The notes under the pieces are model-generated. The model was not told the origin of the DNA. It was given only the letters and a program-made list of their open reading frames with translations, and made no database searches. From NCBI RefSeq assembly GCF_008642355.1, contig NZ_CP029193.1, forward strand, positions 1,326,001-1,390,000: 64,000 nucleotides of DNA. Direction: 5' to 3'. The DNA is from Streptomyces venezuelae (GTDB taxonomy: Bacteria > Actinomycetota > Actinomycetes > Streptomycetales > Streptomycetaceae). Below are positions 1 to 64,000 of this stretch, piece by piece (the stretch's first letter is position 1; the number at the start of each line of letters is the position of its first letter). A program made the translations under genes and the position numbers.

Positions 1-201
1 CCGTATTCATGCAGCCAAACCCTACCGGACGGAAACCCATCACCGGAATGGGCGCATGGATGGATGGGACAATCCGCCATACGGGGCGTCTAAAGACACG
101 CAAATCCCTCAGAGGGGTTTACAACGGCACCGTAGGTGGCATGTCGATTTCGCCGACGTGCGAATCCCCGAGCGCACACTGAGCGAAAGGCCCTGGCGCT
201 T
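1..201. other. upstream flank of ssgB, no gene seen
   Basis: No convincing reading frame is seen here. It should hold the ssgB promoter. An AT-richer stretch around 86-120 is the best candidate, but I could not assign -35/-10 boxes with confidence. Confidence 0.4.
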
Positions 202-615
202 ATGAACACCACGGTCAGCTGCGAGCTGCACCTGCGCCTCGTTGTGTCGAGCGAGTCCTCACTGCCTGTTCCCGCAGGACTGCGGTATGACACGGCCGAT
301 CCCTATGCCGTGCACGCCACCTTCCACACCGGAGCCGAGGAAACCGTCGAGTGGGTGTTCGCCCGCGACCTCCTCGCCGAGGGCCTGCACCGGCCCACCG
401 GTACCGGCGACGTCCGAGTCTGGCCGTCCCGGAGCCACGGTCAGGGCGTTGTCTGCATCGCCCTGAGTTCCCCGGAGGGCGAGGCTCTGCTCGAGGCCCC
501 GGCGCGGGCCCTGGAATCCTTCCTCAAGCGAACGGACGCAGCCGTGCCACCCGGCACGGAACACCGCCATTTCGACCTCGACACGGAGCTCTCCCACATC
601 CTTGCCGAGAGCTGA
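202..615 (+). CDS. ssgB: SsgB, sporulation-specific cell division protein
   Basis: This is a 137-residue SsgA-like protein (SALP). In Streptomyces, SsgB recruits FtsZ to future septum sites during sporulation-specific division; it acts at the membrane with SsgA. The ATG at 202 gives exactly the usual SsgB length. The N-terminus reads MNTTVSCELHLRLV, and the acidic C-terminal end (DTELSHILAES) is typical of SsgB rather than other SALPs. An in-frame upstream ATG at 136 would add 22 arginine-rich residues and is unlikely. The gene stands alone, with 215 bp before the next gene. SALPs occur only in sporulating actinomycetes, which fixes the type of organism. The family is certain and the SsgB subgroup very likely. 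Confidence 0.93.
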   Translation: MNTTVSCELHLRLVVSSESSLPVPAGLRYDTADPYAVHATFHTGAEETVEWVFARDLLAEGLHRPTGTGDVRVWPSRSHGQGVVCIALSSPEGEALLEAPARALESFLKRTDAAVPPGTEHRHFDLDTELSHILAES

Positions 616-830
616 GCGCCGCTCGGCGCGTCGAGATCCGCCACGCCGTCCGACTCGGGGCGACGGCGCAAGCAGTCACGACACAACGACACAAGGCGAA
701 CAGATGCAGACACCGGCGCCGTCGCCGCGGGCCTCCCGCGGCGACGGCGCCGGTGCGTTCCGTGGCGAAGCCGCTAGCATCGGCCAGCATCGGCGGGCAC
801 CGGCCCGACCCCCAGGCCAGGGAGCAAATC

Positions 831-1400
831 GTGCTGATCACCCACGACACCCGGTGTTCTCTCGACGCCGTGGTCGATCTGGTGAACACCGCACCGGAGA
901 CGAACGGCGCGGACGGGCTCGCGAGCGTGGCGGCGCTCGGTGATTTCGTACGAAGCCACGACGTGAGCGACGTCGGGGCGCTCTCGGAGGGCGACCTCGC
1001 CGACGTGCACCGCATCCGCGCCCGCTTCGGCGAGGTCTTCGCGCACCCGGAACCGCAGGCCGCGTCCGCGATCCTCAACGACCTGATCGCGCGGGCCGGC
1101 ACCACGCCCCGGCTCACCGACCACGACGGTTACGACTGGCACATCCACTACTTCGCGCCCGGCGCGTCCGTCGCGGACCACCTGGCGGCCGACTGCGGCA
1201 TGGCCCTCGCGTTCTTCGTCGTCGCGGGCGAGCAGGAGCGGCTGCGGCGCTGCGAGGCACCGGACTGCCGGCACGCCTTCGTCGACCTGTCGCGCAACCG
1301 TTCCCGCCGCTACTGCGACAGCCGCACCTGCGGCAACCGCCTGCACGTGGCCGCGTACCGCGCCCGCCGCAAGGAGGCCTCGGGCCAGAGCGTCCCCTAG
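831..1400 (+). CDS. CGNR zinc finger (ABATE-type) putative regulator
   Basis: A protein of 189 residues. The N-terminal ~130 residues resemble the ABATE domain (stress-induced putative transcription regulator). The C-terminus carries the treble-clef CGNR zinc finger: Cys pair in RRCEAPDC, second pair in YCDSRTC, then GNR, followed by an Arg-rich tail (AAYRARRK) suited to nucleic acid. The GTG at 831 is chosen because GGGAG lies just upstream and the conserved fold begins there; the frame stays open far upstream but in non-coding-like sequence. No ligand or target is known for most members. It is the last plus-strand gene before a minus-strand block, 10 bp from the convergent neighbour. The role as regulator is inferred from the family. 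Confidence 0.8.
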   Translation: MLITHDTRCSLDAVVDLVNTAPETNGADGLASVAALGDFVRSHDVSDVGALSEGDLADVHRIRARFGEVFAHPEPQAASAILNDLIARAGTTPRLTDHDGYDWHIHYFAPGASVADHLAADCGMALAFFVVAGEQERLRRCEAPDCRHAFVDLSRNRSRRYCDSRTCGNRLHVAAYRARRKEASGQSVP

Positions 1401-1410
1401 GGCCTACGCC

Positions 1411-1659
1411 CTAGAGCAGCAGCAGGTCGTGGAGCGTGGCCACCAGGATCAGGGTGCTGATCACCGCCAGGAAGATCATCAAGGGTGGCTGGGAGAGCGC
1501 GAAGAGGCACCCCTGCCGCTCCTCGTCACCGTGGGGCAGCTCCGCTTCGCCGTCGGTGGCGTGCCGCTCCGCGGCCGCAGGTCGTCGCTCATGGGCCGGT
1601 GCCGAGTCTCCGCCGTCGTCCGGCGGGGCGGCATCGCCCTCTGTGGTGGTGTCAAGCAT
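1411..1659 (-). CDS. small C-tail-anchored membrane protein
   Basis: An 82-residue protein starting MLDTTTEGDA. The first ~55 residues are polar, rich in Asp, Glu, Ala and His. The last ~25 form one hydrophobic segment (PPLMIFLAVISTLILVATL) ending in LLLL, so it is probably a tail-anchored or single-span protein. I do not recognise a family. The ATG at 1659 is preferred over the one 38 codons upstream, whose extension is Arg/Cys-rich and looks non-coding. A weak GGCGAG precedes it. It converges on the CGNR gene with 10 bp between stops. Confidence 0.55.
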   Translation of the reverse strand: MLDTTTEGDAAPPDDGGDSAPAHERRPAAAERHATDGEAELPHGDEERQGCLFALSQPPLMIFLAVISTLILVATLHDLLLL

Positions 1660-1838
1660 CTCGCCGTGATGATGACGCAGCCGCGGGCCGGTTGCCGACC
1701 AACACGCCCGGCCGGGGCGGCAGTTCGTCGGAACCCGTGAACAGGGAAAAGTCCAGCGCCGAGCGCGTACCACCCCTCGCTCAGAGGCCCTTCATCCGTG
1801 GGACCGGCCCGCCCCGTCCGTACCCGAACGAGGGAACC

Positions 1839-2282
1839 TCAGATTCCGTGCTTCTTCAGGATGGCCTCGATGTCACTGAAGTCCTCCGCGGGCGCGGCCG
1901 ACTGCGGCTTGGCCGCGGGCCGGGCCGTGCCCTGCCGGCCGCCGCCGAGCGAGGGCGCCGAGGCCGCGGGGGCGACGGCCTCGCGCTGGGCGGCCTTCGC
2001 GGCCTTCCGCTCCTTGCGGGTCCCGCCGGTGCGGCGCTCCACGGCGCGCGTGCCGAGGAACACGAGCCAGGCCGCGCCGAGCAGGCCGAAGCCGACCCAC
2101 GCCTTGAGGCTGAACGCCGTGTCGGCCGCCCAGCCCACGACGCCCGTCAGCACCAGGCCTATCGGCACCAGCGCATATCCGGCGAGGCGGGCCGCGGAGA
2201 GGAAACGCTTGCGGTAGGCCATGACCGCGGCGATGCCGAGCCCGGCCGCGGACACGGCGGAACAGACGGTCTCGGCAATCAT
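1839..2282 (-). CDS. membrane protein with cytoplasmic basic tail
   Basis: A 147-residue protein of unknown function. It has three hydrophobic stretches in the first ~85 residues (around 5-20, 32-52 and 65-82), then a basic linker (RRTGGTRKERKAAKAA) and an Ala/Pro-rich tail. The tail ends in a conserved-looking acidic helix, DFSDIEAILKKHGI, often seen at the C-terminus of Streptomyces membrane proteins of this kind. The ATG at 2282 has a strong GGAGG eight bases upstream. It is divergent from the DsbA-like gene across a 200-bp gap that contains a tandem repeat. Confidence 0.75.
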   Translation of the reverse strand: MIAETVCSAVSAAGLGIAAVMAYRKRFLSAARLAGYALVPIGLVLTGVVGWAADTAFSLKAWVGFGLLGAAWLVFLGTRAVERRTGGTRKERKAAKAAQREAVAPAASAPSLGGGRQGTARPAAKPQSAAPAEDFSDIEAILKKHGI

Positions 2283-2429
2283 CCGGTCCTCCAGGCATGC
2301 AGGCGTACGTCGGGAAAAGACGCTGTCGTCCCTTCCATCCTGCACCGGGTGGGCGCCGCTGAGCCATGTCCGGAGCGGACCTCGGGGACATTTCCGGGTC
2401 ATCTCGGGGTCGGCCCTCCTCCGCAGGTG

Positions 2430-2462
2430 CCGGTCGGATACCGGTCGGATACCGGTCGGATC
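2430..2462 (+). repeat. three tandem 11-bp repeats
   Basis: The unit CCGGTCGGATA occurs three times head to tail (2430-2440, 2441-2451, 2452-2462, the last with one mismatch). The array ends 22 bp before the ATG of the DsbA-like gene. The 11-bp period is about one helical turn, so a protein could meet each copy on the same DNA face. Confidence 0.9.
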
Positions 2463-2484
2463 CGCGGGCTGGGAGACTGTGACC

Positions 2485-3015
2485 ATGAGCGACTCCCCTG
2501 CCGACCGCCCCGCCCGTCCCGTCGTCATCGACGTCTGGTGCGAGCTGCAGTGCCCCGACTGCCGTACCGCCCTCGACGACGTGCGCGCCCTGCGCGCCCG
2601 CTACGGCGACCGCGTCGAGCTGCGCCTGCGGCACTTCCCCCTCGAGAAGCACAAGCACTCCTTCGCCGCCGCCCAGGCAGCCGAGGAGGCCTTCGAGCAG
2701 GGCAAGGGGTGGCCGTACGTGGAGGCCGCGCTCGCCGGGGTCGAGGACCTCGACCGCAAGGGTGAGGCCCATCTCGTGGACACGGCCCGCGAACTCGGTC
2801 TGGACGCGGAGGAGTTCGACACCGCCCTGATCGACGGGCGGCACATCCTGATCGTCGACGCCGACCAGGCCGAGGGCAAGGCCATCGGTGTCACCGGCAC
2901 CCCGACGTACGTCGTCGGCGGCGAGCGCCTGGACGGCGGCAAGAGCCAGGAGGGCCTGCGCGAACGCGTCGAGGAGATCACCGACCGCCTCCTCGCGGCG
3001 GACGCCTCCTCCTGA
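2485..3015 (+). CDS. DsbA-family thioredoxin-fold oxidoreductase
   Basis: A 176-residue cytoplasmic DsbA/FrnE-like protein. A CXXC-type active site, CPDC, sits near residue 21 after the first beta strand (VVIDVWCELQ), and the cis-proline loop GTPTYVV is near residue 136. There is no signal peptide, so it probably works on thiols or disulfides inside the cell. The ATG at 2485 follows GGGAG. Its stop lies 4 bp from the stop of the convergent GNAT gene. The exact substrate is unknown. Confidence 0.85.
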   Translation: MSDSPADRPARPVVIDVWCELQCPDCRTALDDVRALRARYGDRVELRLRHFPLEKHKHSFAAAQAAEEAFEQGKGWPYVEAALAGVEDLDRKGEAHLVDTARELGLDAEEFDTALIDGRHILIVDADQAEGKAIGVTGTPTYVVGGERLDGGKSQEGLRERVEEITDRLLAADASS

Positions 3016-3019
3016 ACTT

Positions 3020-3844
3020 CTAGAGCAGCGGCTTGCAGAAGTAGTACGACGCCGGTTCGTAGCCGAGCGATGCGTACAGGTTCAGGGCCGGGGCGTTGTC
3101 GGCGAGGACGTTGAGTCCGATGCGGTCGCGGCCCGCCGCACGGCCCTGCGCCTCGGCGAGGTGCATCAGGGACCGGCCGTGCCCGTGCCCGCGGTACTCG
3201 GCGTGGACCGCGACGTCGTAGACGAACGCGTCGCCGTCGAGCACCGACAGCCACAACGTGCCCACCTGGACGCCGTCGTGGATGAGGACGCTCAGCCACG
3301 TGTCCGGTGTCGCGAGACCGCGCGGCAGGGCGCGGGCGTGGTCGTTCTCGGCCTTGGCGCGCGCCTCGTCCTCGGAGAGGCCGCGGTCCGTCCAGGTGCT
3401 CGCGTAGAGCTCCTTCGCGCGCACCAGCCACGGTCCGGCCTCCGCCTCCGTCATCGGACGCCCCTCGGTGCCGATGGGCAGCGCGGGCGCCGGGTCCGTC
3501 AGCGGCTTCGTCAGCCGACGGCTCCGCTCGACGTAGCCGAGCGCCGTGAGGAGCCGCAGCGCGGCGGCCGCGTCGGCGGGGACGGTCGTCTCGATGCGCG
3601 TGCACCCCCAGCCGCGCGCCACTTCCTCGGCGGCCAGCGCCGCGACCGTGCCGCGACCGCGCCCGCGGTCCGGCTCCGCGATCCGCAGGTCGTGGAGGCG
3701 GCAGACGCGGGGCCCGAAGACCTCGTGCGTGGCGAGGCCTATGGACCCGACGGGACGGCTGTTGACGCAGACGTCGTACGTACGCGCCTTGGCGCCGTCG
3801 GCGCCCTGCTGAAGCGGCCCGGTCGGCCGCAGGGTCGTGGTCAT
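3020..3844 (-). CDS. GNAT N-acetyltransferase with two GNAT domains
   Basis: A 274-residue protein made of two GNAT folds. The N-terminal half (about 20-115) keeps the beta4 region (VCRLHDLRIAEPDRGRGRG). The C-terminal half (about 125-274) has the better acetyl-CoA loop, EYRGHGHGRSLM, and a typical end, NAPALNLYASLGYEPA. The first domain has a degenerate loop and may be structural. The substrate cannot be read from sequence. The ATG at 3844 begins MTTTLRPTGP. It lies downstream of pabC on the same strand, 61 bp away, with a short 6-bp GC hairpin between them. Confidence 0.85.
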   Translation of the reverse strand: MTTTLRPTGPLQQGADGAKARTYDVCVNSRPVGSIGLATHEVFGPRVCRLHDLRIAEPDRGRGRGTVAALAAEEVARGWGCTRIETTVPADAAAALRLLTALGYVERSRRLTKPLTDPAPALPIGTEGRPMTEAEAGPWLVRAKELYASTWTDRGLSEDEARAKAENDHARALPRGLATPDTWLSVLIHDGVQVGTLWLSVLDGDAFVYDVAVHAEYRGHGHGRSLMHLAEAQGRAAGRDRIGLNVLADNAPALNLYASLGYEPASYYFCKPLL

Positions 3845-3905
3845 CCCTCTGGTTCTACCCGCACAGGGCCCGCGGCGTCACCGGGGTTTCCCCGGGCTTG
3901 GCGCC

Positions 3906-4727
3906 TCACGGGTCGAGGTCGTCGGCGGCGCGCTCGGTGAAGATCCGCATCGCCTTGGCGGTCACCGGGCCCGGCGCCGCGGGGAGTTCCCGCTCGTCGA
4001 CGCGGTGCACGCCCTGGACATCGCGCAGAGTCGACGTCAGGAAGACCTCGTCGGCGCGGTCCAGGACGTCCAGCGGCAGGTCGGTCTCACGCGCGCCCGT
4101 CCACTCGACTGCCAGCGCGCGCGTGATGCCCGCGAGGCACCCGGAGGCGACGGGCGGGGTGTGGATCTCGCCGTCCAGCACGACGAAGACGTTGGAGCCC
4201 GTGCCCTCGCAGAGCTGCCCGACGGTGTTGGCGAAGAGGGCTTCCGAGGCGCCGTGTTCGTGCGCGCGGGCCAGGGCCACGACGTTCTCCGCGTACGAGG
4301 TGGTCTTCAGGCCGGTCAGGGCGCCGCGTTCGTTGCGGGTCCACGGCACGGTGATCACGGCGGTGGTGTCGGGGCGCTGCTTGGCCTCGCCGAGGGCGAC
4401 GACGAGCGTGGTGCCCTGGTCGCCGCGGTCGGAGCCGAGCGGTGACAGACCGCCGGTGTAGGTGATCCGGAGCCGGCCGAGCGGGAGCGGGTTGGCTTCG
4501 AGGACGGCGGCGCAGGCGCGGCGCACTTCGTCGCGGTCCGGCTCGGGCAGCCCGAGGCCGCGCGCCGACTGGGCGAGCCGCGCCAGGTGGCGGGTCAGGG
4601 CGAAGGGACGCCCCTCGACCGACTTCACCGTCTCGAAAATGCCGTCGCCCACCGTCAGCCCGTGGTCGAGCACGGAGACGCGGGCGTCGTCGAGGTCCTG
4701 CAGCCCGCCATTGAGCCAGATCTTCAC
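3906..4727 (-). CDS. pabC: aminodeoxychorismate lyase (class IV aminotransferase fold)
   Basis: A 273-residue PLP enzyme of fold type IV. In PabC this cleaves 4-amino-4-deoxychorismate to p-aminobenzoate and pyruvate for folate. The N-terminus is typical (KIWLNGG, then VLDHGLTVGDGIFET), the Lys that binds PLP is in the LKTTSYAENV segment, and the phosphate-binding loop follows. The GTG at 4727 has GGAGGA upstream and overlaps the pabB stop by four bases (GTGA), so the two genes are translationally coupled. Branched-chain or D-amino acid aminotransferases share the fold; the pabB neighbour makes PabC the best call. Confidence 0.88.
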   Translation of the reverse strand: MKIWLNGGLQDLDDARVSVLDHGLTVGDGIFETVKSVEGRPFALTRHLARLAQSARGLGLPEPDRDEVRRACAAVLEANPLPLGRLRITYTGGLSPLGSDRGDQGTTLVVALGEAKQRPDTTAVITVPWTRNERGALTGLKTTSYAENVVALARAHEHGASEALFANTVGQLCEGTGSNVFVVLDGEIHTPPVASGCLAGITRALAVEWTGARETDLPLDVLDRADEVFLTSTLRDVQGVHRVDERELPAAPGPVTAKAMRIFTERAADDLDP

Positions 4728-5791
4728 GTTGTGGTTCCTCCGCTCGCTTCGTACGTGCCCGACGCTACCGCCAGCAGCCGCGCGGCCTTCAGCTCGGTCT
4801 CCCGCCACTCCCCCTCGGGGTCCGAACCCCAGGTGATGCCCGCGCCGGTCCCGAAGCGCAGGACACCCTCGCCCCTGTCGATCCAGAAGGTACGGATCCC
4901 TACGGCGAGCTCGCCCGTCCCCCGGTCGGCGTCGACCCAGCCGATGCCGCCGCAGTACGGGCCGCGGGGTGCCGTCTCCAGCTCGTCGATGATCCGCAGG
5001 GCGCTGGACTTGGGGGCGCCGGTGACGGAGCCCGGCGGGAACGCGGCGTCGAACAGCTCCGGCCAGCCCGCCCCGGGCGGCAGCTCACCGGCGACGGTGG
5101 AGACGAGGTGGACGAGTCCGGGGTGCTTCTCGACCACGCAGAGGTCGGGAACGGTGACGGAGCCGGTGGCGCAGACGCGTCCGAGGTCGTTGCGGACGAG
5201 GTCCACGATCATGACGTTCTCCGCGTAGTCCTTCTCCAGGAGGTCCGCCTCGGTGCGGCCCGTGCCCTTGATGGGGCCCGACTCCACATGACGCCCCTCG
5301 CGGCGCAGGAAGAGCTCGGGCGAGGCGGTGGCGAGCTCCACGCCGTGCTCGGGCAGCCGGATCGTTCCCGCGTACGGGGCCGGGTTCCCGCGTGCGAGGA
5401 GGGAGGTCAGGGCGTCCACGTCGGCGTCGGCGGGGACGGGCGCGGACAGGACGCGGCAGAGGTTGGCCTGGTAGACCTCGCCGGCGGCTATGTACGCGCG
5501 TACCCGCCGCACTCCTTCTGTGTACGCGGCCCGGTCGAGGGACGACGTCCAGTCCCCGGCGGCCGGGCCGTGCCACCTGCCGGGGACGGGGGCGGGCATG
5601 TCCTCCTCGCGTACGTCGTCGAACCGGGCGCAGATCATGCCGCCCTCGAAATCCGCGGACACCGCCCAGAAGCCGGTGGAGTCCAGGGCCGCGGGATCGC
5701 TGGTCACGTCGCGCAGACCGGTCGCCACGAGACGGCCGAAGCGCGCCATGGGAGGAAGCGCGGGAGACGTAGTCAGAGGGGGGTTGTGCAC
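4724..5791 (-). CDS. pabB: aminodeoxychorismate synthase component I
   Basis: A 355-residue chorismate-binding enzyme. It has the family's core: YIAAGEVYQANL, SPELFLRR, GPIKGTGR, the DLVRNDLGR motif, and GSVTGAPK near the C-terminal third. PabB adds ammonia, supplied by a PabA glutaminase, to chorismate. No pabA lies here, so the glutaminase must be encoded elsewhere. The protein is shorter than E. coli PabB (about 450) because the N-terminal region is reduced, which is common in actinomycete pABA synthases. It overlaps pabC by 4 bp. Anthranilate synthase TrpE is related, but the pabC partner argues against it. Confidence 0.88.
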   Translation of the reverse strand: MHNPPLTTSPALPPMARFGRLVATGLRDVTSDPAALDSTGFWAVSADFEGGMICARFDDVREEDMPAPVPGRWHGPAAGDWTSSLDRAAYTEGVRRVRAYIAAGEVYQANLCRVLSAPVPADADVDALTSLLARGNPAPYAGTIRLPEHGVELATASPELFLRREGRHVESGPIKGTGRTEADLLEKDYAENVMIVDLVRNDLGRVCATGSVTVPDLCVVEKHPGLVHLVSTVAGELPPGAGWPELFDAAFPPGSVTGAPKSSALRIIDELETAPRGPYCGGIGWVDADRGTGELAVGIRTFWIDRGEGVLRFGTGAGITWGSDPEGEWRETELKAARLLAVASGTYEASGGTTT

Positions 5792-5866
5792 GGCTGCGAG
5801 TCTATGACCGGCGCGTCGGCGGCGCCTCGGACCAGGGACAGCGCAGCACGCTGCGCAAACGCGTTT

Positions 5867-5894
5867 TTGTACTGGCCCAGGAATCCGCTAGAGT
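5867..5894 (+). promoter_or_regulatory. promoter of the tRNA cluster
   Basis: A vegetative (HrdB-type) promoter: -35 TTGTAC (5867-5872), 16-bp spacer, -10 TAGAGT (5889-5894). Transcription would begin near 5901, about 36 bp before the first tRNA. Confidence 0.75.
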
Positions 5895-5936
5895 TCAACA
5901 CGTCGCCGGGACGCGCAAGCGGAACGGGAAAGACAA

Positions 5937-6009
5937 GCGGACGTAGCTCAGTTGGTAGAGCGCAACCTTGCCAAGGTTGAGGTCGCCAGTTCGAACCTGG
6001 TCGTCCGCT
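5937..6009 (+). tRNA. tRNA-Gly (GCC)
   Basis: A complete 73-nt cloverleaf. Acceptor arms GCGGACG and CGTCCGC pair fully; the anticodon loop is CTTGCCAAG, giving GCC. The T arm contains GTTCGAA. CCA is not encoded. Confidence 0.96.
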
Positions 6010-6048
6010 CGCAGGAAGTGGGGGATCTTCCCGAACCCTCATACTCCT

Positions 6049-6119
6049 GGTGGAGTGGCCGAGAGGCGAGGCAACGGCCTGCAAAGCCGTCTACACGGGT
6101 TCAAATCCCGTCTCCACCT
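6049..6119 (+). tRNA. tRNA-Cys (GCA)
   Basis: A complete 71-nt cloverleaf. Acceptor arms GGTGGAG and CTCCACC pair; the anticodon in CTGCAAA is GCA; the T loop is GTTCAAA. CCA is not encoded. Confidence 0.96.
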
Positions 6120-6123
6120 CCAA

Positions 6124-6195
6124 GCGCGATTAGCTCAGCGGGAGAGCGCTTCCCTGACACGGAAGAGGTCACTGGTTCAATCCCAGTATCGCGCA
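6124..6195 (+). tRNA. tRNA-Val (GAC), copy 1
   Basis: A 72-nt cloverleaf. Acceptor arms GCGCGAT and ATCGCGC; the anticodon in CTGACAC is GAC. It starts only 4 bp after tRNA-Cys. CCA is not encoded. Confidence 0.96.
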
Positions 6196-6207
6196 CGCAG
6201 CCCAGTA

Positions 6208-6244
6208 CGACTGGCAGCACAGCAGTCCGACTGGCAGCACAGCA
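6208..6244 (+). repeat. 17-bp direct repeat in a tRNA spacer
   Basis: CGACTGGCAGCACAGCA occurs at 6208-6224 and 6228-6244, a 20-bp period, in the spacer between Val copies 1 and 2. It may be slippage left from the duplication of the tRNA unit. Confidence 0.85.
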
Positions 6245-6274
6245 CAACCGAAGATCCGGTCCGCAAGGATCCCC

Positions 6275-6346
6275 GCGCGATTAGCTCAGCGGGAGAGCGC
6301 TTCCCTGACACGGAAGAGGTCACTGGTTCAATCCCAGTATCGCGCA
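6275..6346 (+). tRNA. tRNA-Val (GAC), copy 2
   Basis: Identical over all 72 nt to the other two Val copies, anticodon GAC. CCA is not encoded. Confidence 0.96.
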
Positions 6347-6389
6347 CGCAGTACGCAGCACACGCAGGACATCATCATCGCAGTCACCT

Positions 6390-6461
6390 GCGCGATTAGC
6401 TCAGCGGGAGAGCGCTTCCCTGACACGGAAGAGGTCACTGGTTCAATCCCAGTATCGCGCA
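6390..6461 (+). tRNA. tRNA-Val (GAC), copy 3
   Basis: Identical over 72 nt to copies 1 and 2. Unlike them, the bases after the discriminator A are CCA (6462-6464), so the 3' end is genome-encoded here, by chance or as the ancestral form. Confidence 0.96.
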
Positions 6462-6470
6462 CCATCCACA

Positions 6471-6504
6471 CGAAGCCCCGGCCGTTCCCACGGCCGGGGC
6501 TTCG
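6471..6504 (+). terminator. terminator of the tRNA cluster
   Basis: A perfect 14-bp stem (6471-6484 with 6491-6504) with a 6-nt loop, ten bases after the last tRNA. It also lies just past the stop of the minus-strand zinc-ribbon gene and could serve both sides. Confidence 0.85.
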
Positions 6505-6521
6505 TCGTGTTCCTCTGTGGT

Positions 6522-6824
6522 TTACGAGGAGAAGAGCATGTGCCCGAAACTCTTGTGGCGCTTGTGGCCGTAGTGGTCCCCGTGGCCGTGGTGGCCGCCG
6601 TGCGGGGCGCCCCAGGCGGGGGCCGGGGCCGCGGGGTAGCCCTGGGGGGCGGCCGGCGGGGCGGGGGGCGGTGGAGCCTGCTGGCCCCACTGGGCCTCCA
6701 GGCGGGTCAGGGACTCCAGCTCGCCGTAGTCCAGGAATATCCCGCGGCAGCCGTTGCACTGCTCGATCTGGACGCCATTTCGGTTGTACGTGTGCATCGG
6801 TGCGTGACACTTGGGGCACTGCAT
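6522..6824 (-). CDS. TFIIB-type zinc-ribbon protein
   Basis: A 100-residue protein. The first ~45 residues form a zinc ribbon: MQCPKCHAPM and then EQCNGCRGIFLDYGEL, the pattern of the zf-TFIIB family of small bacterial proteins. The rest is Pro/Ala-rich and then His/Gly-rich (APHGGHHGHGDHYGHKRHK), possibly an extra metal-binding tail. The function of the family is unknown. The start ATG at 6824 begins directly at the first zinc knuckle. Confidence 0.85.
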   Translation of the reverse strand: MQCPKCHAPMHTYNRNGVQIEQCNGCRGIFLDYGELESLTRLEAQWGQQAPPPPAPPAAPQGYPAAPAPAWGAPHGGHHGHGDHYGHKRHKSFGHMLFSS

Positions 6825-6893
6825 GGACGGCTCAACTCCTCGCCGGTGGTGACTGCTTCGCCGGGAGACTGCCCGGCTTCGGTGCGTTGCACC

Positions 6894-7841
6894 CTACTTC
6901 GTGGTGTCCGGCGCCAACTCCGGCGGGCCGACCTCGACTCCACTCATGCGCGCACAGGCATCCACCAGGGCTTGTTCGACTTCGTCGAGGGGGCGGTCGG
7001 CCGCGACGGCCTTGACGATCACGAGCGCCGCGGTCTGCACGGTCAGGGCGCGGGCGGGGACGTCCAGGGTGGGCCAGGGATCGGCGCCGTCGGCGGGAAC
7101 GGCCGGTCCGCCGGCGTCCCGGTAGGCGTCCAGGAAGCGGGTCCACTCCTGCGGGGAGAGCAGCCCGCACGCGAACCAGGCGGCGGGACGGGCGAGGTCC
7201 CACGCGGGGTCGCCCACGCCGAGGTCGTCCACGTCGATGAGCAGCCAGCGCCCGTCGGGGCCGCGCACCAGCTGGCCCAGATGCAGGTCGCCGTGGCAGA
7301 GGGCGCGGGGTCCCGGCGCGGGGGCCTCGTCACGGGCCCAGGACGGCAGCCCCGCCCAGGCCCGCAGGACGGGTGACGCGGCGGGATGCGGCCCGGCGGC
7401 GCGCAGCCGCGCGACGGCACGGGCCGCCTTGGCGGGCCCGCGCATGGGCGGGACCGGGCCCGGGACCGGGGCGGCGTGGAGCCGTGCGAGGAGAGCACCG
7501 GCGGCTTCCCAGGGGGCGGCGTCCGGGTCGTCGCGGTCGACCGGGGTGCCGTGGGGCCAGAAGGTGACGAGTCGCCCGTGCAGGCGGGTCGCGCCGGGCG
7601 CGGAGGGCGCGAGAAGCACCCCGGGCATCCGGGCGGCCGTGTCGAGCCGCACGGCGAGCTCCGCGGGGTCGGTGTCCGGGGCATGCGCCTTGGCGACGAC
7701 GTCCCCGTGCCGGACGACGCTCGCGTCCGACCTGTCCGCGAGCACGGCGTCCCCGTCCCCACAGGCACAGACCTCATCGGCCCGCCGGTGGGCAACGGCA
7801 CGGGCGGAATCGGCGAGAACGGCGAGAACGGCGGCGGTCAC
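6894..7841 (-). CDS. aminoglycoside phosphotransferase-fold kinase
   Basis: A 315-residue APH/choline-kinase-like protein. The catalytic loop is CHGDLHLGQLV and the metal-binding segment LLIDVDDLGVGDPAWDLARP, both normal for the family. An N-lobe with VVAKAHAP supplies the ATP-binding Lys. Such enzymes phosphorylate aminoglycosides, macrolides or cellular small molecules; the substrate cannot be predicted. The GTG at 7841 is chosen because GGAG lies 4-8 bases upstream. The frame is open 59 codons further, through a run that translates as repeated QRP, and that region looks non-coding. Confidence 0.8.
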   Translation of the reverse strand: MTAAVLAVLADSARAVAHRRADEVCACGDGDAVLADRSDASVVRHGDVVAKAHAPDTDPAELAVRLDTAARMPGVLLAPSAPGATRLHGRLVTFWPHGTPVDRDDPDAAPWEAAGALLARLHAAPVPGPVPPMRGPAKAARAVARLRAAGPHPAASPVLRAWAGLPSWARDEAPAPGPRALCHGDLHLGQLVRGPDGRWLLIDVDDLGVGDPAWDLARPAAWFACGLLSPQEWTRFLDAYRDAGGPAVPADGADPWPTLDVPARALTVQTAALVIVKAVAADRPLDEVEQALVDACARMSGVEVGPPELAPDTTK

Positions 7842-7943
7842 GGGGCTCCGTAGACGGTCGAGAACAACACGCCCGAAGCGTACGCACCCGGGCGAGGCCC
7901 GGGTCGACCTCGCCCTCGGGCCCGGCACCCGGGGACTTGGTGG

Positions 7944-7970
7944 CCGTTGAGACCGTTGAGGCCGTTGAGG
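7944..7970 (+). repeat. three tandem 9-bp repeats
   Basis: CCGTTGAGR occurs three times without gaps (7944, 7953, 7962), about 100 bp upstream of the APH-fold kinase gene. Confidence 0.85.
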
Positions 7971-8474
7971 AACGGCCACGGTGCAGGCGCATGCCCCGGC
8001 TGGGGCCCCGGAGGCCACAGCCCCGCGTCGGCGTACCCAACGGGGCTGGGCGCGCGCCCGGTCGAGCCCGCGTGTTACCGGGAGGGCGGGGCCCTGGGCG
8101 TTCCGCCCCGCCGGACGAGACGCGTCCCGTGCCGGGTGTACCAGGTGGGGCAGGCCTCAGGCAGTCCCAGCGCAAGGGTCGGCCCGCATCTCCGCCCCGG
8201 GGCGGGGGTGCACCAGAGGCGCCCCGTTGGTCGGTACACCGGTCGGCGCCCCCGGGGGCCGGGGCCTGGGCGGAGTCCCCCGTGGGGCGCGAACGCCCCT
8301 CGCGCCCACGCGAGGTGCCCCCAGCGCCCGCTTCCGGCGGTCAGGACAGCGCGCGGACGCAACCGACCCCCAGGGCCTCCCGCGCCGCGGGCCCACCAGG
8401 AGAACGCCCCGCCATGGCGGGCCCCCACGTGCTGGATGCCGTACGTGCCCGTCGGGCGCCCCGCCAGGCATGGC
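7971..8474. other. 500-bp GC-rich gap without a supported gene
   Basis: Frames stay open on both strands only because stop codons are rare in such GC-rich DNA. None has a ribosome site, family motif or plausible composition, since all predicted products are Arg/Pro/Gly-rich. No RNA gene is recognised. It is one of the longest gene-poor stretches of the window. Confidence 0.5.
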
Positions 8475-8508
8475 AATGCCCGCGCAGCTCCCCAGCTGCG
8501 CGGGCATT
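8475..8508 (-). terminator. perfect 15-bp hairpin terminator
   Basis: Arms 8475-8489 and 8494-8508 (AATGCCCGCGCAGCT and its complement) are separated by a CCCC loop. It lies about 85 bp past the stop of the small membrane protein gene 8594-8797. Confidence 0.8.
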
Positions 8509-8593
8509 CTGCCGTCCGCCGCACCCCCGTCCCCACGGGGTTTCATGGCCGGATGTCCCCGCCCGGACCGCTCTTCCGGGCCTGGGGCGCCGC

Positions 8594-8797
8594 TCAGCGC
8601 CCCAGCATCACGCCCACGGACGACGCTTGTGTGACCACTGCTTCCCAGCCGCCGAAGACGACCACGAGCAGGGCTGCCAGAGGGAGGACCATGGCCGTCG
8701 CCACCAGGGGATGGCGCGTACCGGACGGGCGGACGCCGAACGCGGAGAACCTGCGCCCTTGCGTGCGGATCATGGTCCGCGGTGCCGTGTCCGCCAT
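8594..8797 (-). CDS. small single-span membrane protein
   Basis: A 67-residue protein, MADTAPRTMI..., with a basic N-terminal half and one strong transmembrane helix (ATAMVLPLAALLVVVFG). The C-terminus GWEAVVTQASSVGVMLGR would be outside or in the membrane interface. A very good AGGAGAGG site lies 5 bases before the ATG, which together with the terminator supports a real gene. The family is not recognised. Confidence 0.7.
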   Translation of the reverse strand: MADTAPRTMIRTQGRRFSAFGVRPSGTRHPLVATAMVLPLAALLVVVFGGWEAVVTQASSVGVMLGR

Positions 8798-8996
8798 GAT
8801 TCCTCTCCTGACCCCTTCGATGTGGTTTTGGCAAGCGGCGAGTGTCTGACCTCGGGGGACGAGTGCTCCACCCGCCGCTTGACCTCAAATCTAGGTCCGC
8901 GGGACCCACCGGGCGTCATGCCCTCGTACCGAATGCCTGGCCTCCCGGAGGATGACCGATCGGCGCGCACGTACTCCCGTGGGTGGAGACGGGGGC

Positions 8997-9275
8997 CTAG
9001 GACGTGGTCCTAGGACTCGGGGAAGACCCTGAGGGGACGGCCTTGACCTCGGAGGAGTCCTCCCTGGGGACCGGTTGCTCGACCAGGGCCAGGACCCGCG
9101 TGGCCATGAACCGCGCCGTGCGGACCACCGAGCCGCTACGGGTGACTTCGCTCACTTCCACCACTCCCCTGCGCACCGCCGTCTCCACCCGGCGCCCCGC
9201 CCTGCTCGCCACCACTTCGTACGTCCGGGTCGTGTCACCGGCATCCACGACTATCTCCACACGGTCACCCTTCAC
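8997..9275 (-). CDS. conserved small hypothetical protein
   Basis: A 92-residue protein. It starts at GTG 9275 with AAGGGGG about ten bases upstream. Residues 1-65 look like a small beta-rich domain (VEIVVDAG, TYEVVAS, VVEVSEVTRSG) followed by a helix (ARFMATRVLALVEQ). The C-terminal 25 residues are polar and Ser/Pro-rich. The pattern is that of short Streptomyces proteins of unknown role. It is divergent from the kinase gene. Confidence 0.7.
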   Translation of the reverse strand: MKGDRVEIVVDAGDTTRTYEVVASRAGRRVETAVRRGVVEVSEVTRSGSVVRTARFMATRVLALVEQPVPREDSSEVKAVPSGSSPSPRTTS

Positions 9276-9471
9276 GGGATCAATCCCCCTTCAGTGATGG
9301 ATGGTTGGGGGAGCCAGCGGCGGCAACGGCCGCGGCTCCCCCCGCCCCTGACCACTTTTCAAGTTTCCCACCCGGCACTGACAATCGATCGCCCCGCGAG
9401 GGCGCGGCCTCTGCACGTGCCCGGCCGCGGAAACGTAAGCTGTGGCTCGTCAGACGGACCGGGTAGCGGGG

Positions 9472-10836
9472 ATGGACATGGCGATGATGCGGCTCCGGCG
9501 CGAGGACCCGCGTGTCGTCGGCTCGTTCAGGCTGCACAGGCGCCTGGGCGCCGGCGGCATGGGGGTCGTCTATTTGGGGTCGGACCGGCGGGGGCAGCGC
9601 GTCGCCCTCAAGGTGATCCGGCCCGACCTGGCGGAGGATCAGGAGTTCCGGTCGCGGTTCGCCCGCGAGGTGTCCGCCGCCCGCCGGATCAGGGGCGGCT
9701 GCACGGCGCGGCTCGTCGCCGCCGACCTCGACGCCGACCGGCCCTGGTTCGCCACGCAGTACGTCCCCGGCCCCTCCCTGCACGACAAGGTCGCCGCCGA
9801 GGGTCCGCTCTCCGCGGCCGACGTCGCCGTGGTGGGTTCCGCGCTCGCCGAGGGGCTCGTGGCCGTCCACGAGGCCGGTGTCGTACACCGTGACCTCAAG
9901 CCGTCCAACATCCTGCTGTCCCCCAAGGGGCCGCGCATCATCGACTTCGGGATCGCGTGGGCCACCGGTGCCTCGACGCTGACCCACGTCGGGACCGCCG
10001 TGGGCTCCCCCGGCTTCCTCGCTCCCGAGCAGGTGCGCGGCGCCGCCGTCACCCCCGCCACCGACGTCTTCGCGCTCGGCGCCACCCTCGCCTACGCGGG
10101 CATGGCGGACTCGCCCTTCGGACACGGCAGTTCCGAGGTCATGCTCTACCGGGTGGTGCACGAGGAGGCGCAGCTGCACGGTGTGCCCGACGCGCTCGCG
10201 CCGCTCATCAGGGCCTGCCTGGCCAAGGACCCGGAGGAACGGCCGAGCACGCTGCAGCTGTCGCTGCGGCTGAAGGAGATCGCCGCCCGGGAGGCGCAGG
10301 GCATCGGCGACGTCCGGCCGCCGGCGCCCCGCCAGGACCACGACCGGCCCACGGGCCGGCTCGCCGAGAGCTACCTGGACGAGCGCACGCAGCGGCGTGC
10401 CGCCCCGGGCTCCACTCCCCCGCCACGGTCCGGCGCGTCCCGCACCGCGGCGCCGCGGACCGGTCCCTCGCGGACCGGCTCTCCCCGGACCGGTTCCTCC
10501 CGGACAGGCACCTCTCGTACCGGATCGTCGCGGACCGGCGCCTCGCGGCCCGGTCCGGGCTCCCGGCCGTCGGGGCCCCGCAACACCACGCGCGGCGGCG
10601 CCCGGCGCCCGGGGCCGCGCACCACGGGGACGGGTCGCAGAGGGCCCGCCAATCCGCGGCTGCTGCGTCAGCGGATCTTCGTCTTCGTGGTCGTGACGCT
10701 GCTTGTGGCACTCGGCATCGCGGCGGCGCAGGGGTGCCAGGGGCCCGCCCGGAGCCTCGGCGACACGGGCGTACACCCGCAGTGGTCACAGCAGAGCGGG
10801 CCGATCGGTCCGGTACAGCACGACCCCCGCAGCTGA
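9472..10836 (+). CDS. Ser/Thr protein kinase with transmembrane anchor
   Basis: A 454-residue Hanks-type kinase. The glycine loop is LGAGGMGVVYLG (about 25-36), the ATP Lys is K47 in VALKVI, the catalytic loop HRDLKPSN is at 139-146, DFG at 158-160 and APE at 184-186. A Pro/Ser/Thr/Arg-rich juxtamembrane segment follows, with six RTG repeats (329-358), then one transmembrane helix (about 402-420) and a short 34-residue extracellular tail without PASTA domains. The kinase therefore has little external sensor. Starts at 9442 (GTG), 9472 or 9478 are all possible. It converges with the SpoU gene, the stop codons being back to back. Confidence 0.93.
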   Translation: MDMAMMRLRREDPRVVGSFRLHRRLGAGGMGVVYLGSDRRGQRVALKVIRPDLAEDQEFRSRFAREVSAARRIRGGCTARLVAADLDADRPWFATQYVPGPSLHDKVAAEGPLSAADVAVVGSALAEGLVAVHEAGVVHRDLKPSNILLSPKGPRIIDFGIAWATGASTLTHVGTAVGSPGFLAPEQVRGAAVTPATDVFALGATLAYAGMADSPFGHGSSEVMLYRVVHEEAQLHGVPDALAPLIRACLAKDPEERPSTLQLSLRLKEIAAREAQGIGDVRPPAPRQDHDRPTGRLAESYLDERTQRRAAPGSTPPPRSGASRTAAPRTGPSRTGSPRTGSSRTGTSRTGSSRTGASRPGPGSRPSGPRNTTRGGARRPGPRTTGTGRRGPANPRLLRQRIFVFVVVTLLVALGIAAAQGCQGPARSLGDTGVHPQWSQQSGPIGPVQHDPRS

Positions 10837-10849
10837 TCAGAGCTGCGGG
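10826..10849. terminator. bidirectional hairpin spanning two stop codons
   Basis: A 9-bp stem, CCCGCAGCT (10826-10834) with AGCTGCGGG (10841-10849). The loop contains bases of both TGA stops (10834-10836 plus, 10839-10837 minus). The last coding codons of both genes form the stem. Confidence 0.75.
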
Positions 10850-11655
10850 CGGCCCGTCGCCACCGCGTAGAACGCGACCGCCGCGGCCGCGCCCACGTTG
10901 AGCGAGTCCACGCCGTGGGCCATCGGGATGCGGACCCATTCGTCGGCCGCGACCAGCGCCTGGGTGGAGAGGCCGTCGCCCTCGGCGCCGAGCATCAGCG
11001 CCACGCGGTCCATGCGGTGCGGCGCCACCTCGTCCAGGGACTTCGCCTTCTCGTCCGGGGTGAGGGCGAGCAGGTCGAAGCCCGCCTCGCGCACACCGTC
11101 GAGGCCCTTGGGCCAGCATTCGAGCCGGGCGTACGGGACCGAGAAGACAGCGCCCATCGAGACCTTCACCGAGCGGCGGTACAGCGGGTCCGCGCAGTCC
11201 GGGGAGAGCAGCACCGCGTCCATGCCGAGGGCGGCGGCGGAGCGGAAGATGGCGCCGATGTTGGTGTGGTCGTTGACCGCCTCCATGACGACCACGCGGC
11301 GCGTCGTCGACAGGAGCTCGTCGGCGGTGGGCAGCGGCTTGCGCTGCATGGAGGCCAGGGCCCCGCGGTGCACGTGGTAGCCGGTGACCCGCTCGGCGAG
11401 GTCCGGGCTGACCGCGTACACCGGGGCCGGGAGTTCGTCGATGACGTCGCGCATGACGTCGACCCACTTGGCGGAGAGCAGCATCGAGCGCATCTCGTAG
11501 CCCGCGTCCTTGGCCCGTCTGATGACCTTCTCGCCCTCCGCGATGAACAGGCCCTCGGCCGGTTCGCGCTTGCGGCGCAGCTCCACGTCGGTCAGGCCTG
11601 TGTAGTCGCGCAGGCGCGGGTCGTCGGGGTCGTCGACGGTGATGAGATCAGCCAC
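10837..11655 (-). CDS. SpoU/TrmH-family RNA 2'-O-methyltransferase
   Basis: A 272-residue SPOUT methyltransferase. An N-terminal substrate-binding domain (about 1-110, including EGLFIAEGEKVIRRA) precedes the knotted catalytic domain. SPOUT motif 1 is NIGAIFRSAAALG, motif 2 LMLGAEGDGLS and motif 3 MAHGVDSLNVGAAAAVAFY. It would methylate a ribose in tRNA or rRNA with SAM; the target nucleotide is not evident. Starts at ATG 11655. It shares a terminator hairpin with the kinase gene. Confidence 0.92.
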   Translation of the reverse strand: MADLITVDDPDDPRLRDYTGLTDVELRRKREPAEGLFIAEGEKVIRRAKDAGYEMRSMLLSAKWVDVMRDVIDELPAPVYAVSPDLAERVTGYHVHRGALASMQRKPLPTADELLSTTRRVVVMEAVNDHTNIGAIFRSAAALGMDAVLLSPDCADPLYRRSVKVSMGAVFSVPYARLECWPKGLDGVREAGFDLLALTPDEKAKSLDEVAPHRMDRVALMLGAEGDGLSTQALVAADEWVRIPMAHGVDSLNVGAAAAVAFYAVATGRPQL

Positions 11656-11743
11656 AGGGTGATACTGCCTTGTCCTGGGTGTGGTGCCAACGGCTCCGGA
11701 CGGGTTCCGTTACCGCTGGTTACTTGCGGGGGTACGGGGTGTG

Positions 11744-12976
11744 TCAGGTGAGCGGCTCGGGGCCGACCTTCACCACGTCGCCGATGACGATGACGGCGGG
11801 GGGCTTCACCTCGTGGGCACGGACCGCCTCGGTGACTGTGCCGAGTGTCGCGTCGACGCGGCGCTGGGCGGCCGTCGTGCCCTCCTGGATCATGGCCAGC
11901 GGGGTGTCCGCGGACTTGCCGTGGGCGATCAGGGTTGCCGCGATCTTGCCGATCTTGTCGACGCCCATGAGGATCACGAGGGTGCCGCGCAGCTTGGCGA
12001 GGGACTCCCAGTCGACCAGGGAGCGCTCGTCGTCCGGGGCCACGTGGCCGCTGACCACCGTGAACTCGTGGGCGACGCCGCGGTGGGTGACGGGGATGCC
12101 GGCCGCCGAGGGGACCGAGATCGAGCTGGAGATGCCGGGTACGACGGTGCAGGTGATGCCCGCTTCGGCGAGCGCCTGGAGCTCTTCCATGCCGCGGCCG
12201 TAGACGTAGGGGTCGCCGCCCTTGAGGCGGACGACGGCCTTGCCCTGCTTGGCGTGCTCGATCAGGGCGTTGTTGATCACCTCCTGGGCCATGAAACGGC
12301 CGTACGGGATCTTCGCGGCGTCGATGATCTCGACGTGCGGCGGCAGCTCGTCCAGGAGGTCGCGGGGGCCGAGGCGGTCGGCGATGACGACGTCGGCGGC
12401 GGCGAGGAGGCGCCGACCGCGGACCGTGATCAGGTCGGGGTCGCCGGGGCCGCCGCCGACGAGGGCGACGCCGGGGGTACGGGTGCGCAGGTGCGGGGCG
12501 ACGAGGCTGCCGTCGCGCAGGCCCTCGACGACCGCGTCGCGGATGGCGGCGGTGCGGCGGGGGTCCCGGTCGTTGATGTCGGAGGAGAGGACGGCGACCG
12601 TGACGCCCTCGGAGCGGCCCGTGGCCGGGGTCCAGGCGGTGGCCTCCTCGGCGTCGTCGGAGCGGACGCACCAGACGCGGTGGGCCTCGGCCTCGGCGGA
12701 GGCCCGGGTGTTCGCCTCCGCGTCGCTGGTGGCGATCAGCGCGTACCAGGCGTCCTGGAGGTCGCCCGCCTCGTACCTGCGCCTGGTCCAAGTGAGCTCG
12801 CCCGCGTCGGCCATCGCTTCCACGGAGGCCGTGGCCGACGGGGATACGAGAGTGATGTCCGCGCCCGCCTTGATCAGGGCCGGGAGGCGGCGCTGGGCGA
12901 CCTGGCCGCCGCCGAGGACGACGACACGTCGGCCGGTGAGGCGGAGGCCTACGGGGTAGGCGGGGTTTTCGGCCAT
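11744..12976 (-). CDS. cobA: uroporphyrinogen-III C-methyltransferase / siroheme synthase
   Basis: A 410-residue CysG-like fusion. The N-terminal ~150 residues are the NAD-dependent precorrin-2 dehydrogenase/ferrochelatase half (VVVLGGGQVAQRRLPALIKAG). The C-terminal ~245 are the SAM-dependent methylase (VALVGGGPGDPDLITVRG, RLKGGDPYVYGRG, PGISSSISVPSAAGIPVTHR) that makes precorrin-2. This precursor feeds siroheme for sulfite reduction and cobalamin, and cobT and cobL lie next to it. The ATG at 12976 has AGGAG upstream. The dehydrogenase half lacks an obvious dimerisation part and could be partly degenerate. The second gene symbol in use is cysG. Confidence 0.93.
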   Translation of the reverse strand: MAENPAYPVGLRLTGRRVVVLGGGQVAQRRLPALIKAGADITLVSPSATASVEAMADAGELTWTRRRYEAGDLQDAWYALIATSDAEANTRASAEAEAHRVWCVRSDDAEEATAWTPATGRSEGVTVAVLSSDINDRDPRRTAAIRDAVVEGLRDGSLVAPHLRTRTPGVALVGGGPGDPDLITVRGRRLLAAADVVIADRLGPRDLLDELPPHVEIIDAAKIPYGRFMAQEVINNALIEHAKQGKAVVRLKGGDPYVYGRGMEELQALAEAGITCTVVPGISSSISVPSAAGIPVTHRGVAHEFTVVSGHVAPDDERSLVDWESLAKLRGTLVILMGVDKIGKIAATLIAHGKSADTPLAMIQEGTTAAQRRVDATLGTVTEAVRAHEVKPPAVIVIGDVVKVGPEPLT

Positions 12977-13059
12977 GGCGGGGTGGCTCCTCGTACGGGC
13001 GTTACGGCTGCCGCTGCGACGCTGGAGCGGCCCTTTGACGTGCGGGTTCAGTATGGCTG

Positions 13060-13093
13060 GGGCGGGGCCGGGGTTCTCCCCCGAGCCCCGCCC
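13060..13093 (-). terminator. long GC hairpin between cobT and cobA
   Basis: The arms GGGCGGGGCCGGGG (13060-13073) and CCCCGAGCCCCGCCC (13079-13093) pair with one bulged base. It lies 38 bp past the cobT stop, so cobA probably has its own promoter or is attenuated here. Confidence 0.6.
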
Positions 13094-13130
13094 GATCCCG
13101 AATTGCCGGAACAGTCCCCCGGCTCGGGCA

Positions 13131-16100
13131 CTACTTCTCGGTGACGCCCGCCGAGTCGAACGTGGCCACCTCGTGCATCGCGCGGGCCGCGCTCTGGACG
13201 ACCGGCAGGGCCAGGAGCGCGCCCGTGCCCTCGCCGAGGCGGAGGTCCAGGTCGACCAGGGGACGCAGGCCCAGCTTGTTGAGGGCCGCGACATGGCCGG
13301 GCTCGGCGCTGCGGTGTCCCGCGATGCAGGCCGCGAGGACCTCGGGGGCGATCGCGCGGGCCACCAGGGCGGCGGCGCCGGCGCTGACGCCGTCCAGGAT
13401 CACCGGCGTACGCAGGGACGCGCCGCCGAGGAGGAGGCCCACCATGGCCGCGTGCTCCAGGCCACCGATGGCCGCGAGGACGCCGATCGGGTCCGCGGGG
13501 TCGGGCTGGTGCAGGTCCAGGGCACGGCGGACGACCTCGACCTTGCGGGTGTGCATCTCGTCGTTGATGCCCGTGCCGCGACCGGTGACCTCGGCGGGGT
13601 CGGTGTCGGTGTAGACGGAGATCAGGGCCGCGGACGCCGTGGTGTTCGCGATGCCCATCTCGCCGGTGAGGAGCGCCTTGTTGCCCGCCGCCACGAGGTC
13701 GCGGGCCGTCTCGATGCCGACCTCGATGGCCGCCTTGACCTCTTCGCGCGTCAGGGCGGGCCCCGTCGTCATGTCGGCCGTGCCCGCGCGGACCTTGCGG
13801 GGCAGCAGGCCGGGGGTGGCGGGCAGTTCGCTCGCCACGCCGACGTCGATCACGCAGACCTCGGCGCCCACCTGGTTGGCGAAGGCGTTGCAGACCGCGC
13901 CGCCGCCGAGGAAGTTGGCGACCATCTGCGCGGTCACCTCCTGGGGCCAGGCGGTGACGCCCTGGGCGTGCACGCCGTGGTCGCCCGCGAAGATGGCGAC
14001 GGCCGCGGGCTCCGGGATGGGCGGCGGGCACATCCGGGAGAGTCCCGAGAGCTGGGCGGAGATGATCTCCAGCATGCCGAGGGCGCCCGGCGGCTTCGTC
14101 ATCCGCTTCTGCCGTTCCCACGCCTCGCCGAGCGCCTTGGCGTCGAGCGGACGGATGTTGGCCACGGTCTCGGCGAGCAGGTCGTGCGGGTCCTCGCCGG
14201 GCAGGGCGCGGCGGCCGTACGTCTCCTCGTGGACGACCCAGGAGAGCGGGCGGCGCTTGGACCAGCCTGCCTGCATCAGTTCGGGCTCGTCCGGGAACTC
14301 GTCGACGTAGCCCACGCAGAGGTAGGCGACGACTTCGAGGTGCTCGGGCAGGCCGAGGGCGCGGACCATCTCGCGCTCGTCGAAGAAGCTGACCCAGCCG
14401 ACGCCGAGGCCTTCGGCGCGGGCGGCGAGCCAGAGGTTCTCGACGGCGAGCGCCGAGGAATAGGGCGCCATCTGCGGCTGGGTGTGCCGGCCGAGGGTGT
14501 GGCGGCCCCCGCGGGTCGGGTCGGCGGTGACGACGATGTTCACCGGGGTGTCGAGGATCGCCTCGATCTTCAGTTCCTTGAACTGCTTGGCGCGGCCCTT
14601 GGGGAGGGACTTCGCGTACGCGTCGCGCTGGCGCGCGGCCAGTTCGTGCATCGAGCGCCGGGTCTCGGCGGACTTGATGACGACGAAGTCCCAGGGCTGG
14701 GAGTGGCCGACCGACGGTGCGGTGTGCGCGGCCTCCAGGACGCGGAGCAGCACCTCGTGCGGGATGGGGTCCGCGCGGAAGCCGTTGCGGATGTCGCGGC
14801 GCTCGCGCATGACGCGCAGGACGGCCTCGCGCTCCGCGTCGGCATAGCCGGGAGCGGCGGTGCCGGGGGACGCGACGGGCTCGGCGAGTTCGGGGACGGC
14901 CTCGGCCGCGGCGGCAGCCGCAGTCTCGGTCTCGGCGACGGCGGCGCTCTCGGCTTCGGCTCCGGCGAATGCCTCGGGCTCCGGGGCGTCGACGGACGCG
15001 GCGGGCGCGACCATCAGGATCTCCGGGGCGTCGGCGTCCGGGCCCTCGCCCGCCTCCGGGGCTTCCGCCGCGGCGACGGGAGCGAGGAGCTCGTGGCCCT
15101 CGGGCTGCGCGGGGGTCGCGACGGCCGGGTCGGCGGCGACTTCCTCGGCCGTCTCCGGCAGGGGGGCGGGCGCAGGCGCGGGTGCGGCTGCGGCCGGTAC
15201 GGCTGCTTCAGGCGCTTCGGCCATCTCGGGTGCTTCGGCCACTTCGGTCACTTCGTTCGCTTCGATCGGTTCGAACGAGATGACTTCGTCGGCCTCGTCC
15301 AACTCGTCGGCCGGGTCGGCCGTCTCGGGGGCGGCCGGGAACTCGGTCGGAGCCGCCGCAGAGGAGACAATACGGGGCACACCGGAGACGGGCGGGGCCT
15401 GGGGGGTCCCTGTGACCTCGGAGACTACGTCGGGCGCGACCTCGGGGGCAGCGTCGGGAGCCGCCGCGGGTGCGGCGTCGGCAGCCGCCGCGCCCGTCGC
15501 CTCGTCCTGCGCGGCGTCCGGCAGCGGCGTGGGCTGGGCGCCGTCGCGCGGGGCGGGGACGGTGACGGCGACGGGGGGCTGCTGCGCGGCCTCCGGCGTC
15601 GTGTCCGGGGTGGCGGGCTCGACTGCGGGGGCCTCGGTGACCGGAGCCTCCGCGACCGGGGCCTCCGCGACCGGGGCCTCCGCGACCTGGGCTTCGGCTG
15701 CCTCGGCCTGCGCGGGCGCGGCCTCCGTGCCCTCGGCGCCCTCGGGGGCAGGCTGCCCCGCCGGGTCCTCCTGGGGCACGGCCATGGGGTGCGGCGGCGT
15801 CGGGGCCAGGTGGGGCGTGGTCGGAACCGTGCCGTCCACCGGTACGAACTGACCGAGGGGCACGGGGCCTTGGGTGCCGTCGAACCCGCCGGGCAGCGAG
15901 GTGTCCATCGGCGCGGGGCCCTGGGCGGGCTGCCCCTCGGGGTGGTGCGGGCCTGGTGCGGCGTGCCTCGCCTCGGGGGCGAAGCCGGGCTGCGCGGCTG
16001 CGGCGGCGTGCGGCATCTGCGCGCCGTCCCACGGCTGTGCGGAGGCGACGGCGAACGCGGGCTGTCCGACGCCCGCGGGCACGGCGTGTGCGAACGCGGG

Positions 16101-17126
16101 CTGCTCCGCCGCAGGGAACTCCTGCTCCTCCGACGGGACCTGGCCGAGCTCGGCACCCTGCTGGGCCACCGGGCCGGCCTGACCGGCACCGGCGTCCGCG
16201 GCGTGCGGAAAGCCGGGGGCGGCCACGGGCGTCGCGGGAGTCTCCGCCGCGGGGATCTCCGTCGCGGGAGCGTCGGTCGCGGGTGCCTCAGTCACGGGTG
16301 CCTCGGTCGCGTGCTCCTCCATGGGAAGCGCGAAGGGAACGGCGTCCTGCGCCTGCGGTTCTTCCGCGGTCTGCGGCGCTTCCGCGGTCTGCGGCGCTTC
16401 GGCGATCCGTGGTGCCGGTGTGACGTGTGGGTCGCCCGCGGCTTCCGGGGCACCTGGGGTGACCGGGGTCTCCGTGACGGATGGGACGACCGTTTCTGCT
16501 GGTACGGCGTAAGCCTCGGGCCCGGTCTGCTCCTGCGGGGTCCCCCACGGCGCCCCGCCCTGCGGCGGGATCTCGCCGAGCTGCGGTCCCGGCAGCGGCA
16601 GACCCGCGTCGTCCCGCGGGATGTCGAGGTACTCGGGTCCGGTCGCCGGCCCCGCGTGGTGGGCCGGCGCGGGCCCGCGGTCGGCGAGCGAACGCACCGG
16701 GCTTCCCGAGCCGTCCGGCACGGCGGGACCCGACGGGCCGTGGTGCAGCGGACGCCGCGCGGGCCCCGGGTGGGAGGGCGCGGGCGGGGAACCGGGCAGC
16801 CGGACGCCGTTCAGGTCGACCGAACCGCTGTCCCTGCCGGACGTCTCGTGCGGGCCCGGCTGATGGGCGGCGTGGGCCTGCTGGCCGCCGTACCCGCCCT
16901 GCGCGGCGAGACCCTCGCCCCACGCCCCCTGGGCGCCCGGCATCAACAGCAGGTCGTCCTCGTCGGCGGAAGCGGCGGCGGGGTCCGCAGGGTCGGCAAA
17001 GGGATACGCACCCGGAGCGGAAACGCCCGGCTGCTGCGCCCCCATGCCCTGCACGGGCCCGGACGGCACATCATTGCCTGCGCCCTCCGGCAGCCCCTCA
17101 CCCGGGACCTGGCCGGTGTCGGTCAT
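13131..17126 (-). CDS. cobT: BluB-CobT fusion with a 750-residue low-complexity N-terminus
   Basis: A 1331-residue protein. About 760-970 form a flavin nitroreductase-like BluB domain (ERRDIRNGF, TAPSVGHSQPWDFVVI, SWVVHEETYG), which makes 5,6-dimethylbenzimidazole from FMNH2. About 979-1331 are CobT, which links that base to nicotinate mononucleotide: KPPGALG, FAGDHGV, GEMGIANTTASAA, and the catalytic Glu in LRLGEGTGAL. Product of one domain is substrate of the next, so channelling is likely. Residues 1-755 are Ala/Pro/Glu/Gln-rich with repeats such as AEAPVAEAP and no known fold. The ATG at 17126 has GAGGGG upstream; an ATG six codons earlier is weaker. Confidence 0.9.
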   Translation of the reverse strand: MTDTGQVPGEGLPEGAGNDVPSGPVQGMGAQQPGVSAPGAYPFADPADPAAASADEDDLLLMPGAQGAWGEGLAAQGGYGGQQAHAAHQPGPHETSGRDSGSVDLNGVRLPGSPPAPSHPGPARRPLHHGPSGPAVPDGSGSPVRSLADRGPAPAHHAGPATGPEYLDIPRDDAGLPLPGPQLGEIPPQGGAPWGTPQEQTGPEAYAVPAETVVPSVTETPVTPGAPEAAGDPHVTPAPRIAEAPQTAEAPQTAEEPQAQDAVPFALPMEEHATEAPVTEAPATDAPATEIPAAETPATPVAAPGFPHAADAGAGQAGPVAQQGAELGQVPSEEQEFPAAEQPAFAHAVPAGVGQPAFAVASAQPWDGAQMPHAAAAAQPGFAPEARHAAPGPHHPEGQPAQGPAPMDTSLPGGFDGTQGPVPLGQFVPVDGTVPTTPHLAPTPPHPMAVPQEDPAGQPAPEGAEGTEAAPAQAEAAEAQVAEAPVAEAPVAEAPVTEAPAVEPATPDTTPEAAQQPPVAVTVPAPRDGAQPTPLPDAAQDEATGAAAADAAPAAAPDAAPEVAPDVVSEVTGTPQAPPVSGVPRIVSSAAAPTEFPAAPETADPADELDEADEVISFEPIEANEVTEVAEAPEMAEAPEAAVPAAAAPAPAPAPLPETAEEVAADPAVATPAQPEGHELLAPVAAAEAPEAGEGPDADAPEILMVAPAASVDAPEPEAFAGAEAESAAVAETETAAAAAAEAVPELAEPVASPGTAAPGYADAEREAVLRVMRERRDIRNGFRADPIPHEVLLRVLEAAHTAPSVGHSQPWDFVVIKSAETRRSMHELAARQRDAYAKSLPKGRAKQFKELKIEAILDTPVNIVVTADPTRGGRHTLGRHTQPQMAPYSSALAVENLWLAARAEGLGVGWVSFFDEREMVRALGLPEHLEVVAYLCVGYVDEFPDEPELMQAGWSKRRPLSWVVHEETYGRRALPGEDPHDLLAETVANIRPLDAKALGEAWERQKRMTKPPGALGMLEIISAQLSGLSRMCPPPIPEPAAVAIFAGDHGVHAQGVTAWPQEVTAQMVANFLGGGAVCNAFANQVGAEVCVIDVGVASELPATPGLLPRKVRAGTADMTTGPALTREEVKAAIEVGIETARDLVAAGNKALLTGEMGIANTTASAALISVYTDTDPAEVTGRGTGINDEMHTRKVEVVRRALDLHQPDPADPIGVLAAIGGLEHAAMVGLLLGGASLRTPVILDGVSAGAAALVARAIAPEVLAACIAGHRSAEPGHVAALNKLGLRPLVDLDLRLGEGTGALLALPVVQSAARAMHEVATFDSAGVTEK

Positions 17127-17482
17127 GCGTAACCCCTCGCCCATCGGTTAGTGCTTCTTCGACCGCCCCTCAGCCTTCGGCCGGGGAGGTCCCATCGCCC
17201 GGAGCGGCGCACCAACCGCCCGTCATCCTCAACGAGCGTGTGCGCCCCGCGGCACGAACCGCGCACCGGACAACAGGCATTGTCCCTGTCCGTCCGCCGC
17301 CGTGGCAGCTTGATCGGCCACGGCCCGCTGTGGACTGCGCCACGTTGCGCGTCCTCCGGTCATGCCGTACCACACACCCCCCGAAACCGGGCGAGCTTTC
17401 CGGACATCGGCCAACGAACTCCATGGCACCCGGGTGCAGTACAACAATCGGCCAGCCTACCCCGCACCGCGCGCCGGCAGGG
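17127..17482. other. 355-bp gap between cobL and cobT
   Basis: No supported gene. It should hold the cobT promoter. I searched for the B12-box of cobalamin riboswitches (consensus AGYCMGGAGACCKGCC in either strand) and did not find it, which is notable next to three cob genes. Confidence 0.5.
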
Positions 17483-18697
17483 TCACGGGGAACGGTCGGG
17501 CAACCGCCCGGAGAGCAGGAACGCCACGGTCCGCTTCTCCTCGCGCCACGCCCGGGTGTCGAGCTCCACGGATTGCAGGAGGGCGCACTCGACGGCGTAT
17601 CCGTGCTCGCTGAGATCCCTGCCGATGAGTTCGGCCGCGTCGCGTGTCGCGGCATGGGTCACGATGCGCTCGGGACGGCGGTCGGCGACCGCGGAGACCA
17701 CCGCGGCTCCCCCGCCCCCGACACGTACGACATCCGGTTCGGGCAGGTCTTCGAGGACGTGCGGGGCGACGCCGTGCACGGTCTGCGCCTGGACGCCGAA
17801 GCGGCGGACGGCGGCCGTCGTGCGGCCGAGGGCGTCGGGGTCGCTGTCGACGGCGATGACCGCGGCGCCGAACCGCGCCGCCTCCGCGGTGAAGGCGCCG
17901 CTGCCGCAGCCGATGTCCCAGACGAGGTCGCCCACGCGCGGGCCCAGACGGGCGAGTTGCGCGGCCCGCAGCCGGTCGCTCTCGCCCTCGCCGAGCCAGA
18001 TGTCGCCGCCGTACTCCGCGGCGGGCAGCGCCCAGCCGCGCGGTCCCGCGCCCGGTTCGCGGCCCATGATCCAGCCGGTGTCGGCGGCCGCGGCGGCGCC
18101 GCCGATGACGATGACGACGTTGGGGTCGCGCCAGCTGTGGTCGGCGGCCCGCTCGGAGGTGACGACGGAGACCTGCTCGCGTTCGGTGCCGAGCTCCTCG
18201 CAGATCACGAAGGTGCGGTGGACGCCCTGGAGCAGCAGGCCGAGCTCGGCGGGGCCCGCGCCGGGCGAGGTGAGGACGGCGACCTTGGGGTGGGCGCGGC
18301 AGACGTTCACGGCGCGGCGCAGGGTGCGGCGGTGGGCGACGACCACCTCGGCGTCGTCCCAGGGCATGCCCGCGCGGGCGAAGGCCTGGGCGACGGAGGA
18401 GACGGCGGGCACCACTTCGACCTCCAGGCCGAATTCCGGGGCGCGCAGGGTGCGTACGACACCGAAGAAGCCGGGGTCGCCGTCGGCGAGGACGACGGCG
18501 GTGCCGCGGTGGGCGGCGATGCGGCGGGCGGCGAGGCCGACGCTGCCGAGGCGGATCCTTTCGGCGCGGGCGGGGACCTCGTCGAGTGCCAGGTGGTGGG
18601 CGGCGCCCGCCACGAGCGTCGCGGCACTGAGCGCGGAGCGTGCCGCGGCGGTCAGCGGCGTACCGTCCCAGCCGATCACCGTGACCCGGTCGGCCAT
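17483..18697 (-). CDS. cobL: precorrin-6Y C5,15-methyltransferase (CbiE-CbiT fusion)
   Basis: A 404-residue bifunctional enzyme of cobalamin synthesis. The N-terminal ~200 residues are the CbiE-type SAM methylase (VTVIGWDG, LADGDPGFFG, VVPAVSSVAQAFARAG). The C-terminal ~200 are the CbiT Rossmann methylase and decarboxylase (VWDIGCGSGAFTAEAA, VIAVDSDP). Together they methylate C5 and C15 of the corrin ring and remove the acetate side chain at C12. ATG at 18697 with GGAGAC upstream. It stands on the same strand as cobT and cobA but is separated from cobT by 355 bp. Confidence 0.93.
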   Translation of the reverse strand: MADRVTVIGWDGTPLTAAARSALSAATLVAGAAHHLALDEVPARAERIRLGSVGLAARRIAAHRGTAVVLADGDPGFFGVVRTLRAPEFGLEVEVVPAVSSVAQAFARAGMPWDDAEVVVAHRRTLRRAVNVCRAHPKVAVLTSPGAGPAELGLLLQGVHRTFVICEELGTEREQVSVVTSERAADHSWRDPNVVIVIGGAAAAADTGWIMGREPGAGPRGWALPAAEYGGDIWLGEGESDRLRAAQLARLGPRVGDLVWDIGCGSGAFTAEAARFGAAVIAVDSDPDALGRTTAAVRRFGVQAQTVHGVAPHVLEDLPEPDVVRVGGGGAAVVSAVADRRPERIVTHAATRDAAELIGRDLSEHGYAVECALLQSVELDTRAWREEKRTVAFLLSGRLPDRSP

Positions 18698-18802
18698 CGT
18701 CGTCTGTCTCCTGGGTTCTCGCGGGTCGTCAGTGCGGGGGCGGCGGCTGCGGGGGTGGGGCAGGGCACCGGACCACGGCGAGCGTACCCGCTCGGACCGG
18801 AC

Positions 18803-19474
18803 TCAGTTCCAGTCGGAGTAGGCGGAGAACCCGCTGTCGGCGAGGCTCTCGGAGACGCCTTCGAGGTCTTCGGGGAGCAGGCTCCACACGATGAGGTCGG
18901 TGCGCAGCTCGAGCCAGCCGCCGAACGGGTCGCCGCCGTTGCGCGTGCGCGCTATCCAGGCGCCGCGCAGGACGCCCTCGCTGATGCAGCCGATCTTCTG
19001 GGCGACCTGCTGGGCGGCGGTGTTGTCGGCGGCGGTGCGCAGCTCGATGCGTTCGAACTTCTGGTCGTGGAACAGCCATTGGGCGGTGGCGAGCGCGGCC
19101 TCGGACGCGTACCCCTCACCGCGCGCCCAGGGGGCGACGACGTAACTCAGTTCGGTGGAGCGCACCCGCCAGTCGGTGCCCCGGAGTTGGATGATGCCGA
19201 CAAGTCGCTGGGTGAGGAACTCGGTGACGGCGAGGACGATGCCGCGGCCCTCGGCGCGTTCGGCGGGGGCGCGGCGTGCGATCCAGTCGCGTGCGACGGC
19301 CTCGGTGTAGGGCTGGGGCACGGAGGTCCAGGCCGTGACGAGTTCGTCGTTCATCATCTCCGCGTACGCGGGGACGTCCGCCTCTTCGAGAGGGCGCAGC
19401 ACCAGCCGCTCCGTGCTGATGGAGATGTCGGGGAACCCCGATGTGCCCGCTGTGCCCGAGGAGGCTGTAGTCAT
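18803..19474 (-). CDS. RimJ/RimL-type GNAT acetyltransferase
   Basis: A 223-residue protein with the RimJ/RimL layout: TERLVLRPLEEADVPAYAEMM at the start, the acetyl-CoA loop region WARGEGYASEAALA, and the end motif ADNTAAQQVAQKIGC. Substrates of this group are N-terminal amines or small molecules; no specific one can be named. The ATG at 19474 is chosen because GGAG lies 7 bases upstream; an ATG at 19495 would add MKGMERR. Confidence 0.85.
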   Translation of the reverse strand: MTTASSGTAGTSGFPDISISTERLVLRPLEEADVPAYAEMMNDELVTAWTSVPQPYTEAVARDWIARRAPAERAEGRGIVLAVTEFLTQRLVGIIQLRGTDWRVRSTELSYVVAPWARGEGYASEAALATAQWLFHDQKFERIELRTAADNTAAQQVAQKIGCISEGVLRGAWIARTRNGGDPFGGWLELRTDLIVWSLLPEDLEGVSESLADSGFSAYSDWN

Positions 19475-19568
19475 GCGCCGCTCCATACCCTTCATAGACC
19501 TGAAGGACCTTCACCTTTCGGTCTTCTGAAGTGCCCAGCATGCAGCATGCACGGGCACAGACGCACCA

Positions 19569-19601
19569 CGGGGTCCTCTCCCGGTGCGGGAGAGGACCCC
19601 G
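19569..19601 (-). terminator. terminator after the metNIQ genes
   Basis: A perfect 14-bp stem (19569-19582 with 19588-19601) with a 5-nt loop, 27 bp past the stop of the last metQ gene. Confidence 0.85.
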
Positions 19602-19627
19602 TCGGTGTCACGCGCGCGGGAGGCCGT

Positions 19628-20443
19628 TCAGCCCGCCTCGACGGGCAGGACGGATCCCTTGTACGTGTCCTCGATGAACTTCTTCACCTCGGGCGAGCGG
19701 AGCAGTTTCGCGAGCTTGCGCACCCGCGGGTCGTCCTTGTCGCCCTTCTTGACGGCGAGGACGTTGTTGTAGGGATTGCCCTTCGAGGACTCCAGGAGGA
19801 TGGCGTCCTTCTTGGGGCTGAGGCCCGCGTCGAGCGCGTAGTTGTTGTTGATGACCGCCGCGTCGAGGTCGTCGAGCGAGCGCGGGAGCTGCGCGGGTTC
19901 GAGTGCCTTGACGGTGAGCTTCTTCGGGTTGGACGTGATGTCCTCGGGCGTGGCGGTGCCGCCGACGCCCTTCTTGAGTCCGATGAGGCCCTTGGAGGCG
20001 AGCAGCTGGAGCGCCCGCCCCTCGTTGGTCGTGTCGTTCGGGACGCCGACGGTGGCTCCGGTGGGGAGCTTCGCGATGTCCTCGGTCTTCTTCGCGTACA
20101 CGCCCATGGGAGGCAGGTACACCTCGGTGACCGGCACGAGGTCCGTCTTCTTGGACTGGTTGAAGTCTTCGAGGTACGGGGCGTGCTGGTACAGGTTGGC
20201 GTCGAGGGAGCCCTCTTGGAGCGCGGTGTTCGGCGTGACGTAGTCCGTGAACTCCGTGATCCTGAGGTCGAGCCCCTCCTTCTTCGCCAGGTTCTGCTGG
20301 ATGTACGCGAGGACCTCACCGGCCGGGGTCGGCGTGGCGCCGACCACGAGCGCGCCGTCGCTCCGGTCGTCCGCGCCGCACGCGGTGAGGCCGAGCGCGA
20401 GGGCCAGGGTCCCCGCCGCGGCGGCGATGGCGGACGTACGCAC
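19628..20443 (-). CDS. metQ: methionine-binding lipoprotein, second copy
   Basis: A 271-residue NlpA/MetQ solute-binding protein. It has a lipoprotein signal peptide with lipobox LTAC (Cys22) and the family's ATPTPAGEVLAYIQ start. The ligand-pocket regions FTDYVTPNTAL, YQHAPYLEDFN and PNDTTNEGRALQLL are kept. The GTG start is only 2 bp after the stop of its paralog, so the genes are co-transcribed, and the copy arose by tandem duplication. It is less Lys-rich and more divergent than the first copy, so it may bind a different form such as D-methionine or methionine sulfoxide (inference). Confidence 0.92.
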   Translation of the reverse strand: MRTSAIAAAAGTLALALGLTACGADDRSDGALVVGATPTPAGEVLAYIQQNLAKKEGLDLRITEFTDYVTPNTALQEGSLDANLYQHAPYLEDFNQSKKTDLVPVTEVYLPPMGVYAKKTEDIAKLPTGATVGVPNDTTNEGRALQLLASKGLIGLKKGVGGTATPEDITSNPKKLTVKALEPAQLPRSLDDLDAAVINNNYALDAGLSPKKDAILLESSKGNPYNNVLAVKKGDKDDPRVRKLAKLLRSPEVKKFIEDTYKGSVLPVEAG

Positions 20444-20445
20444 GG

Positions 20446-21282
20446 TCAGAACGCCGCGACGACGGCGCCGTCGTACTTCTCGTCGATGAACTTCTTGACC
20501 TCGGGCGAGGTGAGGAGCTTGGCGAGCTTCTTCACGCGCGGGTCGTTCTCGTCGCCCTTCTTCACGGCGAGGAAGTTGCCGTAGGGGTTGCCCTTGGCGG
20601 GCTCGGCGACGATGGCGTCCTTGGCGGGGCTGAGGGCGGGCTTGGCCTCCAGCGCGTAGTTGCCGTTGATCACCGCGGCGTCGACATCGCTCAGGGTGCG
20701 GGGCACCGTGGGGGCTTCGAGCTCCTTGAACTGGATGTTCTTGGGGTTCTTGGCGATGTCCTTGGGGGTGGCCTCGTAACCGACGCCCTTCTTGAGCTCG
20801 ATGATGCCGTTGTCCGCGAGCAGCTTGAGCGCGCGGGCCTCGTTGGTGGTGTCGTTGGGGATGGCGATCGTGGCGCCCTTCTCCAGCTCACCGAGTTTCT
20901 TGACCTTCTTCGAGTACACGCCGAGCGGCTCCAGGTGAACCGTGGCTCCCGGGACGGGCACGATGTCGGTGCCGCGCTTCTTGTTGAAGTCGTCCAGGTA
21001 CGGCTTGTGCTGGAAGTAGTTGGCGAAGACCTCGCCCTGCTCCACGGCCGTATTCGGCGTGATGTAGTCGGTGAATTCCTTCACCTCGAGGTCGAGGCCG
21101 GCCTTCTTGGCGAGGTTCTTCTGGACGTAGTCCAGGATCTCGCCCTGCGGCGTCGGCGTCGCGGCGACGACGAGCGGGCCGTCCTTGTCGCCGGAGCCCT
21201 TGTCGGAGCCGCAGGCGGAGAGCCCGAGGGTGAGGGCTCCGGCGGCGAGGACAGCGGTGGTGATCTTGGCGGTGTTACGCAC
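20446..21282 (-). CDS. metQ: methionine-binding lipoprotein, first copy
   Basis: A 278-residue MetQ-type binding protein with lipobox LSAC (Cys24). It delivers methionine to MetNI at the outer face of the membrane. The pocket segments match its neighbour closely: FTDYITPNTAV, FQHKPYLDDFN, PNDTTNEARALKLL, NGNYALEA, GNPYGNFLAVKKGDENDPRVKKLAKLL. The ATG at 21282 has GAGAAAGG upstream. It follows metI by 69 bp on the same strand. Confidence 0.94.
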   Translation of the reverse strand: MRNTAKITTAVLAAGALTLGLSACGSDKGSGDKDGPLVVAATPTPQGEILDYVQKNLAKKAGLDLEVKEFTDYITPNTAVEQGEVFANYFQHKPYLDDFNKKRGTDIVPVPGATVHLEPLGVYSKKVKKLGELEKGATIAIPNDTTNEARALKLLADNGIIELKKGVGYEATPKDIAKNPKNIQFKELEAPTVPRTLSDVDAAVINGNYALEAKPALSPAKDAIVAEPAKGNPYGNFLAVKKGDENDPRVKKLAKLLTSPEVKKFIDEKYDGAVVAAF

Positions 21283-21351
21283 GAAAAGTGCCTTTCTCCA
21301 TGGGTGGTGCAGCCCCGCGGGGTGCGCGGGGAAGTCCTGGTGGGCGCCGCG

Positions 21352-22098
21352 TCAGCCGGTCTTGGTGACCGATTCGGCGGCGGCGGTGCCGGGCAGTACG
21401 CCGCGCAGCGGCCGGAACAGGAGCAGCGGGGCCGAGCCGCCGCCGCGCTTGTGCAGGCGGCGGGCCGCGTAGTCGCCGACGAACTGGATGACCGAGATGA
21501 CCACGGCGAGGATCGCCACGGTGATCCACATCAGCTCGGTCTCGAAGCGCTGGTAGCCGTAGCGCAGGGCGAGGTCGCCGAGGCCGCCGCCGCCGACCGT
21601 GCCCGCCATGGCGGAGTAGCCGATGAGCGCGACGATCGTGGTGGTGGCGCCCGAGATCAGCGAGGGCAGCGACTCGGGTACGAGGACCTTGCGCACGACG
21701 GTCCAGGTGGAGCCGCCCATCGACTGCACGGCCTCGACGAGCCCGCCGTCGACCTCACGAATGGAGGTCTCGACCAGGCGCGCGAAGAACGGGATGGCGC
21801 CGACGGCGAGCGGCACGAGGGCGGCCTCACGGCCGATCGTGGTTCCGGTGATCCAGCGCGTGAAGCCCATGAGGGCGACCATCAGGATGATGAAGGGCAT
21901 CGAGCGGGCGATGTTCACGATCTGCCCGATGACCTTGTTGAGGAAGGCGTTCTGAAGCAGTCCGCCGCGCTCGGTGAGGACGAGCAGGACGCCGAGCGGC
22001 AGTCCGGCGACGACGGCTATCAGCGTCGACCAGCCCACCATGTAGAGGGTGTCCCAACAGGCCTGCTCCAGCAGGGGCTGCATCTCCGACCAGGTCAC
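21352..22098 (-). CDS. metI: methionine ABC transporter permease
   Basis: A 248-residue inner-membrane permease. About five hydrophobic helices are seen. The EAA coupling loop is EVDGGLVEAVQSMGGSTWTV, which contacts MetN. The C-terminal ~30 residues after the last helix (RRLHKRGGG...) are longer than in E. coli MetI. The ATG overlaps the metN stop by four bases (ATGA), so translation is coupled. Confidence 0.94.
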   Translation of the reverse strand: MTWSEMQPLLEQACWDTLYMVGWSTLIAVVAGLPLGVLLVLTERGGLLQNAFLNKVIGQIVNIARSMPFIILMVALMGFTRWITGTTIGREAALVPLAVGAIPFFARLVETSIREVDGGLVEAVQSMGGSTWTVVRKVLVPESLPSLISGATTTIVALIGYSAMAGTVGGGGLGDLALRYGYQRFETELMWITVAILAVVISVIQFVGDYAARRLHKRGGGSAPLLLFRPLRGVLPGTAAAESVTKTG

Positions 22099-23153
22099 TT
22101 GGCACCTTCCTTCACGAGCAGCGTCGCGTCCTTCGGCGTGGTTGCGGCGTCTTCGCCCGCGATGTCGACCTGGAGGCCCTGCTCGCGCAGGAAGCCGATG
22201 GGGACGACGTTCTCCTCGAAGCGGCCCGGCAGCTCGATGCGCATGCGGCCGACCTGCTTGCCCGCGACGGTGTCCATCGCGGCGCCGAGGATCGAGATGT
22301 CGATGTTGTACGTGCGTGACAGCTGGGAGATGACCGGCTGGGTCGCGGCCTCCCCGTGGAAGGTCACGTCGACGACGGTGCGGTCGGCGCCGGTGGCGTC
22401 GCCGCTGACGGGGAAGAGCGCGGCGGCGAGCTCGGAGCCGGGGGTGGCGAGGAGTTCGCTGACGGTGCCGGACTCGATGATCTGCCCGCGCTCCATGAGG
22501 GCGGCGGAGTCGCAGACGCTCTTGACGACGTCCATCTCGTGCGTGATGAGCAGGACGGTCAGGCCGAGCTGCTGGTTGAGGTCGCGCAGGAGCTGGAGGA
22601 TGGAGCGGGTGGTCTCGGGGTCGAGGGCGCTGGTCGCCTCGTCGGAGAGGAGCACCTTCGGGTCACCGGCGAGGGCGCGGGCGATGCCGACGCGCTGCTT
22701 CTGGCCGCCGGAGAGCTGAGCCGGGTAGGACTTGGCCTTGTCGGCGAGACCGACCAGGTCGAGGAGTTCGAGGGCCTTGCGGGAGCGCTCCTGGCCGGAC
22801 AGGCCGAGGATCTCCAGGGGCAGCTCGACGTTGTCCTGCACGGTGCGCGAGGACAGCAGGTTGAAGTGCTGGAAGACCATGCCGATGCGGCTGCGGGCCT
22901 TGCGCAGTTCCTTGCCGGCGCGCGGGCCGCGGCCCGCGAGCGCGGTGAGGTCCTGGCCTGCGACGGTCACGGTGCCGGAGGTGGGGCGCTCCAGGAGGTT
23001 GACGCAGCGGATCAGGGAGGACTTGCCGGCGCCGGACTGGCCGATGACGCCGTACACCTCGCCCTCGCGGACGTGCAGGTCGACTCCGTCGAGGGCGGTT
23101 ACTTCACGACCGCGTGAGCGGTAGACCTTGGTGAGGCCGGAAGTGGTGATCAC
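22095..23153 (-). CDS. metN: methionine ABC transporter ATP-binding protein
   Basis: A 352-residue ATPase. Walker A GQSGAGKSS, Q-loop VFQHFNLL, signature LSGGQKQR, Walker B VLLSDEATSALDPE and H-loop LLITHE are intact. The C-terminal NIL domain (about 265-345) is where methionine binds and blocks transport in E. coli MetN, so feedback inhibition is likely here too. The start is GTG 23153. A 237-nt leader with an upstream ORF separates it from its promoter. Confidence 0.95.
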   Translation of the reverse strand: MITTSGLTKVYRSRGREVTALDGVDLHVREGEVYGVIGQSGAGKSSLIRCVNLLERPTSGTVTVAGQDLTALAGRGPRAGKELRKARSRIGMVFQHFNLLSSRTVQDNVELPLEILGLSGQERSRKALELLDLVGLADKAKSYPAQLSGGQKQRVGIARALAGDPKVLLSDEATSALDPETTRSILQLLRDLNQQLGLTVLLITHEMDVVKSVCDSAALMERGQIIESGTVSELLATPGSELAAALFPVSGDATGADRTVVDVTFHGEAATQPVISQLSRTYNIDISILGAAMDTVAGKQVGRMRIELPGRFEENVVPIGFLREQGLQVDIAGEDAATTPKDATLLVKEGAK

Positions 23154-23390
23154 AGGATTTCCGTCACTGTCGAGTGCGCGGCGCGGGGTGGCCGGGCACG
23201 GGGCATTCGTTCGGAACGCGGCACGGTTCTCGCGGTGGTGGTGCGGTGGAACCGGAGGACGTGTGCGCGGGGCGGGCTCGCTTCCTACGTCGACTTGTCG
23301 ACTCCGTTGAGTGCGACGGTTGCGTCGGTCAGGAGCGCGGCACAGCGGCTTCGCTTCGGGGCGCGAGGCTCTTCAGTGGTGCGGGGGCCC

Positions 23391-23477
23391 TCAGAAGGCG
23401 CACATTCGACACATACAACGAGCACCGGGCGTCGTGATCGCCTCGGTCGCAGGGGTGCGGCTGCTCGTCGTGGTCAT
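23391..23477 (-). CDS. Cys/Met leader peptide upstream of metN
   Basis: A 28-residue ORF, ATG at 23477, ending ...GARCMCRMCAF and stop. Five of the last eight residues are Cys or Met (codons 23400-23417). Two Cys codons are TGT and the Arg between is CGA, both rare in such GC-rich DNA. The ATG sits 7 bases after a -10 box, so the mRNA is probably leaderless. By analogy with Cys-rich attenuator ORFs known upstream of sulfur genes in mycobacteria, ribosome stalling on Cys/Met shortage could control metNIQ. No experiment on this one is known to me. Confidence 0.65.
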   Translation of the reverse strand: MTTTSSRTPATEAITTPGARCMCRMCAF

Positions 23478-23484
23478 GGGCCCA

Positions 23485-23512
23485 AGTAAAACACGCGTGT
23501 GGTCGCTGTCCA
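23485..23512 (-). promoter_or_regulatory. promoter of the leader ORF and metNIQ
   Basis: On the minus strand: -35 TGGACA (23512-23507), 16-bp spacer, -10 TTTACT (23490-23485). Transcription would start at or next to the leader ORF's ATG. Confidence 0.6.
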
Positions 23513-23543
23513 CCACCGCTGTCCGGTATACGGACAGCGGTGG
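23513..23543 (-). terminator. terminator of the HAD phosphatase gene
   Basis: A perfect 13-bp stem, 23513-23525 with 23531-23543, loop GTATA. It lies 29 bp after the HAD stop and directly abuts the -35 box of the met promoter, insulating it. Confidence 0.8.
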
Positions 23544-23572
23544 GACGGCGCCGAACGCCGGGGGCGGACCGG

Positions 23573-24235
23573 TCAATCGGCGATGACGATCTCCACGCCG
23601 CCCTCCGTGGCCTGCGCGGACACGGCGGAGAGGTCCTTGACGACGACGTCGGCGAGGCCGGCGGAGAGCTCGGACGCCTGGTGGGTTGTGGTCAACGCCA
23701 CGGTCTTCATGCCCGCGGCCCGGCCCGCCTGCAGACCAGCCGGGGCGTCCTCGAAGACGACGCAGCGGGCGGGGTCGACGCCGAGTTTGTCGGCGGCGAG
23801 GAGGAAGGGCTCCGGGTCGGGCTTGCCGCGCGTGATGTCGTCGGCGGCGATGACGAGGCCGGGGCGCAGGCCGACCTCGGCGAGCCGGGCCTCGCCCAGG
23901 GCGCGGGTCGCGGACGTCACGACGGCCCAGCGGTCGGCGGGCAGGGACTCCAGGAGCTCACGGGTGCCGGGAAGCAGGACGACCCCGCCCGCGACGTCGG
24001 AGACCTCCAGCTCCTCGATGCGGGCGACGGCCTCGGCGATCTTCTCCGGCGGCAGCAGGTCGGCGGCGATCTCGGCGGCGGGGCGCCCGTGCAGCTCGAC
24101 CGCGGCGAACTCCTCGGCGGTGATCCCGTACTCCTGCGCCCACCGTGACCAGCAGCGGTACACCGACTCCAGGGAGGAGACGAGGGTGCCGTCGTTGTCG
24201 AACAGGAGCGCGTCAGCATGGATCTTCATGACCAT
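23573..24235 (-). CDS. HAD-superfamily phosphatase (beta-phosphoglucomutase-like)
   Basis: A 220-residue HAD subfamily IA hydrolase. Motif I is LLFDNDGTLVSS, with Asn where most members have Asp-x-Asp (D-N-D is still the normal DxD). Motif II is VVTSATR, motif III GKPDPEPFLLAA, motif IV VVFEDAPAGLQAG. A helical cap lies between motifs I and II. It probably dephosphorylates a sugar phosphate, as in GPP- or 2-deoxyglucose-6-phosphatases. The start could be ATG 24235 or 24229; neither has a strong ribosome site. Confidence 0.88.
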   Translation of the reverse strand: MVMKIHADALLFDNDGTLVSSLESVYRCWSRWAQEYGITAEEFAAVELHGRPAAEIAADLLPPEKIAEAVARIEELEVSDVAGGVVLLPGTRELLESLPADRWAVVTSATRALGEARLAEVGLRPGLVIAADDITRGKPDPEPFLLAADKLGVDPARCVVFEDAPAGLQAGRAAGMKTVALTTTHQASELSAGLADVVVKDLSAVSAQATEGGVEIVIAD

Positions 24236-24321
24236 CGAGCGTACGGGGCGCCTCCGGGGGCCGTGCAACGGGCCGAGGGCCGCGCGCACCGGGCCGAAGG
24301 CCCCGTAATAAAGTCACGGAC

Positions 24322-24681
24322 ATGCTTGTTGCCCTGACGATCGCGGTCTCCGTGGCCGCGCTCGCCCTCGCCGCATGGTGCGGTTTCGCCGCCTACCGCG
24401 ACCAGCCGACCAAGGACTGGCACTTCATCGGGATGGGCGTCGTGACCCTCCTGGCCGCCGTCCAGCTGATCGCCGGCATCGTCCAGCTCGCGCGCGGCGA
24501 GCACGCGGAGCAGGGCACGACGATCTTCGTGGCGTATCTGATCGGTGCGTTCGCGTGTGTGCCCGCCGCCGGTTTCATGTCCCTCGCCGAGCGCACCCGC
24601 TGGGGCTCCCTGACGGTGGCCGCGGGCGGCGTGGTCCTCGCCGTGCTGGAAGTGCGGCTCTACGACATCTGGGGAGGCTGA
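24322..24681 (+). CDS. four-helix membrane protein
   Basis: A 119-residue protein with hydrophobic helices at about 2-24, 36-56, 68-88 and 95-112. No charged catalytic residues are evident and no family is recognised. It is the first gene of a pair with the next membrane protein, which starts one base after its stop, so they probably work together. ATG 24322. Confidence 0.7.
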   Translation: MLVALTIAVSVAALALAAWCGFAAYRDQPTKDWHFIGMGVVTLLAAVQLIAGIVQLARGEHAEQGTTIFVAYLIGAFACVPAAGFMSLAERTRWGSLTVAAGGVVLAVLEVRLYDIWGG

Positions 24682-24682
24682 G

Positions 24683-25147
24683 GTGACGGTGACCGGAGAG
24701 AACGGGACCCCCGAGTCCGGCGCGACCCGCGAGACCCCCGAAACCCGTCAGAAGCTCATCACGGGCCCCGGCATCCTGCTGGTGTGGCTGTACGGCGTGA
24801 TGGTGGTCGGCGCCGTGTCCCGTTCGGCCGTGCAGATCTCCACGGACTTCGACAAGGCCCCGCTCGCGTACTCGCTGTCCGCGGTCGCGGGCCTCGTCTA
24901 CGGCTTCATCACGTACTCACTGGTGCGCGGCGGCTCCACGGCCCGCACGGCGGCGCTGGTGTGCTGCGCCGCCGAGCTGGTGGGCGTCCTGGGCGTGGGC
25001 ACGTGGACGCTCGTGGAGCCGTCCGCGTTCCCGGACGCCACGGTGTGGTCGGACTTCGGGATGGGCTACCTCTTCATCCCGGTGGTCCTGCCGGTGACGG
25101 CGATCTTCTGGTTGAACCGGGCGCGGAAGGCTTCCCCGGCACGCTAG
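24683..25147 (+). CDS. membrane protein, partner of the preceding gene
   Basis: A 154-residue protein. The polar N-terminal 28 residues are Thr/Glu-rich. About four hydrophobic helices follow (LVWLYGVMVVGAVS; AYSLSAVAGLVYGFITYSLV; TAALVCCAAELVGVLGVGTW; GMGYLFIPVVLPVTAIFWL). The GTG at 24683 overlaps the spacing of the preceding stop by one base. Its stop overlaps the convergent GNAT stop by 4 bp. Function unknown. Confidence 0.7.
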   Translation: MTVTGENGTPESGATRETPETRQKLITGPGILLVWLYGVMVVGAVSRSAVQISTDFDKAPLAYSLSAVAGLVYGFITYSLVRGGSTARTAALVCCAAELVGVLGVGTWTLVEPSAFPDATVWSDFGMGYLFIPVVLPVTAIFWLNRARKASPAR

Positions 25148-25656
25148 GCGCTGGCCACGTACGTTCCCGCGGCCGCCTCCTTCGCGAACGTGAGCACCGT
25201 GAGCCGTTCGTTCACGTGCTGGGTGCTCACCGGCGCGTACCCGTGCTTGCGGTAGAGCTGGAGGTTCTGCTCGCTGCGGTGGCCGGCGGAGAGCTGGAAG
25301 CACTTGGCGGTGCCGCCCTCGCCGAGCCGGTGCTCGATCGCGTCGAGGAGGCGGCCGCCCAGGCCGTGGCGCTGCATCCGGGGGTGGACGATGAGCTTGC
25401 CGATCCGCGCCGTGCCGTCCGCGTCGACCGTGCCGCGCACGGACGCCACCACCTCGGTGCCGAGCCGGGCGACCAGGACGGTGCCCGCGGCCAGTTCGCC
25501 CCTGAGGGACTCCAAGGACTGCGTCAGGGGTTCGATCGAGTAGTCGCCGTAGATCGCGGCCTCGCTCTGGTAGCAGAGGTACTGCAGTTTGAGGATCTGC
25601 TCGACGGCGTCCTGGTCGTCCGCCGCCGCCACCGAGATGGTCACGCTCATGCCCAT
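25144..25656 (-). CDS. GNAT N-acetyltransferase
   Basis: A 170-residue GNAT protein. Beta4 and the acetyl-CoA loop are RIGKLIVHPRMQRHGLGGRLLDAIE. The end motif is NLQLYRKHGYAPV. The ATG at 25656 is preferred because GGGAGG lies ten bases upstream; an ATG at 25650 is also possible. The substrate is unknown. Confidence 0.85.
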   Translation of the reverse strand: MGMSVTISVAAADDQDAVEQILKLQYLCYQSEAAIYGDYSIEPLTQSLESLRGELAAGTVLVARLGTEVVASVRGTVDADGTARIGKLIVHPRMQRHGLGGRLLDAIEHRLGEGGTAKCFQLSAGHRSEQNLQLYRKHGYAPVSTQHVNERLTVLTFAKEAAAGTYVASA

Positions 25657-25693
25657 GTGTGCATGCCTCCCGCTCACCTGCTCCACCGGTTGT

Positions 25694-26221
25694 CTAACGC
25701 TCCATTCCCCACGGTGCAGGAGCCGCAACCTCCGCCGCCAGCATTCTGCGCAGGCATCCCAGGCAACGGGAACGTTCCGGCCCCAGACTCCCCTGTGACA
25801 TTCCCAACTCTCCTGCGATTTCGCGGTAGGTGAGGTCCTTGGGGGACAGCAGTGCGGCCATGAGGCCGGGGCAGCGTCCGGGCAGTCTGCGCACGGCGGC
25901 GTGCAGGGTGCGTTTCCGGTCGGCGGACAGGGCGCGCTCCTCGGGGCCGCACTCGGTGTCGTCGGCGGGTTCGGTGGCGTACGCCGCCTCCTGACGGTCC
26001 GTGCACCGGGTGCGGCGCGCCTCGGCCTGTACGGCGCCGCGCAGCCACAGCGCGGGGTCGGCGGGCGGCCCGTCGGACTCCAGACGCTCCAGGAGGCGGA
26101 GCCAGACGGCCTGTTCGAGGTCGCCGGGGTCCGTGCCGGAGCCGAGTGCCTCCGCGGACGCCTCGGCGGCGAGCAGCGGGCGCAGGGCGGGGATGAGCGT
26201 GGGGAGGGGGTCGTACGTCAT
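25694..26221 (-). CDS. ECF-like sigma factor
   Basis: A 175-residue protein with a sigma-70 layout. A region-2-like helix (DLEQAVWLRLLERL) is followed by a short linker and a region-4 helix-turn-helix, DLTYREIAGELGMSQGSLGPERSR, ending CLGCLRRML. Region 2 is shorter and more divergent than in classic ECF factors, so promoter melting could be weak. No anti-sigma gene is adjacent. It lies 37 bp upstream of the GNAT gene on the same strand. Confidence 0.75.
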   Translation of the reverse strand: MTYDPLPTLIPALRPLLAAEASAEALGSGTDPGDLEQAVWLRLLERLESDGPPADPALWLRGAVQAEARRTRCTDRQEAAYATEPADDTECGPEERALSADRKRTLHAAVRRLPGRCPGLMAALLSPKDLTYREIAGELGMSQGSLGPERSRCLGCLRRMLAAEVAAPAPWGMER

Positions 26222-26234
26222 GCAGGGCGGGACG

Positions 26235-26268
26235 CGGCCGCTCCGGTGCGAGGTTTCCGGAGCGGCCG
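26235..26268 (-). terminator. terminator after glpQ
   Basis: A perfect 12-bp stem (26235-26246 with 26257-26268) with a 10-nt loop, between the glpQ stop and the sigma-like gene. Confidence 0.8.
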
Positions 26269-26295
26269 TGTCTCACCCCAACCGGGATACGGACC

Positions 26296-27486
26296 TCACT
26301 GGTTGACGAAGTCCGCGGCCGCGAGCAGGGCGGTGTCGCAGTTGTCGGAGAAGATCCCGTCGATGCCCGTCTCGAAGTACGCCTTGAAGGCGCCGAAGGC
26401 GTCGCCGTAGGCGGCGGGGTCGGTGCCCTTGCGGAAGTTCGCGGGCAGGAAGGTGTTCTCGTTGCGCATCGTGTACGGGTGCAGGATCAGGTCCGCCGCG
26501 TGCGCGTCCTTGACGAGGGTGGTCGGCGTGCCGAGGCTGCCGTCGGCCCTGCGCGGGATGATCAGGTCGAGGGTCGGGCCGATGCCCTGTGCGAAGCCGG
26601 CCATCCAGCGCAGGCCCTTGGGCGTGATCAGGTCGGCGACGGTGCGCGGGTCGTTCGCCTCGACGAAGTCCCAGGGGCGGGAGTTCGCGGTGGACAGGAG
26701 CACGACGCGCGGCGCGGAGACCAGCTCGGCCAGGCGCTGGATGCTGCTGGGCTCGAAGGACTGGAGGAAGTTCGGCGAGTTCTTCTTGTGGCGGCCGTAG
26801 CGGCGCAGGAGCTTGGCGAGGGGCTCCTCCAGGCCGAGGCCCAGCTTGCGGAAGTAGGTGGGGTGCTTGGTCTCGATGTGCAGCCAGACGGGCTTGCCGC
26901 GCTTGCGGCCCTCCTTCTCGGCCCACCGGAAGACCTCTTCGAGGGTGGGCACGTCCCAACGGCCGTCGTAGAGGGTGTTGCGCTGCCGGGTGCCCGGGAT
27001 GCGCTCCTTGGCGCGCAGCGTCTTCAGCTCGGCGAGCGTGAAGTCTTCGGTGAACCAGCCGGTGAGCGAGGTGCCGTCCACGGACTTGGTGGTCTTGCGG
27101 GACGCGAACTCGGGGTGCGCCGAGACGTCCGTCGTCGCGGTGATGTCGTTCTCGTGACGGCAGACGAGGTGACCGTCCTTGGTGGGCACCACGTCCTGCT
27201 CGATGACGTGGGCGCCCATGTCGAGGGCGAGCTGGTACGAGCCGAGGGTGTGTTCCGGCCGATAGCCGCTGGCGCCGCGGTGCGCGACGACGGTCGGTAC
27301 GGGCAGGGTCGTGTATCCGCCATGTCCGCCGTGCCCGCCGTGTCCACCGCCGTGCCGTTCGCCGGCTCTCGCCACGCCGGGCAGTCCGACCGCGACGGCG
27401 CCCGCACCGGCGATCGCCGCTCCCAGTAGCGCTCGGCGCCCCGGGCTCGTCCCCGGCTGCTGCTGACCAGAATCCTGCGTCGCCAT
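26296..27486 (-). CDS. glpQ: secreted glycerophosphodiester phosphodiesterase
   Basis: A 396-residue GDPD enzyme. It has a Tat signal peptide (Arg17-Arg18 in PGRRALLGAAI, cut near residue 41). The catalytic start is VVAHRGASGYRPEHT, with His69, Arg70 and Glu78, and a second His in KTKHPTY-like HIETKHP. It hydrolyses deacylated phospholipids to glycerol-3-phosphate outside the cell, a phosphate and carbon source. Between signal and catalytic domain is a His/Gly repeat (HGGGHGGHGGHGG, 45-57). The ATG at 27486 has GGAGGAA upstream. No PHO box was seen upstream. Confidence 0.92.
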   Translation of the reverse strand: MATQDSGQQQPGTSPGRRALLGAAIAGAGAVAVGLPGVARAGERHGGGHGGHGGHGGYTTLPVPTVVAHRGASGYRPEHTLGSYQLALDMGAHVIEQDVVPTKDGHLVCRHENDITATTDVSAHPEFASRKTTKSVDGTSLTGWFTEDFTLAELKTLRAKERIPGTRQRNTLYDGRWDVPTLEEVFRWAEKEGRKRGKPVWLHIETKHPTYFRKLGLGLEEPLAKLLRRYGRHKKNSPNFLQSFEPSSIQRLAELVSAPRVVLLSTANSRPWDFVEANDPRTVADLITPKGLRWMAGFAQGIGPTLDLIIPRRADGSLGTPTTLVKDAHAADLILHPYTMRNENTFLPANFRKGTDPAAYGDAFGAFKAYFETGIDGIFSDNCDTALLAAADFVNQ

Positions 27487-27870
27487 TGGCGTTCCTCCCG
27501 ATGTCCCGCTGCCTTGCACCTGACAAAGCGGGACCGATCGTAGGTGGCCGGGAGTGACGTGTGGGAGACCCTGGAGGGAACGGCGGGATGACGTGGCGTG
27601 GCGAATGGGCGCACGATGGAGGGGGCGGCCGGTGTGCGGGGGCCGCCACGCAGAGCGAAGTGTGCGCGTGACAAGGACCACTACTTCGGGCCACGCCCGC
27701 CTCGTGGGGATACGGTCGTCACACAGGCGACAACCCCGGGCAACACGGCACAGAATCAGGTCAACACTGTGTATCGGGTCCATGAACCCGATGTGCAAAG
27801 GGCGGTGGCCCGCGAGTACCGTACTCACCTGCACTTACTCGTCGTCTACCCGTTGACACCGGAGGGCCTG
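27487..27870. other. divergent region between glpQ and plsC-like gene
   Basis: No supported gene. An inverted repeat, ATCGGGT...ACCCGAT (about 27773-27792), may be an operator. The plsC frame stays open upstream through it and would include an in-frame TTA at 27835-27837. Confidence 0.5.
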
Positions 27871-28542
27871 TTGTCCCGTCTAGCGCTCATCAAGGCAGTG
27901 CTCGGACCGTTCTTGCGCCTGATGTTCCGCCCACGGGTAGAAGGCGCCGAGAACATCCCGGGGACCGGTCCCGTCATTCTGGCCGGAAACCACCTGACGT
28001 TCATCGACTCGATGATCCTGCCGCTGGTGACCAACCGTCCGGTGTTCTTCATCGGCAAGGACGAGTACGTCACCGGCAAGGGCCTCAAGGGCCGCCTCAT
28101 GGCATGGTTCTTCACGGGTGTCGGCATGATTCCCGTGGACCGTGACGGTGGGCGCGGTGGTGTCGCGGCGCTGATGACGGGGCGTCGGATCCTCGACGAC
28201 GGCAAGGTGTTCGGCATCTACCCCGAGGGCACGCGCTCCCCCGACGGTCGGCTGTACCGGGGGCGTACGGGCATCGCCCGGCTCACCCTGATGACGGGTG
28301 CGCCCGTCGTCCCCTTCGCGATGATCGGCACGGACAAGCTCCAGCCGGGCGGCAAGGGGCTTCCCCGGCCGGGGAAGGTGACGGTCCGCTTCGGCGAGGC
28401 GATGGAATTCTCGCGGTACGACGGGATGGACCGGGACCGGTATGTGCTGCGGGCGGTGACGGACTCCGTGATGACGGAGGTCATGTTGCTGTCGGGGCAG
28501 GAGTACGTGGACATGTACGCCACGAAGGCGAAAGCGGCGTAG
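27871..28542 (+). CDS. plsC: 1-acylglycerol-3-phosphate acyltransferase
   Basis: A 223-residue PlsC-family membrane-bound acyltransferase. Motif I is GNHLTFIDSMILP (the HX4D box written NHLTFID), motif III IYPEGTRSPDG, and the late block TGAPVVPFAMIGTD. It adds the second acyl chain to lysophosphatidate. The TTG at 27871 is chosen: GGAGGG is 4-9 bases upstream and family members start with a similar MSRLALIKAVLGP. Upstream in-frame starts exist but add non-conserved sequence with a TTA codon. The gene is monocistronic with a terminator after it. Confidence 0.9.
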   Translation: MSRLALIKAVLGPFLRLMFRPRVEGAENIPGTGPVILAGNHLTFIDSMILPLVTNRPVFFIGKDEYVTGKGLKGRLMAWFFTGVGMIPVDRDGGRGGVAALMTGRRILDDGKVFGIYPEGTRSPDGRLYRGRTGIARLTLMTGAPVVPFAMIGTDKLQPGGKGLPRPGKVTVRFGEAMEFSRYDGMDRDRYVLRAVTDSVMTEVMLLSGQEYVDMYATKAKAA

Positions 28543-28572
28543 CCCTGCGGGGCTTGAGCGGATTACTGGTGC

Positions 28573-28616
28573 GCCCGCACCGGTGCGGAGGCTTTTCCTC
28601 CGGCACCGGGGCGGGC
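28573..28616 (+). terminator. hairpin between convergent plsC and MFS genes
   Basis: An imperfect 18-19-bp stem (28573-28591 with 28597-28616) followed by GTTT. It ends plsC and could also serve the opposite strand. Confidence 0.8.
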
Positions 28617-28698
28617 GTTTCCCGTTGTCGGGCCCGGCGCGTGGGTGGCCGTCCGCGAGCGGCCACAGCGGGCCCGCGTCCGAAAGCGCCCCCTGACC

Positions 28699-30240
28699 CT
28701 AGTGCTCTACGCCGTCCTCCAGTTTCTGGTGCTTCAAGAGGAACCACGCCACCGCCGCCGTGGCCAGGAGGACCGCCGCGCCCACCCCCGCCGCCAGGCG
28801 GAGGCCGTCGACGAACGCCGACTGGGCGGAGTGGAGGAGGACATCCGCCTGGGCGGAAGGAAGGGACGCCGAGGATTCCACCGCGCCGCCCAGCGACTCG
28901 TGCGCCGCCGACGCCACGTCCGCCGGCGTGCCGGGCGGGGCCGTGAAGTCGCGGTAGACGCCGGTGACGATGGAGCCGAGGAGGGCGATGCCGAGCGCCG
29001 CGCCCAGCTCGTACGCCGTCTCCGAGACCGCGGAGGCCGCGCCCGCCTGTTCCTTGGGGACGCTGGAGAGGATGACGTCGGCGGTGACGGTGAAGGAGAA
29101 GCCCGCGCCGATGCCCACGACGAGGAGCACCGCGCCCAGGAGCGGATAGCCCGTGCTCTGGTCGAGTGCCGTGAGCACGGCGAGGGAGAGGCCGACCGCC
29201 GCCAGGCCGCCCGCGACGACCAGACGTACGGAGAAGCGGCGGGCCACCATGCCCGCGATCAGGCCCGCCCCCACCGCGCCCACCGCCGCGGGGAGTTCGG
29301 CGAGGCCCGCCTCGAACGGCCGCCTTCCCTGCACGAGCTGGAGGAACTGGGAGAGGAAGAAGACCAGTCCGGAGAGGCCGAGGACGGTCAGCAGGTCGGC
29401 GAGGACCGCCCCGGAGAACCCGCGGTTGCGGAAGAGCCGCATGTCCAGGAGCGGCGCGGGCAGCGTGAGTTGGCGGCGTACGAACCAGACGAGCGCGGCG
29501 ACGCCCACGACCGCCGCCGCGGCCACGTCCCAGCGCAGCCCGTGCGCGGCCGCCTCCTTGATGGCGTACACGACGGCGATCATGCCGATGAGGGAGAGCA
29601 CGACGCTGACCAGGTCCCAGGGGCCCGGCGCCGGGTTCTTGGACTCGGGCAGGAACTTGATGCCGACCAGGACGAGCACGGCCATCACGGGCAGGTTGAT
29701 GAGGAAGACCGAGCCCCACCAGAAGTGTTCGAGCAGGAATCCGCCGACGACGGGCCCGACCGCGGCGCCCGCGGACGCCATGGCGCCCCAGATGCCGACG
29801 GCGAGGCTGCGCTCGCGCGGGTCGTGGAAGATGTTGCGGATCAGCGCCAGCGTCGACGGCATCAGCGTCGCGCCCGCGACACCGAGCAGCGCGCGGGCCA
29901 CGATCATCATCTCGGGACTGGTCGCGTAGGAGTTCAGGACCGACACCGCGCCGAACGCGACCGCGCCGGTGAGCAGCAGCTTCTTGCGGCCGATGCGGTC
30001 GCCGAGGCTGCCCATGGAGACGAGCAGGCCCGCGATGACGAACGAGTAGACGTCGCCGATCCAGAGGAGCTGGGTGCCGGAGGGCTTGAGGTCTTCGCTG
30101 ATGTACGGCGTCGCCAGGCCGAGCACGGTCGCGTCGACGGCGACCAGGAGCACGGCCAGCGCGAGCACGGCGAGGGCGAGCCAGCGGCCGGGGCTGCGCT
30201 CGATCTCGGGTGCCGCGGCCTCCTTGTGGGTGCTGGTCAT
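28699..30240 (-). CDS. DHA2-type MFS drug efflux pump
   Basis: A 513-residue transporter with about 14 membrane helices. DHA2 markers: VAVDATVLGLATPYI (helix 1), GDRIGRKK (loop 2-3 motif A), GAMASAGAAVGPVVGGFLL (motif C of drug:proton antiporters). It exports toxic compounds, ligand unknown. The ATG overlaps the stop of the tetR gene upstream by four bases (ATGA), so the two are one operon under TetR control. Confidence 0.92.
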   Translation of the reverse strand: MTSTHKEAAAPEIERSPGRWLALAVLALAVLLVAVDATVLGLATPYISEDLKPSGTQLLWIGDVYSFVIAGLLVSMGSLGDRIGRKKLLLTGAVAFGAVSVLNSYATSPEMMIVARALLGVAGATLMPSTLALIRNIFHDPRERSLAVGIWGAMASAGAAVGPVVGGFLLEHFWWGSVFLINLPVMAVLVLVGIKFLPESKNPAPGPWDLVSVVLSLIGMIAVVYAIKEAAAHGLRWDVAAAAVVGVAALVWFVRRQLTLPAPLLDMRLFRNRGFSGAVLADLLTVLGLSGLVFFLSQFLQLVQGRRPFEAGLAELPAAVGAVGAGLIAGMVARRFSVRLVVAGGLAAVGLSLAVLTALDQSTGYPLLGAVLLVVGIGAGFSFTVTADVILSSVPKEQAGAASAVSETAYELGAALGIALLGSIVTGVYRDFTAPPGTPADVASAAHESLGGAVESSASLPSAQADVLLHSAQSAFVDGLRLAAGVGAAVLLATAAVAWFLLKHQKLEDGVEH

Positions 30241-30788
30241 GATTCCACTCTCCGCTGTGCGCCGCCGATCAGCAGCTCGGCGATCATGTACGAGAAGTCC
30301 TTGGCGGCCACCCGGCCGTCCTGGACGGCCCACGCGCCGGAGCCGATGAGGCCGTAGAACGCCTCGGTGAGCCAGACGGGTGTCAGGTCGATCCGGAATT
30401 CGCCGTTCTCCTGGCCGCGCCGGAAGAGTGCGGCGAGCCGGTCGTCGATGTGGGACCAGCCGTCGTTCTGCGCGTCGCCCTCGAAGAGCTGGTTCTCGGT
30501 GTAGAGGAAGGCCAGCAGGCCCGCGGCGGGCTCGATCTCCTTCACCAGGCGCCGCAGCGCGTCCCCGGCGCCGTCCTCGTCGAGCCGGGCGCGGACGAGC
30601 GCGGCCTCGCACTCCTGGAGGCCGAGCTCTTCGAGGGCGCGCACGAGCGCGTCGCGGCCCGCGAAGTGGCGGTGGAGGGTCGCCCTGCTGATGCCCGCGG
30701 CACGGGCGACCTCGTCCATGGTGGAGGTGGCTTTGCGGGTGAGCAGGGCGGCGGCGCTGCGCAGAACCTGGTCGCGATCGACTGACAT
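30237..30788 (-). CDS. TetR-family repressor of the MFS pump
   Basis: A 183-residue regulator. The N-terminal helix-turn-helix is TMDEVARAAGISRATLHRHFAGRDAL. The rest is the ligand-binding and dimer domain. It most likely represses itself and the pump gene that overlaps its 3' end. The ATG at 30788 (MSVDRDQV) is chosen over 30815. A perfect inverted repeat 19 bp upstream is the likely operator. Confidence 0.9.
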   Translation of the reverse strand: MSVDRDQVLRSAAALLTRKATSTMDEVARAAGISRATLHRHFAGRDALVRALEELGLQECEAALVRARLDEDGAGDALRRLVKEIEPAAGLLAFLYTENQLFEGDAQNDGWSHIDDRLAALFRRGQENGEFRIDLTPVWLTEAFYGLIGSGAWAVQDGRVAAKDFSYMIAELLIGGAQRRVES

Positions 30789-30806
30789 GAGACAAGCATA
30801 AGCCGG

Positions 30807-30826
30807 GTGAGACATGCGCGTCTCAC
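30807..30826. promoter_or_regulatory. likely TetR operator
   Basis: A perfect inverted repeat, GTGAGAC-ATGCGC-GTCTCAC, upstream of the tetR-MFS operon. A further half site (ATGAGAC) lies at the tetR start codon. Confidence 0.7.
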
Positions 30827-30869
30827 GGGTTCTTGGCCGTGGCCTTCCCCCGCCCGGCGTCGCCTCCCG

Positions 30870-31844
30870 TCAGTTCCAGGGCAGCCGCGCGCGCCCCTCC
30901 CAGTACGCCGCCGGGTCCTGCACCAGTCCCACGAGCCGCTCCACCTGCCCCGCGTCGAGGTCGACGGCTGCCGCGTGCAGGTTGGAGACCAGCTGGGCCG
31001 ACGTGGCCGCTCCGGAGAGGACGACGCCCGCCCACGGTTCTGCCAGGAGGACGGCGAGCGCCACCGCGTCGCAGCCGAGGCCCGTCTCCTCGGCGACCTC
31101 GCGCAGCGCGGTGGGTGCGTACGGGTCCGCGAGGCGGCCGTTGGCCAGGCCTTCCTTGACGAGCACGGTGAGGCCCGCGTCGTGGGCCTCGGCGAGCGCG
31201 GGCCCGGCGGAGGTCTCCAGGATGTTGTACGTCGCCTGGACGGTGCGGAAGAGCGGTTCGCCGTCCACGGTCACGTCGAGGGCGGCGCGGATCGCGGCGG
31301 CCTGCTCGGGGCCGCTGACGGAGAGGCCGACGGTGACGCCCTCGGCCGCGAGCGCGGCGAGGCGGGCGTGGAGTTCCTTGTCGGTGAGCGCCGGGCTCTC
31401 GGGCGTCACGGAGTGCACCTGGTAGAGGTCGAGCCGGTCGCCGAGGAGCTCGGCGGTCTCGGCGCGCTGCCGGTCGTACGCCGCCGGGCTGTGGTCCTTG
31501 ACCTCGTGCGGGCCCTCGGCGTCGGTGCGCCAGTCAGCCGTGTACGTGTAGCCCCACTTGCTGCCGATGACGACGTCGCGGACGTCCGGCCGCGCCGCGA
31601 GCCAGTCGCCGAGGAATTCCTCGGAGCGGCCGTACGAGCGGGCCGCGTCGATGTAGCGGACCCCTGACGCGTGGGCGGCGTCGAGGAGTTCGAAGGTGCG
31701 CTCGCGCAGGGCCTCGACGGTGCGCGCGTGCGGCAGGTCGGTGTCGCGGCCGAGCGTGATGTAACCGGGCCTGCCGACGGCGGCGAGACCGAGCCCCAGG
31801 TGCGCGGTCGGGGTCGTGGCGGCAGCCAGCCTGGCGAAGGGCAT
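30870..31844 (-). CDS. aldo/keto reductase
   Basis: A 324-residue NADPH-dependent reductase with the TIM-barrel pattern of the family: RYIDAARSYGRSEEFLGDWL (catalytic Asp and Tyr), VIGSKWGYTY (catalytic Lys), LYQVHSVTPES (catalytic His) and GLSVSGPEQ. The C-terminal SGAATSAQLVSNL segment binds the cofactor phosphate. The substrate is unknown. It follows argH on the same strand with 57 bp between. Confidence 0.9.
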   Translation of the reverse strand: MPFARLAAATTPTAHLGLGLAAVGRPGYITLGRDTDLPHARTVEALRERTFELLDAAHASGVRYIDAARSYGRSEEFLGDWLAARPDVRDVVIGSKWGYTYTADWRTDAEGPHEVKDHSPAAYDRQRAETAELLGDRLDLYQVHSVTPESPALTDKELHARLAALAAEGVTVGLSVSGPEQAAAIRAALDVTVDGEPLFRTVQATYNILETSAGPALAEAHDAGLTVLVKEGLANGRLADPYAPTALREVAEETGLGCDAVALAVLLAEPWAGVVLSGAATSAQLVSNLHAAAVDLDAGQVERLVGLVQDPAAYWEGRARLPWN

Positions 31845-31901
31845 CGCGGGCTCCTCGGTGTAGGGGATCTCCCCGTCAACGTAACCCGCGACGCCCTGAT
31901 C

Positions 31902-33344
<1,443 letters not shown>

Positions 33345-33378
33345 TCAAGGCTGTCGCTGGTGCAACCATCCACTGCTG

Positions 33379-33413
33379 TGCATGATTATGCAAAGGTCCG
33401 TATGTTTCGTCAA
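33379..33413 (-). promoter_or_regulatory. argH promoter with ARG box
   Basis: On the minus strand: -35 TTGACG (33413-33408), 17-bp spacer, -10 CATAAT (33390-33385). The near-palindrome TTGCATAATCATGCAC (33394-33379) overlaps the -10 and resembles an ArgR site. Confidence 0.75.
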
Positions 33414-33430
33414 CTCGACGACGGCGCGAG

Positions 33431-33436
33431 CATAGT
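33431..33436 (+). promoter_or_regulatory. -10 box of a probable leaderless promoter
   Basis: CATAGT lies 8 bases before the ATG at 33445, so the start codon is close to the transcription start. No ribosome site is seen. The upstream -35 is weak. Confidence 0.5.
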
Positions 33437-33444
33437 CTTCGGGC

Positions 33445-34050
33445 ATGGGAAAGACACACGACCGCATAGACGGCAGGCTCCGCACCTTCATCGAGGAACA
33501 GCCGGTGTTCTTCACGGCGACCGCGCCCCTCTCCGGCGACGGCACGATCAACCTCTCCCCCAAGGGCCTCAAGGGCTCCTTCGCGGTGATCGACGAACGG
33601 ACCGTCGCCTACCTGGACTTCGCGGGCAGCAACGCCGAGACCGTCGCCCACCTGAGGGAGAACGGCCGCATCACGCTCATGTGGTGCGCGTTCCAGGGGC
33701 CGCCGAACATCGTGCGGGTGCACGGCCGCGGCGAGCCCGTCTTCCGCGACGACCCGCGCTTCACGGACCTCCTCCGCCACTTCCCCGGCATCGACCCGAC
33801 ACCGCACGGCCTGCGCGCGATCATCCTCGTGCAGGCCGATCTCATCCGCGACACCTGCGGATACGCCGTCCCCTTCATGACGTACGACGAGGACCGGGAC
33901 CTGCACGGCAAGCGCTTCGCGCGCGAGGACGACGCGTCGCTCAGCGCGTACTTCACCAAGAAGGACCACATCGCGCAGAGCATCGACGGCCTCCCCGGAC
34001 TCCCCCTCCCCCTGCCGCCCACCCCTGCGCAGGCCCGACCCCCGGTATAG
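33445..34050 (+). CDS. pyridoxamine 5'-phosphate oxidase-family flavoprotein
   Basis: A 201-residue split-barrel protein. It starts MGKTHDRIDGRLRTFIEEQPVFFTATAPLSGDG and has the LSPKGLKGSFAVID segment of the flavin-binding PNPOx-like family. True pyridoxamine oxidases are larger and have more substrate residues, so a general flavin or F420-dependent reductase is as likely. It is divergent from argH and its mRNA appears leaderless. Confidence 0.85.
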   Translation: MGKTHDRIDGRLRTFIEEQPVFFTATAPLSGDGTINLSPKGLKGSFAVIDERTVAYLDFAGSNAETVAHLRENGRITLMWCAFQGPPNIVRVHGRGEPVFRDDPRFTDLLRHFPGIDPTPHGLRAIILVQADLIRDTCGYAVPFMTYDEDRDLHGKRFAREDDASLSAYFTKKDHIAQSIDGLPGLPLPLPPTPAQARPPV

Positions 34051-34340
34051 CGGCCACATCCTCGCGACCCTCCCGGCGGCGGTGTTCACCGTGTGGCACG
34101 ACGTTCCGGGGCGTTGGTGGCGGCGTGGACGGCACATCGGGCGCGGAGGTCCGAACGGCCCCGAGCCGGTCCCCTCAGTGCCGGGGAAAGCCCGTGTGCC
34201 ACCTGCCGGCGGGAGGGTGCAGTCGCGGCTTCTCCGTCTCGGAGGGAGTGCAGCGCGGCACCCCAGGCGACGAGGAGCGGTGAGGAACGCGTACGTCGTC
34301 CAGTCATGCGGTGCACCGTAGGGCGCGAACTGCCGTGGGC
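34051..34340. other. 290-bp convergent gap, nothing recognised
   Basis: No gene, RNA or strong terminator is recognised between the convergent PNPOx-like and argR genes. Open frames here have Arg-rich products. Confidence 0.5.
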
Positions 34341-34886
34341 CTAGTGGTCGTTCGAAGCCAGCCGCAGCAAGTGGTCCGCCAGTGCCTGGCCCCCCGCCGG
34401 CTCCCTGCTGATCAGCATCAGCGTGTCGTCGCCCGCGATCGTGCCGAGGATGTCGTGGAGTTCGGCCTGGTCGATCGCGGAGGCCAGGAACTGGGCGGCG
34501 CCCGGTGGGGTGCGCAGGACGACGAGGTTGGCCGAGGCCTCCGCGGAGATGAGGAGCTCCGCGGAGAGGCGGCGCATCCTCTCCTCCTTGGCCGACTCGC
34601 CCAGCGGTGCGCGCGGGGTGCGGAAACCGCCCTCGCTCGGCACCGCGTAGATGAGGTCGCCCTCGGCGTTGCGGATCTTCACCGCGTTCAGCTCGTCCAG
34701 GTCGCGGGAGAGCGTCGCCTGCGTGACCGTCAGGCCGTCGTCGGCGAGCAGCTTCGCCAGCTGGCTCTGGGAGCGCACCGGCTGCCGGTTGAGGATGTCC
34801 ACGATCCGGCGGTGACGTGCGGTGCGGGTCTGCGGCACGGCGGGACCCGCGTGGTCGGCGTGCTCGTTGCCTTGCGCCTGGCTCAT
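34341..34886 (-). CDS. argR: arginine repressor
   Basis: A 181-residue ArgR/AhrC repressor. The winged-helix domain is in residues ~20-90 ([27 protein letters not shown]). The C-terminal hexamer and arginine-binding domain includes [15 protein letters not shown]. With arginine bound it represses the arg genes. The ATG at 34886 is 7 bp after the argD stop, making it the last gene of argCJBDR, so the repressor regulates its own transcription. Confidence 0.96.
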
Positions 34887-34893
34887 CGTCGTC

Positions 34894-36099
34894 TCATTCT
34901 CCGGATCGTTCGTCCCCGTCGGCTTCAAGAGCCTTGTTCAGGATGCCGGACAGGGCCCCGAGGAACGCGTCCACCTCTTCGTCGCGCACGTTCAGCGGCG
35001 GCATCAGCCGTACGACATCGGGGGCGGGCGCGTTCACCAGGAAGCCGGCGTCCTGAGCCGCCTGCTGCACCTTCGGCGCGAGCGGCTCGGTGAGCACGAT
35101 ACCCAGCAGGAGGCCCGAGCCCCTTACATGCCGTACGAGCGGGTGTCCCGGTGACTCGATTCCGTCGCGCAGCTTTTCGCCCGCGCGCTTGGTGTTGTCG
35201 AGGAGGCCCTCCGCCTCGATGGTGTCGATCACGGCGCGGCCCGCGGCGCACGCGACGGGGTTCCCGCCGAACGTCGTGCCGTGGTGACCGGGCTTGAAGA
35301 GCTCGGCGGCGGCGCCGAACGCGACGGTCGCGCCGAGCGGGAGCCCGCCCCCCAGACCCTTCGCGAGCGTGACGACATCGGGCTGTACGCCGTCGTGCGC
35401 CAGGTACTCGAACCAGTGGCCGGTGCGGCCGATTCCGGTCTGCACCTCGTCGAGGACGAGGAGCGTCCCGGTGGCCTCGGTGATCTCCCGGGCCGCCTCG
35501 AGATAGCCGGCGGGCGGCACGACGACGCCGTTCTCGCCCTGGATCGGTTCGATGACGAGGAGCGCGGTGTCGGTGGTCACTGCCGCGCGCAGGGCGTCCG
35601 CGTCGCCGTAGGGGACGTGCGTGACCTCTCCCGGCAGCGGTACGAACGGCTCCTGCTTGCCGGGCTGTCCGGTGAGGGCGAGCGCGCCCATCGTGCGGCC
35701 GTGGAAGCCGCCCTGCGTGGCGACCATGTGCCGGCGGCCGGTCAGCCTGCCGAGCTTGAACGCGCCCTCGTTGGCCTCGGCGCCGGAGTTGCAGAAGTAC
35801 ACCCGGCCCTCACGGCCGAAGAGCTGCAGCAGCTTCTCGGCGAGCGCGACGGGCGGCTCGGCGACGAAGAGGTTGGAGACGTGACCGAGCGCGCCGATCT
35901 GGGCGCTCACGGCCTCCACGATCGCCGGGTGGGCATGGCCGAGGGCGTTGACCGCGATGCCGCCGACGAAGTCGAGGTACTCCTTGCCGTCGGCGTCCCA
36001 CAGCTTGGTGCCCGCGCCGCGCACCAGCGGCAGCCGCGGCGTGCCGTAGTTGTCCATGAGTGCGTCCCGCCAGCGCGCGGTCAGCTCCTGGTTGCTCAT
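34894..36099 (-). CDS. argD: acetylornithine aminotransferase
   Basis: A 401-residue class III aminotransferase. It converts N-acetylglutamate semialdehyde to N-acetylornithine with glutamate and PLP. The cofactor motif is [18 protein letters not shown] and the Lys segment [15 protein letters not shown]. It overlaps argB by 4 bp. Length fits ArgD. Confidence 0.96.
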
Positions 36100-37015
36100 G
36101 ACTCCCCCTCAGTGCCGGTGCTCTCGTCGTCGGGCACGACCATCGTGCCGATGCCTTCGTCCGTGAAGATCTCCAGCAGGATCGAGTGCTGGACGCGTCC
36201 GTCGATCACGCGGGCGGTCTCGACGCCGTTGCGGACGGCGTGCAGGCAGCCCTCCATCTTGGGGACCATGCCGCTGGCCAGCTCGGGCAGGAGCTTCTCC
36301 AGCTCCTTGGCGGTGAGGCGGCTGATGACCTCGTCGGAGTTCGGCCAGTCCTCGTAGAGGCCCTCGACGTCGGTGAGGACCATCAGGGTCTCGGCACCAA
36401 GCGCCGCAGCGAGTGCCGAAGCCGCCGTATCAGCATTGACGTTGTAGACATGGTGGTCGTCCTGGGAGCGGGCGATCGAGGAGACGACGGGGATGCGGCC
36501 GTCGGCGAGCAGCGCCTCGATGGCGCCGGTGTCGATCTCGGTGATCTCGCCGACCCGGCCGATGTCGACCAGTTCGCCCTCGATGCGGGGCTGGTGCTTG
36601 GTGGCGGTGATGGTGTGGGCGTCCTCGCCGGTGAGGCCGACGGCGAGCGGACCGTGCTGGTTGAGCAGTCCGACGAGCTCGCGCTGCACCTGTCCGGCGA
36701 GCACCATGCGTACGACGTCCATGGCGTCCTCGGTGGTGACGCGCAGGCCCGCCTTGAACTCGCTGACGATGCCGTGCCGGTCGAGGGCCTTGCTGATCTG
36801 CGGTCCGCCGCCGTGCACGACGACGGGCTTGAGACCCGCGTGGTGCAGGAAGACGACGTCCTGGGCGAAGGCGGCCTTCAGCGCCTCGTCGACCATGGCG
36901 TTGCCGCCGAACTTGATGACGACGGTCTTGCCGCGGTGCCGGGTCAGCCAGGGCAGCGCCTCGATGAGGGTCTGGGCCTTGGGGAGCGCGGTGTGTTTCC
37001 TCGCGGTCGGATTGC

Positions 37016-37019
<4 letters not shown>
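36096..37019 (-). CDS. argB: acetylglutamate kinase
   Basis: A 307-residue amino acid kinase. The ATP and substrate loops are [26 protein letters not shown] and the late block [15 protein letters not shown]. Arginine-inhibited forms carry an N-terminal helix; the first ~20 residues ([21 protein letters not shown]) match that, so feedback inhibition is likely. ATG 37019 overlaps the argJ stop by 4 bp. Confidence 0.97.
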
Positions 37020-39246
<2,227 letters not shown>

Positions 39247-39269
39247 CCAAGGGGTGAGGGGCGACGGGC

Positions 39270-39683
39270 TCACGGCGAGGTGAAGCGGTCCTGGGCGGCC
39301 AGGACCGCTTCGGTGTAGCGGCCCGCCCATGCCCCCATCGCACGGATCGGGACCAGCAGTGCGGTGCCCGCCTCGGTGAGGGAGTAGTCGACGCGCGGCG
39401 GCGCCTCGGCGTACGCCTGGCGTACGACCAGGCCGTTGTATTCGAGGCGGCGCAGGGCTTCGTTGAGCACCTTGGGGCTGATCCCGCCGATGCGGGCGAG
39501 CAGCGCACGCGGCCTCATGGGCCCGCTCTCGCCGAGGATGTAGACGATCACGCTGTCCCAGCGGTTCGACAGTACGTCGAAAGCCACCCTCGCCCGGCAG
39601 TCCGAGGCGTACTGGCCACCCCCGAGATCCTCGCCCGGGTCCTGTTCGTCCGCCGTCACCGCCGTCACCGCCGCCTCGATCAT
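39270..39683 (-). CDS. HxlR-family regulator
   Basis: A 137-residue winged-helix protein. The HxlR core is seen: RVAFDVLSNRWDSVIVYIL, then LARIGGISPKVLNEALRRLEYNGLV, and the wing RVDYSLTEAG. A Cys near residue 32 (ASDCRARV) could be a redox sensor as in HypR or QorR. It is divergent from a Rossmann oxidoreductase gene and presumably controls it from a palindrome between them. Confidence 0.9.
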   Translation of the reverse strand: MIEAAVTAVTADEQDPGEDLGGGQYASDCRARVAFDVLSNRWDSVIVYILGESGPMRPRALLARIGGISPKVLNEALRRLEYNGLVVRQAYAEAPPRVDYSLTEAGTALLVPIRAMGAWAGRYTEAVLAAQDRFTSP

Positions 39684-39701
39684 GCGACCATCCTGCCCGG
39701 T

Positions 39702-39729
39702 CCGACGCACACCATCCGGTGTGCGTCGG
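39702..39729. promoter_or_regulatory. perfect 28-bp palindromic operator
   Basis: Arms CCGACGCACACC (39702-39713) and GGTGTGCGTCGG (39718-39729) with 4 bases between. It lies midway between hxlR and the oxidoreductase gene and covers the -35 region of a TAGCGT -10 (39736-39741). Confidence 0.75.
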
Positions 39730-39792
39730 CGCGCCTAGCGTCTGTCCGTCACACCTCGCACATCTCGCGACACGGACGACAGGAGCACGCAC

Positions 39793-40449
39793 ATGCGCAT
39801 CGGCATTCTGGGCACGGGAGCGATGGCCGGCGCCCTCGGTTCGGCCTGGGTACGGGCCGGACACAACGTACGGGTGGGCGGCCGGGACACCGGGGCGGCC
39901 GCCCGTACCGCCCGGCTCACCGGCGCCTCCGGCCACGGCACCCTCGTCGAGGCCGCGGCCCACGGGGAGGCGGTACTGATCGCCGTACCGGCGGACGCCG
40001 CACCGCGGTTGGCCGAGGAGCTGTCCCACCCGCTCACCGGGCGGACGGTGATCGACTGCACCGTCCCGATGGTGCCGGGCGCGGACGGTCCGGCTCTGGC
40101 CACCGGCGGTGCCACCTCCGTCGCCCGGCGCATCGCGGACGCCGCCCCCGGCGCCCGGGTGGTGAAGGCGTTCGGCGTGTGCCACGAGAGCATCTGGACC
40201 CTGGACCGGCCTGCTTTCGAAGGGGCCCCGCTGGCGGTGCCGTTCTGCACGGACCAGGCGGACGCCGCGAGCCGGGTGGCGGAGCTCATCGCCTCCATGG
40301 GCTGCTCGCCCCTGCCCTGCGGCGGGCTGGATCGTGCCGTTCTGCTGGAGGCCACCGCCGTCTTCGCCGTCGGCGTCTGGTGGTCGGGCGCGGAGGCCCG
40401 CCATGCGTTCCCGGCTCCGGCCCTGGCTCCGGGGGCCGTCGACGACTAG
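39793..40449 (+). CDS. NADP-dependent oxidoreductase, F420-reductase (NPD) family
   Basis: A 218-residue Rossmann protein. It begins MRIGILGTGAMAGALGSAW, and the pattern VRVGGRDTG suits NADPH. The segment DCTVPMVPG and the C-terminal helix WWSGAEARHAFP fit the NADPH:F420 oxidoreductase/ProC-like family. With an HxlR partner, it likely answers to quinone or aldehyde stress. Start ATG 39793. Confidence 0.85.
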   Translation: MRIGILGTGAMAGALGSAWVRAGHNVRVGGRDTGAAARTARLTGASGHGTLVEAAAHGEAVLIAVPADAAPRLAEELSHPLTGRTVIDCTVPMVPGADGPALATGGATSVARRIADAAPGARVVKAFGVCHESIWTLDRPAFEGAPLAVPFCTDQADAASRVAELIASMGCSPLPCGGLDRAVLLEATAVFAVGVWWSGAEARHAFPAPALAPGAVDD

Positions 40450-40488
40450 TCAGGGGCACACGCCTGCGCCGGTCTCCTCGGGTGCCCC

Positions 40489-41091
40489 TCACTCGGGCCG
40501 CGGGGCGAGTGCCGTGCCGGTCTCGCCGATGAGGCGCAGTAGGCCGAGGACGACGATCAGGCCGCCTGGTCCGGCGAGTTCGGCCGCTCGGCGCAGGGCC
40601 GAGGGCGAGTCCTCTGCCGTGACGCACGGGCCCCGGCGGCCGGGAGACAGCAGGTCGTGCAGGGTCGTGGGGTCCGCGGCCTGGCGCGAGTCCGTGCCGG
40701 TGAGCACCAGGGGCCAGTCGGCCGGGAGGGGTGCGAGCATGCCGGAGACGTCCTTGTCGCTCATCGCGGCGAAGAGCAGCACGGGCGGGCCCGCCGGGTC
40801 CCGGGCACGGGGGGTGAGTTCGAGACGGCCGGGCCAGCGCGTGGCGGCGAGCCGGGCGCGCGGCGATTCGTCCTCCGGGGCGCGGATGCGGCCGCGTTCG
40901 GCCATCGCGTCCACCGCGGCGACGGCGGTCGCGAGGTTGTGGTGCGGGTGCGCGCCGGGCCGCGGGCAGGGCAGGTCGCGGCGCACGGTACGTGGAGTGG
41001 TGACGTCTACCAGCGTCGTCGGACCACGGCCGCCGTCGCCGTTGTCGTTGCCGCCGGCGGAACGGGCGGCGTAGCGGATCTCGCGGCCCAT
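40489..41091 (-). CDS. FolC-like C-terminal fragment, probably degenerate
   Basis: A 200-residue protein that resembles the C-terminal half of folylpolyglutamate synthase (Mur-ligase fold). HHNLATAVAAVDAM, WPGRLEL, AMSDKDVSGMLAPL and LGLLRLIGETGTAL match in order. The N-terminal ATP domain with its P-loop is missing, and the DGAHNP block that should follow GPPVLL is deleted. It cannot be an active ligase. It starts 24 bp after the rph stop on the same strand. It could be a relic or a domain reused for another purpose. Confidence 0.6.
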   Translation of the reverse strand: MGREIRYAARSAGGNDNGDGGRGPTTLVDVTTPRTVRRDLPCPRPGAHPHHNLATAVAAVDAMAERGRIRAPEDESPRARLAATRWPGRLELTPRARDPAGPPVLLFAAMSDKDVSGMLAPLPADWPLVLTGTDSRQAADPTTLHDLLSPGRRGPCVTAEDSPSALRRAAELAGPGGLIVVLGLLRLIGETGTALAPRPE

Positions 41092-41115
41092 GCGCCACGC
41101 GGACAGTCCCGTCCG

Positions 41116-43761
41116 CTACGACAGGATCTCGACGTACCCGGACGTCCCGTGGACGCGGATCCGCTGACCGTCCCTGATCAGCCGGGTCGCCTTCTCCACG
41201 CCGACGACGGCGGGCAGGCCGTACTCCCTGGCGATCACGGCGCCGTGGGTCATCAGACCGCCCACCTCGGTCACCAGGCCCGCGACGGCCACGAACAGCG
41301 GCGACCAGCTGGGGTCCGTGAAGGTGGTGACGAGGATGTCGCCCGCTTCGAGGTCGGCGTCCGCGATGTCGAGGATGACGCGGGCCCGCCCCTCGATGGT
41401 CCCGGCGGAGACCGCGAGGCCGGTCAGGGCGCCCTCGGGCACGTCGTCGCGGCGGTACGCGCCGGTGAGGGCCTCCCCGTCCGAGGTGAGGACGCGGGGC
41501 GGCGTGAGCTCCTCGTGCCACCGGAAGTCGTCCTTGCGCCGCTGGACGAGTCCGGCGTCGTCCAGGCGGTGCGTGCGCACCACGTCGCGGAGTTCGTCGA
41601 AGGTGAGGTGGAAGATGTCCTCCTTCTCGGCGAGCACGCCCGCCCCCACGAGGCGTTCGGCCTCGCCCAGCAGGGCCTGCTTGTAGACGAAGTAGCGCTG
41701 GATGATGCCGTACTTCGGGTACTCCCGGTACCCGATGAAGGACCTGACCCGGTCGATCATCCGCTTGGTCTCCTCGGCCTTCGCGTCCCCGTCCGGCAGG
41801 GCCCGCAGGCGCGTCAGCACGTCGTGCTCCTTCTCCGCCGCCTTCCGCCGCCCCTGCTCGAAGCGGTGCGCGGCGGCGCCGGGGCCGAAGTTCCTGACGT
41901 TGTCGAGGATCACGGGGACGAGTGCGGTGGGGCGTTCGCGCCACCGCGGCCTCGTGATGTCGATCTCACCGACGCAGCGCGCGCCGTACCGGTCGAGGTA
42001 GGCCTCGATGGCGTTCCGAGCCTCGGCTCCGCCCGGGAGCGCCGCCAGTTCGCCGCTCGTCAGGAAGTCCTCGTCCTCGACGCCTTGCAGATACGCCACG
42101 ACCTCCGGGTGCGGGCGGACCGCGTCCGCGACGTCGAGCAGCGCGAGGCCCATCTCGGACGTGATGTTGTCCGGGGCGGACAGGGTGAGGGTGTCGGCCG
42201 CGTTCGTCTCCCCCAGCCACTCCCGCAGCTTGTCGTTGAGCCACCAGGTGGCGTCCATGCCCGCCATGAGCGCCCGGAAGCTCAACGGGTCGCTGAGGAC
42301 CTTCTTGTGCTCGACGAAGGCCTCGTCGAGGAAGTCGAACAGCTCCGGGCCCGTCTTCGTGCGGATGTCGCGCTCCAGCGCGGCGACGGACGCCTCGCTG
42401 CGGGCGATCAGCTCGCCGACAATCGCCGGGTCGGGGCCCGTGTCGGGTGCGGTCGGCGGCGCGGTGGCGGCGGCCGGGGGCGGCCCAGCGGGCGCCTCCG
42501 CACCGTCCGGAGGCGTGAGTGCGGCGAAGTCGCCGCGGTCGATGACGGTCTCCAGCGCGTCCCTGGTCAGCGGGTCGCCCTTCCCGATGACATCGAGGAG
42601 GGCGGCACGGGTGTCGGGCGCGGCCAGGCGCGGCGTCACGTCGACGAAGAGGCGTCCGCCGGCCTCGTACATGTCGACCATGGCCGTCCGCTGCCACAGG
42701 GAGTACCCGAGCGGCTTCATCGCGTCGGTCATCATCTGCTGGTGGCCGACGGAGACGTAGACGCGGTTCTCCGGGCCATCGCCCGCACCGTCCTTCCTCT
42801 CGGGCACGGGGAAGAGCGTGGTGATCGGGCGGCTCTGCACGATGTGGAAGCCGTCGCCCGTCAGGCACCACTCGATGTCCTGCGGCCGCCCGAAGTGCGC
42901 TTCGATCCGCCGCCCGATCCGTACGAGCTCCACGACCTGGTCGTCCGTCAGCGACGGTTCCTTCTGGCGCCGCGCGTCGACCGTCACGTCCTCCGTGCCG
43001 CCGCCCGGCAGCGCGTACACGGCGCGCTCCTTGGCGGCGATGGTCCTGCCGACGACCGCGCCGTCCCGCACCGTGAAGACGTCCGGGTTCACGAGCCCGG
43101 AGACCAGGGCCTCGCCGAGGCCGAAGCCCGCGTCCACGGTGGCGGTCTTCCGGTCACCCGTGACGGGGTCGGCCGTGAAGAGGATGCCCGCGGCGTCCGG
43201 CAGGACCATGCGCTGGACGACGACGGCCATGTGGACCGTGCGGTGGTCGACGCCGTTGCGCCGACGGTAGACCACGGCGCGCTCGGTGAAGACCGAGGCC
43301 CAGCAGCGCGTGATGTGCCGGAGGATCTCCGCCGCCCCCACGACGTTGAGGTACGTGTCCTGCTGACCGGCGAACGACGCCGTCGGCTGGTCCTCGGCGG
43401 TCGCGCTGGACCGCACGGCGTAGGCGGCCCGCTCGCCGGTACGGGCGAGTGCCCGGGTCACCGCTTCCGCGAGGTCGTCCGGAACGGCGATGCCTTCGAT
43501 GGCCCGGCGGATCTCGGCGCTCACCGTCCGGATGCCCTCCTGGTCGTCAGCGCTCAACCGCGCCAGGCGGTCAAGCCGGTCGTCGAGGGAGGGCATCTCC
43601 GCGACGATGTGCCGGTAGGCGTCGGTCGTGACGCAGAAGCCGGCGGGCACATGGACGTCACCGATCCGTGCCAGCGCCCCCAGGTGTGCGCCCTTGCCGC
43701 CGACGGTGGCGGTCTGTCGATCGTCGACTTCCGCGAGGTCGATTACGTACTGCGTGCCCAT
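41116..43761 (-). CDS. rph: rifamycin phosphotransferase
   Basis: An 881-residue, three-domain dikinase related to PEP synthase. The N-terminal ATP-binding domain has VGGKGAHLGAL and AVRSSATAED. The middle domain binds rifamycin. The C-terminal swivelling His domain has GGLMTHGAVIARE, with the phosphate-carrying His at about 839. It transfers the beta phosphate of ATP to the C21 hydroxyl of rifamycin, inactivating it. PEP synthase is shorter and lacks the middle domain. The RAE-like palindrome upstream strongly supports Rph. ATG 43761. Confidence 0.93.
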   Translation of the reverse strand: MGTQYVIDLAEVDDRQTATVGGKGAHLGALARIGDVHVPAGFCVTTDAYRHIVAEMPSLDDRLDRLARLSADDQEGIRTVSAEIRRAIEGIAVPDDLAEAVTRALARTGERAAYAVRSSATAEDQPTASFAGQQDTYLNVVGAAEILRHITRCWASVFTERAVVYRRRNGVDHRTVHMAVVVQRMVLPDAAGILFTADPVTGDRKTATVDAGFGLGEALVSGLVNPDVFTVRDGAVVGRTIAAKERAVYALPGGGTEDVTVDARRQKEPSLTDDQVVELVRIGRRIEAHFGRPQDIEWCLTGDGFHIVQSRPITTLFPVPERKDGAGDGPENRVYVSVGHQQMMTDAMKPLGYSLWQRTAMVDMYEAGGRLFVDVTPRLAAPDTRAALLDVIGKGDPLTRDALETVIDRGDFAALTPPDGAEAPAGPPPAAATAPPTAPDTGPDPAIVGELIARSEASVAALERDIRTKTGPELFDFLDEAFVEHKKVLSDPLSFRALMAGMDATWWLNDKLREWLGETNAADTLTLSAPDNITSEMGLALLDVADAVRPHPEVVAYLQGVEDEDFLTSGELAALPGGAEARNAIEAYLDRYGARCVGEIDITRPRWRERPTALVPVILDNVRNFGPGAAAHRFEQGRRKAAEKEHDVLTRLRALPDGDAKAEETKRMIDRVRSFIGYREYPKYGIIQRYFVYKQALLGEAERLVGAGVLAEKEDIFHLTFDELRDVVRTHRLDDAGLVQRRKDDFRWHEELTPPRVLTSDGEALTGAYRRDDVPEGALTGLAVSAGTIEGRARVILDIADADLEAGDILVTTFTDPSWSPLFVAVAGLVTEVGGLMTHGAVIAREYGLPAVVGVEKATRLIRDGQRIRVHGTSGYVEILS

Positions 43762-43819
43762 CGTTCGGCGCCCCGTTTCCGCAGGTAGTGGCTTCGGTCG
43801 ATGATTCTGCGCCATGCCC

Positions 43820-43840
43820 GGGGCCTTGCGGCAAGTCCCC
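43820..43840. promoter_or_regulatory. RAE-like inverted repeat upstream of rph
   Basis: GGGGCCTTGCGGCAAGTCCCC, an imperfect 21-bp inverted repeat 59 bp before the rph start. It closely matches, from memory, the rifamycin-associated element found before rifamycin-inactivating genes of actinomycetes. Its centre TTGCGGCAA supplies a -35-like hexamer on each strand. Confidence 0.8.
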
Positions 43841-43854
43841 CGGGGCGCTATAAG
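43826..43854 (+). promoter_or_regulatory. plus-strand promoter inside the RAE
   Basis: -35 TTGCGG (43826-43831), 17-bp spacer, -10 TATAAG (43849-43854). It points away from rph, toward the GtrA-like gene. Confidence 0.65.
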
Positions 43855-43862
43855 TTGAGAGT

Positions 43863-43886
43863 GGCAAGGAGAGTTCTCTCCTTGCC
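43863..43886 (+). terminator. hairpin plus T-tract just after the RAE promoter
   Basis: An 11-bp stem GGCAAGGAGAG / CTCTCCTTGCC followed by TTTTCTGTTT (to 43896). It starts about 3 bp after the predicted transcription start of the plus promoter. Confidence 0.7.
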
Positions 43887-44022
43887 TTTTCTGTTTCTCA
43901 CGCGCTCTCCGGGAGCTCGTCCCGGGCTCCCCGGATTCTCCGCGCCACTTTCGCGTCCCTCCCGCCCCCCCCACCGGGCCATCCAGGCAGGTCACCCCGT
44001 GTGGCGCCATAATCTCTTCGCG

Positions 44023-44054
44023 ATGGCACCACGCGTGTGCCATGATGGCACCAC
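44023..44054. promoter_or_regulatory. operator-like repeats upstream of the GtrA-like gene
   Basis: ATGGCAC (44023-44029) and GTGCCAT (44037-44043) form an inverted repeat, and ATGGCACCAC is repeated directly at 44023 and 44045 (22-bp period). A CATAAT (44008-44013) could be the -10 box. Confidence 0.55.
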
Positions 44055-44104
44055 CGGCGACACAATGGGTCGTCGCAACGGGGCAACGGGGTGGGGAGCA
44101 GGAC

Positions 44105-44644
44105 ATGGCATCGGAAGAGCACAGCGAGAGACGGGACCGGAACCCGGGTCGCGGCGCCGCGTTACGCGCCTTCGCCCGCTTCGTGCTCTGCGGCGGCGGC
44201 GTGGGAGTCGCCTCCAGCTTCGCCGTGGCGGGCCTCGCCCACTCGGTTCCGTGGGCCCTCGCCAACGCGCTGGTCACCGTGGTCTCCACGGTGCTCGCCA
44301 CCGAGCTGCACGCCCGCTTCACCTTCGGCGCGGGCGGCCGGGCGACCTGGCGCCAGCACATGCAGTCGGCCGGGTCCGCGGCGGCGGCGTACGCGGTGAC
44401 CTGCGGGGCGATGCTGGCTCTGCAGCAGTTGGTCGCCGCGCCCGGTGCGGTGCTTGAGCAGGTCGTCTACCTGTCGGCGTCCGCGCTCGCCGGGGTCGCC
44501 CGGTTCGCGGTGCTGCGCGTCGTCGTCTTCGCCCGCGGCCGTCGCCCGCGGACCGTGCCCGAAGGCGCCTCCCGCCCCGTGGCCGTGCCCGTGACCCGCA
44601 CCGCGGCCCCGGCCGGCACCGCGACCCTCTGCCCCGCGGCCTGA
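44105..44644 (+). CDS. GtrA-like membrane protein with a TTA codon
   Basis: A 179-residue protein with about four membrane helices in the GtrA pattern (FVLCGGGVGVASSFAVAG; WALANALVTVVSTVLATELHARFTFG; AAAAYAVTCGAMLALQQLV; VVYLSASALAGVARFAVLRVVVF). GtrA proteins help move or modify lipid-linked sugars of the envelope. Codon 20 (44162-44164) is TTA, the rare leucine codon read only by the bldA tRNA in Streptomyces, so expression is probably tied to development. ATG 44105 has GGGGAGCAGG upstream. Confidence 0.82.
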   Translation: MASEEHSERRDRNPGRGAALRAFARFVLCGGGVGVASSFAVAGLAHSVPWALANALVTVVSTVLATELHARFTFGAGGRATWRQHMQSAGSAAAAYAVTCGAMLALQQLVAAPGAVLEQVVYLSASALAGVARFAVLRVVVFARGRRPRTVPEGASRPVAVPVTRTAAPAGTATLCPAA

Positions 44645-44677
44645 CCGCGCGGCCGAGACGCAGGTCACACCCGGCCA

Positions 44678-44704
44678 TGTCACAGGGGGAACGGCTGTCT
44701 CGTC
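44678..44704 (+). promoter_or_regulatory. ECF41-type promoter
   Basis: TGTCACA (44678-44684), 16-bp spacer, CGTC (44701-44704), the reported recognition pattern of ECF41 sigma factors. It lies 65 bp upstream of the AhpD-like gene, so SigJ at 45274 likely drives its own operon. Confidence 0.85.
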
Positions 44705-44768
44705 CCAGGGGGTGTAGAGGCAGGGGCCGGGAAGGGCCGCCGGGGACCGTCACCGTAGGGAGCACAGC

Positions 44769-45242
44769 ATGGACGCCCGACTGAACTACATGAGCCGGCC
44801 CAACGCCGGGAAGGCCATGAAGTACTTCCTGTCGGGGGTCAAGGCTCTGCAGCAATCGACGCTGCCCCCGGCGACGCAGGAGCTGGTGGCCCTGCGGGTC
44901 AGTCAGATCAACGGCTGCGCGGGCTGCATCGACATGCACACCAAGGAGGCCGCGCTGGCGGGCGAGTCCTCGCTGCGCCTGAACCTGGTGGCGGCGTGGC
45001 GCGAGGCCACCGTCTTCACCGAGGCCGAGCGTGCCGCGCTGGAGCTGGCGGAGGAGGGCACCCGGGTCGCGGACGCGGCCGTCGGGGTGAGCGACGACGT
45101 GTGGGACCGTGCCGCCCGGCACTACGACGAGGACGAACTGACCGCGCTGGTCCTCCACATCGGGTTCATGAACATGGTGAACCGGCTGAACATCATCACG
45201 CGGCAGCCGGCGGGCGACTACGTGCCGGGACAGCTGCACTGA
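44769..45242 (+). CDS. AhpD-like alkylhydroperoxidase (carboxymuconolactone decarboxylase family)
   Basis: A 157-residue all-helical protein. The redox motif is QINGCAGCIDMHTKEA, with the CxxC pair and nearby His of the family. Genes of this kind are the usual partner of ECF41 sigma factors, and sigJ follows 31 bp downstream in the same operon. It may reduce peroxides or serve as a substrate for the sigma response. The start ATG 44769 has GGGAG. Confidence 0.92.
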   Translation: MDARLNYMSRPNAGKAMKYFLSGVKALQQSTLPPATQELVALRVSQINGCAGCIDMHTKEAALAGESSLRLNLVAAWREATVFTEAERAALELAEEGTRVADAAVGVSDDVWDRAARHYDEDELTALVLHIGFMNMVNRLNIITRQPAGDYVPGQLH

Positions 45243-45273
45243 CCGGGCCGAGCGGGGATCAATGGGGGGCCAC

Positions 45274-46206
45274 ATGAGCAAGGTCGAGGAGTTCGAGGAG
45301 CTGCGGCCGCTGCTGTTCTCGATCGCGTACCGGATACTCGGCAGCGTCGGCGAGGCCGAGGACGCGGTGCAGGAGACATGGCTGCGCTTCGACGGCTCCA
45401 CGACCCGGCCCGCGTCGGCCAAGGCGTATCTGTCCGCCGCGGTCACGCGGATCGCCATCGACGTACTGCGGTCGGCGCGGGTGCGGCGGGAGCAGTACGT
45501 CGGTCCGTGGTTCCCCGAGCCGCTCCTGAACGATCCGTACCAGGATCCGGCGCGGGCGGCGGAGCTCGCCGAGTCGGTGTCGATGGCCGCGCTCGTCCTC
45601 CTCGAGCGGCTCAGTCCGCTGGAACGGGCCGTGTTCGTGCTGCGGGACGTGTTCGGCTTCGAGTTCGACGAGGTCGCCGAGGCCGTGGAACGGTCCCAGG
45701 CGGCGTGCCGGCAGCTGCTCGTGCGGGCGCGGCGGCACATGCGGGCGGGGCAGCCGCGGTTCGCCGCGGCGCGCGACGAGCGGGAGAGACTGGCGTCCCG
45801 CTTCTTCGACGCGCTGAGCGAGGGCAACGTGGCCGGGCTGCGGGAACTGCTCTCCGCCGAGGTGTCGATGATCGGCGACAGCGGCGGTCACGGCCCGCAG
45901 CTGTCCAAGCCACTCGCCGGCCCGGACAACGTGACCCGGGTGCTGGCGATGGCGTTCCCGCGGATGGCCAAGATCGGCGTGACGTACGTGACGTACGAGA
46001 TCAACAGCCGGCCCGGCGCGGTCTTTCGCGACCGCGACGGCAAGGTCGTCCACACGCTGGGCCTCGACGTGGTCGACGGACGGATCCAGATGATCCGTCT
46101 CGTCGTCAACCCCGAGAAGCTGCGGCACCTGGGGCCGACGGCGGACATCTGGGCCATCGACCACGCGACGCGGCACGCGCACCGGCTCCCGCGGTCGCCG
46201 GAGTAG
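45274..46206 (+). CDS. sigJ: ECF41 (SigJ-like) sigma factor with SnoaL-like C-terminal domain
   Basis: A 310-residue sigma factor. Region 2 (RILGSVGEAEDAVQETWLRF), region 4 (FEFDEVAEAVERSQAACRQLLVRAR), and a C-terminal ~120-residue SnoaL/NTF2-like domain that acts as a built-in anti-sigma. The ECF41 marks are seen in modified form: WFPEP for WLPEP, DSGGHGPQ for DGGGK, and NPEKL for NPDKL. ATG 45274 has GGGGGG upstream; ATG 45262 adds four residues. Confidence 0.9.
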   Translation: MSKVEEFEELRPLLFSIAYRILGSVGEAEDAVQETWLRFDGSTTRPASAKAYLSAAVTRIAIDVLRSARVRREQYVGPWFPEPLLNDPYQDPARAAELAESVSMAALVLLERLSPLERAVFVLRDVFGFEFDEVAEAVERSQAACRQLLVRARRHMRAGQPRFAAARDERERLASRFFDALSEGNVAGLRELLSAEVSMIGDSGGHGPQLSKPLAGPDNVTRVLAMAFPRMAKIGVTYVTYEINSRPGAVFRDRDGKVVHTLGLDVVDGRIQMIRLVVNPEKLRHLGPTADIWAIDHATRHAHRLPRSPE

Positions 46207-46245
46207 GTGGCCGCGCGCGGGCCTGGAGCGTTGAGCCGGAGCGGA

Positions 46246-46308
46246 GGGCCCGGATGCTTCCGGGCCCGTCCGGGTCGCGGAGCGCGGCACCCGCGACCCG
46301 GACGGGCC
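46246..46308 (+). terminator. two alternative hairpins after sigJ
   Basis: An 8-bp stem (46246-46253 with 46260-46267) and an 18-bp perfect stem (46263-46280 with 46291-46308) share bases, so only one can form at a time. Confidence 0.75.
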
Positions 46309-46399
46309 GTTCGAGGTCACCGCGTTCGGCACGACGCACCCCGTCAGGTGAGGACGGCCGGGCCCGCGTGGGAGCCGGCGCGCGAACCGGCCGCACCGC

Positions 46400-46816
46400 T
46401 CAGGCGCGCGGGTCCTCGCCGCGTGCCGCCCGCTTCTCGGCCTGCTCGGCCTGCTTCTCCTTGATCCGTGCCGTGTCCTTGCGCACCTCGGCCTGCGTGG
46501 CGCGCTCCTGGCGCAGCCAGCCGGGCTGCTCCTCCTTCAACGCGTCGATCTGCTCCGTGGTGAGCGGCTCGGTCACCCCGCCGCGCGCGAGGCCCGCGAT
46601 GGAGACGCCGAGCTTGGCCGCGACGACGGGACGCGGGTGCGGGCCGTTGCGCCGCAGCTCCTGGAGCCACTCGGGCGGGTCGGCCTGCAGCGCGTTGAGC
46701 TCGCTGCGCGAGACGACACCCTCCTGGAACTCTGCGGGTGTGGCCTGGAGGTACACACCCAGCTTCTTCGCCGCGGTCGCGGGCTTCATGGTCTGGGTGG
46801 TCTGGTGCGACGTCAT
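46400..46816 (-). CDS. DUF5997-family protein
   Basis: A 138-residue protein of a widespread actinobacterial family without known function. Two KLGV-containing segments (TAAKKLGVYL near 15 and VVAAKLGVSIAGLARGG near 70) look like helix-turn-helix beginnings. The C-terminal ~35 residues form a charged helix (RKDTARIKEKQAEQAEKRAA). It is divergent from a LysR-type effector-domain gene, 57 bp away. ATG 46816 has only a weak ribosome site. Confidence 0.85.
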   Translation of the reverse strand: MTSHQTTQTMKPATAAKKLGVYLQATPAEFQEGVVSRSELNALQADPPEWLQELRRNGPHPRPVVAAKLGVSIAGLARGGVTEPLTTEQIDALKEEQPGWLRQERATQAEVRKDTARIKEKQAEQAEKRAARGEDPRA

Positions 46817-46873
46817 GGGTCCAGGGTATCGAGCATGTGCGCGGGTCCCGACCACGGCGGGTAGCCTGGCGAG

Positions 46874-47665
46874 GTGACAGGCTCGGAAGTATCCCCTTCG
46901 TTCCGGCTCGCCTACGTCCCGGGGGTGACGCCCGCCAAGTGGGTGCGTATCTGGAACGAGCGGCAGCCCGACGTCCCGCTGACCCTCCACACCGTGGCCG
47001 CCGCCGAGGCGCCCGACGTGCTGCGGGCGGGTGACGCCGACGCCGGTTTCGTACGGCTGCCCATCGACCGTACGGACCTCAGCGCGATTCCGCTCTACAC
47101 CGAGACGACGGTCGTCGTGGCCCCCAAGGACCACGTCGTCGCCGCGGTCGACGAGGTGTCCGTCGACGATCTCGCCGACGAGGTCGTCTTCCACCCGCTG
47201 GACGAGACGCTGGAGTGGGAGAAGCGGCCCGGCCTGCCCGCGTACGAGCGTCCCGCGACGACCGAGGACGCGGTGGAGCTGGTGGCGGCGGGCGTGGGCC
47301 TCCTGGTCGTACCGCAGTCGCTGGCCCGCCTGTACCACCGCAAGGACCTCACCTACCGGCCCGTCACGGGTGCGCCGGAGTCGCGCGTCGCCCTGTCCTG
47401 GCCGGAGGCGGAGACGACGGACCTGGTCGAGGACTTCATCGGGATCGTCCGCGGCCGGACGGTCAACAGCTCCCGGGGCCGCGCCCAGAACCCGCCGAAG
47501 GGCAAGGGAGCGGGCACGGACAAGGACGTGGCCAGGGCGAAGGCCGCTCAGGCGGCCAAGGCCAAGCGGAAGCCGGGCGCGCCGTCGGGGAAGCCGAAGG
47601 GCAAGGGCGGCCGCCCCGCCGGCTCCGGCGCCGCCAAGCGCGGCAAGCCCCGCCGCCGCTCCTAG
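46874..47665 (+). CDS. LysR-type effector domain without DNA-binding domain
   Basis: A 263-residue protein. Residues ~10-200 match the periplasmic-binding-like effector domain of LysR regulators (LRAGDADAGFVRLPID, ETTVVVAPKDHVVA, VAAGVGLLVVPQSLARLY). There is no winged-helix domain at the N-terminus and no room for one. The last ~60 residues are Lys/Arg/Ala/Gly-rich (KAAQAAKAKRKPG) and might bind nucleic acid loosely. The neighbour DUF5997 could supply the DNA-binding part. GTG 46874. Confidence 0.85.
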   Translation: MTGSEVSPSFRLAYVPGVTPAKWVRIWNERQPDVPLTLHTVAAAEAPDVLRAGDADAGFVRLPIDRTDLSAIPLYTETTVVVAPKDHVVAAVDEVSVDDLADEVVFHPLDETLEWEKRPGLPAYERPATTEDAVELVAAGVGLLVVPQSLARLYHRKDLTYRPVTGAPESRVALSWPEAETTDLVEDFIGIVRGRTVNSSRGRAQNPPKGKGAGTDKDVARAKAAQAAKAKRKPGAPSGKPKGKGGRPAGSGAAKRGKPRRRS

Positions 47666-47678
47666 GACCGATGACGAG

Positions 47679-47710
47679 GAGGGGCCTCCCGCCGCGGCGG
47701 GAGGCCCCTC
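47679..47710. terminator. bidirectional terminator
   Basis: A perfect 14-bp stem (47679-47692 with 47697-47710) and TCTT, between the convergent LysR-like and icd genes. Confidence 0.85.
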
Positions 47711-47751
47711 TCTTGTGATGCCGCGTCACGGCCGCATCAGAAGACCGGACG

Positions 47752-50098
<2,347 letters not shown>

Positions 50099-50099
<1 letters not shown>

Positions 50100-50695
50100 T
50101 GAACGAACGGGATGATCAGGAAGCGGGACTGCGGGCCCGGCTCGTGGACGTGGGCGTCGAGCTCGTGGCGACGCGGGGGGTGCAGGCGCTGACCCTGCGG
50201 GAGATCGCGCGCAGGGCGGGCGTCTCGCACGGCGCGCCCCGGCGGTACTTCCCCACGCATGTGTCGCTGCTCTCCGCCATCGCGCGGCGGGGCTTCGGGG
50301 AGTTGGCCGTCGAGGTGGGGAAGGCGGTGGGCGAGGGTCCCGACGAAGACGCCCGCGCGCGGCTGCGTGCCCTGAGCCGCGCCTACCTCGGCTTCGCCGT
50401 GACCCACCGCGGCATGTTCGAGCTGATGTTCCGCCACGACCTTCTGGAGAGCGATCGGCTCGGGCTACGGGAGACCAGCCTCCCCCTCTTCGACGTCCTG
50501 GCCGGCCTGGTCGCCGAGGCCCGCCCCGCGTCCGGCGCCGGAGCACGGGTCGTCGCGGGCGCGCTCTGGGCGAACCTGCACGGCATCGCGCAACTGTGGG
50601 GGTGGGGCAGTCTGCGCCTCGCGACGGGTGCGGAGGACGTGGAGGCGCTGCTCGACGCGGCCCTCGACGCACATCTCGGGCCGGAGGCCTCGTGA
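50099..50695 (+). CDS. TetR-family repressor of the second MFS pump
   Basis: A 198-residue regulator. The helix-turn-helix is TLREIARRAGVSHGAPRRYFPTHVSLL. The C-terminal domain is of the TetR_C33-like kind (AVTHRGMFELMFRHDLL). It presumably represses itself and the MFS gene, whose GTG overlaps its stop (GTGA). ATG 50099 is preferred; GTG 50093 is possible. There is no ribosome site before it, so the mRNA may be leaderless. Confidence 0.9.
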
Positions 50696-52146
50696 CATCC
50701 ACTACGGAGATACCGGCCCCGGAGATCCGGGCCACAGGGGTCCGGCGCCGGCTCACCCTCGCCTGCAGTGTCGTCGGAGCCATGCTCGTCGCGTTGGACG
50801 GCACCGCGCTGACCGTCGCCCAGCCGTCCCTGCAACGCGACCTCGATGCCTCCTTCGCCCAGGTGCAGTGGACGAGCACCGGCTATCTGATCGCCGTGGC
50901 GAGCCTGCTCGTCTTCGCCGGACGGCTCGGCGACCGGTACGGGCACGGGCGGCTCTTCGCCGTGGGAACGCTCGGGTTCGCCGCGGCGTCGGCCGGGGTC
51001 GGCCTCGCGCCGGGTGTCGGCTGGGTGATCGCGCTGCGCGTGGCCCAGGGAGTGTTCGGGGCGCTGTCGCAGCCCGCGACGCTCGGGATGCTGCGGGCCG
51101 CGTTCCCGCCGGACCGGCTGGGGATGCCGATCGCGCTGCGGATGAGCGCGATCGGGCTCGCGGCGGCCACGGGGCCACTGGTCGGCGGGGCGCTCGCCGC
51201 GCATCTGGGCTGGCGCTCGGTGTTCTTCCTGAGCGCGGTGCCCGCGGTGGTGACCGGCGTACTCGCGCTCGTGGTGCGCGTACCGGCGGTACGCGGCGCG
51301 ACTCCCGCGCCCGGCCTCGACCTGCCCGGCGCCGGGCTGCTCGCGGTGACGCCGGCCTGCCTCGTCCACACCCTCGTCACGGTGCCGGAGCGGGGGTGGA
51401 CGACGACCGCCGTGGCGGGGCTCGCTGTGGCGGCCGTCGCGGGAGGCGTGTTCGTACGTCACGAGAGGCGTGCCGCGAGCCCGCTGGTGCCGCCGCGGCT
51501 GCTCCGCGCCCCCGGGGTCGGGGCCGCGCTCGGCATCCTCGTCGCGGCGTCCGCGGCGATGTTCGGGGCGCTCTTCGTCGGCACGTACTTCCTCCAGGAC
51601 GTCCTGGGCCTCGACCCGCTGGACTGTGCGCTGAGGGCGCTGCCGCTCGCCGTGATGATGGTGGTGAGCGCGCCGCTCGCAGCCGTGGTGCTGCGCAGGC
51701 AGGGGCCACGGCGGACGATCACGGCGGCCATGACGGTGCTCGCCGCGGGGATCCTGGCCCTGTCGCGCCTGGACGCGGCGTCGGGGCCGGTGGCGACCGG
51801 TACGGGCTTCTTCCTGGTCGGGGCGGGGTTCGGGACGGTGATGGTCGCGGCGACGGCGGTCGTCGTACGCCACGCCCCGGTGGCCGACGCGGGGGTGGCG
51901 GGCGGTCTCCAGCAGACGGCGATGAACGTGGGCCCGACGGTGGGGATCGCCGCGGCGACGACCTTGATGACCGCGCTCGCCCCCCGCACGGGGACCGACG
52001 GTTCGCCTTGGCCGGACACCGCGTTCCTCGCGGCGATGCCGTCCACGCTCACCGCGCTGGCGGCGGTGGCAGCGTTCGGCGCCGCGGTGGCGACGCGACT
52101 GCCCCGCCACACCGCGCCACGCCCCGGGCACCCGGCCCCGGCCTAG
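50692..52146 (+). CDS. DHA2-type MFS transporter
   Basis: A 484-residue efflux pump with 14 predicted helices. Motifs: VALDGTALTVAQPSLQ, GRLGDRYGHGR (motif A), and GLAAATGPLVGGALA (motif C). The GTG start has GGAGG upstream and overlaps the tetR stop by 4 bp. Its stop overlaps the convergent serine hydrolase stop by 4 bp. The drug is unknown. Confidence 0.92.
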   Translation: MTSTTEIPAPEIRATGVRRRLTLACSVVGAMLVALDGTALTVAQPSLQRDLDASFAQVQWTSTGYLIAVASLLVFAGRLGDRYGHGRLFAVGTLGFAAASAGVGLAPGVGWVIALRVAQGVFGALSQPATLGMLRAAFPPDRLGMPIALRMSAIGLAAATGPLVGGALAAHLGWRSVFFLSAVPAVVTGVLALVVRVPAVRGATPAPGLDLPGAGLLAVTPACLVHTLVTVPERGWTTTAVAGLAVAAVAGGVFVRHERRAASPLVPPRLLRAPGVGAALGILVAASAAMFGALFVGTYFLQDVLGLDPLDCALRALPLAVMMVVSAPLAAVVLRRQGPRRTITAAMTVLAAGILALSRLDAASGPVATGTGFFLVGAGFGTVMVAATAVVVRHAPVADAGVAGGLQQTAMNVGPTVGIAAATTLMTALAPRTGTDGSPWPDTAFLAAMPSTLTALAAVAAFGAAVATRLPRHTAPRPGHPAPA

Positions 52147-53351
52147 AACCCCGCCTTCAGCACCTCCTCCACCATCCGCAGCGCCGCCCGTGCCTGGCGT
52201 CGGTGTGTCTCCTCGTTCTCCAGGCGCAGGGTGAACGCCGCGGTGGTCACCGCCGTCGCGCCGTCCGGGGTCACGCCGCCCTCGCTGACGAAGCCGAGAC
52301 TCGTGCCGCCGTGGAACCAGAGGCCGTCCGCGCGGCCGGCCAGGGGGCGGGAGGCGATGCCGAGGCCGTAGCGGACGCCGTCGGCAGGGACCCAGTCGCG
52401 GACCGGCACCGTCGACTTCATCGCCGCCAGCTGCGCCGGGCGCAGCAGTCGGCCACCGAGGAGCGCGCGCAGGAAGACGCCGTGGTCGTGCGTCGTCGAG
52501 ATGAGGCAGCCGTCCGCGCCCCCGCCGAAGCCGAGCGTGGTCTCGGTCGGACGCGTCTCCTCCGGGAAGTACGTGTAGCCCGTCGCCGTCGGTTGCGGCA
52601 CGTACGACGAGGTCCCGGGGATGAGCGTGTGGCGCAGGCCGAGCGGTTCGATGATGCGCTCGTGGACCTCCTGGGCCCAGGGGTGCCCGGTGACCGCCTC
52701 GATCAGCATCCCGGCGACGATGTAGTTGGTGTTGGAGTATCCCCAGCGCCGCTCCCCCACCGGGTCGGCCGCGTCGGGCAGCCACTGCGGGGGTTCGGCG
52801 AGGGCCGCCGCCAGCTGTTCCTTCGGCGACTGCGAGCGGAAGCGGTTGCGCCGGTACGCGTCGGGGGTGAAGTCGCCGCTCTCCGCCGTGATGTATTCGT
52901 TGAGGCCGCTGGTCTGCCGCAGCAGGTTGGTGACGGTGATCCGGCGCCCGTCGTTTCCGTGGCCGCGGACCGCGCCGGGCAGCCAGCGCTCCACGGTGTC
53001 CGTCAGCTTCAGCCGCCCCTCTCCGACCAGTTGCAGGACGACGGTCGCCGTGTACGTCTTCGTGTCGCTGCCGATGCGGTAGTACGCGCCCCACGGCACC
53101 GGGCCCTTCCCCGGGGCTTCGAGGTCGGCGACCCCCGCGCGTGCGGTGGTGCGGCCGCGTGCGTCCTGCACCTCGGCGAGGACTCCGCTCGCCCCGGTGG
53201 CGTGGATGGCGTCGACGCCGCGCTGGAGGGCGCGGCCACGCCGGCCGTGCGGGGGACGCGGAGCTCTGGCCGAGGCGGGGGCCGCCGCCGTCCCCGCGAG
53301 GAGTGCCGCCGCGGCCGCTGTGAGGCCCGTGCGCCTGCTGATCTCGTTCAC
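52143..53351 (-). CDS. secreted serine hydrolase, beta-lactamase/DD-peptidase fold
   Basis: A 402-residue class C-type hydrolase. A Tat-like signal ([17 protein letters not shown]) precedes the active-site tetrad SDTK (95-98), YSN (205-207) and HGGTS (near 344). It could be a D,D-peptidase or esterase. The GTG overlaps the preceding gene by 4 bp (GTGA), so it is co-expressed with the alpha/beta hydrolase upstream. Confidence 0.88.
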   Translation of the reverse strand: MNEISRRTGLTAAAAALLAGTAAAPASARAPRPPHGRRGRALQRGVDAIHATGASGVLAEVQDARGRTTARAGVADLEAPGKGPVPWGAYYRIGSDTKTYTATVVLQLVGEGRLKLTDTVERWLPGAVRGHGNDGRRITVTNLLRQTSGLNEYITAESGDFTPDAYRRNRFRSQSPKEQLAAALAEPPQWLPDAADPVGERRWGYSNTNYIVAGMLIEAVTGHPWAQEVHERIIEPLGLRHTLIPGTSSYVPQPTATGYTYFPEETRPTETTLGFGGGADGCLISTTHDHGVFLRALLGGRLLRPAQLAAMKSTVPVRDWVPADGVRYGLGIASRPLAGRADGLWFHGGTSLGFVSEGGVTPDGATAVTTAAFTLRLENEETHRRQARAALRMVEEVLKAGF

Positions 53352-54877
53352 TGGGTCTTCTCCGTCGTCTTCAGGTTCGGCTTCAGGTTCGGCTTCGCGC
53401 ACGTGATGTCCGCCCTGGGCAGCTCGCCGTCGCGCAGGTAGGTGTTCACGGCACCGTCGGCGCACGGGACGGGGGTGAGGCCGCTGGTGCCGCGTCCGTA
53501 GACGCCGTGGGAGCGGATGTCCGCCGTGACGAGGCGGGATCCCCTGAGCTTCTTGTGCAGCGCCAGAGCGCCCTCGTACGGGACGTTGTTGTCGTACTTG
53601 GCCTGCAGCAGCAGGACGGGCACGTCGTTGCGGATCCGCGTGCCGGGTTCGCGGGGTTCGGTCCCCCAGAACGCGCAGGGCGCGATCATTCCGTTGACGT
53701 ACGGCCCGAAGACCGGCTGCGTGGCGCGGCTGCGCTGCATGTTCTTCCAGTACGTCGCCGGCTTCTTCGGCCAGCCGCCGGCCGGCCAGCCCCCGTCGCC
53801 GCACATGAAGATCGCGCCGCCGGTCATGCTGTCCGCCAGCTCGGGTGACGAGAGGAGGTCGAGGAGCCCGCTCAGCGCGGGCCCCGGTTCGAACTCCTCG
53901 CCCGCGGCGGCCTTCTTCACGTCGTCCACGACGCTGACGAGTTGAGGGTCGTACTCCTCGTGTTGCACGAGTTGCTTGAGGAGAATCCGCAGCAGCGGGG
54001 CATCGAGGCGCACGTTTTTCACCGGGATGGGGTGCCGCTCCGCCCGCGCGAGGAGCTTCAGGACGTCGTCGCGTACGTGGCCGCCGAGCCCGTCGAGCGC
54101 CGCCTCCGCGGGCGCGCCCGACCGCTGGAACAGTTCGTACTGCGTGGCCGCCGGGTCGGTCGAGGAGTCCAGGACGATGCGGTCGCTCCGGTGCGGGAAC
54201 AGCTGGGTGTAGACGGCGCCCAGATCGGCGCCGTACGAGATGCCGTAGTACGACAGTCTGCGCTCGCCGAGCGCCTCGCGGATGGCGTCCATGTCGCGGG
54301 CGACGTTCCTGGTCGAGGCGTGCGGCAGCAGCTCGGCGTTGTCGCCGTGCTCCTGGCATCGGCGTGCGGTGTCGCGGGCGGACCGCACCGACTTCCCGAA
54401 GTCCCGGCGTGGGGTGGTGGTTTCGGCGGGCGGCGCGGGCTGCGGGGCTTCGCCGCAGGTGAGGGGGGTGCTTTCGCCGAGGAAGCGCGGGTCGAAGCCG
54501 ATGAGGTCGTAGTGGTCGGCGACATCCTTCAACGCGGGCCGCAGGGCGAGGGTGTTGGCGAGACCCGTGCCGCCGGGCCCGCCGGGGTTGGAGAGCAGGA
54601 TGCCGCGCCGCTCCCCGGACGACTTCGCCCTGATGCGGGAGACGGCGATGTCGATCGTACGGCCGCGGGGGTCCGCGTAGTCGAGGGGTACGGCCACCTT
54701 CGCGCACTCCGCGCCCGCCTCGTTCAGCTCCTTCTGCTCCGCGGAGCAGGGGCCCCAACCGACCGCGGACCTGACCGGCTTCGGCGCCCCGGACCCGGGC
54801 AGGTCCGCGGCGGCCCCCGGGCCCGCGAGCAACCCGACGAGGCCCAGGCCCGCGGTGACTGCTGACACGACGCGCAT
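53348..54877 (-). CDS. secreted tripeptidyl aminopeptidase-like alpha/beta hydrolase
   Basis: A 509-residue secreted hydrolase. The signal peptide ends near residue 24. The oxyanion segment is [12 protein letters not shown], the nucleophile elbow GISYG (Ser214), the Asp in [16 protein letters not shown] and the His in IRSHGVYG. These match the SlpD/tripeptidyl-aminopeptidase family of Streptomyces. The C-terminus carries a short repeat (NLKPNLK). ATG 54877 has AAGGAG upstream. Confidence 0.9.
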
Positions 54878-55008
54878 CGCGCTCCTTGGTTCGACGGGAA
54901 GTGATCACCACGTTAGGAACGCGCGCGCCGCCGGACCATCGGGCTACCGGGCCGGACCGCCCGGGGGAAATCCCCCCGACAAGGCCCGGGTTCGCCGTAG
55001 GCCTCGCC

Positions 55009-55039
55009 TTGACCTGGAGTCCGCTCCAGCTCCTACTGT
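55009..55039 (+). promoter_or_regulatory. MerR-type promoter with 19-bp spacer
   Basis: -35 TTGACC (55009-55014), 19-bp spacer with the dyad CTGGAG-tccg-CTCCAG (55014-55029), -10 TACTGT (55034-55039). Over-long spacers with a central dyad are the hallmark of MerR/SoxR-activated promoters. Confidence 0.8.
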
Positions 55040-55079
55040 CGTCGACGTTCACCGGGCAAGCCCCTCAGGAGGTACCACC

Positions 55080-56087
<1,008 letters not shown>

Positions 56088-56112
56088 ACAAGAAGACAAG
56101 TAGCCTGCACGC

Positions 56113-56634
56113 ATGACCGTGCCCGTGCCCGCACCCGTGCCCTCGGACCTCACGTTCCACGCCGTCCCCGACGTCCTCGCCCACCTCGCGGGCGGGTGGC
56201 ACGTCGAGCGCACCGTCCGCGATCTCGCGGACGGCTCCGAGGGCCGCTTCACCGGTACGACGTACTTCTCACCGCTGCCCGCCCCGGTCACGGACACCAC
56301 CGGTCTCCTGCACCACGAGTCGGGCACGTTCACCTGGCAGGGAGTGGCGCGGCCCGCCGAGCGCACGCTCCGCTTCCTGCCCGGCGACGGCGGCGCGGGC
56401 ACCGCGCGCGTGGAGTTCGCCGACGGCCGCTTCTTCCACGACCTCGACCTGCGCACGGGCAGCTGGACGACGGACCACCCCTGCGCGGACGATCTCTATC
56501 GCGGCGAGTTCGAGGTGATCGGCGCGGACCGCTGGCGCAGCCGATGGCGGGTCGGCGGCCCCGCCAAGGACCTGCTTCTGGTCACGGAGTACCGACGCGC
56601 ACCATCCAGTCCTCGGGCGCCGGAAGAGGTGTGA
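56113..56634 (+). CDS. DUF6314-family protein
   Basis: A 173-residue protein that looks like a small beta-barrel (lipocalin-like) fold: GGWHVERTVRDL, GRFTGTTYF, GTARVEFADGRFFHDLDL and ADRWRSRWRVGGPAKDLLLVTEYRR. The family is common in actinobacteria and has no known role. Its 3' end overlaps the convergent GNAT gene by 53 bp, which is long for two real genes, but both products look complete. Confidence 0.8.
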   Translation: MTVPVPAPVPSDLTFHAVPDVLAHLAGGWHVERTVRDLADGSEGRFTGTTYFSPLPAPVTDTTGLLHHESGTFTWQGVARPAERTLRFLPGDGGAGTARVEFADGRFFHDLDLRTGSWTTDHPCADDLYRGEFEVIGADRWRSRWRVGGPAKDLLLVTEYRRAPSSPRAPEEV

Positions 56635-57022
56635 AGCCGACCTTCTCGTAGACCCCGTGCGCGTCGTCCGTGGCGAGCAGTGTCCTGCGCAGCCCGAACG
56701 GTTCCAGGTGCGCGCAGACCGCGGTGACGAGCGCGACGCCGAGGCCCTTGCCGCGTACGTCCCGGGAGACGTACACGTCGCAGAGGTAGGCGAACGTGGC
56801 GCGGTCGGTGACCACGCGCGCGTACGCGACCTGTTCGCCCGAAGCCTCCTCGTACACCCCGAAGTTGAGCGACGCGGCCATCGCCGCCTCGTGCTTGTCG
56901 CGGGGGCGTCCGATGGCCCAGTACGCGTCGGTGGAGAGCCAGTGGTGGACGCGGGCGGCGTCGATACGGGCGGCGTCGGCGGATATCTCGTAGCCGTCGG
57001 GTAGCGTGGCGCTTTCGTTCAT
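56582..57022 (-). CDS. GNAT N-acetyltransferase
   Basis: A 146-residue acetyltransferase. The acetyl-CoA loop region is DVYVSRDVRGKGLGVALVTAV, preceded by FAYLCDVYVS, and the end is GVYEKVGFTPLPAPEDWM, typical of the group. ATG 57022 (MNESATLPDG) is chosen; the upstream extension is basic and non-conserved. The substrate is unknown. Confidence 0.85.
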   Translation of the reverse strand: MNESATLPDGYEISADAARIDAARVHHWLSTDAYWAIGRPRDKHEAAMAASLNFGVYEEASGEQVAYARVVTDRATFAYLCDVYVSRDVRGKGLGVALVTAVCAHLEPFGLRRTLLATDDAHGVYEKVGFTPLPAPEDWMVRVGTP

Positions 57023-57101
57023 ACGGGCGAGCCTGGCAGTCACGGCGCCGCGGCGTCGACCGTTTTTCACCAGGTGGCACGGCCGAACGGCGGGGACCTC
57101 A

Positions 57102-57341
57102 GTGGCAGGATCCAGTCGGCGTCGGTCCGATGAGACCGCCCGCGTGCTGCGAGCGGCCGACTGCCGGCCCGTCAGCGAGAAAGCCGGAACCTATCTGTAC
57201 CCGGTCGGCGAGGCCGATCGCCGCGACACCTACCTGGGGATCGCGCCCGACGGCAAGGTCTACGCCGGGATGGACGGCGTCACCCTGCTCGCCGAAACCG
57301 GCGACGAAGCCCTGGAGAAACTCATCGAGGGAATCCGGTGA
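57102..57341 (+). CDS. small hypothetical protein
   Basis: A 79-residue protein starting at GTG 57102. Residues 20-79 look like a small alpha/beta domain (RPVSEKAGTYLYPVG, DTYLGIAPDGKVYAGMDG, EALEKLIEGIR). Codon use is coding-like from about 57150. The start is uncertain. No family is recognised. Confidence 0.6.
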   Translation: MAGSSRRRSDETARVLRAADCRPVSEKAGTYLYPVGEADRRDTYLGIAPDGKVYAGMDGVTLLAETGDEALEKLIEGIR

Positions 57342-57367
57342 AGGCATGACGGTGTGAAGGCGGGCGG

Positions 57368-58810
57368 TCAGCGGAGGTTCAGCACTTCGTCGCAGGCCGC
57401 GCGCAGTCGCCGTACCCCCTCCGTGATCTCCCCCACCCCCGGCACCGCGGCGAAGCTCAACCGGACGTGGGCGGCGGGGGGTTCGGCGGCGAAGTACGGG
57501 CGGCCCGGCGCCACCGCGACGCCCGCGCGCAGTGCCGCGGAGGCGAACGCGGCCTCGTCGGCGCCGTCGGGCAGCCGCACCCACAGGTGGTAGCCGCCCG
57601 CCGGGATGTGCTCCACGGTGAGTTCGGGCAGCCGCAGCCGCAGCGCCGCCGACATGGCGTCCCTGCGCTCCTTCAACTCGCCCGCGACCGCCCGCAGATG
57701 GCGCGGCCAGGCAGGCGAGCCGACGAGTTCGAGTGCCGCCTCCTGGAGTGGCCGCGGGACGAAGAAGTGGTCGACGACCTGGATGGCGCGGAGCCGTTCG
57801 AGGACCGGGCCGCGGGCCGCGAGCGCGCTGACGCGGAAGCTCGGCGAGGTGGCCTTGGTGAGGGAGCAGACGTGGACGACGACGCCGTCGGGGTCGTCGG
57901 AGGAGAGCGGGCGCGGCAGTGGCCCGGCGTCCTCGTGGACGAGGCGGCGCACGAAGTCGTCCTCGATGACGAACGCACCCGCCTCGCGGGCGATCCGCAG
58001 GACCTCCGGGCGGCGCTCGGCGGAGAGCACGGCCCCGGTCGGGTTCTGGAACAGCGGCTGGCAGACGAAGACCCGGGCGCCGGTCGCACGGAACGCGGCC
58101 TCCAGGAGCTGGGGCCGCACTCCGTCCGTGTCGACGGGCACGGGGACAGGCCGCAGGCCCGCCGCCCGCGCGATGGCGAGCATGCCGGGGTACGTGGGGG
58201 ACTCGACCAGGACGGGAGCGCCGGGCGGGGCGAGCGCCCGTAGCGCCGTCGTCAGGGCGCTCTGGCCGCCGGCCGTGATCAGGACCTCGGCCGCCGTGAC
58301 GGCCCCGCCGATCCCCCGCGCGAACCATTCGCGCAGCTCGGGCAGGCCGTCGACGGGTGGCCGCCCCCATGCGCCGGGCCGTCGTCCCGCGCGGGCGAGG
58401 GCCGCCGCCATCGCCTGTCCGGGCTGGAGGGCCGGGTCGAGGTAGCCGCCGTTGAACTCGATGACACCGGGCGGCGGAGCGGCGAGCGTGGCCAGGACGC
58501 CGGTCGCGTCGACCGAGCGCGGCACGAGCTCCGCGGCGGCGTCGGCGCTCAACGTCACCTCCTGCCACGAGGTGTCCCCCGCGGGGGCGGCGGGCGCCGT
58601 CGGCTCGGCGCGGAAGACGCCCGCGCCGGGGCGGGTGACGACGAGACCTTCGGCGGCGAGCTGCGCGAGGGCCCGCGACACGGTCACGGGGCTCACCCTG
58701 AACCGCTCCACGATCGCCCGACTCGATGGCAGCTTTCCACCCGGTGAGTAGCGATCCAGCTCATTCCGCAGCCGTTTCGCCAGGTCGCCCACACTGCTAC
58801 TGTCTTGCAT
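57368..58810 (-). CDS. MocR-family regulator (GntR domain plus aminotransferase fold)
   Basis: A 480-residue fusion. The N-terminal winged helix (KLPSSRAIVERFRVSPVTVSRALAQLAAEGLV) is followed by a class I aminotransferase domain with ITAGGQSALTTALRAL, QNPTGAVLS and SLTKATSPSFR (PLP Lys). MocR proteins sense amines or PLP and often control transport of the same compound. The ATG at 58810 shares two bases with the ATG of the divergent EamA exporter gene. Confidence 0.92.
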   Translation of the reverse strand: MQDSSSVGDLAKRLRNELDRYSPGGKLPSSRAIVERFRVSPVTVSRALAQLAAEGLVVTRPGAGVFRAEPTAPAAPAGDTSWQEVTLSADAAAELVPRSVDATGVLATLAAPPPGVIEFNGGYLDPALQPGQAMAAALARAGRRPGAWGRPPVDGLPELREWFARGIGGAVTAAEVLITAGGQSALTTALRALAPPGAPVLVESPTYPGMLAIARAAGLRPVPVPVDTDGVRPQLLEAAFRATGARVFVCQPLFQNPTGAVLSAERRPEVLRIAREAGAFVIEDDFVRRLVHEDAGPLPRPLSSDDPDGVVVHVCSLTKATSPSFRVSALAARGPVLERLRAIQVVDHFFVPRPLQEAALELVGSPAWPRHLRAVAGELKERRDAMSAALRLRLPELTVEHIPAGGYHLWVRLPDGADEAAFASAALRAGVAVAPGRPYFAAEPPAAHVRLSFAAVPGVGEITEGVRRLRAACDEVLNLR

Positions 58811-59753
58811 GACAGCACAGGATAGCGCTACTCGCCCGACCCGGATAGCGGTCCCCACCCCGGCCACAGCACCCCGGGACCCCGCCCCCGCGGGCACGCA
58901 CCGCACCGGCACCCTCATGGCCGCCCTCGGCGTCATCGCCTTCTCCCTCACGTTCCCCTCCACCGCCTGGGGCCTCGAAGGCATCGGCCCGTGGAGCTTC
59001 GTGACCCTGCGCGGGGCGCTCAGCGCGCTCGTCGCGGGCGGCTGTCTGCTCGCGCTGCGCGTCGCGGTCCCCGACCGCCGCCACTGGGCGGGTCTCGCGG
59101 TCGTCGGCGCCGGTGTCGTCGTCGGCTTCCCGCTGCTCACCACGCTCGCCCTGCAGACCTCGACCACCGCCCACGCGGCCGTGGTCGTCGGACTGCTCCC
59201 CCTCACGACCGCGGTCTTCGCCGCGCTGCGCACGGGCGCCCGCCCGTCGCGCACGTTCTGGGTGGCGGCGCTCGCCGGGGCGGCGGCTGTCATCGGGTTC
59301 ACCGTGCAGCAGAGCGGCGGCGCCCTCACCACCGCCGACCTGTACCTCTTCGGCGCGCTGCTGATCTGCGCGGCCGGCTACACCGAGGGCGGCCGCCTGG
59401 CCCGCGAGATGCCCGGCTGGCAGGTCATCGGCTGGGCGCTGATCCTCTGCCTGCCGCTCAACATCGCGGGCGCGGTCCTCGCCCTGCCCCACGAGTCCTT
59501 CCACCTCACCGGACACAGCACGGCGGGGCTGCTCTACGCGGCGCTCGGCTCGCAGTTCCTCGGCCTGGTCGTCTGGTACCGGGGCATGGCGGCGATCGGC
59601 GTCCCCAAGGCCAGCCAGCTGCAGCTCGCCCAGCCGCTCCTGACACTGGTGTGGTCGGTGTTCCTGCTCGGCGAGCACCTCACCGTCGCCGCGCCCCTCA
59701 CGGCGGCCGCGGTCCTCGTCTGCATCGCGGTCACCCAACGGGCCCGCGGCTGA
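58809..59753 (+). CDS. EamA/DMT-family exporter
   Basis: A 314-residue transporter with about ten helices in two EamA repeats (GVIAFSLTFPSTAWGLEGIG...; second half GALLICAAGYTEGGRLAREMPGWQVIGW). Such proteins export amino acids or metabolites. The ATG at 58809 overlaps the divergent mocR start by 2 bp; no ribosome site fits, so both mRNAs may be leaderless. A later in-frame ATG at 58917 (MAALGVIAF) is possible but would cut off the polar N-terminus only. Confidence 0.9.
   Translation: MTAQDSATRPTRIAVPTPATAPRDPAPAGTHRTGTLMAALGVIAFSLTFPSTAWGLEGIGPWSFVTLRGALSALVAGGCLLALRVAVPDRRHWAGLAVVGAGVVVGFPLLTTLALQTSTTAHAAVVVGLLPLTTAVFAALRTGARPSRTFWVAALAGAAAVIGFTVQQSGGALTTADLYLFGALLICAAGYTEGGRLAREMPGWQVIGWALILCLPLNIAGAVLALPHESFHLTGHSTAGLLYAALGSQFLGLVVWYRGMAAIGVPKASQLQLAQPLLTLVWSVFLLGEHLTVAAPLTAAAVLVCIAVTQRARG
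58820..58850. promoter_or_regulatory. direct repeats for MocR
   Basis: GGATAGCG at 58820-58827 and 58843-58850, spaced 23 bp, about two helical turns. Each contains a TATCC on the minus strand; TATCCT is a plausible -10 for mocR. Confidence 0.6.
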
Positions 59754-59848
59754 CGGGCTGCCCGCCCGACAGGTCCCAACTCCCGCCACCCGTCGTACAC
59801 TTGCCGCCACAGATCGCGACCGCAGAGCGGGACGAGGGGGCACTCCAG

Positions 59849-60043
59849 ATGCGTGCAACCGTAGGCGACGAGCTGGTGGTGCACGGCAGGATCGTCGGGC
59901 AGCACGACAGGATCGCGCAGGTCGTCGAGGTGCTGGGGGCGAACGGCGGACCGCCGTACCGCGTCCGCTTCGAGGACGGCCACGAGACCGTGATGTCGCC
60001 GGGGCCCGACACCGTCGTACGGCACCAGGACCCGGCTTCCTGA
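59849..60043 (+). CDS. DUF1918-family small protein
   Basis: A 64-residue protein, MRATVGDELVVHGRIVGQHDR..., with the whole DUF1918 pattern and ending GHETVMSPGPDTVVRHQ. The fold is SH3-like. The family is common in actinobacteria without known function. The ATG at 59849 has GAGGGGG about nine bases upstream. Confidence 0.88.
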   Translation: MRATVGDELVVHGRIVGQHDRIAQVVEVLGANGGPPYRVRFEDGHETVMSPGPDTVVRHQDPAS

Positions 60044-60069
60044 CCCACGAGGATCAGCACCGACGAGGA

Positions 60070-61311
60070 TCAGCGCGGCGGCTTCGCCGGCTTCTGGTAG
60101 TGGTCGGCGACCACCCGCGCCATCGCGCCGATCTTGTCGACGCCGACCTCCTTCGCGGAGAAGTAGACGTGCCCGCGCACCTCGCGGAAGCCCTCGGCGT
60201 ACGTGAGGTGCCGGGACAGCTCCGCGGGGTCCTGCCATGCCGCGGGCTGCGCCGGGTCGCCCGCCTTGTACAGGGCCTCGCCGATGTAGAGGTTGACGCC
60301 CGTGCCGCGCACGACGTCGTTCCACCACGGGATGAGCTTCGCGTAGTCCGCGGCGGGGAAGCCGATGTTCCAGTACACCTGCGGGACGATGTAGTCGATC
60401 CAGCCCTTCTTCACCCAGCCGCGGGTGTCCGCGTACAGGTCGTCGTAGGTCTGCACGCCCGCCCGGGTGTCCGAGCCCGTCGGGTCGGTGGCGATGTTCC
60501 GCCAGACCGCGAAGGGGCTGATCCCGAACTGGGTGCGCGCCCGCGCCTTCTTCACCCGCCGGGCCATCTCGCGCACCAGCCGGTCGATGTTGTCCCGCCG
60601 CCACGAGGCCCGGTCGGGGAAGCCGCCGCCGTACCGCTCGAAGGCGTCGTCGTCGTCGAAGACCTGGCCCGCGACGGGATACGGGTAGAAGTAGTCGTCC
60701 CAGTGCACCGCGTCGATCGGGTAGCGGCGCACGGCGTCGAGCATCGCGTCCTGCACGAAGCGCCGCACCGCGGGCAGCCCCGGGTTGTAGTACAGCTTCC
60801 CGCCGTACGGCACGACCCAGTCGGGGTGCACCCGCGCCGGGTGCGTGGCCACCAGACGGGACGGGTCCGTGTGGTTGGCGATCCGGAAGGGGTTGAACCA
60901 CGCGTGCAGCTCCAGGCCCCTGCGGTGCGCCTCGTGGACGGCGGTGCCCAGCGGGTCCCAGCCCGGGTCCTTGCCCTGGACGCCGGTCAGGTACTCCGAC
61001 CACGGCTCGTAGGGCGATGGCCACAGGGCGTCCGCGGTGGGACGCACCTGGAAGACCACCGCGTTGAGTCTGCGGTTCACGGCCGAGTCCAGAAAGGCCA
61101 GCAGCTCGCTGCGCTGCTGAGCCGCCGGAAGCCCCGGCTTGGACGGCCAGTCACGGTTCACGACGCTCGCCAGCCACATGCCGCGCAGTTCGCGGCCGTC
61201 CTTCGGACGCCGGGCGGACGCGGCGACCGCGTCCCCGGTCGTCGCCAGACCCGCCAGTGTCGCGGCGGCCACCAGAGAGAAACCCCGACGTGACATACGC
61301 CTCATCTGCAT
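60070..61311 (-). CDS. secreted family-10-like glycoside hydrolase (GHL10)
   Basis: A 413-residue protein. Tat signal: Arg pair in SRRGFSLVAAATLAG near the start. The catalytic barrel begins RELRGMWLASVVNRDWPSKPG and contains FQVRPTADALWPS, HAWFNPFRI, IDAVHWDDYFYPYPV and IVPQVYWNIGF, as in YngK/DUF4015-like glycoside hydrolases. It probably acts on cell-wall or biofilm glycans outside the cell. ATG 61311 has AGGGGG upstream; ATG 61305 is also possible. Confidence 0.88.
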   Translation of the reverse strand: MQMRRMSRRGFSLVAAATLAGLATTGDAVAASARRPKDGRELRGMWLASVVNRDWPSKPGLPAAQQRSELLAFLDSAVNRRLNAVVFQVRPTADALWPSPYEPWSEYLTGVQGKDPGWDPLGTAVHEAHRRGLELHAWFNPFRIANHTDPSRLVATHPARVHPDWVVPYGGKLYYNPGLPAVRRFVQDAMLDAVRRYPIDAVHWDDYFYPYPVAGQVFDDDDAFERYGGGFPDRASWRRDNIDRLVREMARRVKKARARTQFGISPFAVWRNIATDPTGSDTRAGVQTYDDLYADTRGWVKKGWIDYIVPQVYWNIGFPAADYAKLIPWWNDVVRGTGVNLYIGEALYKAGDPAQPAAWQDPAELSRHLTYAEGFREVRGHVYFSAKEVGVDKIGAMARVVADHYQKPAKPPR

Positions 61312-61492
61312 GCCCCCTGAGCTCGCTGTGCACCGACACCCCTTGCCGGTTGGGCACAGCATGCCCGACCCGGCCCGTCATGGCGCCCTCATTGCGGAGT
61401 AACGTTCACGGCCGAGGCAGGCACCGCATCCATATACGGGGGAAGTCCTGCCGGCCCCGTTGATCAGCGAAAGGCACGAGGTGACCGACTCC

Positions 61493-62353
61493 ATGACCGA
61501 TATCGCACGCGTCGGAGTGGTGGGCTGTGGCCAGATGGGCGCCGGAATCGCAGAGGTCTGCGCCCGCTCCGGACTGGACGTGAAGGTCGCGGAGACCACC
61601 GGCGAAGCCCTGGAGATCGGCCGTACGCGGCTGTACAACTCCCTTTCCAAGGCGGCCGAGCGCGGCAAGATCTCCGAGGAGGAGCGCGACGCGACCCTGG
61701 ACCGCCTGAGCTTCACCACCGACCTCGGCGAGTTCTCCGACCGTGACCTGGTCATCGAGGCCGTCGTCGAGAACGAGCAGGTCAAGACCGAGATCTTCCA
61801 GGTGCTCGACCAGGTGGTGACCCGGCAGGACGCGATCCTCGCCTCCAACACCTCCTCCATCCCGCTGGTGAAGCTGGCCGTCGCGACCTCGCGTCCCGAC
61901 CAGGTCATCGGCATCCACTTCTTCAACCCGGCACCGGTGCAGCAGCTCGTCGAGCTGATCCCCGCGCTGACCACCTCCGAGGGCACCATCAGCCGGGCGC
62001 AGGCCGTGGTCGAGAAGGTCCTCGGCAAGCACGCGATCCGCGCCCAGGACCGCTCGGGCTTCGTGGTGAACGCCCTGCTCATCCCGTACCTGCTCTCCGC
62101 CATCCGGATGTTCGAGTCGGGCATCGCGAGCCGCGAGGACATCGACAACGGCATGGAGATGGGCTGCGCCCACCCGATGGGGCCGCTGAAGCTCTCCGAC
62201 CTGATCGGCCTGGACACGGTCGCCTCGGTCGCCGACTCCATGTACACCGAGTACAAGGAGCCGCTGTACGCCGCTCCCCCGCTGCTGCAGCGGATGGTCG
62301 ACGCGGGCCGCCTCGGCCGGAAGTCCGGCTCGGGTTTCTACACGTACGCCTGA
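61493..62353 (+). CDS. 3-hydroxybutyryl-CoA dehydrogenase
   Basis: A 286-residue enzyme. The NAD fold is GVVGCGQMGAGIAEV, the catalytic His-Glu region IHFFNPAPVQQLVELIP, and the C-terminal domain ends KSGSGFYTYA. It oxidises 3-hydroxyacyl-CoA in fatty-acid or polyhydroxybutyrate metabolism. ATG 61493 has GAGGTG nine bases upstream; GTG 61481 would add four residues. The length fits the single-domain form. Confidence 0.93.
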   Translation: MTDIARVGVVGCGQMGAGIAEVCARSGLDVKVAETTGEALEIGRTRLYNSLSKAAERGKISEEERDATLDRLSFTTDLGEFSDRDLVIEAVVENEQVKTEIFQVLDQVVTRQDAILASNTSSIPLVKLAVATSRPDQVIGIHFFNPAPVQQLVELIPALTTSEGTISRAQAVVEKVLGKHAIRAQDRSGFVVNALLIPYLLSAIRMFESGIASREDIDNGMEMGCAHPMGPLKLSDLIGLDTVASVADSMYTEYKEPLYAAPPLLQRMVDAGRLGRKSGSGFYTYA

Positions 62354-62416
62354 CGACCCGTACGCCATGCGGCGTACGCGCGGATCACTCCCCGTACGAA
62401 CACTCTCTGTACCCGA

Positions 62417-62448
62417 CGGGCCCGGCACTCCTGCGAGTGCCGGGCCCG
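62417..62448 (+). terminator. terminator after 3-hydroxybutyryl-CoA dehydrogenase
   Basis: A perfect 14-bp stem (62417-62430 with 62435-62448), loop CTGC. An 8-bp stem at 62359-62378 precedes it. Confidence 0.85.
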
Positions 62449-62579
62449 CGGCGTTCACACAGGGTGTGCGCGGCGGGCTCGCATATGCCCGTCGCACACT
62501 CTCCCGCCCTGGTCACCGGGCGGGTTGACTGCCTGTGCGGATGAAGGGGGGACGCGCCACTACAGAGAGGAGTGGACTC

Positions 62580-62837
62580 GTGACCATCGACGGCGAGAGT
62601 GCCGTGGTCCCGGAAGAACTCGCTGAGTTACGCCGAAGCCTGGAGGTGGGCCTTGCCCGCGTCGACGGACGGCTGGCGTTGCTCAGTCAGCACGACGAAC
62701 AGACCGCCAAGAACGTGGAGACCATGGAGGCCCGGGTCGCCGCGCTGGAGAACACACGCTGGCCCCTCCCCACGATCGTCGCTCTCGCGGCGGTCGCGGC
62801 AATCGCGGTGTCGGTCTGGCAGGCGCTCGGCCATTAG
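62580..62837 (+). CDS. small coiled-coil membrane protein with a TTA codon
   Basis: An 85-residue protein. Residues ~10-58 form a charged coiled coil (ELAELRRSLEVGLARVDGRL, EQTAKNVETMEARVAALEN), then one transmembrane helix (PTIVALAAVAAIAVSVWQAL). The frame has TTA at 62628-62630 (codon 17), so translation should need the bldA tRNA. GTG 62580 has GGAGTGG upstream. The function is unknown. Confidence 0.72.
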   Translation: MTIDGESAVVPEELAELRRSLEVGLARVDGRLALLSQHDEQTAKNVETMEARVAALENTRWPLPTIVALAAVAAIAVSVWQALGH

Positions 62838-63380
62838 CTAGCGCGCGTCCTGGCCGAGACGCAGATGGTGCAGGAGGAGGAGCGCCGCGGCCATGTTGGC
62901 GGCCGGGACCTCCCCACGGGTCACCATGTCGGGAACCAGTTTGAGCGGGACCCACTCGCGGCGGTCCGACTCGAAGGCGTCCTCGGGATGACCGATGTAC
63001 GTCCCCTCGTCGGACCAGTAGATGTGGTGCCTGGCGTCAGTGAGTCCATTGGACGGCTCGACGCTCATCAGGTGCCGCAGCGGGCCCGGTCGCCACCCGG
63101 TCTCCTCCTCCATTTCGCGTGCCGCGGCGTACGCGATGTCCTCGCCGTCCTCGACGACGCCTGCCGCGAGTTCCCAGCCCCAGCTGTCGGTGATGAAGCG
63201 GTGTCGCCACAGCAGGAGCACCTCGTTGGCGTCGTTGACGACGGTGGCCACGGCGACGGGCCGCATCCGTATGAGGAAGTGGTCCAGATGCCGGCCGTCG
63301 GGCAGTTCGACATCCGCGAGATTGACCGTGAACCACCGATTTCCATACACAGTTTGTTCGCTCTGTTTCGTCCACTGCAC
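62838..63380 (-). CDS. NUDIX hydrolase
   Basis: A 180-residue NUDIX protein. The Nudix box GVVEDGEDIAYAAAREMEEETGW is complete with the metal-binding REMEEE. The flanking WGWELAAG and HHIYWSDEGTYIG resemble ADP-ribose pyrophosphatases. The GTG at 63380 has GGAAGGTGG upstream. Its stop abuts the stop of the TTA gene. Confidence 0.9.
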   Translation of the reverse strand: MQWTKQSEQTVYGNRWFTVNLADVELPDGRHLDHFLIRMRPVAVATVVNDANEVLLLWRHRFITDSWGWELAAGVVEDGEDIAYAAAREMEEETGWRPGPLRHLMSVEPSNGLTDARHHIYWSDEGTYIGHPEDAFESDRREWVPLKLVPDMVTRGEVPAANMAAALLLLHHLRLGQDAR

Positions 63381-63497
63381 GGTTCTGCCACCTTCCGATC
63401 GGTAGATGGCAATATCGCAGCAGACAAAACGTGTGAGCAGCGTGTGTGCGCTTCGGAACGGTGAGTGCACGCGATCGCGGACCGGGGGTGCTGCGCG

Positions 63498-64000
63498 TTA
63501 CAGGGGGACGCGCAGCGCCCCTGCGATGAGCTCGGCGGCCTCGGCCGTACCCGCGCAGTCGCTGCGGACCAGGTGCTCACGCACGGCGCGCAGCCGGTCG
63601 CGCAGCCGCTGGGACTCCATGCCCCGGGCCTGTTCCGCCATCTCCACGGCCGTGACCACCGCCTCGTCGGTGTTGCCCTGGCGCAGCTCGATCTGGCTGA
63701 GCATGGCGAGGCGATGCACCCGCCCCCGGTCGTGCGCCGGAGTGTCCACGGCCGCCGCGGCATGCTCACGGGCGCTGGCGAGATCGCCCAGACTGAGCAG
63801 CGCCTCCGCCACTTGCACGTTGACCAGGCCGGGCTGGACATAGCCCGTCTCGTCCGGCTCGCGGCCGCGCAGGATCCGATCGGCCGCCGCCTCCGCACGC
63901 CGGATGCAGGACAGCGCGCTCCTGCCGTCGCCCAGGTGCGCATACGCCTTGGCCTGCATCGCGTACAGGTCGGAGGCGAGCGCCGGGGTGAGATCGCGCC
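63498..64000 (-). CDS. C-terminal part of a TPR-type regulator (partial)
   Basis: Only the 3' end lies in the window; the frame runs open to 64000. About 167 residues of tetratricopeptide-like helices are visible (ASDLYAMQAKAYAHLGDGR, LVNVQVAEALLSLGDLASAREHA, RLAMLSQIELRQGNTDEAV). The pattern is that of Streptomyces XRE-TPR regulators such as NsdA, whose helix-turn-helix would lie beyond the window. Stop TAA at 63498-63500. Confidence 0.75.
   Translation of the reverse strand, partial: RDLTPALASDLYAMQAKAYAHLGDGRSALSCIRRAEAAADRILRGREPDETGYVQPGLVNVQVAEALLSLGDLASAREHAAAAVDTPAHDRGRVHRLAMLSQIELRQGNTDEAVVTAVEMAEQARGMESQRLRDRLRAVREHLVRSDCAGTAEAAELIAGALRVPL

Follow-up and report, generated by a model that had tools for sequence, protein, structure and literature searches.

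The metNIQ operon in the 64,000-nucleotide stretch of the Streptomyces venezuelae genome analysed here (the window) is likely to be controlled by a translated, leaderless leader peptide, an orthologue of metL, that would act through ribosome stalling and the RNA downstream of it. Such a leader would probably switch metNIQ on under Cys/Met shortage. The ORF is already known; what is added here is the mixed reading of Cys and Met and the architecture of the RNA.

The leader ORF and its locus

The locus lies on the minus strand and consists, in this order, of a HAD phosphatase gene, a palindrome, a promoter, the 28-codon leader ORF, a spacer of 237 nt and the genes metN (22095..23153, an ABC ATPase with a NIL domain and a GTG start at 23153), metI (21352..22098, a permease) and metQ (20446..21282, an NlpA lipoprotein). 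The leader ORF (MTTTSSRTPATEAITTPGARCMCRMCAF, 23391..23477) runs from ATG to TGA. An earlier note on this DNA had pointed to it and to its distance from metN, with coordinates and codons that proved correct. The Cys-Met-Cys-Arg-Met-Cys run with which it let the peptide end is present but not terminal, the residues AF following it (CMCRMC-AF). The rarity that it claimed for TGT and CGA is borne out in 25 long ORFs of the window with high GC3, where TGT makes up 9 of 90 Cys codons and CGA 21 of 801 Arg codons. The window also holds a tRNA-Cys gene (6049-6122), part of a Gly-Cys-Val-Val-Val tRNA cluster.

An extended -10-like element (TGTTTTACT, 23485..23493, minus strand) stands 7 nt 5' of the leader ATG, the distance given earlier for a -10 box. 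Its hexamer, TTTACT (23490-23485), departs from a consensus -10 in having no A at position 2, yet is conserved. A consensus promoter scan of 23100-23700 returned no promoter-like sites. Across 149 selected loci the element is spaced 6 or 7 nt from the ATG, as a leaderless start would have it; the only start mapped is that of S. lividans metL, which is leaderless according to the RNA-seq data of PMC8079986.

That paper (2021) lists metL (SLIV_29928) of S. lividans TK24 in its Table 4 as an attenuator before metNIQ, with termination called "unclear", and the earlier statement that no description was known is therefore wrong. The window leader shares with metL its orthologous place directly before metNIQ, the type of its peptide and, probably, a leaderless start, and the S. 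lividans peptide of 29 residues is encoded exactly in three of our loci (L102, L112 and L116). In its treatment of metL, PMC8079986 stresses Met and Thr, leaves Cys unnamed and offers no comparison of conservation or RNA. Among the best matches in the open-access literature we found no description of Cys sensing by metL or of a conserved RNA; the main text of PMC8269248 (S. clavuligerus) mentions neither metN nor methionine, and PMC1262725, in its account of methionine operons of Actinobacteria, reports no conserved RNA structures before them.

Conservation among relatives

DNA upstream of metN was collected from relatives, and the metN start was located in 183 of 185 loci, in seven of them (L243, L244, L246, L247 and L249-L251) by weak matches only. 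A strict search of the 154 Streptomycetaceae metN loci, which asked for the promoter with an ATG at 6-7 nt and applied no composition filter, gave exactly one match in 149. Among the five loci lacking the strict promoter, four (L003, L017, L217 and L224) still have a variant -10 followed by an ORF with a Cys/Met end, and the fifth (L183) keeps the Cys/Met tail with no recognised start. In length the 149 ORFs span 10-70 codons, and all of them carry both Cys and Met within the last 12 residues, as against 5 of 56 other ATG ORFs (20-40 codons) in the same DNA. Given the yield of the strict search and this difference in tails, the leader ORF is not a chance occurrence, and the alignment of leaders across metN loci that the earlier note had proposed finds the Cys and Met codons conserved. 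At least three Cys plus Met are present in 146 of the 149, Thr in 21.

An earlier selection of loci, in which 149 of 154 candidates passed the strict promoter score, had required both Met and Arg within the tail; composition counts made on it are therefore biased, among them the means of 3.07 Cys and 2.37 Met over the last 15 residues; the composition count held when it was redone with no such filter. Nor are the loci independent events, since some share an identical leader (e.g., L001 and L117); thinning of near-identical leaders left 133 of the 149.

A looser search recovered the promoter, the ATG and the core CGA/C-ATG in 152 of the 154 loci. The core is in frame in all 152, at distances from the ATG that take 12 values between 66 and 135 nt, and because insertions and deletions keep the frame, this is strong evidence of translation from the leader ATG. 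Outside the family, inspection by eye of 29 loci picked out seven (L016, L151-L154, L157 and L236) in which the DNA upstream of metN holds an ORF end rich in Cys/Met. No clear one was seen in the other 22, which include four searched for the core pattern only (L018, L056, L069 and L076), one with 49 nt of upstream DNA (L248) and the seven with weakly placed metN starts. The ORFs of L152-L154, which belong to another family, are different, longer and rich in Cys/Met, and end in MGGMPSMR. The leader is real and conserved, and we consider it very probably a working leader peptide.

RNA folds within and downstream of the ORF

The RNA of the ORF appears to be folded. In helix P1, the 5' strand (ACGACGAGC, codons 3-5, 23463..23471, minus strand) pairs with a 3' strand that includes the first Cys codon (GCTCGTTGT, codons 19-21, 23415..23423), and between them lies hairpin P1b (ACCGaGGCG / CGCCCGGT, 23424..23447). 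These were examined in an alignment (A1) of 71 of 73 distinct ORF starts, from which 47 of the 149 ORFs, mostly Kitasatospora-type, were left out as lacking the TEA...PG pattern. P1 is paired in 94.8% of cells of A1 and is also found in the single-sequence fold; P1b is paired in 99.6%, with six of its eight pairs invariant and one changed on both sides in three sequences; the three ORF helices combined reach 96.0% over the 71 sequences. They contain 27 two-sided changed cells, as against 7.9 in shuffles that keep shared ancestry in (0 of 500 as high). However, 18 of the 27 belong to a single P1 pair and may go back to one change that was inherited, and there are about as many pair types as in the shuffles (11 vs 10.7). 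This P1 pair (14-56) is GC in 51, AU in 18 and unpaired in two of the sequences, a change of Ser5 AGC to Asn AAC accompanying one of Ala GCT to Val GTT. The fold of the window ORF (-30.9 kcal/mol, z -2.75, with one shuffle in 200 doing as well) contains the P1/P1b helices and a few outer pairs. RNAalifold on A1 recovered P1b and not P1, and in a ranking of column pairs the signal was swamped by shared ancestry.

Downstream, the motif GAGGGCC (23386..23392, minus strand) overlaps the stop codon and is present in 115 of 149 loci, and in 137 the distance between GAGG and the CGA codon is 16-18 nt, including loci in which the stop has moved. It is followed by hairpin H2 (CTCGCGCCCCGAAGCGA, 23351..23367, minus strand): in 107 of 149 loci CGCGCCCCGAAGCG occurs no more than 90 nt from the stop, and the loop motif CCCCGAAGCG in 112, its exact form being missing from 37. 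The block from CGAATG to H2 is also present in Actinomadura rubrisoli (L016) and, with one extra C in the loop, in L151. The 16-mer of H2 has matches in 28 of 296 genomes of the class; three of the 29 places listed are away from metN, and these were rejected, being long open frames with no leader context. In one locus (L099) a repeat-like hairpin (GGGGGTCCCCCC...GTGGGGGAG) breaks the 5' arm of H2. A small hairpin at the stop was likewise discarded, as RNAalifold shows it only in a 38-sequence MCA subset and in none of three others.

The linker that follows is rich in C (C 0.452, G 0.280; C exceeds G in 138 of 139), a feature that is non-specific, some metN upstream regions with no leader found being C-rich as well. 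RNA onto which Rho loads tends to be C-rich and G-poor. On the minus strand of the linker, CCGTGCCGCGTTCCG (23212-23226) is a 15-base string identical to the SenR site predicted for S. coelicolor metN (PMC4991794).

Directly 5' of the metN ribosome site stands hairpin H3 (GTGCcCGGC / GCCGcGCAC, 23174..23199, minus strand), with its arms at 23199-23191 and 23182-23174. In an alignment (A2) of 51 of 80 Streptomyces-type metN-proximal segments, hand-picked for variety, 87.9% of its cells are paired, and both two-sided changed cells (38 vs 10.9) and further pair types (15 vs 11.0) exceed shuffles that keep shared ancestry in (0 of 500 as high in each case). At one inner position 37 of the 51 sequences are unpaired, sliding the arms by -2 leaves some signal (21 cells), and RNAalifold on the 80 segments missed H3. 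The stem that the earlier note proposed as part of an attenuator is thus real and covaries; its role as the attenuator is putative, and in predicted ensembles the leader pairs little with the metN start. Between H3 and the metN start lies a very conserved string (TCGACAGTGACGGA, 23160..23173, minus strand) with one exact copy in the S. venezuelae genome; with up to two mismatches it gives 120 sites, as against 24 for the reversed control, and no regulon was drawn from them. Comparison among relatives establishes the ORF, its frame, its Cys and Met codons and the RNA helices.

Control codons and the amino acids probably sensed

The control core reads TGT CGA ATG TGC (23400..23411, minus strand) and is built around a rare Arg codon that is nearly invariant: before the last Met, CGA is used in 145 of 149 loci and CGC in four. 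The codon preceding this Arg is TGT in 104 loci, TGC in 9, CGT in 20 and others in the rest, and the one following the last Met is TGT in 66, TGC in 64 and CGC in 19. Our guess is that the fixed CGA could be a slow codon acting as a pause. Thr codons lie mainly in the 5' half of the ORF, within the strand forming P1. The core string TGYCGAATGYGY has three further places in the S. venezuelae genome, at none of which a start codon plus leader-like ORF was seen. At C1:60051 of the same genome (L284), the core string TGCCGAATGTGC encodes CRMC in a frame that is bounded by stops on both sides and lacks a start codon.

Cys-codon leaders before sulfur genes are reportedly known from mycobacteria, where Canestrari in 2020 is said to have described polycysteine leaderless sORFs. 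The window leader differs from them in its target, a Met importer, and has no long consecutive run of Cys: its own run is CMCRMC, and in relatives the Cys are mostly flanked by Met and Arg, although some Kitasatospora-type leaders contain CC or CCC. It resembles the Ms5788A-type (NF042934) leaders in being short, with Cys codons near the end, and in preceding sulfur genes, but it mixes Met with Cys and has another sequence and RNA; a search of the NCBIfam models, NF042933 and NF042934 included, gave no family for either the window peptide or the S. lividans metL peptide. With the LEU element before leuA (PMC1262725) it shares an actinobacterial leader ORF with extra RNA folds, whereas in the window leader no pairing between control codons and ribosome site is supported. 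The S. venezuelae genome also holds a small ORF of the Cys type (MHRQADLTKRRAVDLCRVAAMLCRTF, L330, ~C1:3834125, minus strand) with TACGAT-N7-ATG at its start and a rhodanese gene behind it; it scores 29.7 with NF042934 (cut-off 27) and 43.7 with NF042933, under the cut-off of 45.

In Streptomyces the sulfur of methionine can be converted to cysteine, and a shortage of either amino acid could thus call for import of Met. A further reading of the leader, which we put forward tentatively as possible, is a sensor of both Cys- and Met-tRNA with the invariant CGA as a slow pause and a new terminator-less switch (GAGGGCC and H2, then H3) that would predate the split of Streptomycetaceae and Actinomadura. 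Alternatively, Cys alone may be sensed, with the Met codons serving RNA pairing or spacing and metNIQ forming part of a cysteine regulon. Cys does outnumber Met in the tail (last 15 residues), a Cys-type leader exists in the same genome before the rhodanese gene, and in S. coelicolor the RNAs of metN (5.24x), metI (3.51x) and metQ (2.26x) rise after H2O2 alongside those of Cys-synthesis genes, according to PMC4991794. However, Met is kept in all 149 tails chosen with no composition filter, and the leader-like ORFs of the other family (L152-L154) add Met, not Cys, at their end, and we think sensing of Cys alone rather unlikely.

The output step

For the translated leader acting through stalling, the following course can be proposed. 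The ribosome would start at the 5' AUG and open the folded RNA of the ORF (P1/P1b); when charged Cys- or Met-tRNA is short, it would slow at the Cys and Met codons around the rare CGA, a stall that we infer from the conservation of these codons. Its position at the ORF end could then set the folding or exposure of GAGGGCC, H2, the C-rich linker and H3, with the outcome that metNIQ mRNA is completed and translated. This last step is our guess.

Attenuation of metNIQ, as the earlier note had it, stands as regards a leaderless-type ORF with conserved Cys/Met codons, but no terminator-like site was found: a scan of 23100-23700 gave no sites, and so did not reveal between ORF and metN a U-tailed terminator such as a classical attenuator of the terminator type has. 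An Rfam search of the window gave five tRNA hits at threshold and nothing else, no SAM or other riboswitch among them; for 22900-23700 there were two weak hits below threshold, on the other strand, and for the leader region no family at threshold.

Control could instead act on translation, the ORF RNA pairing with the metN ribosome site and stalling freeing it. The ORF tail and the metN start region can form a helix of 12 bp (TGTCGA-at-GTGCGC with GCGCAC-TCGACA), found in full in 24 of 80 Streptomyces-type loci and in its six-base part in 65, and this duplex (-21.29) surpasses that with a shuffled partner (-15.63). It was rejected as swapped partners do equally well (-21.32; own better in 49 of 80), which leaves no covarying pairing of leader and ribosome site. 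Moreover, 28 Kitasatospora-type loci have no such pairing beyond shuffles, and in ensembles predicted for the 80 loci most pairing of the start region is internal or with the first 31 nt of metN (0.40), the rest of the leader accounting for ~0.17. We hold translational control of this kind to be unlikely. A pairing of the ORF core with the linker (e.g., GCGCACA, 23262-23268) was also set aside: the own best helix reaches 17.09 and that of other cores 16.13, the own core doing better in 91 of 135 (z 0.59 vs shuffled linkers), and the pairing, good for MCA and MCG tails and poor for MCH and MCD tails, is only suggestive.

The rise of metNIQ RNA after peroxide in S. coelicolor (PMC4991794) implies that control can act at the level of RNA. 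We weakly favour control of transcription, with termination in the C-rich linker that is Rho-dependent or otherwise unusual, over a mechanism that frees the ribosome site.

It is also conceivable that the block at the ORF end (CGAATG, GAGGGCC and H2) is a regulatory RNA or protein site in its own right, with translation secondary. The CGA-GAGG spacing is retained when the stop moves and the loop of H2 is nearly fixed, but the strict keeping of the frame, the enrichment of Cys and Met and the lack of an Rfam family at threshold make this improbable.

Upstream of the promoter lies a palindrome (CTGTCCGTATACCGGACAG, CTGTCCG-N5-CGGACAG, 23519..23537), about 51 nt ahead of the leader ATG, which occurs once in exact form in the S. 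venezuelae genome; TGTCC-N5..10-GGACA is found in 85 of 149 loci, and perfect repeats of at least 7 bp occur in 70, with a median centre of -51 (5th-95th percentile -90 to -49). From its sequence it is possibly an operator-like site, or else a hairpin that terminates the HAD gene upstream. Control by a DNA-binding protein, bound to the palindrome or to a SenR-like site, with the leader playing a minor part, is the least probable reading, for although the palindrome keeps its place in many loci and PMC4991794 reports for S. coelicolor a predicted SenR site upstream of metN and a loss of the RNA rise in an HbpS-SenS-SenR mutant, it would leave unexplained why the ORF and its codons are conserved.

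Implications

The leader peptide acting through stalling and downstream RNA is favoured by the recovery of the ORF in 149 of 154 loci, the frame kept in 152 of 152, the CGA of 145 of 149, the helices and fold of the ORF, the covariation of H3, GAGGGCC and H2 shared with A. rubrisoli, the excess of C over G in the linker, the leaderless start of metL and the RNA rise in S. coelicolor. It is disfavoured by the lack of a terminator, the non-specific nature of the C-rich linker, the ORF covariation being mostly in one pair, the SenR dependence in S. coelicolor and the exact H2 loop missing in 37 of 149 loci. The metN leader lends itself to testing whether a single leader can read two linked amino acids, and through point changes in its fixed CGA and conserved, terminator-less RNA the output step of actinobacterial leaders would become open to test.
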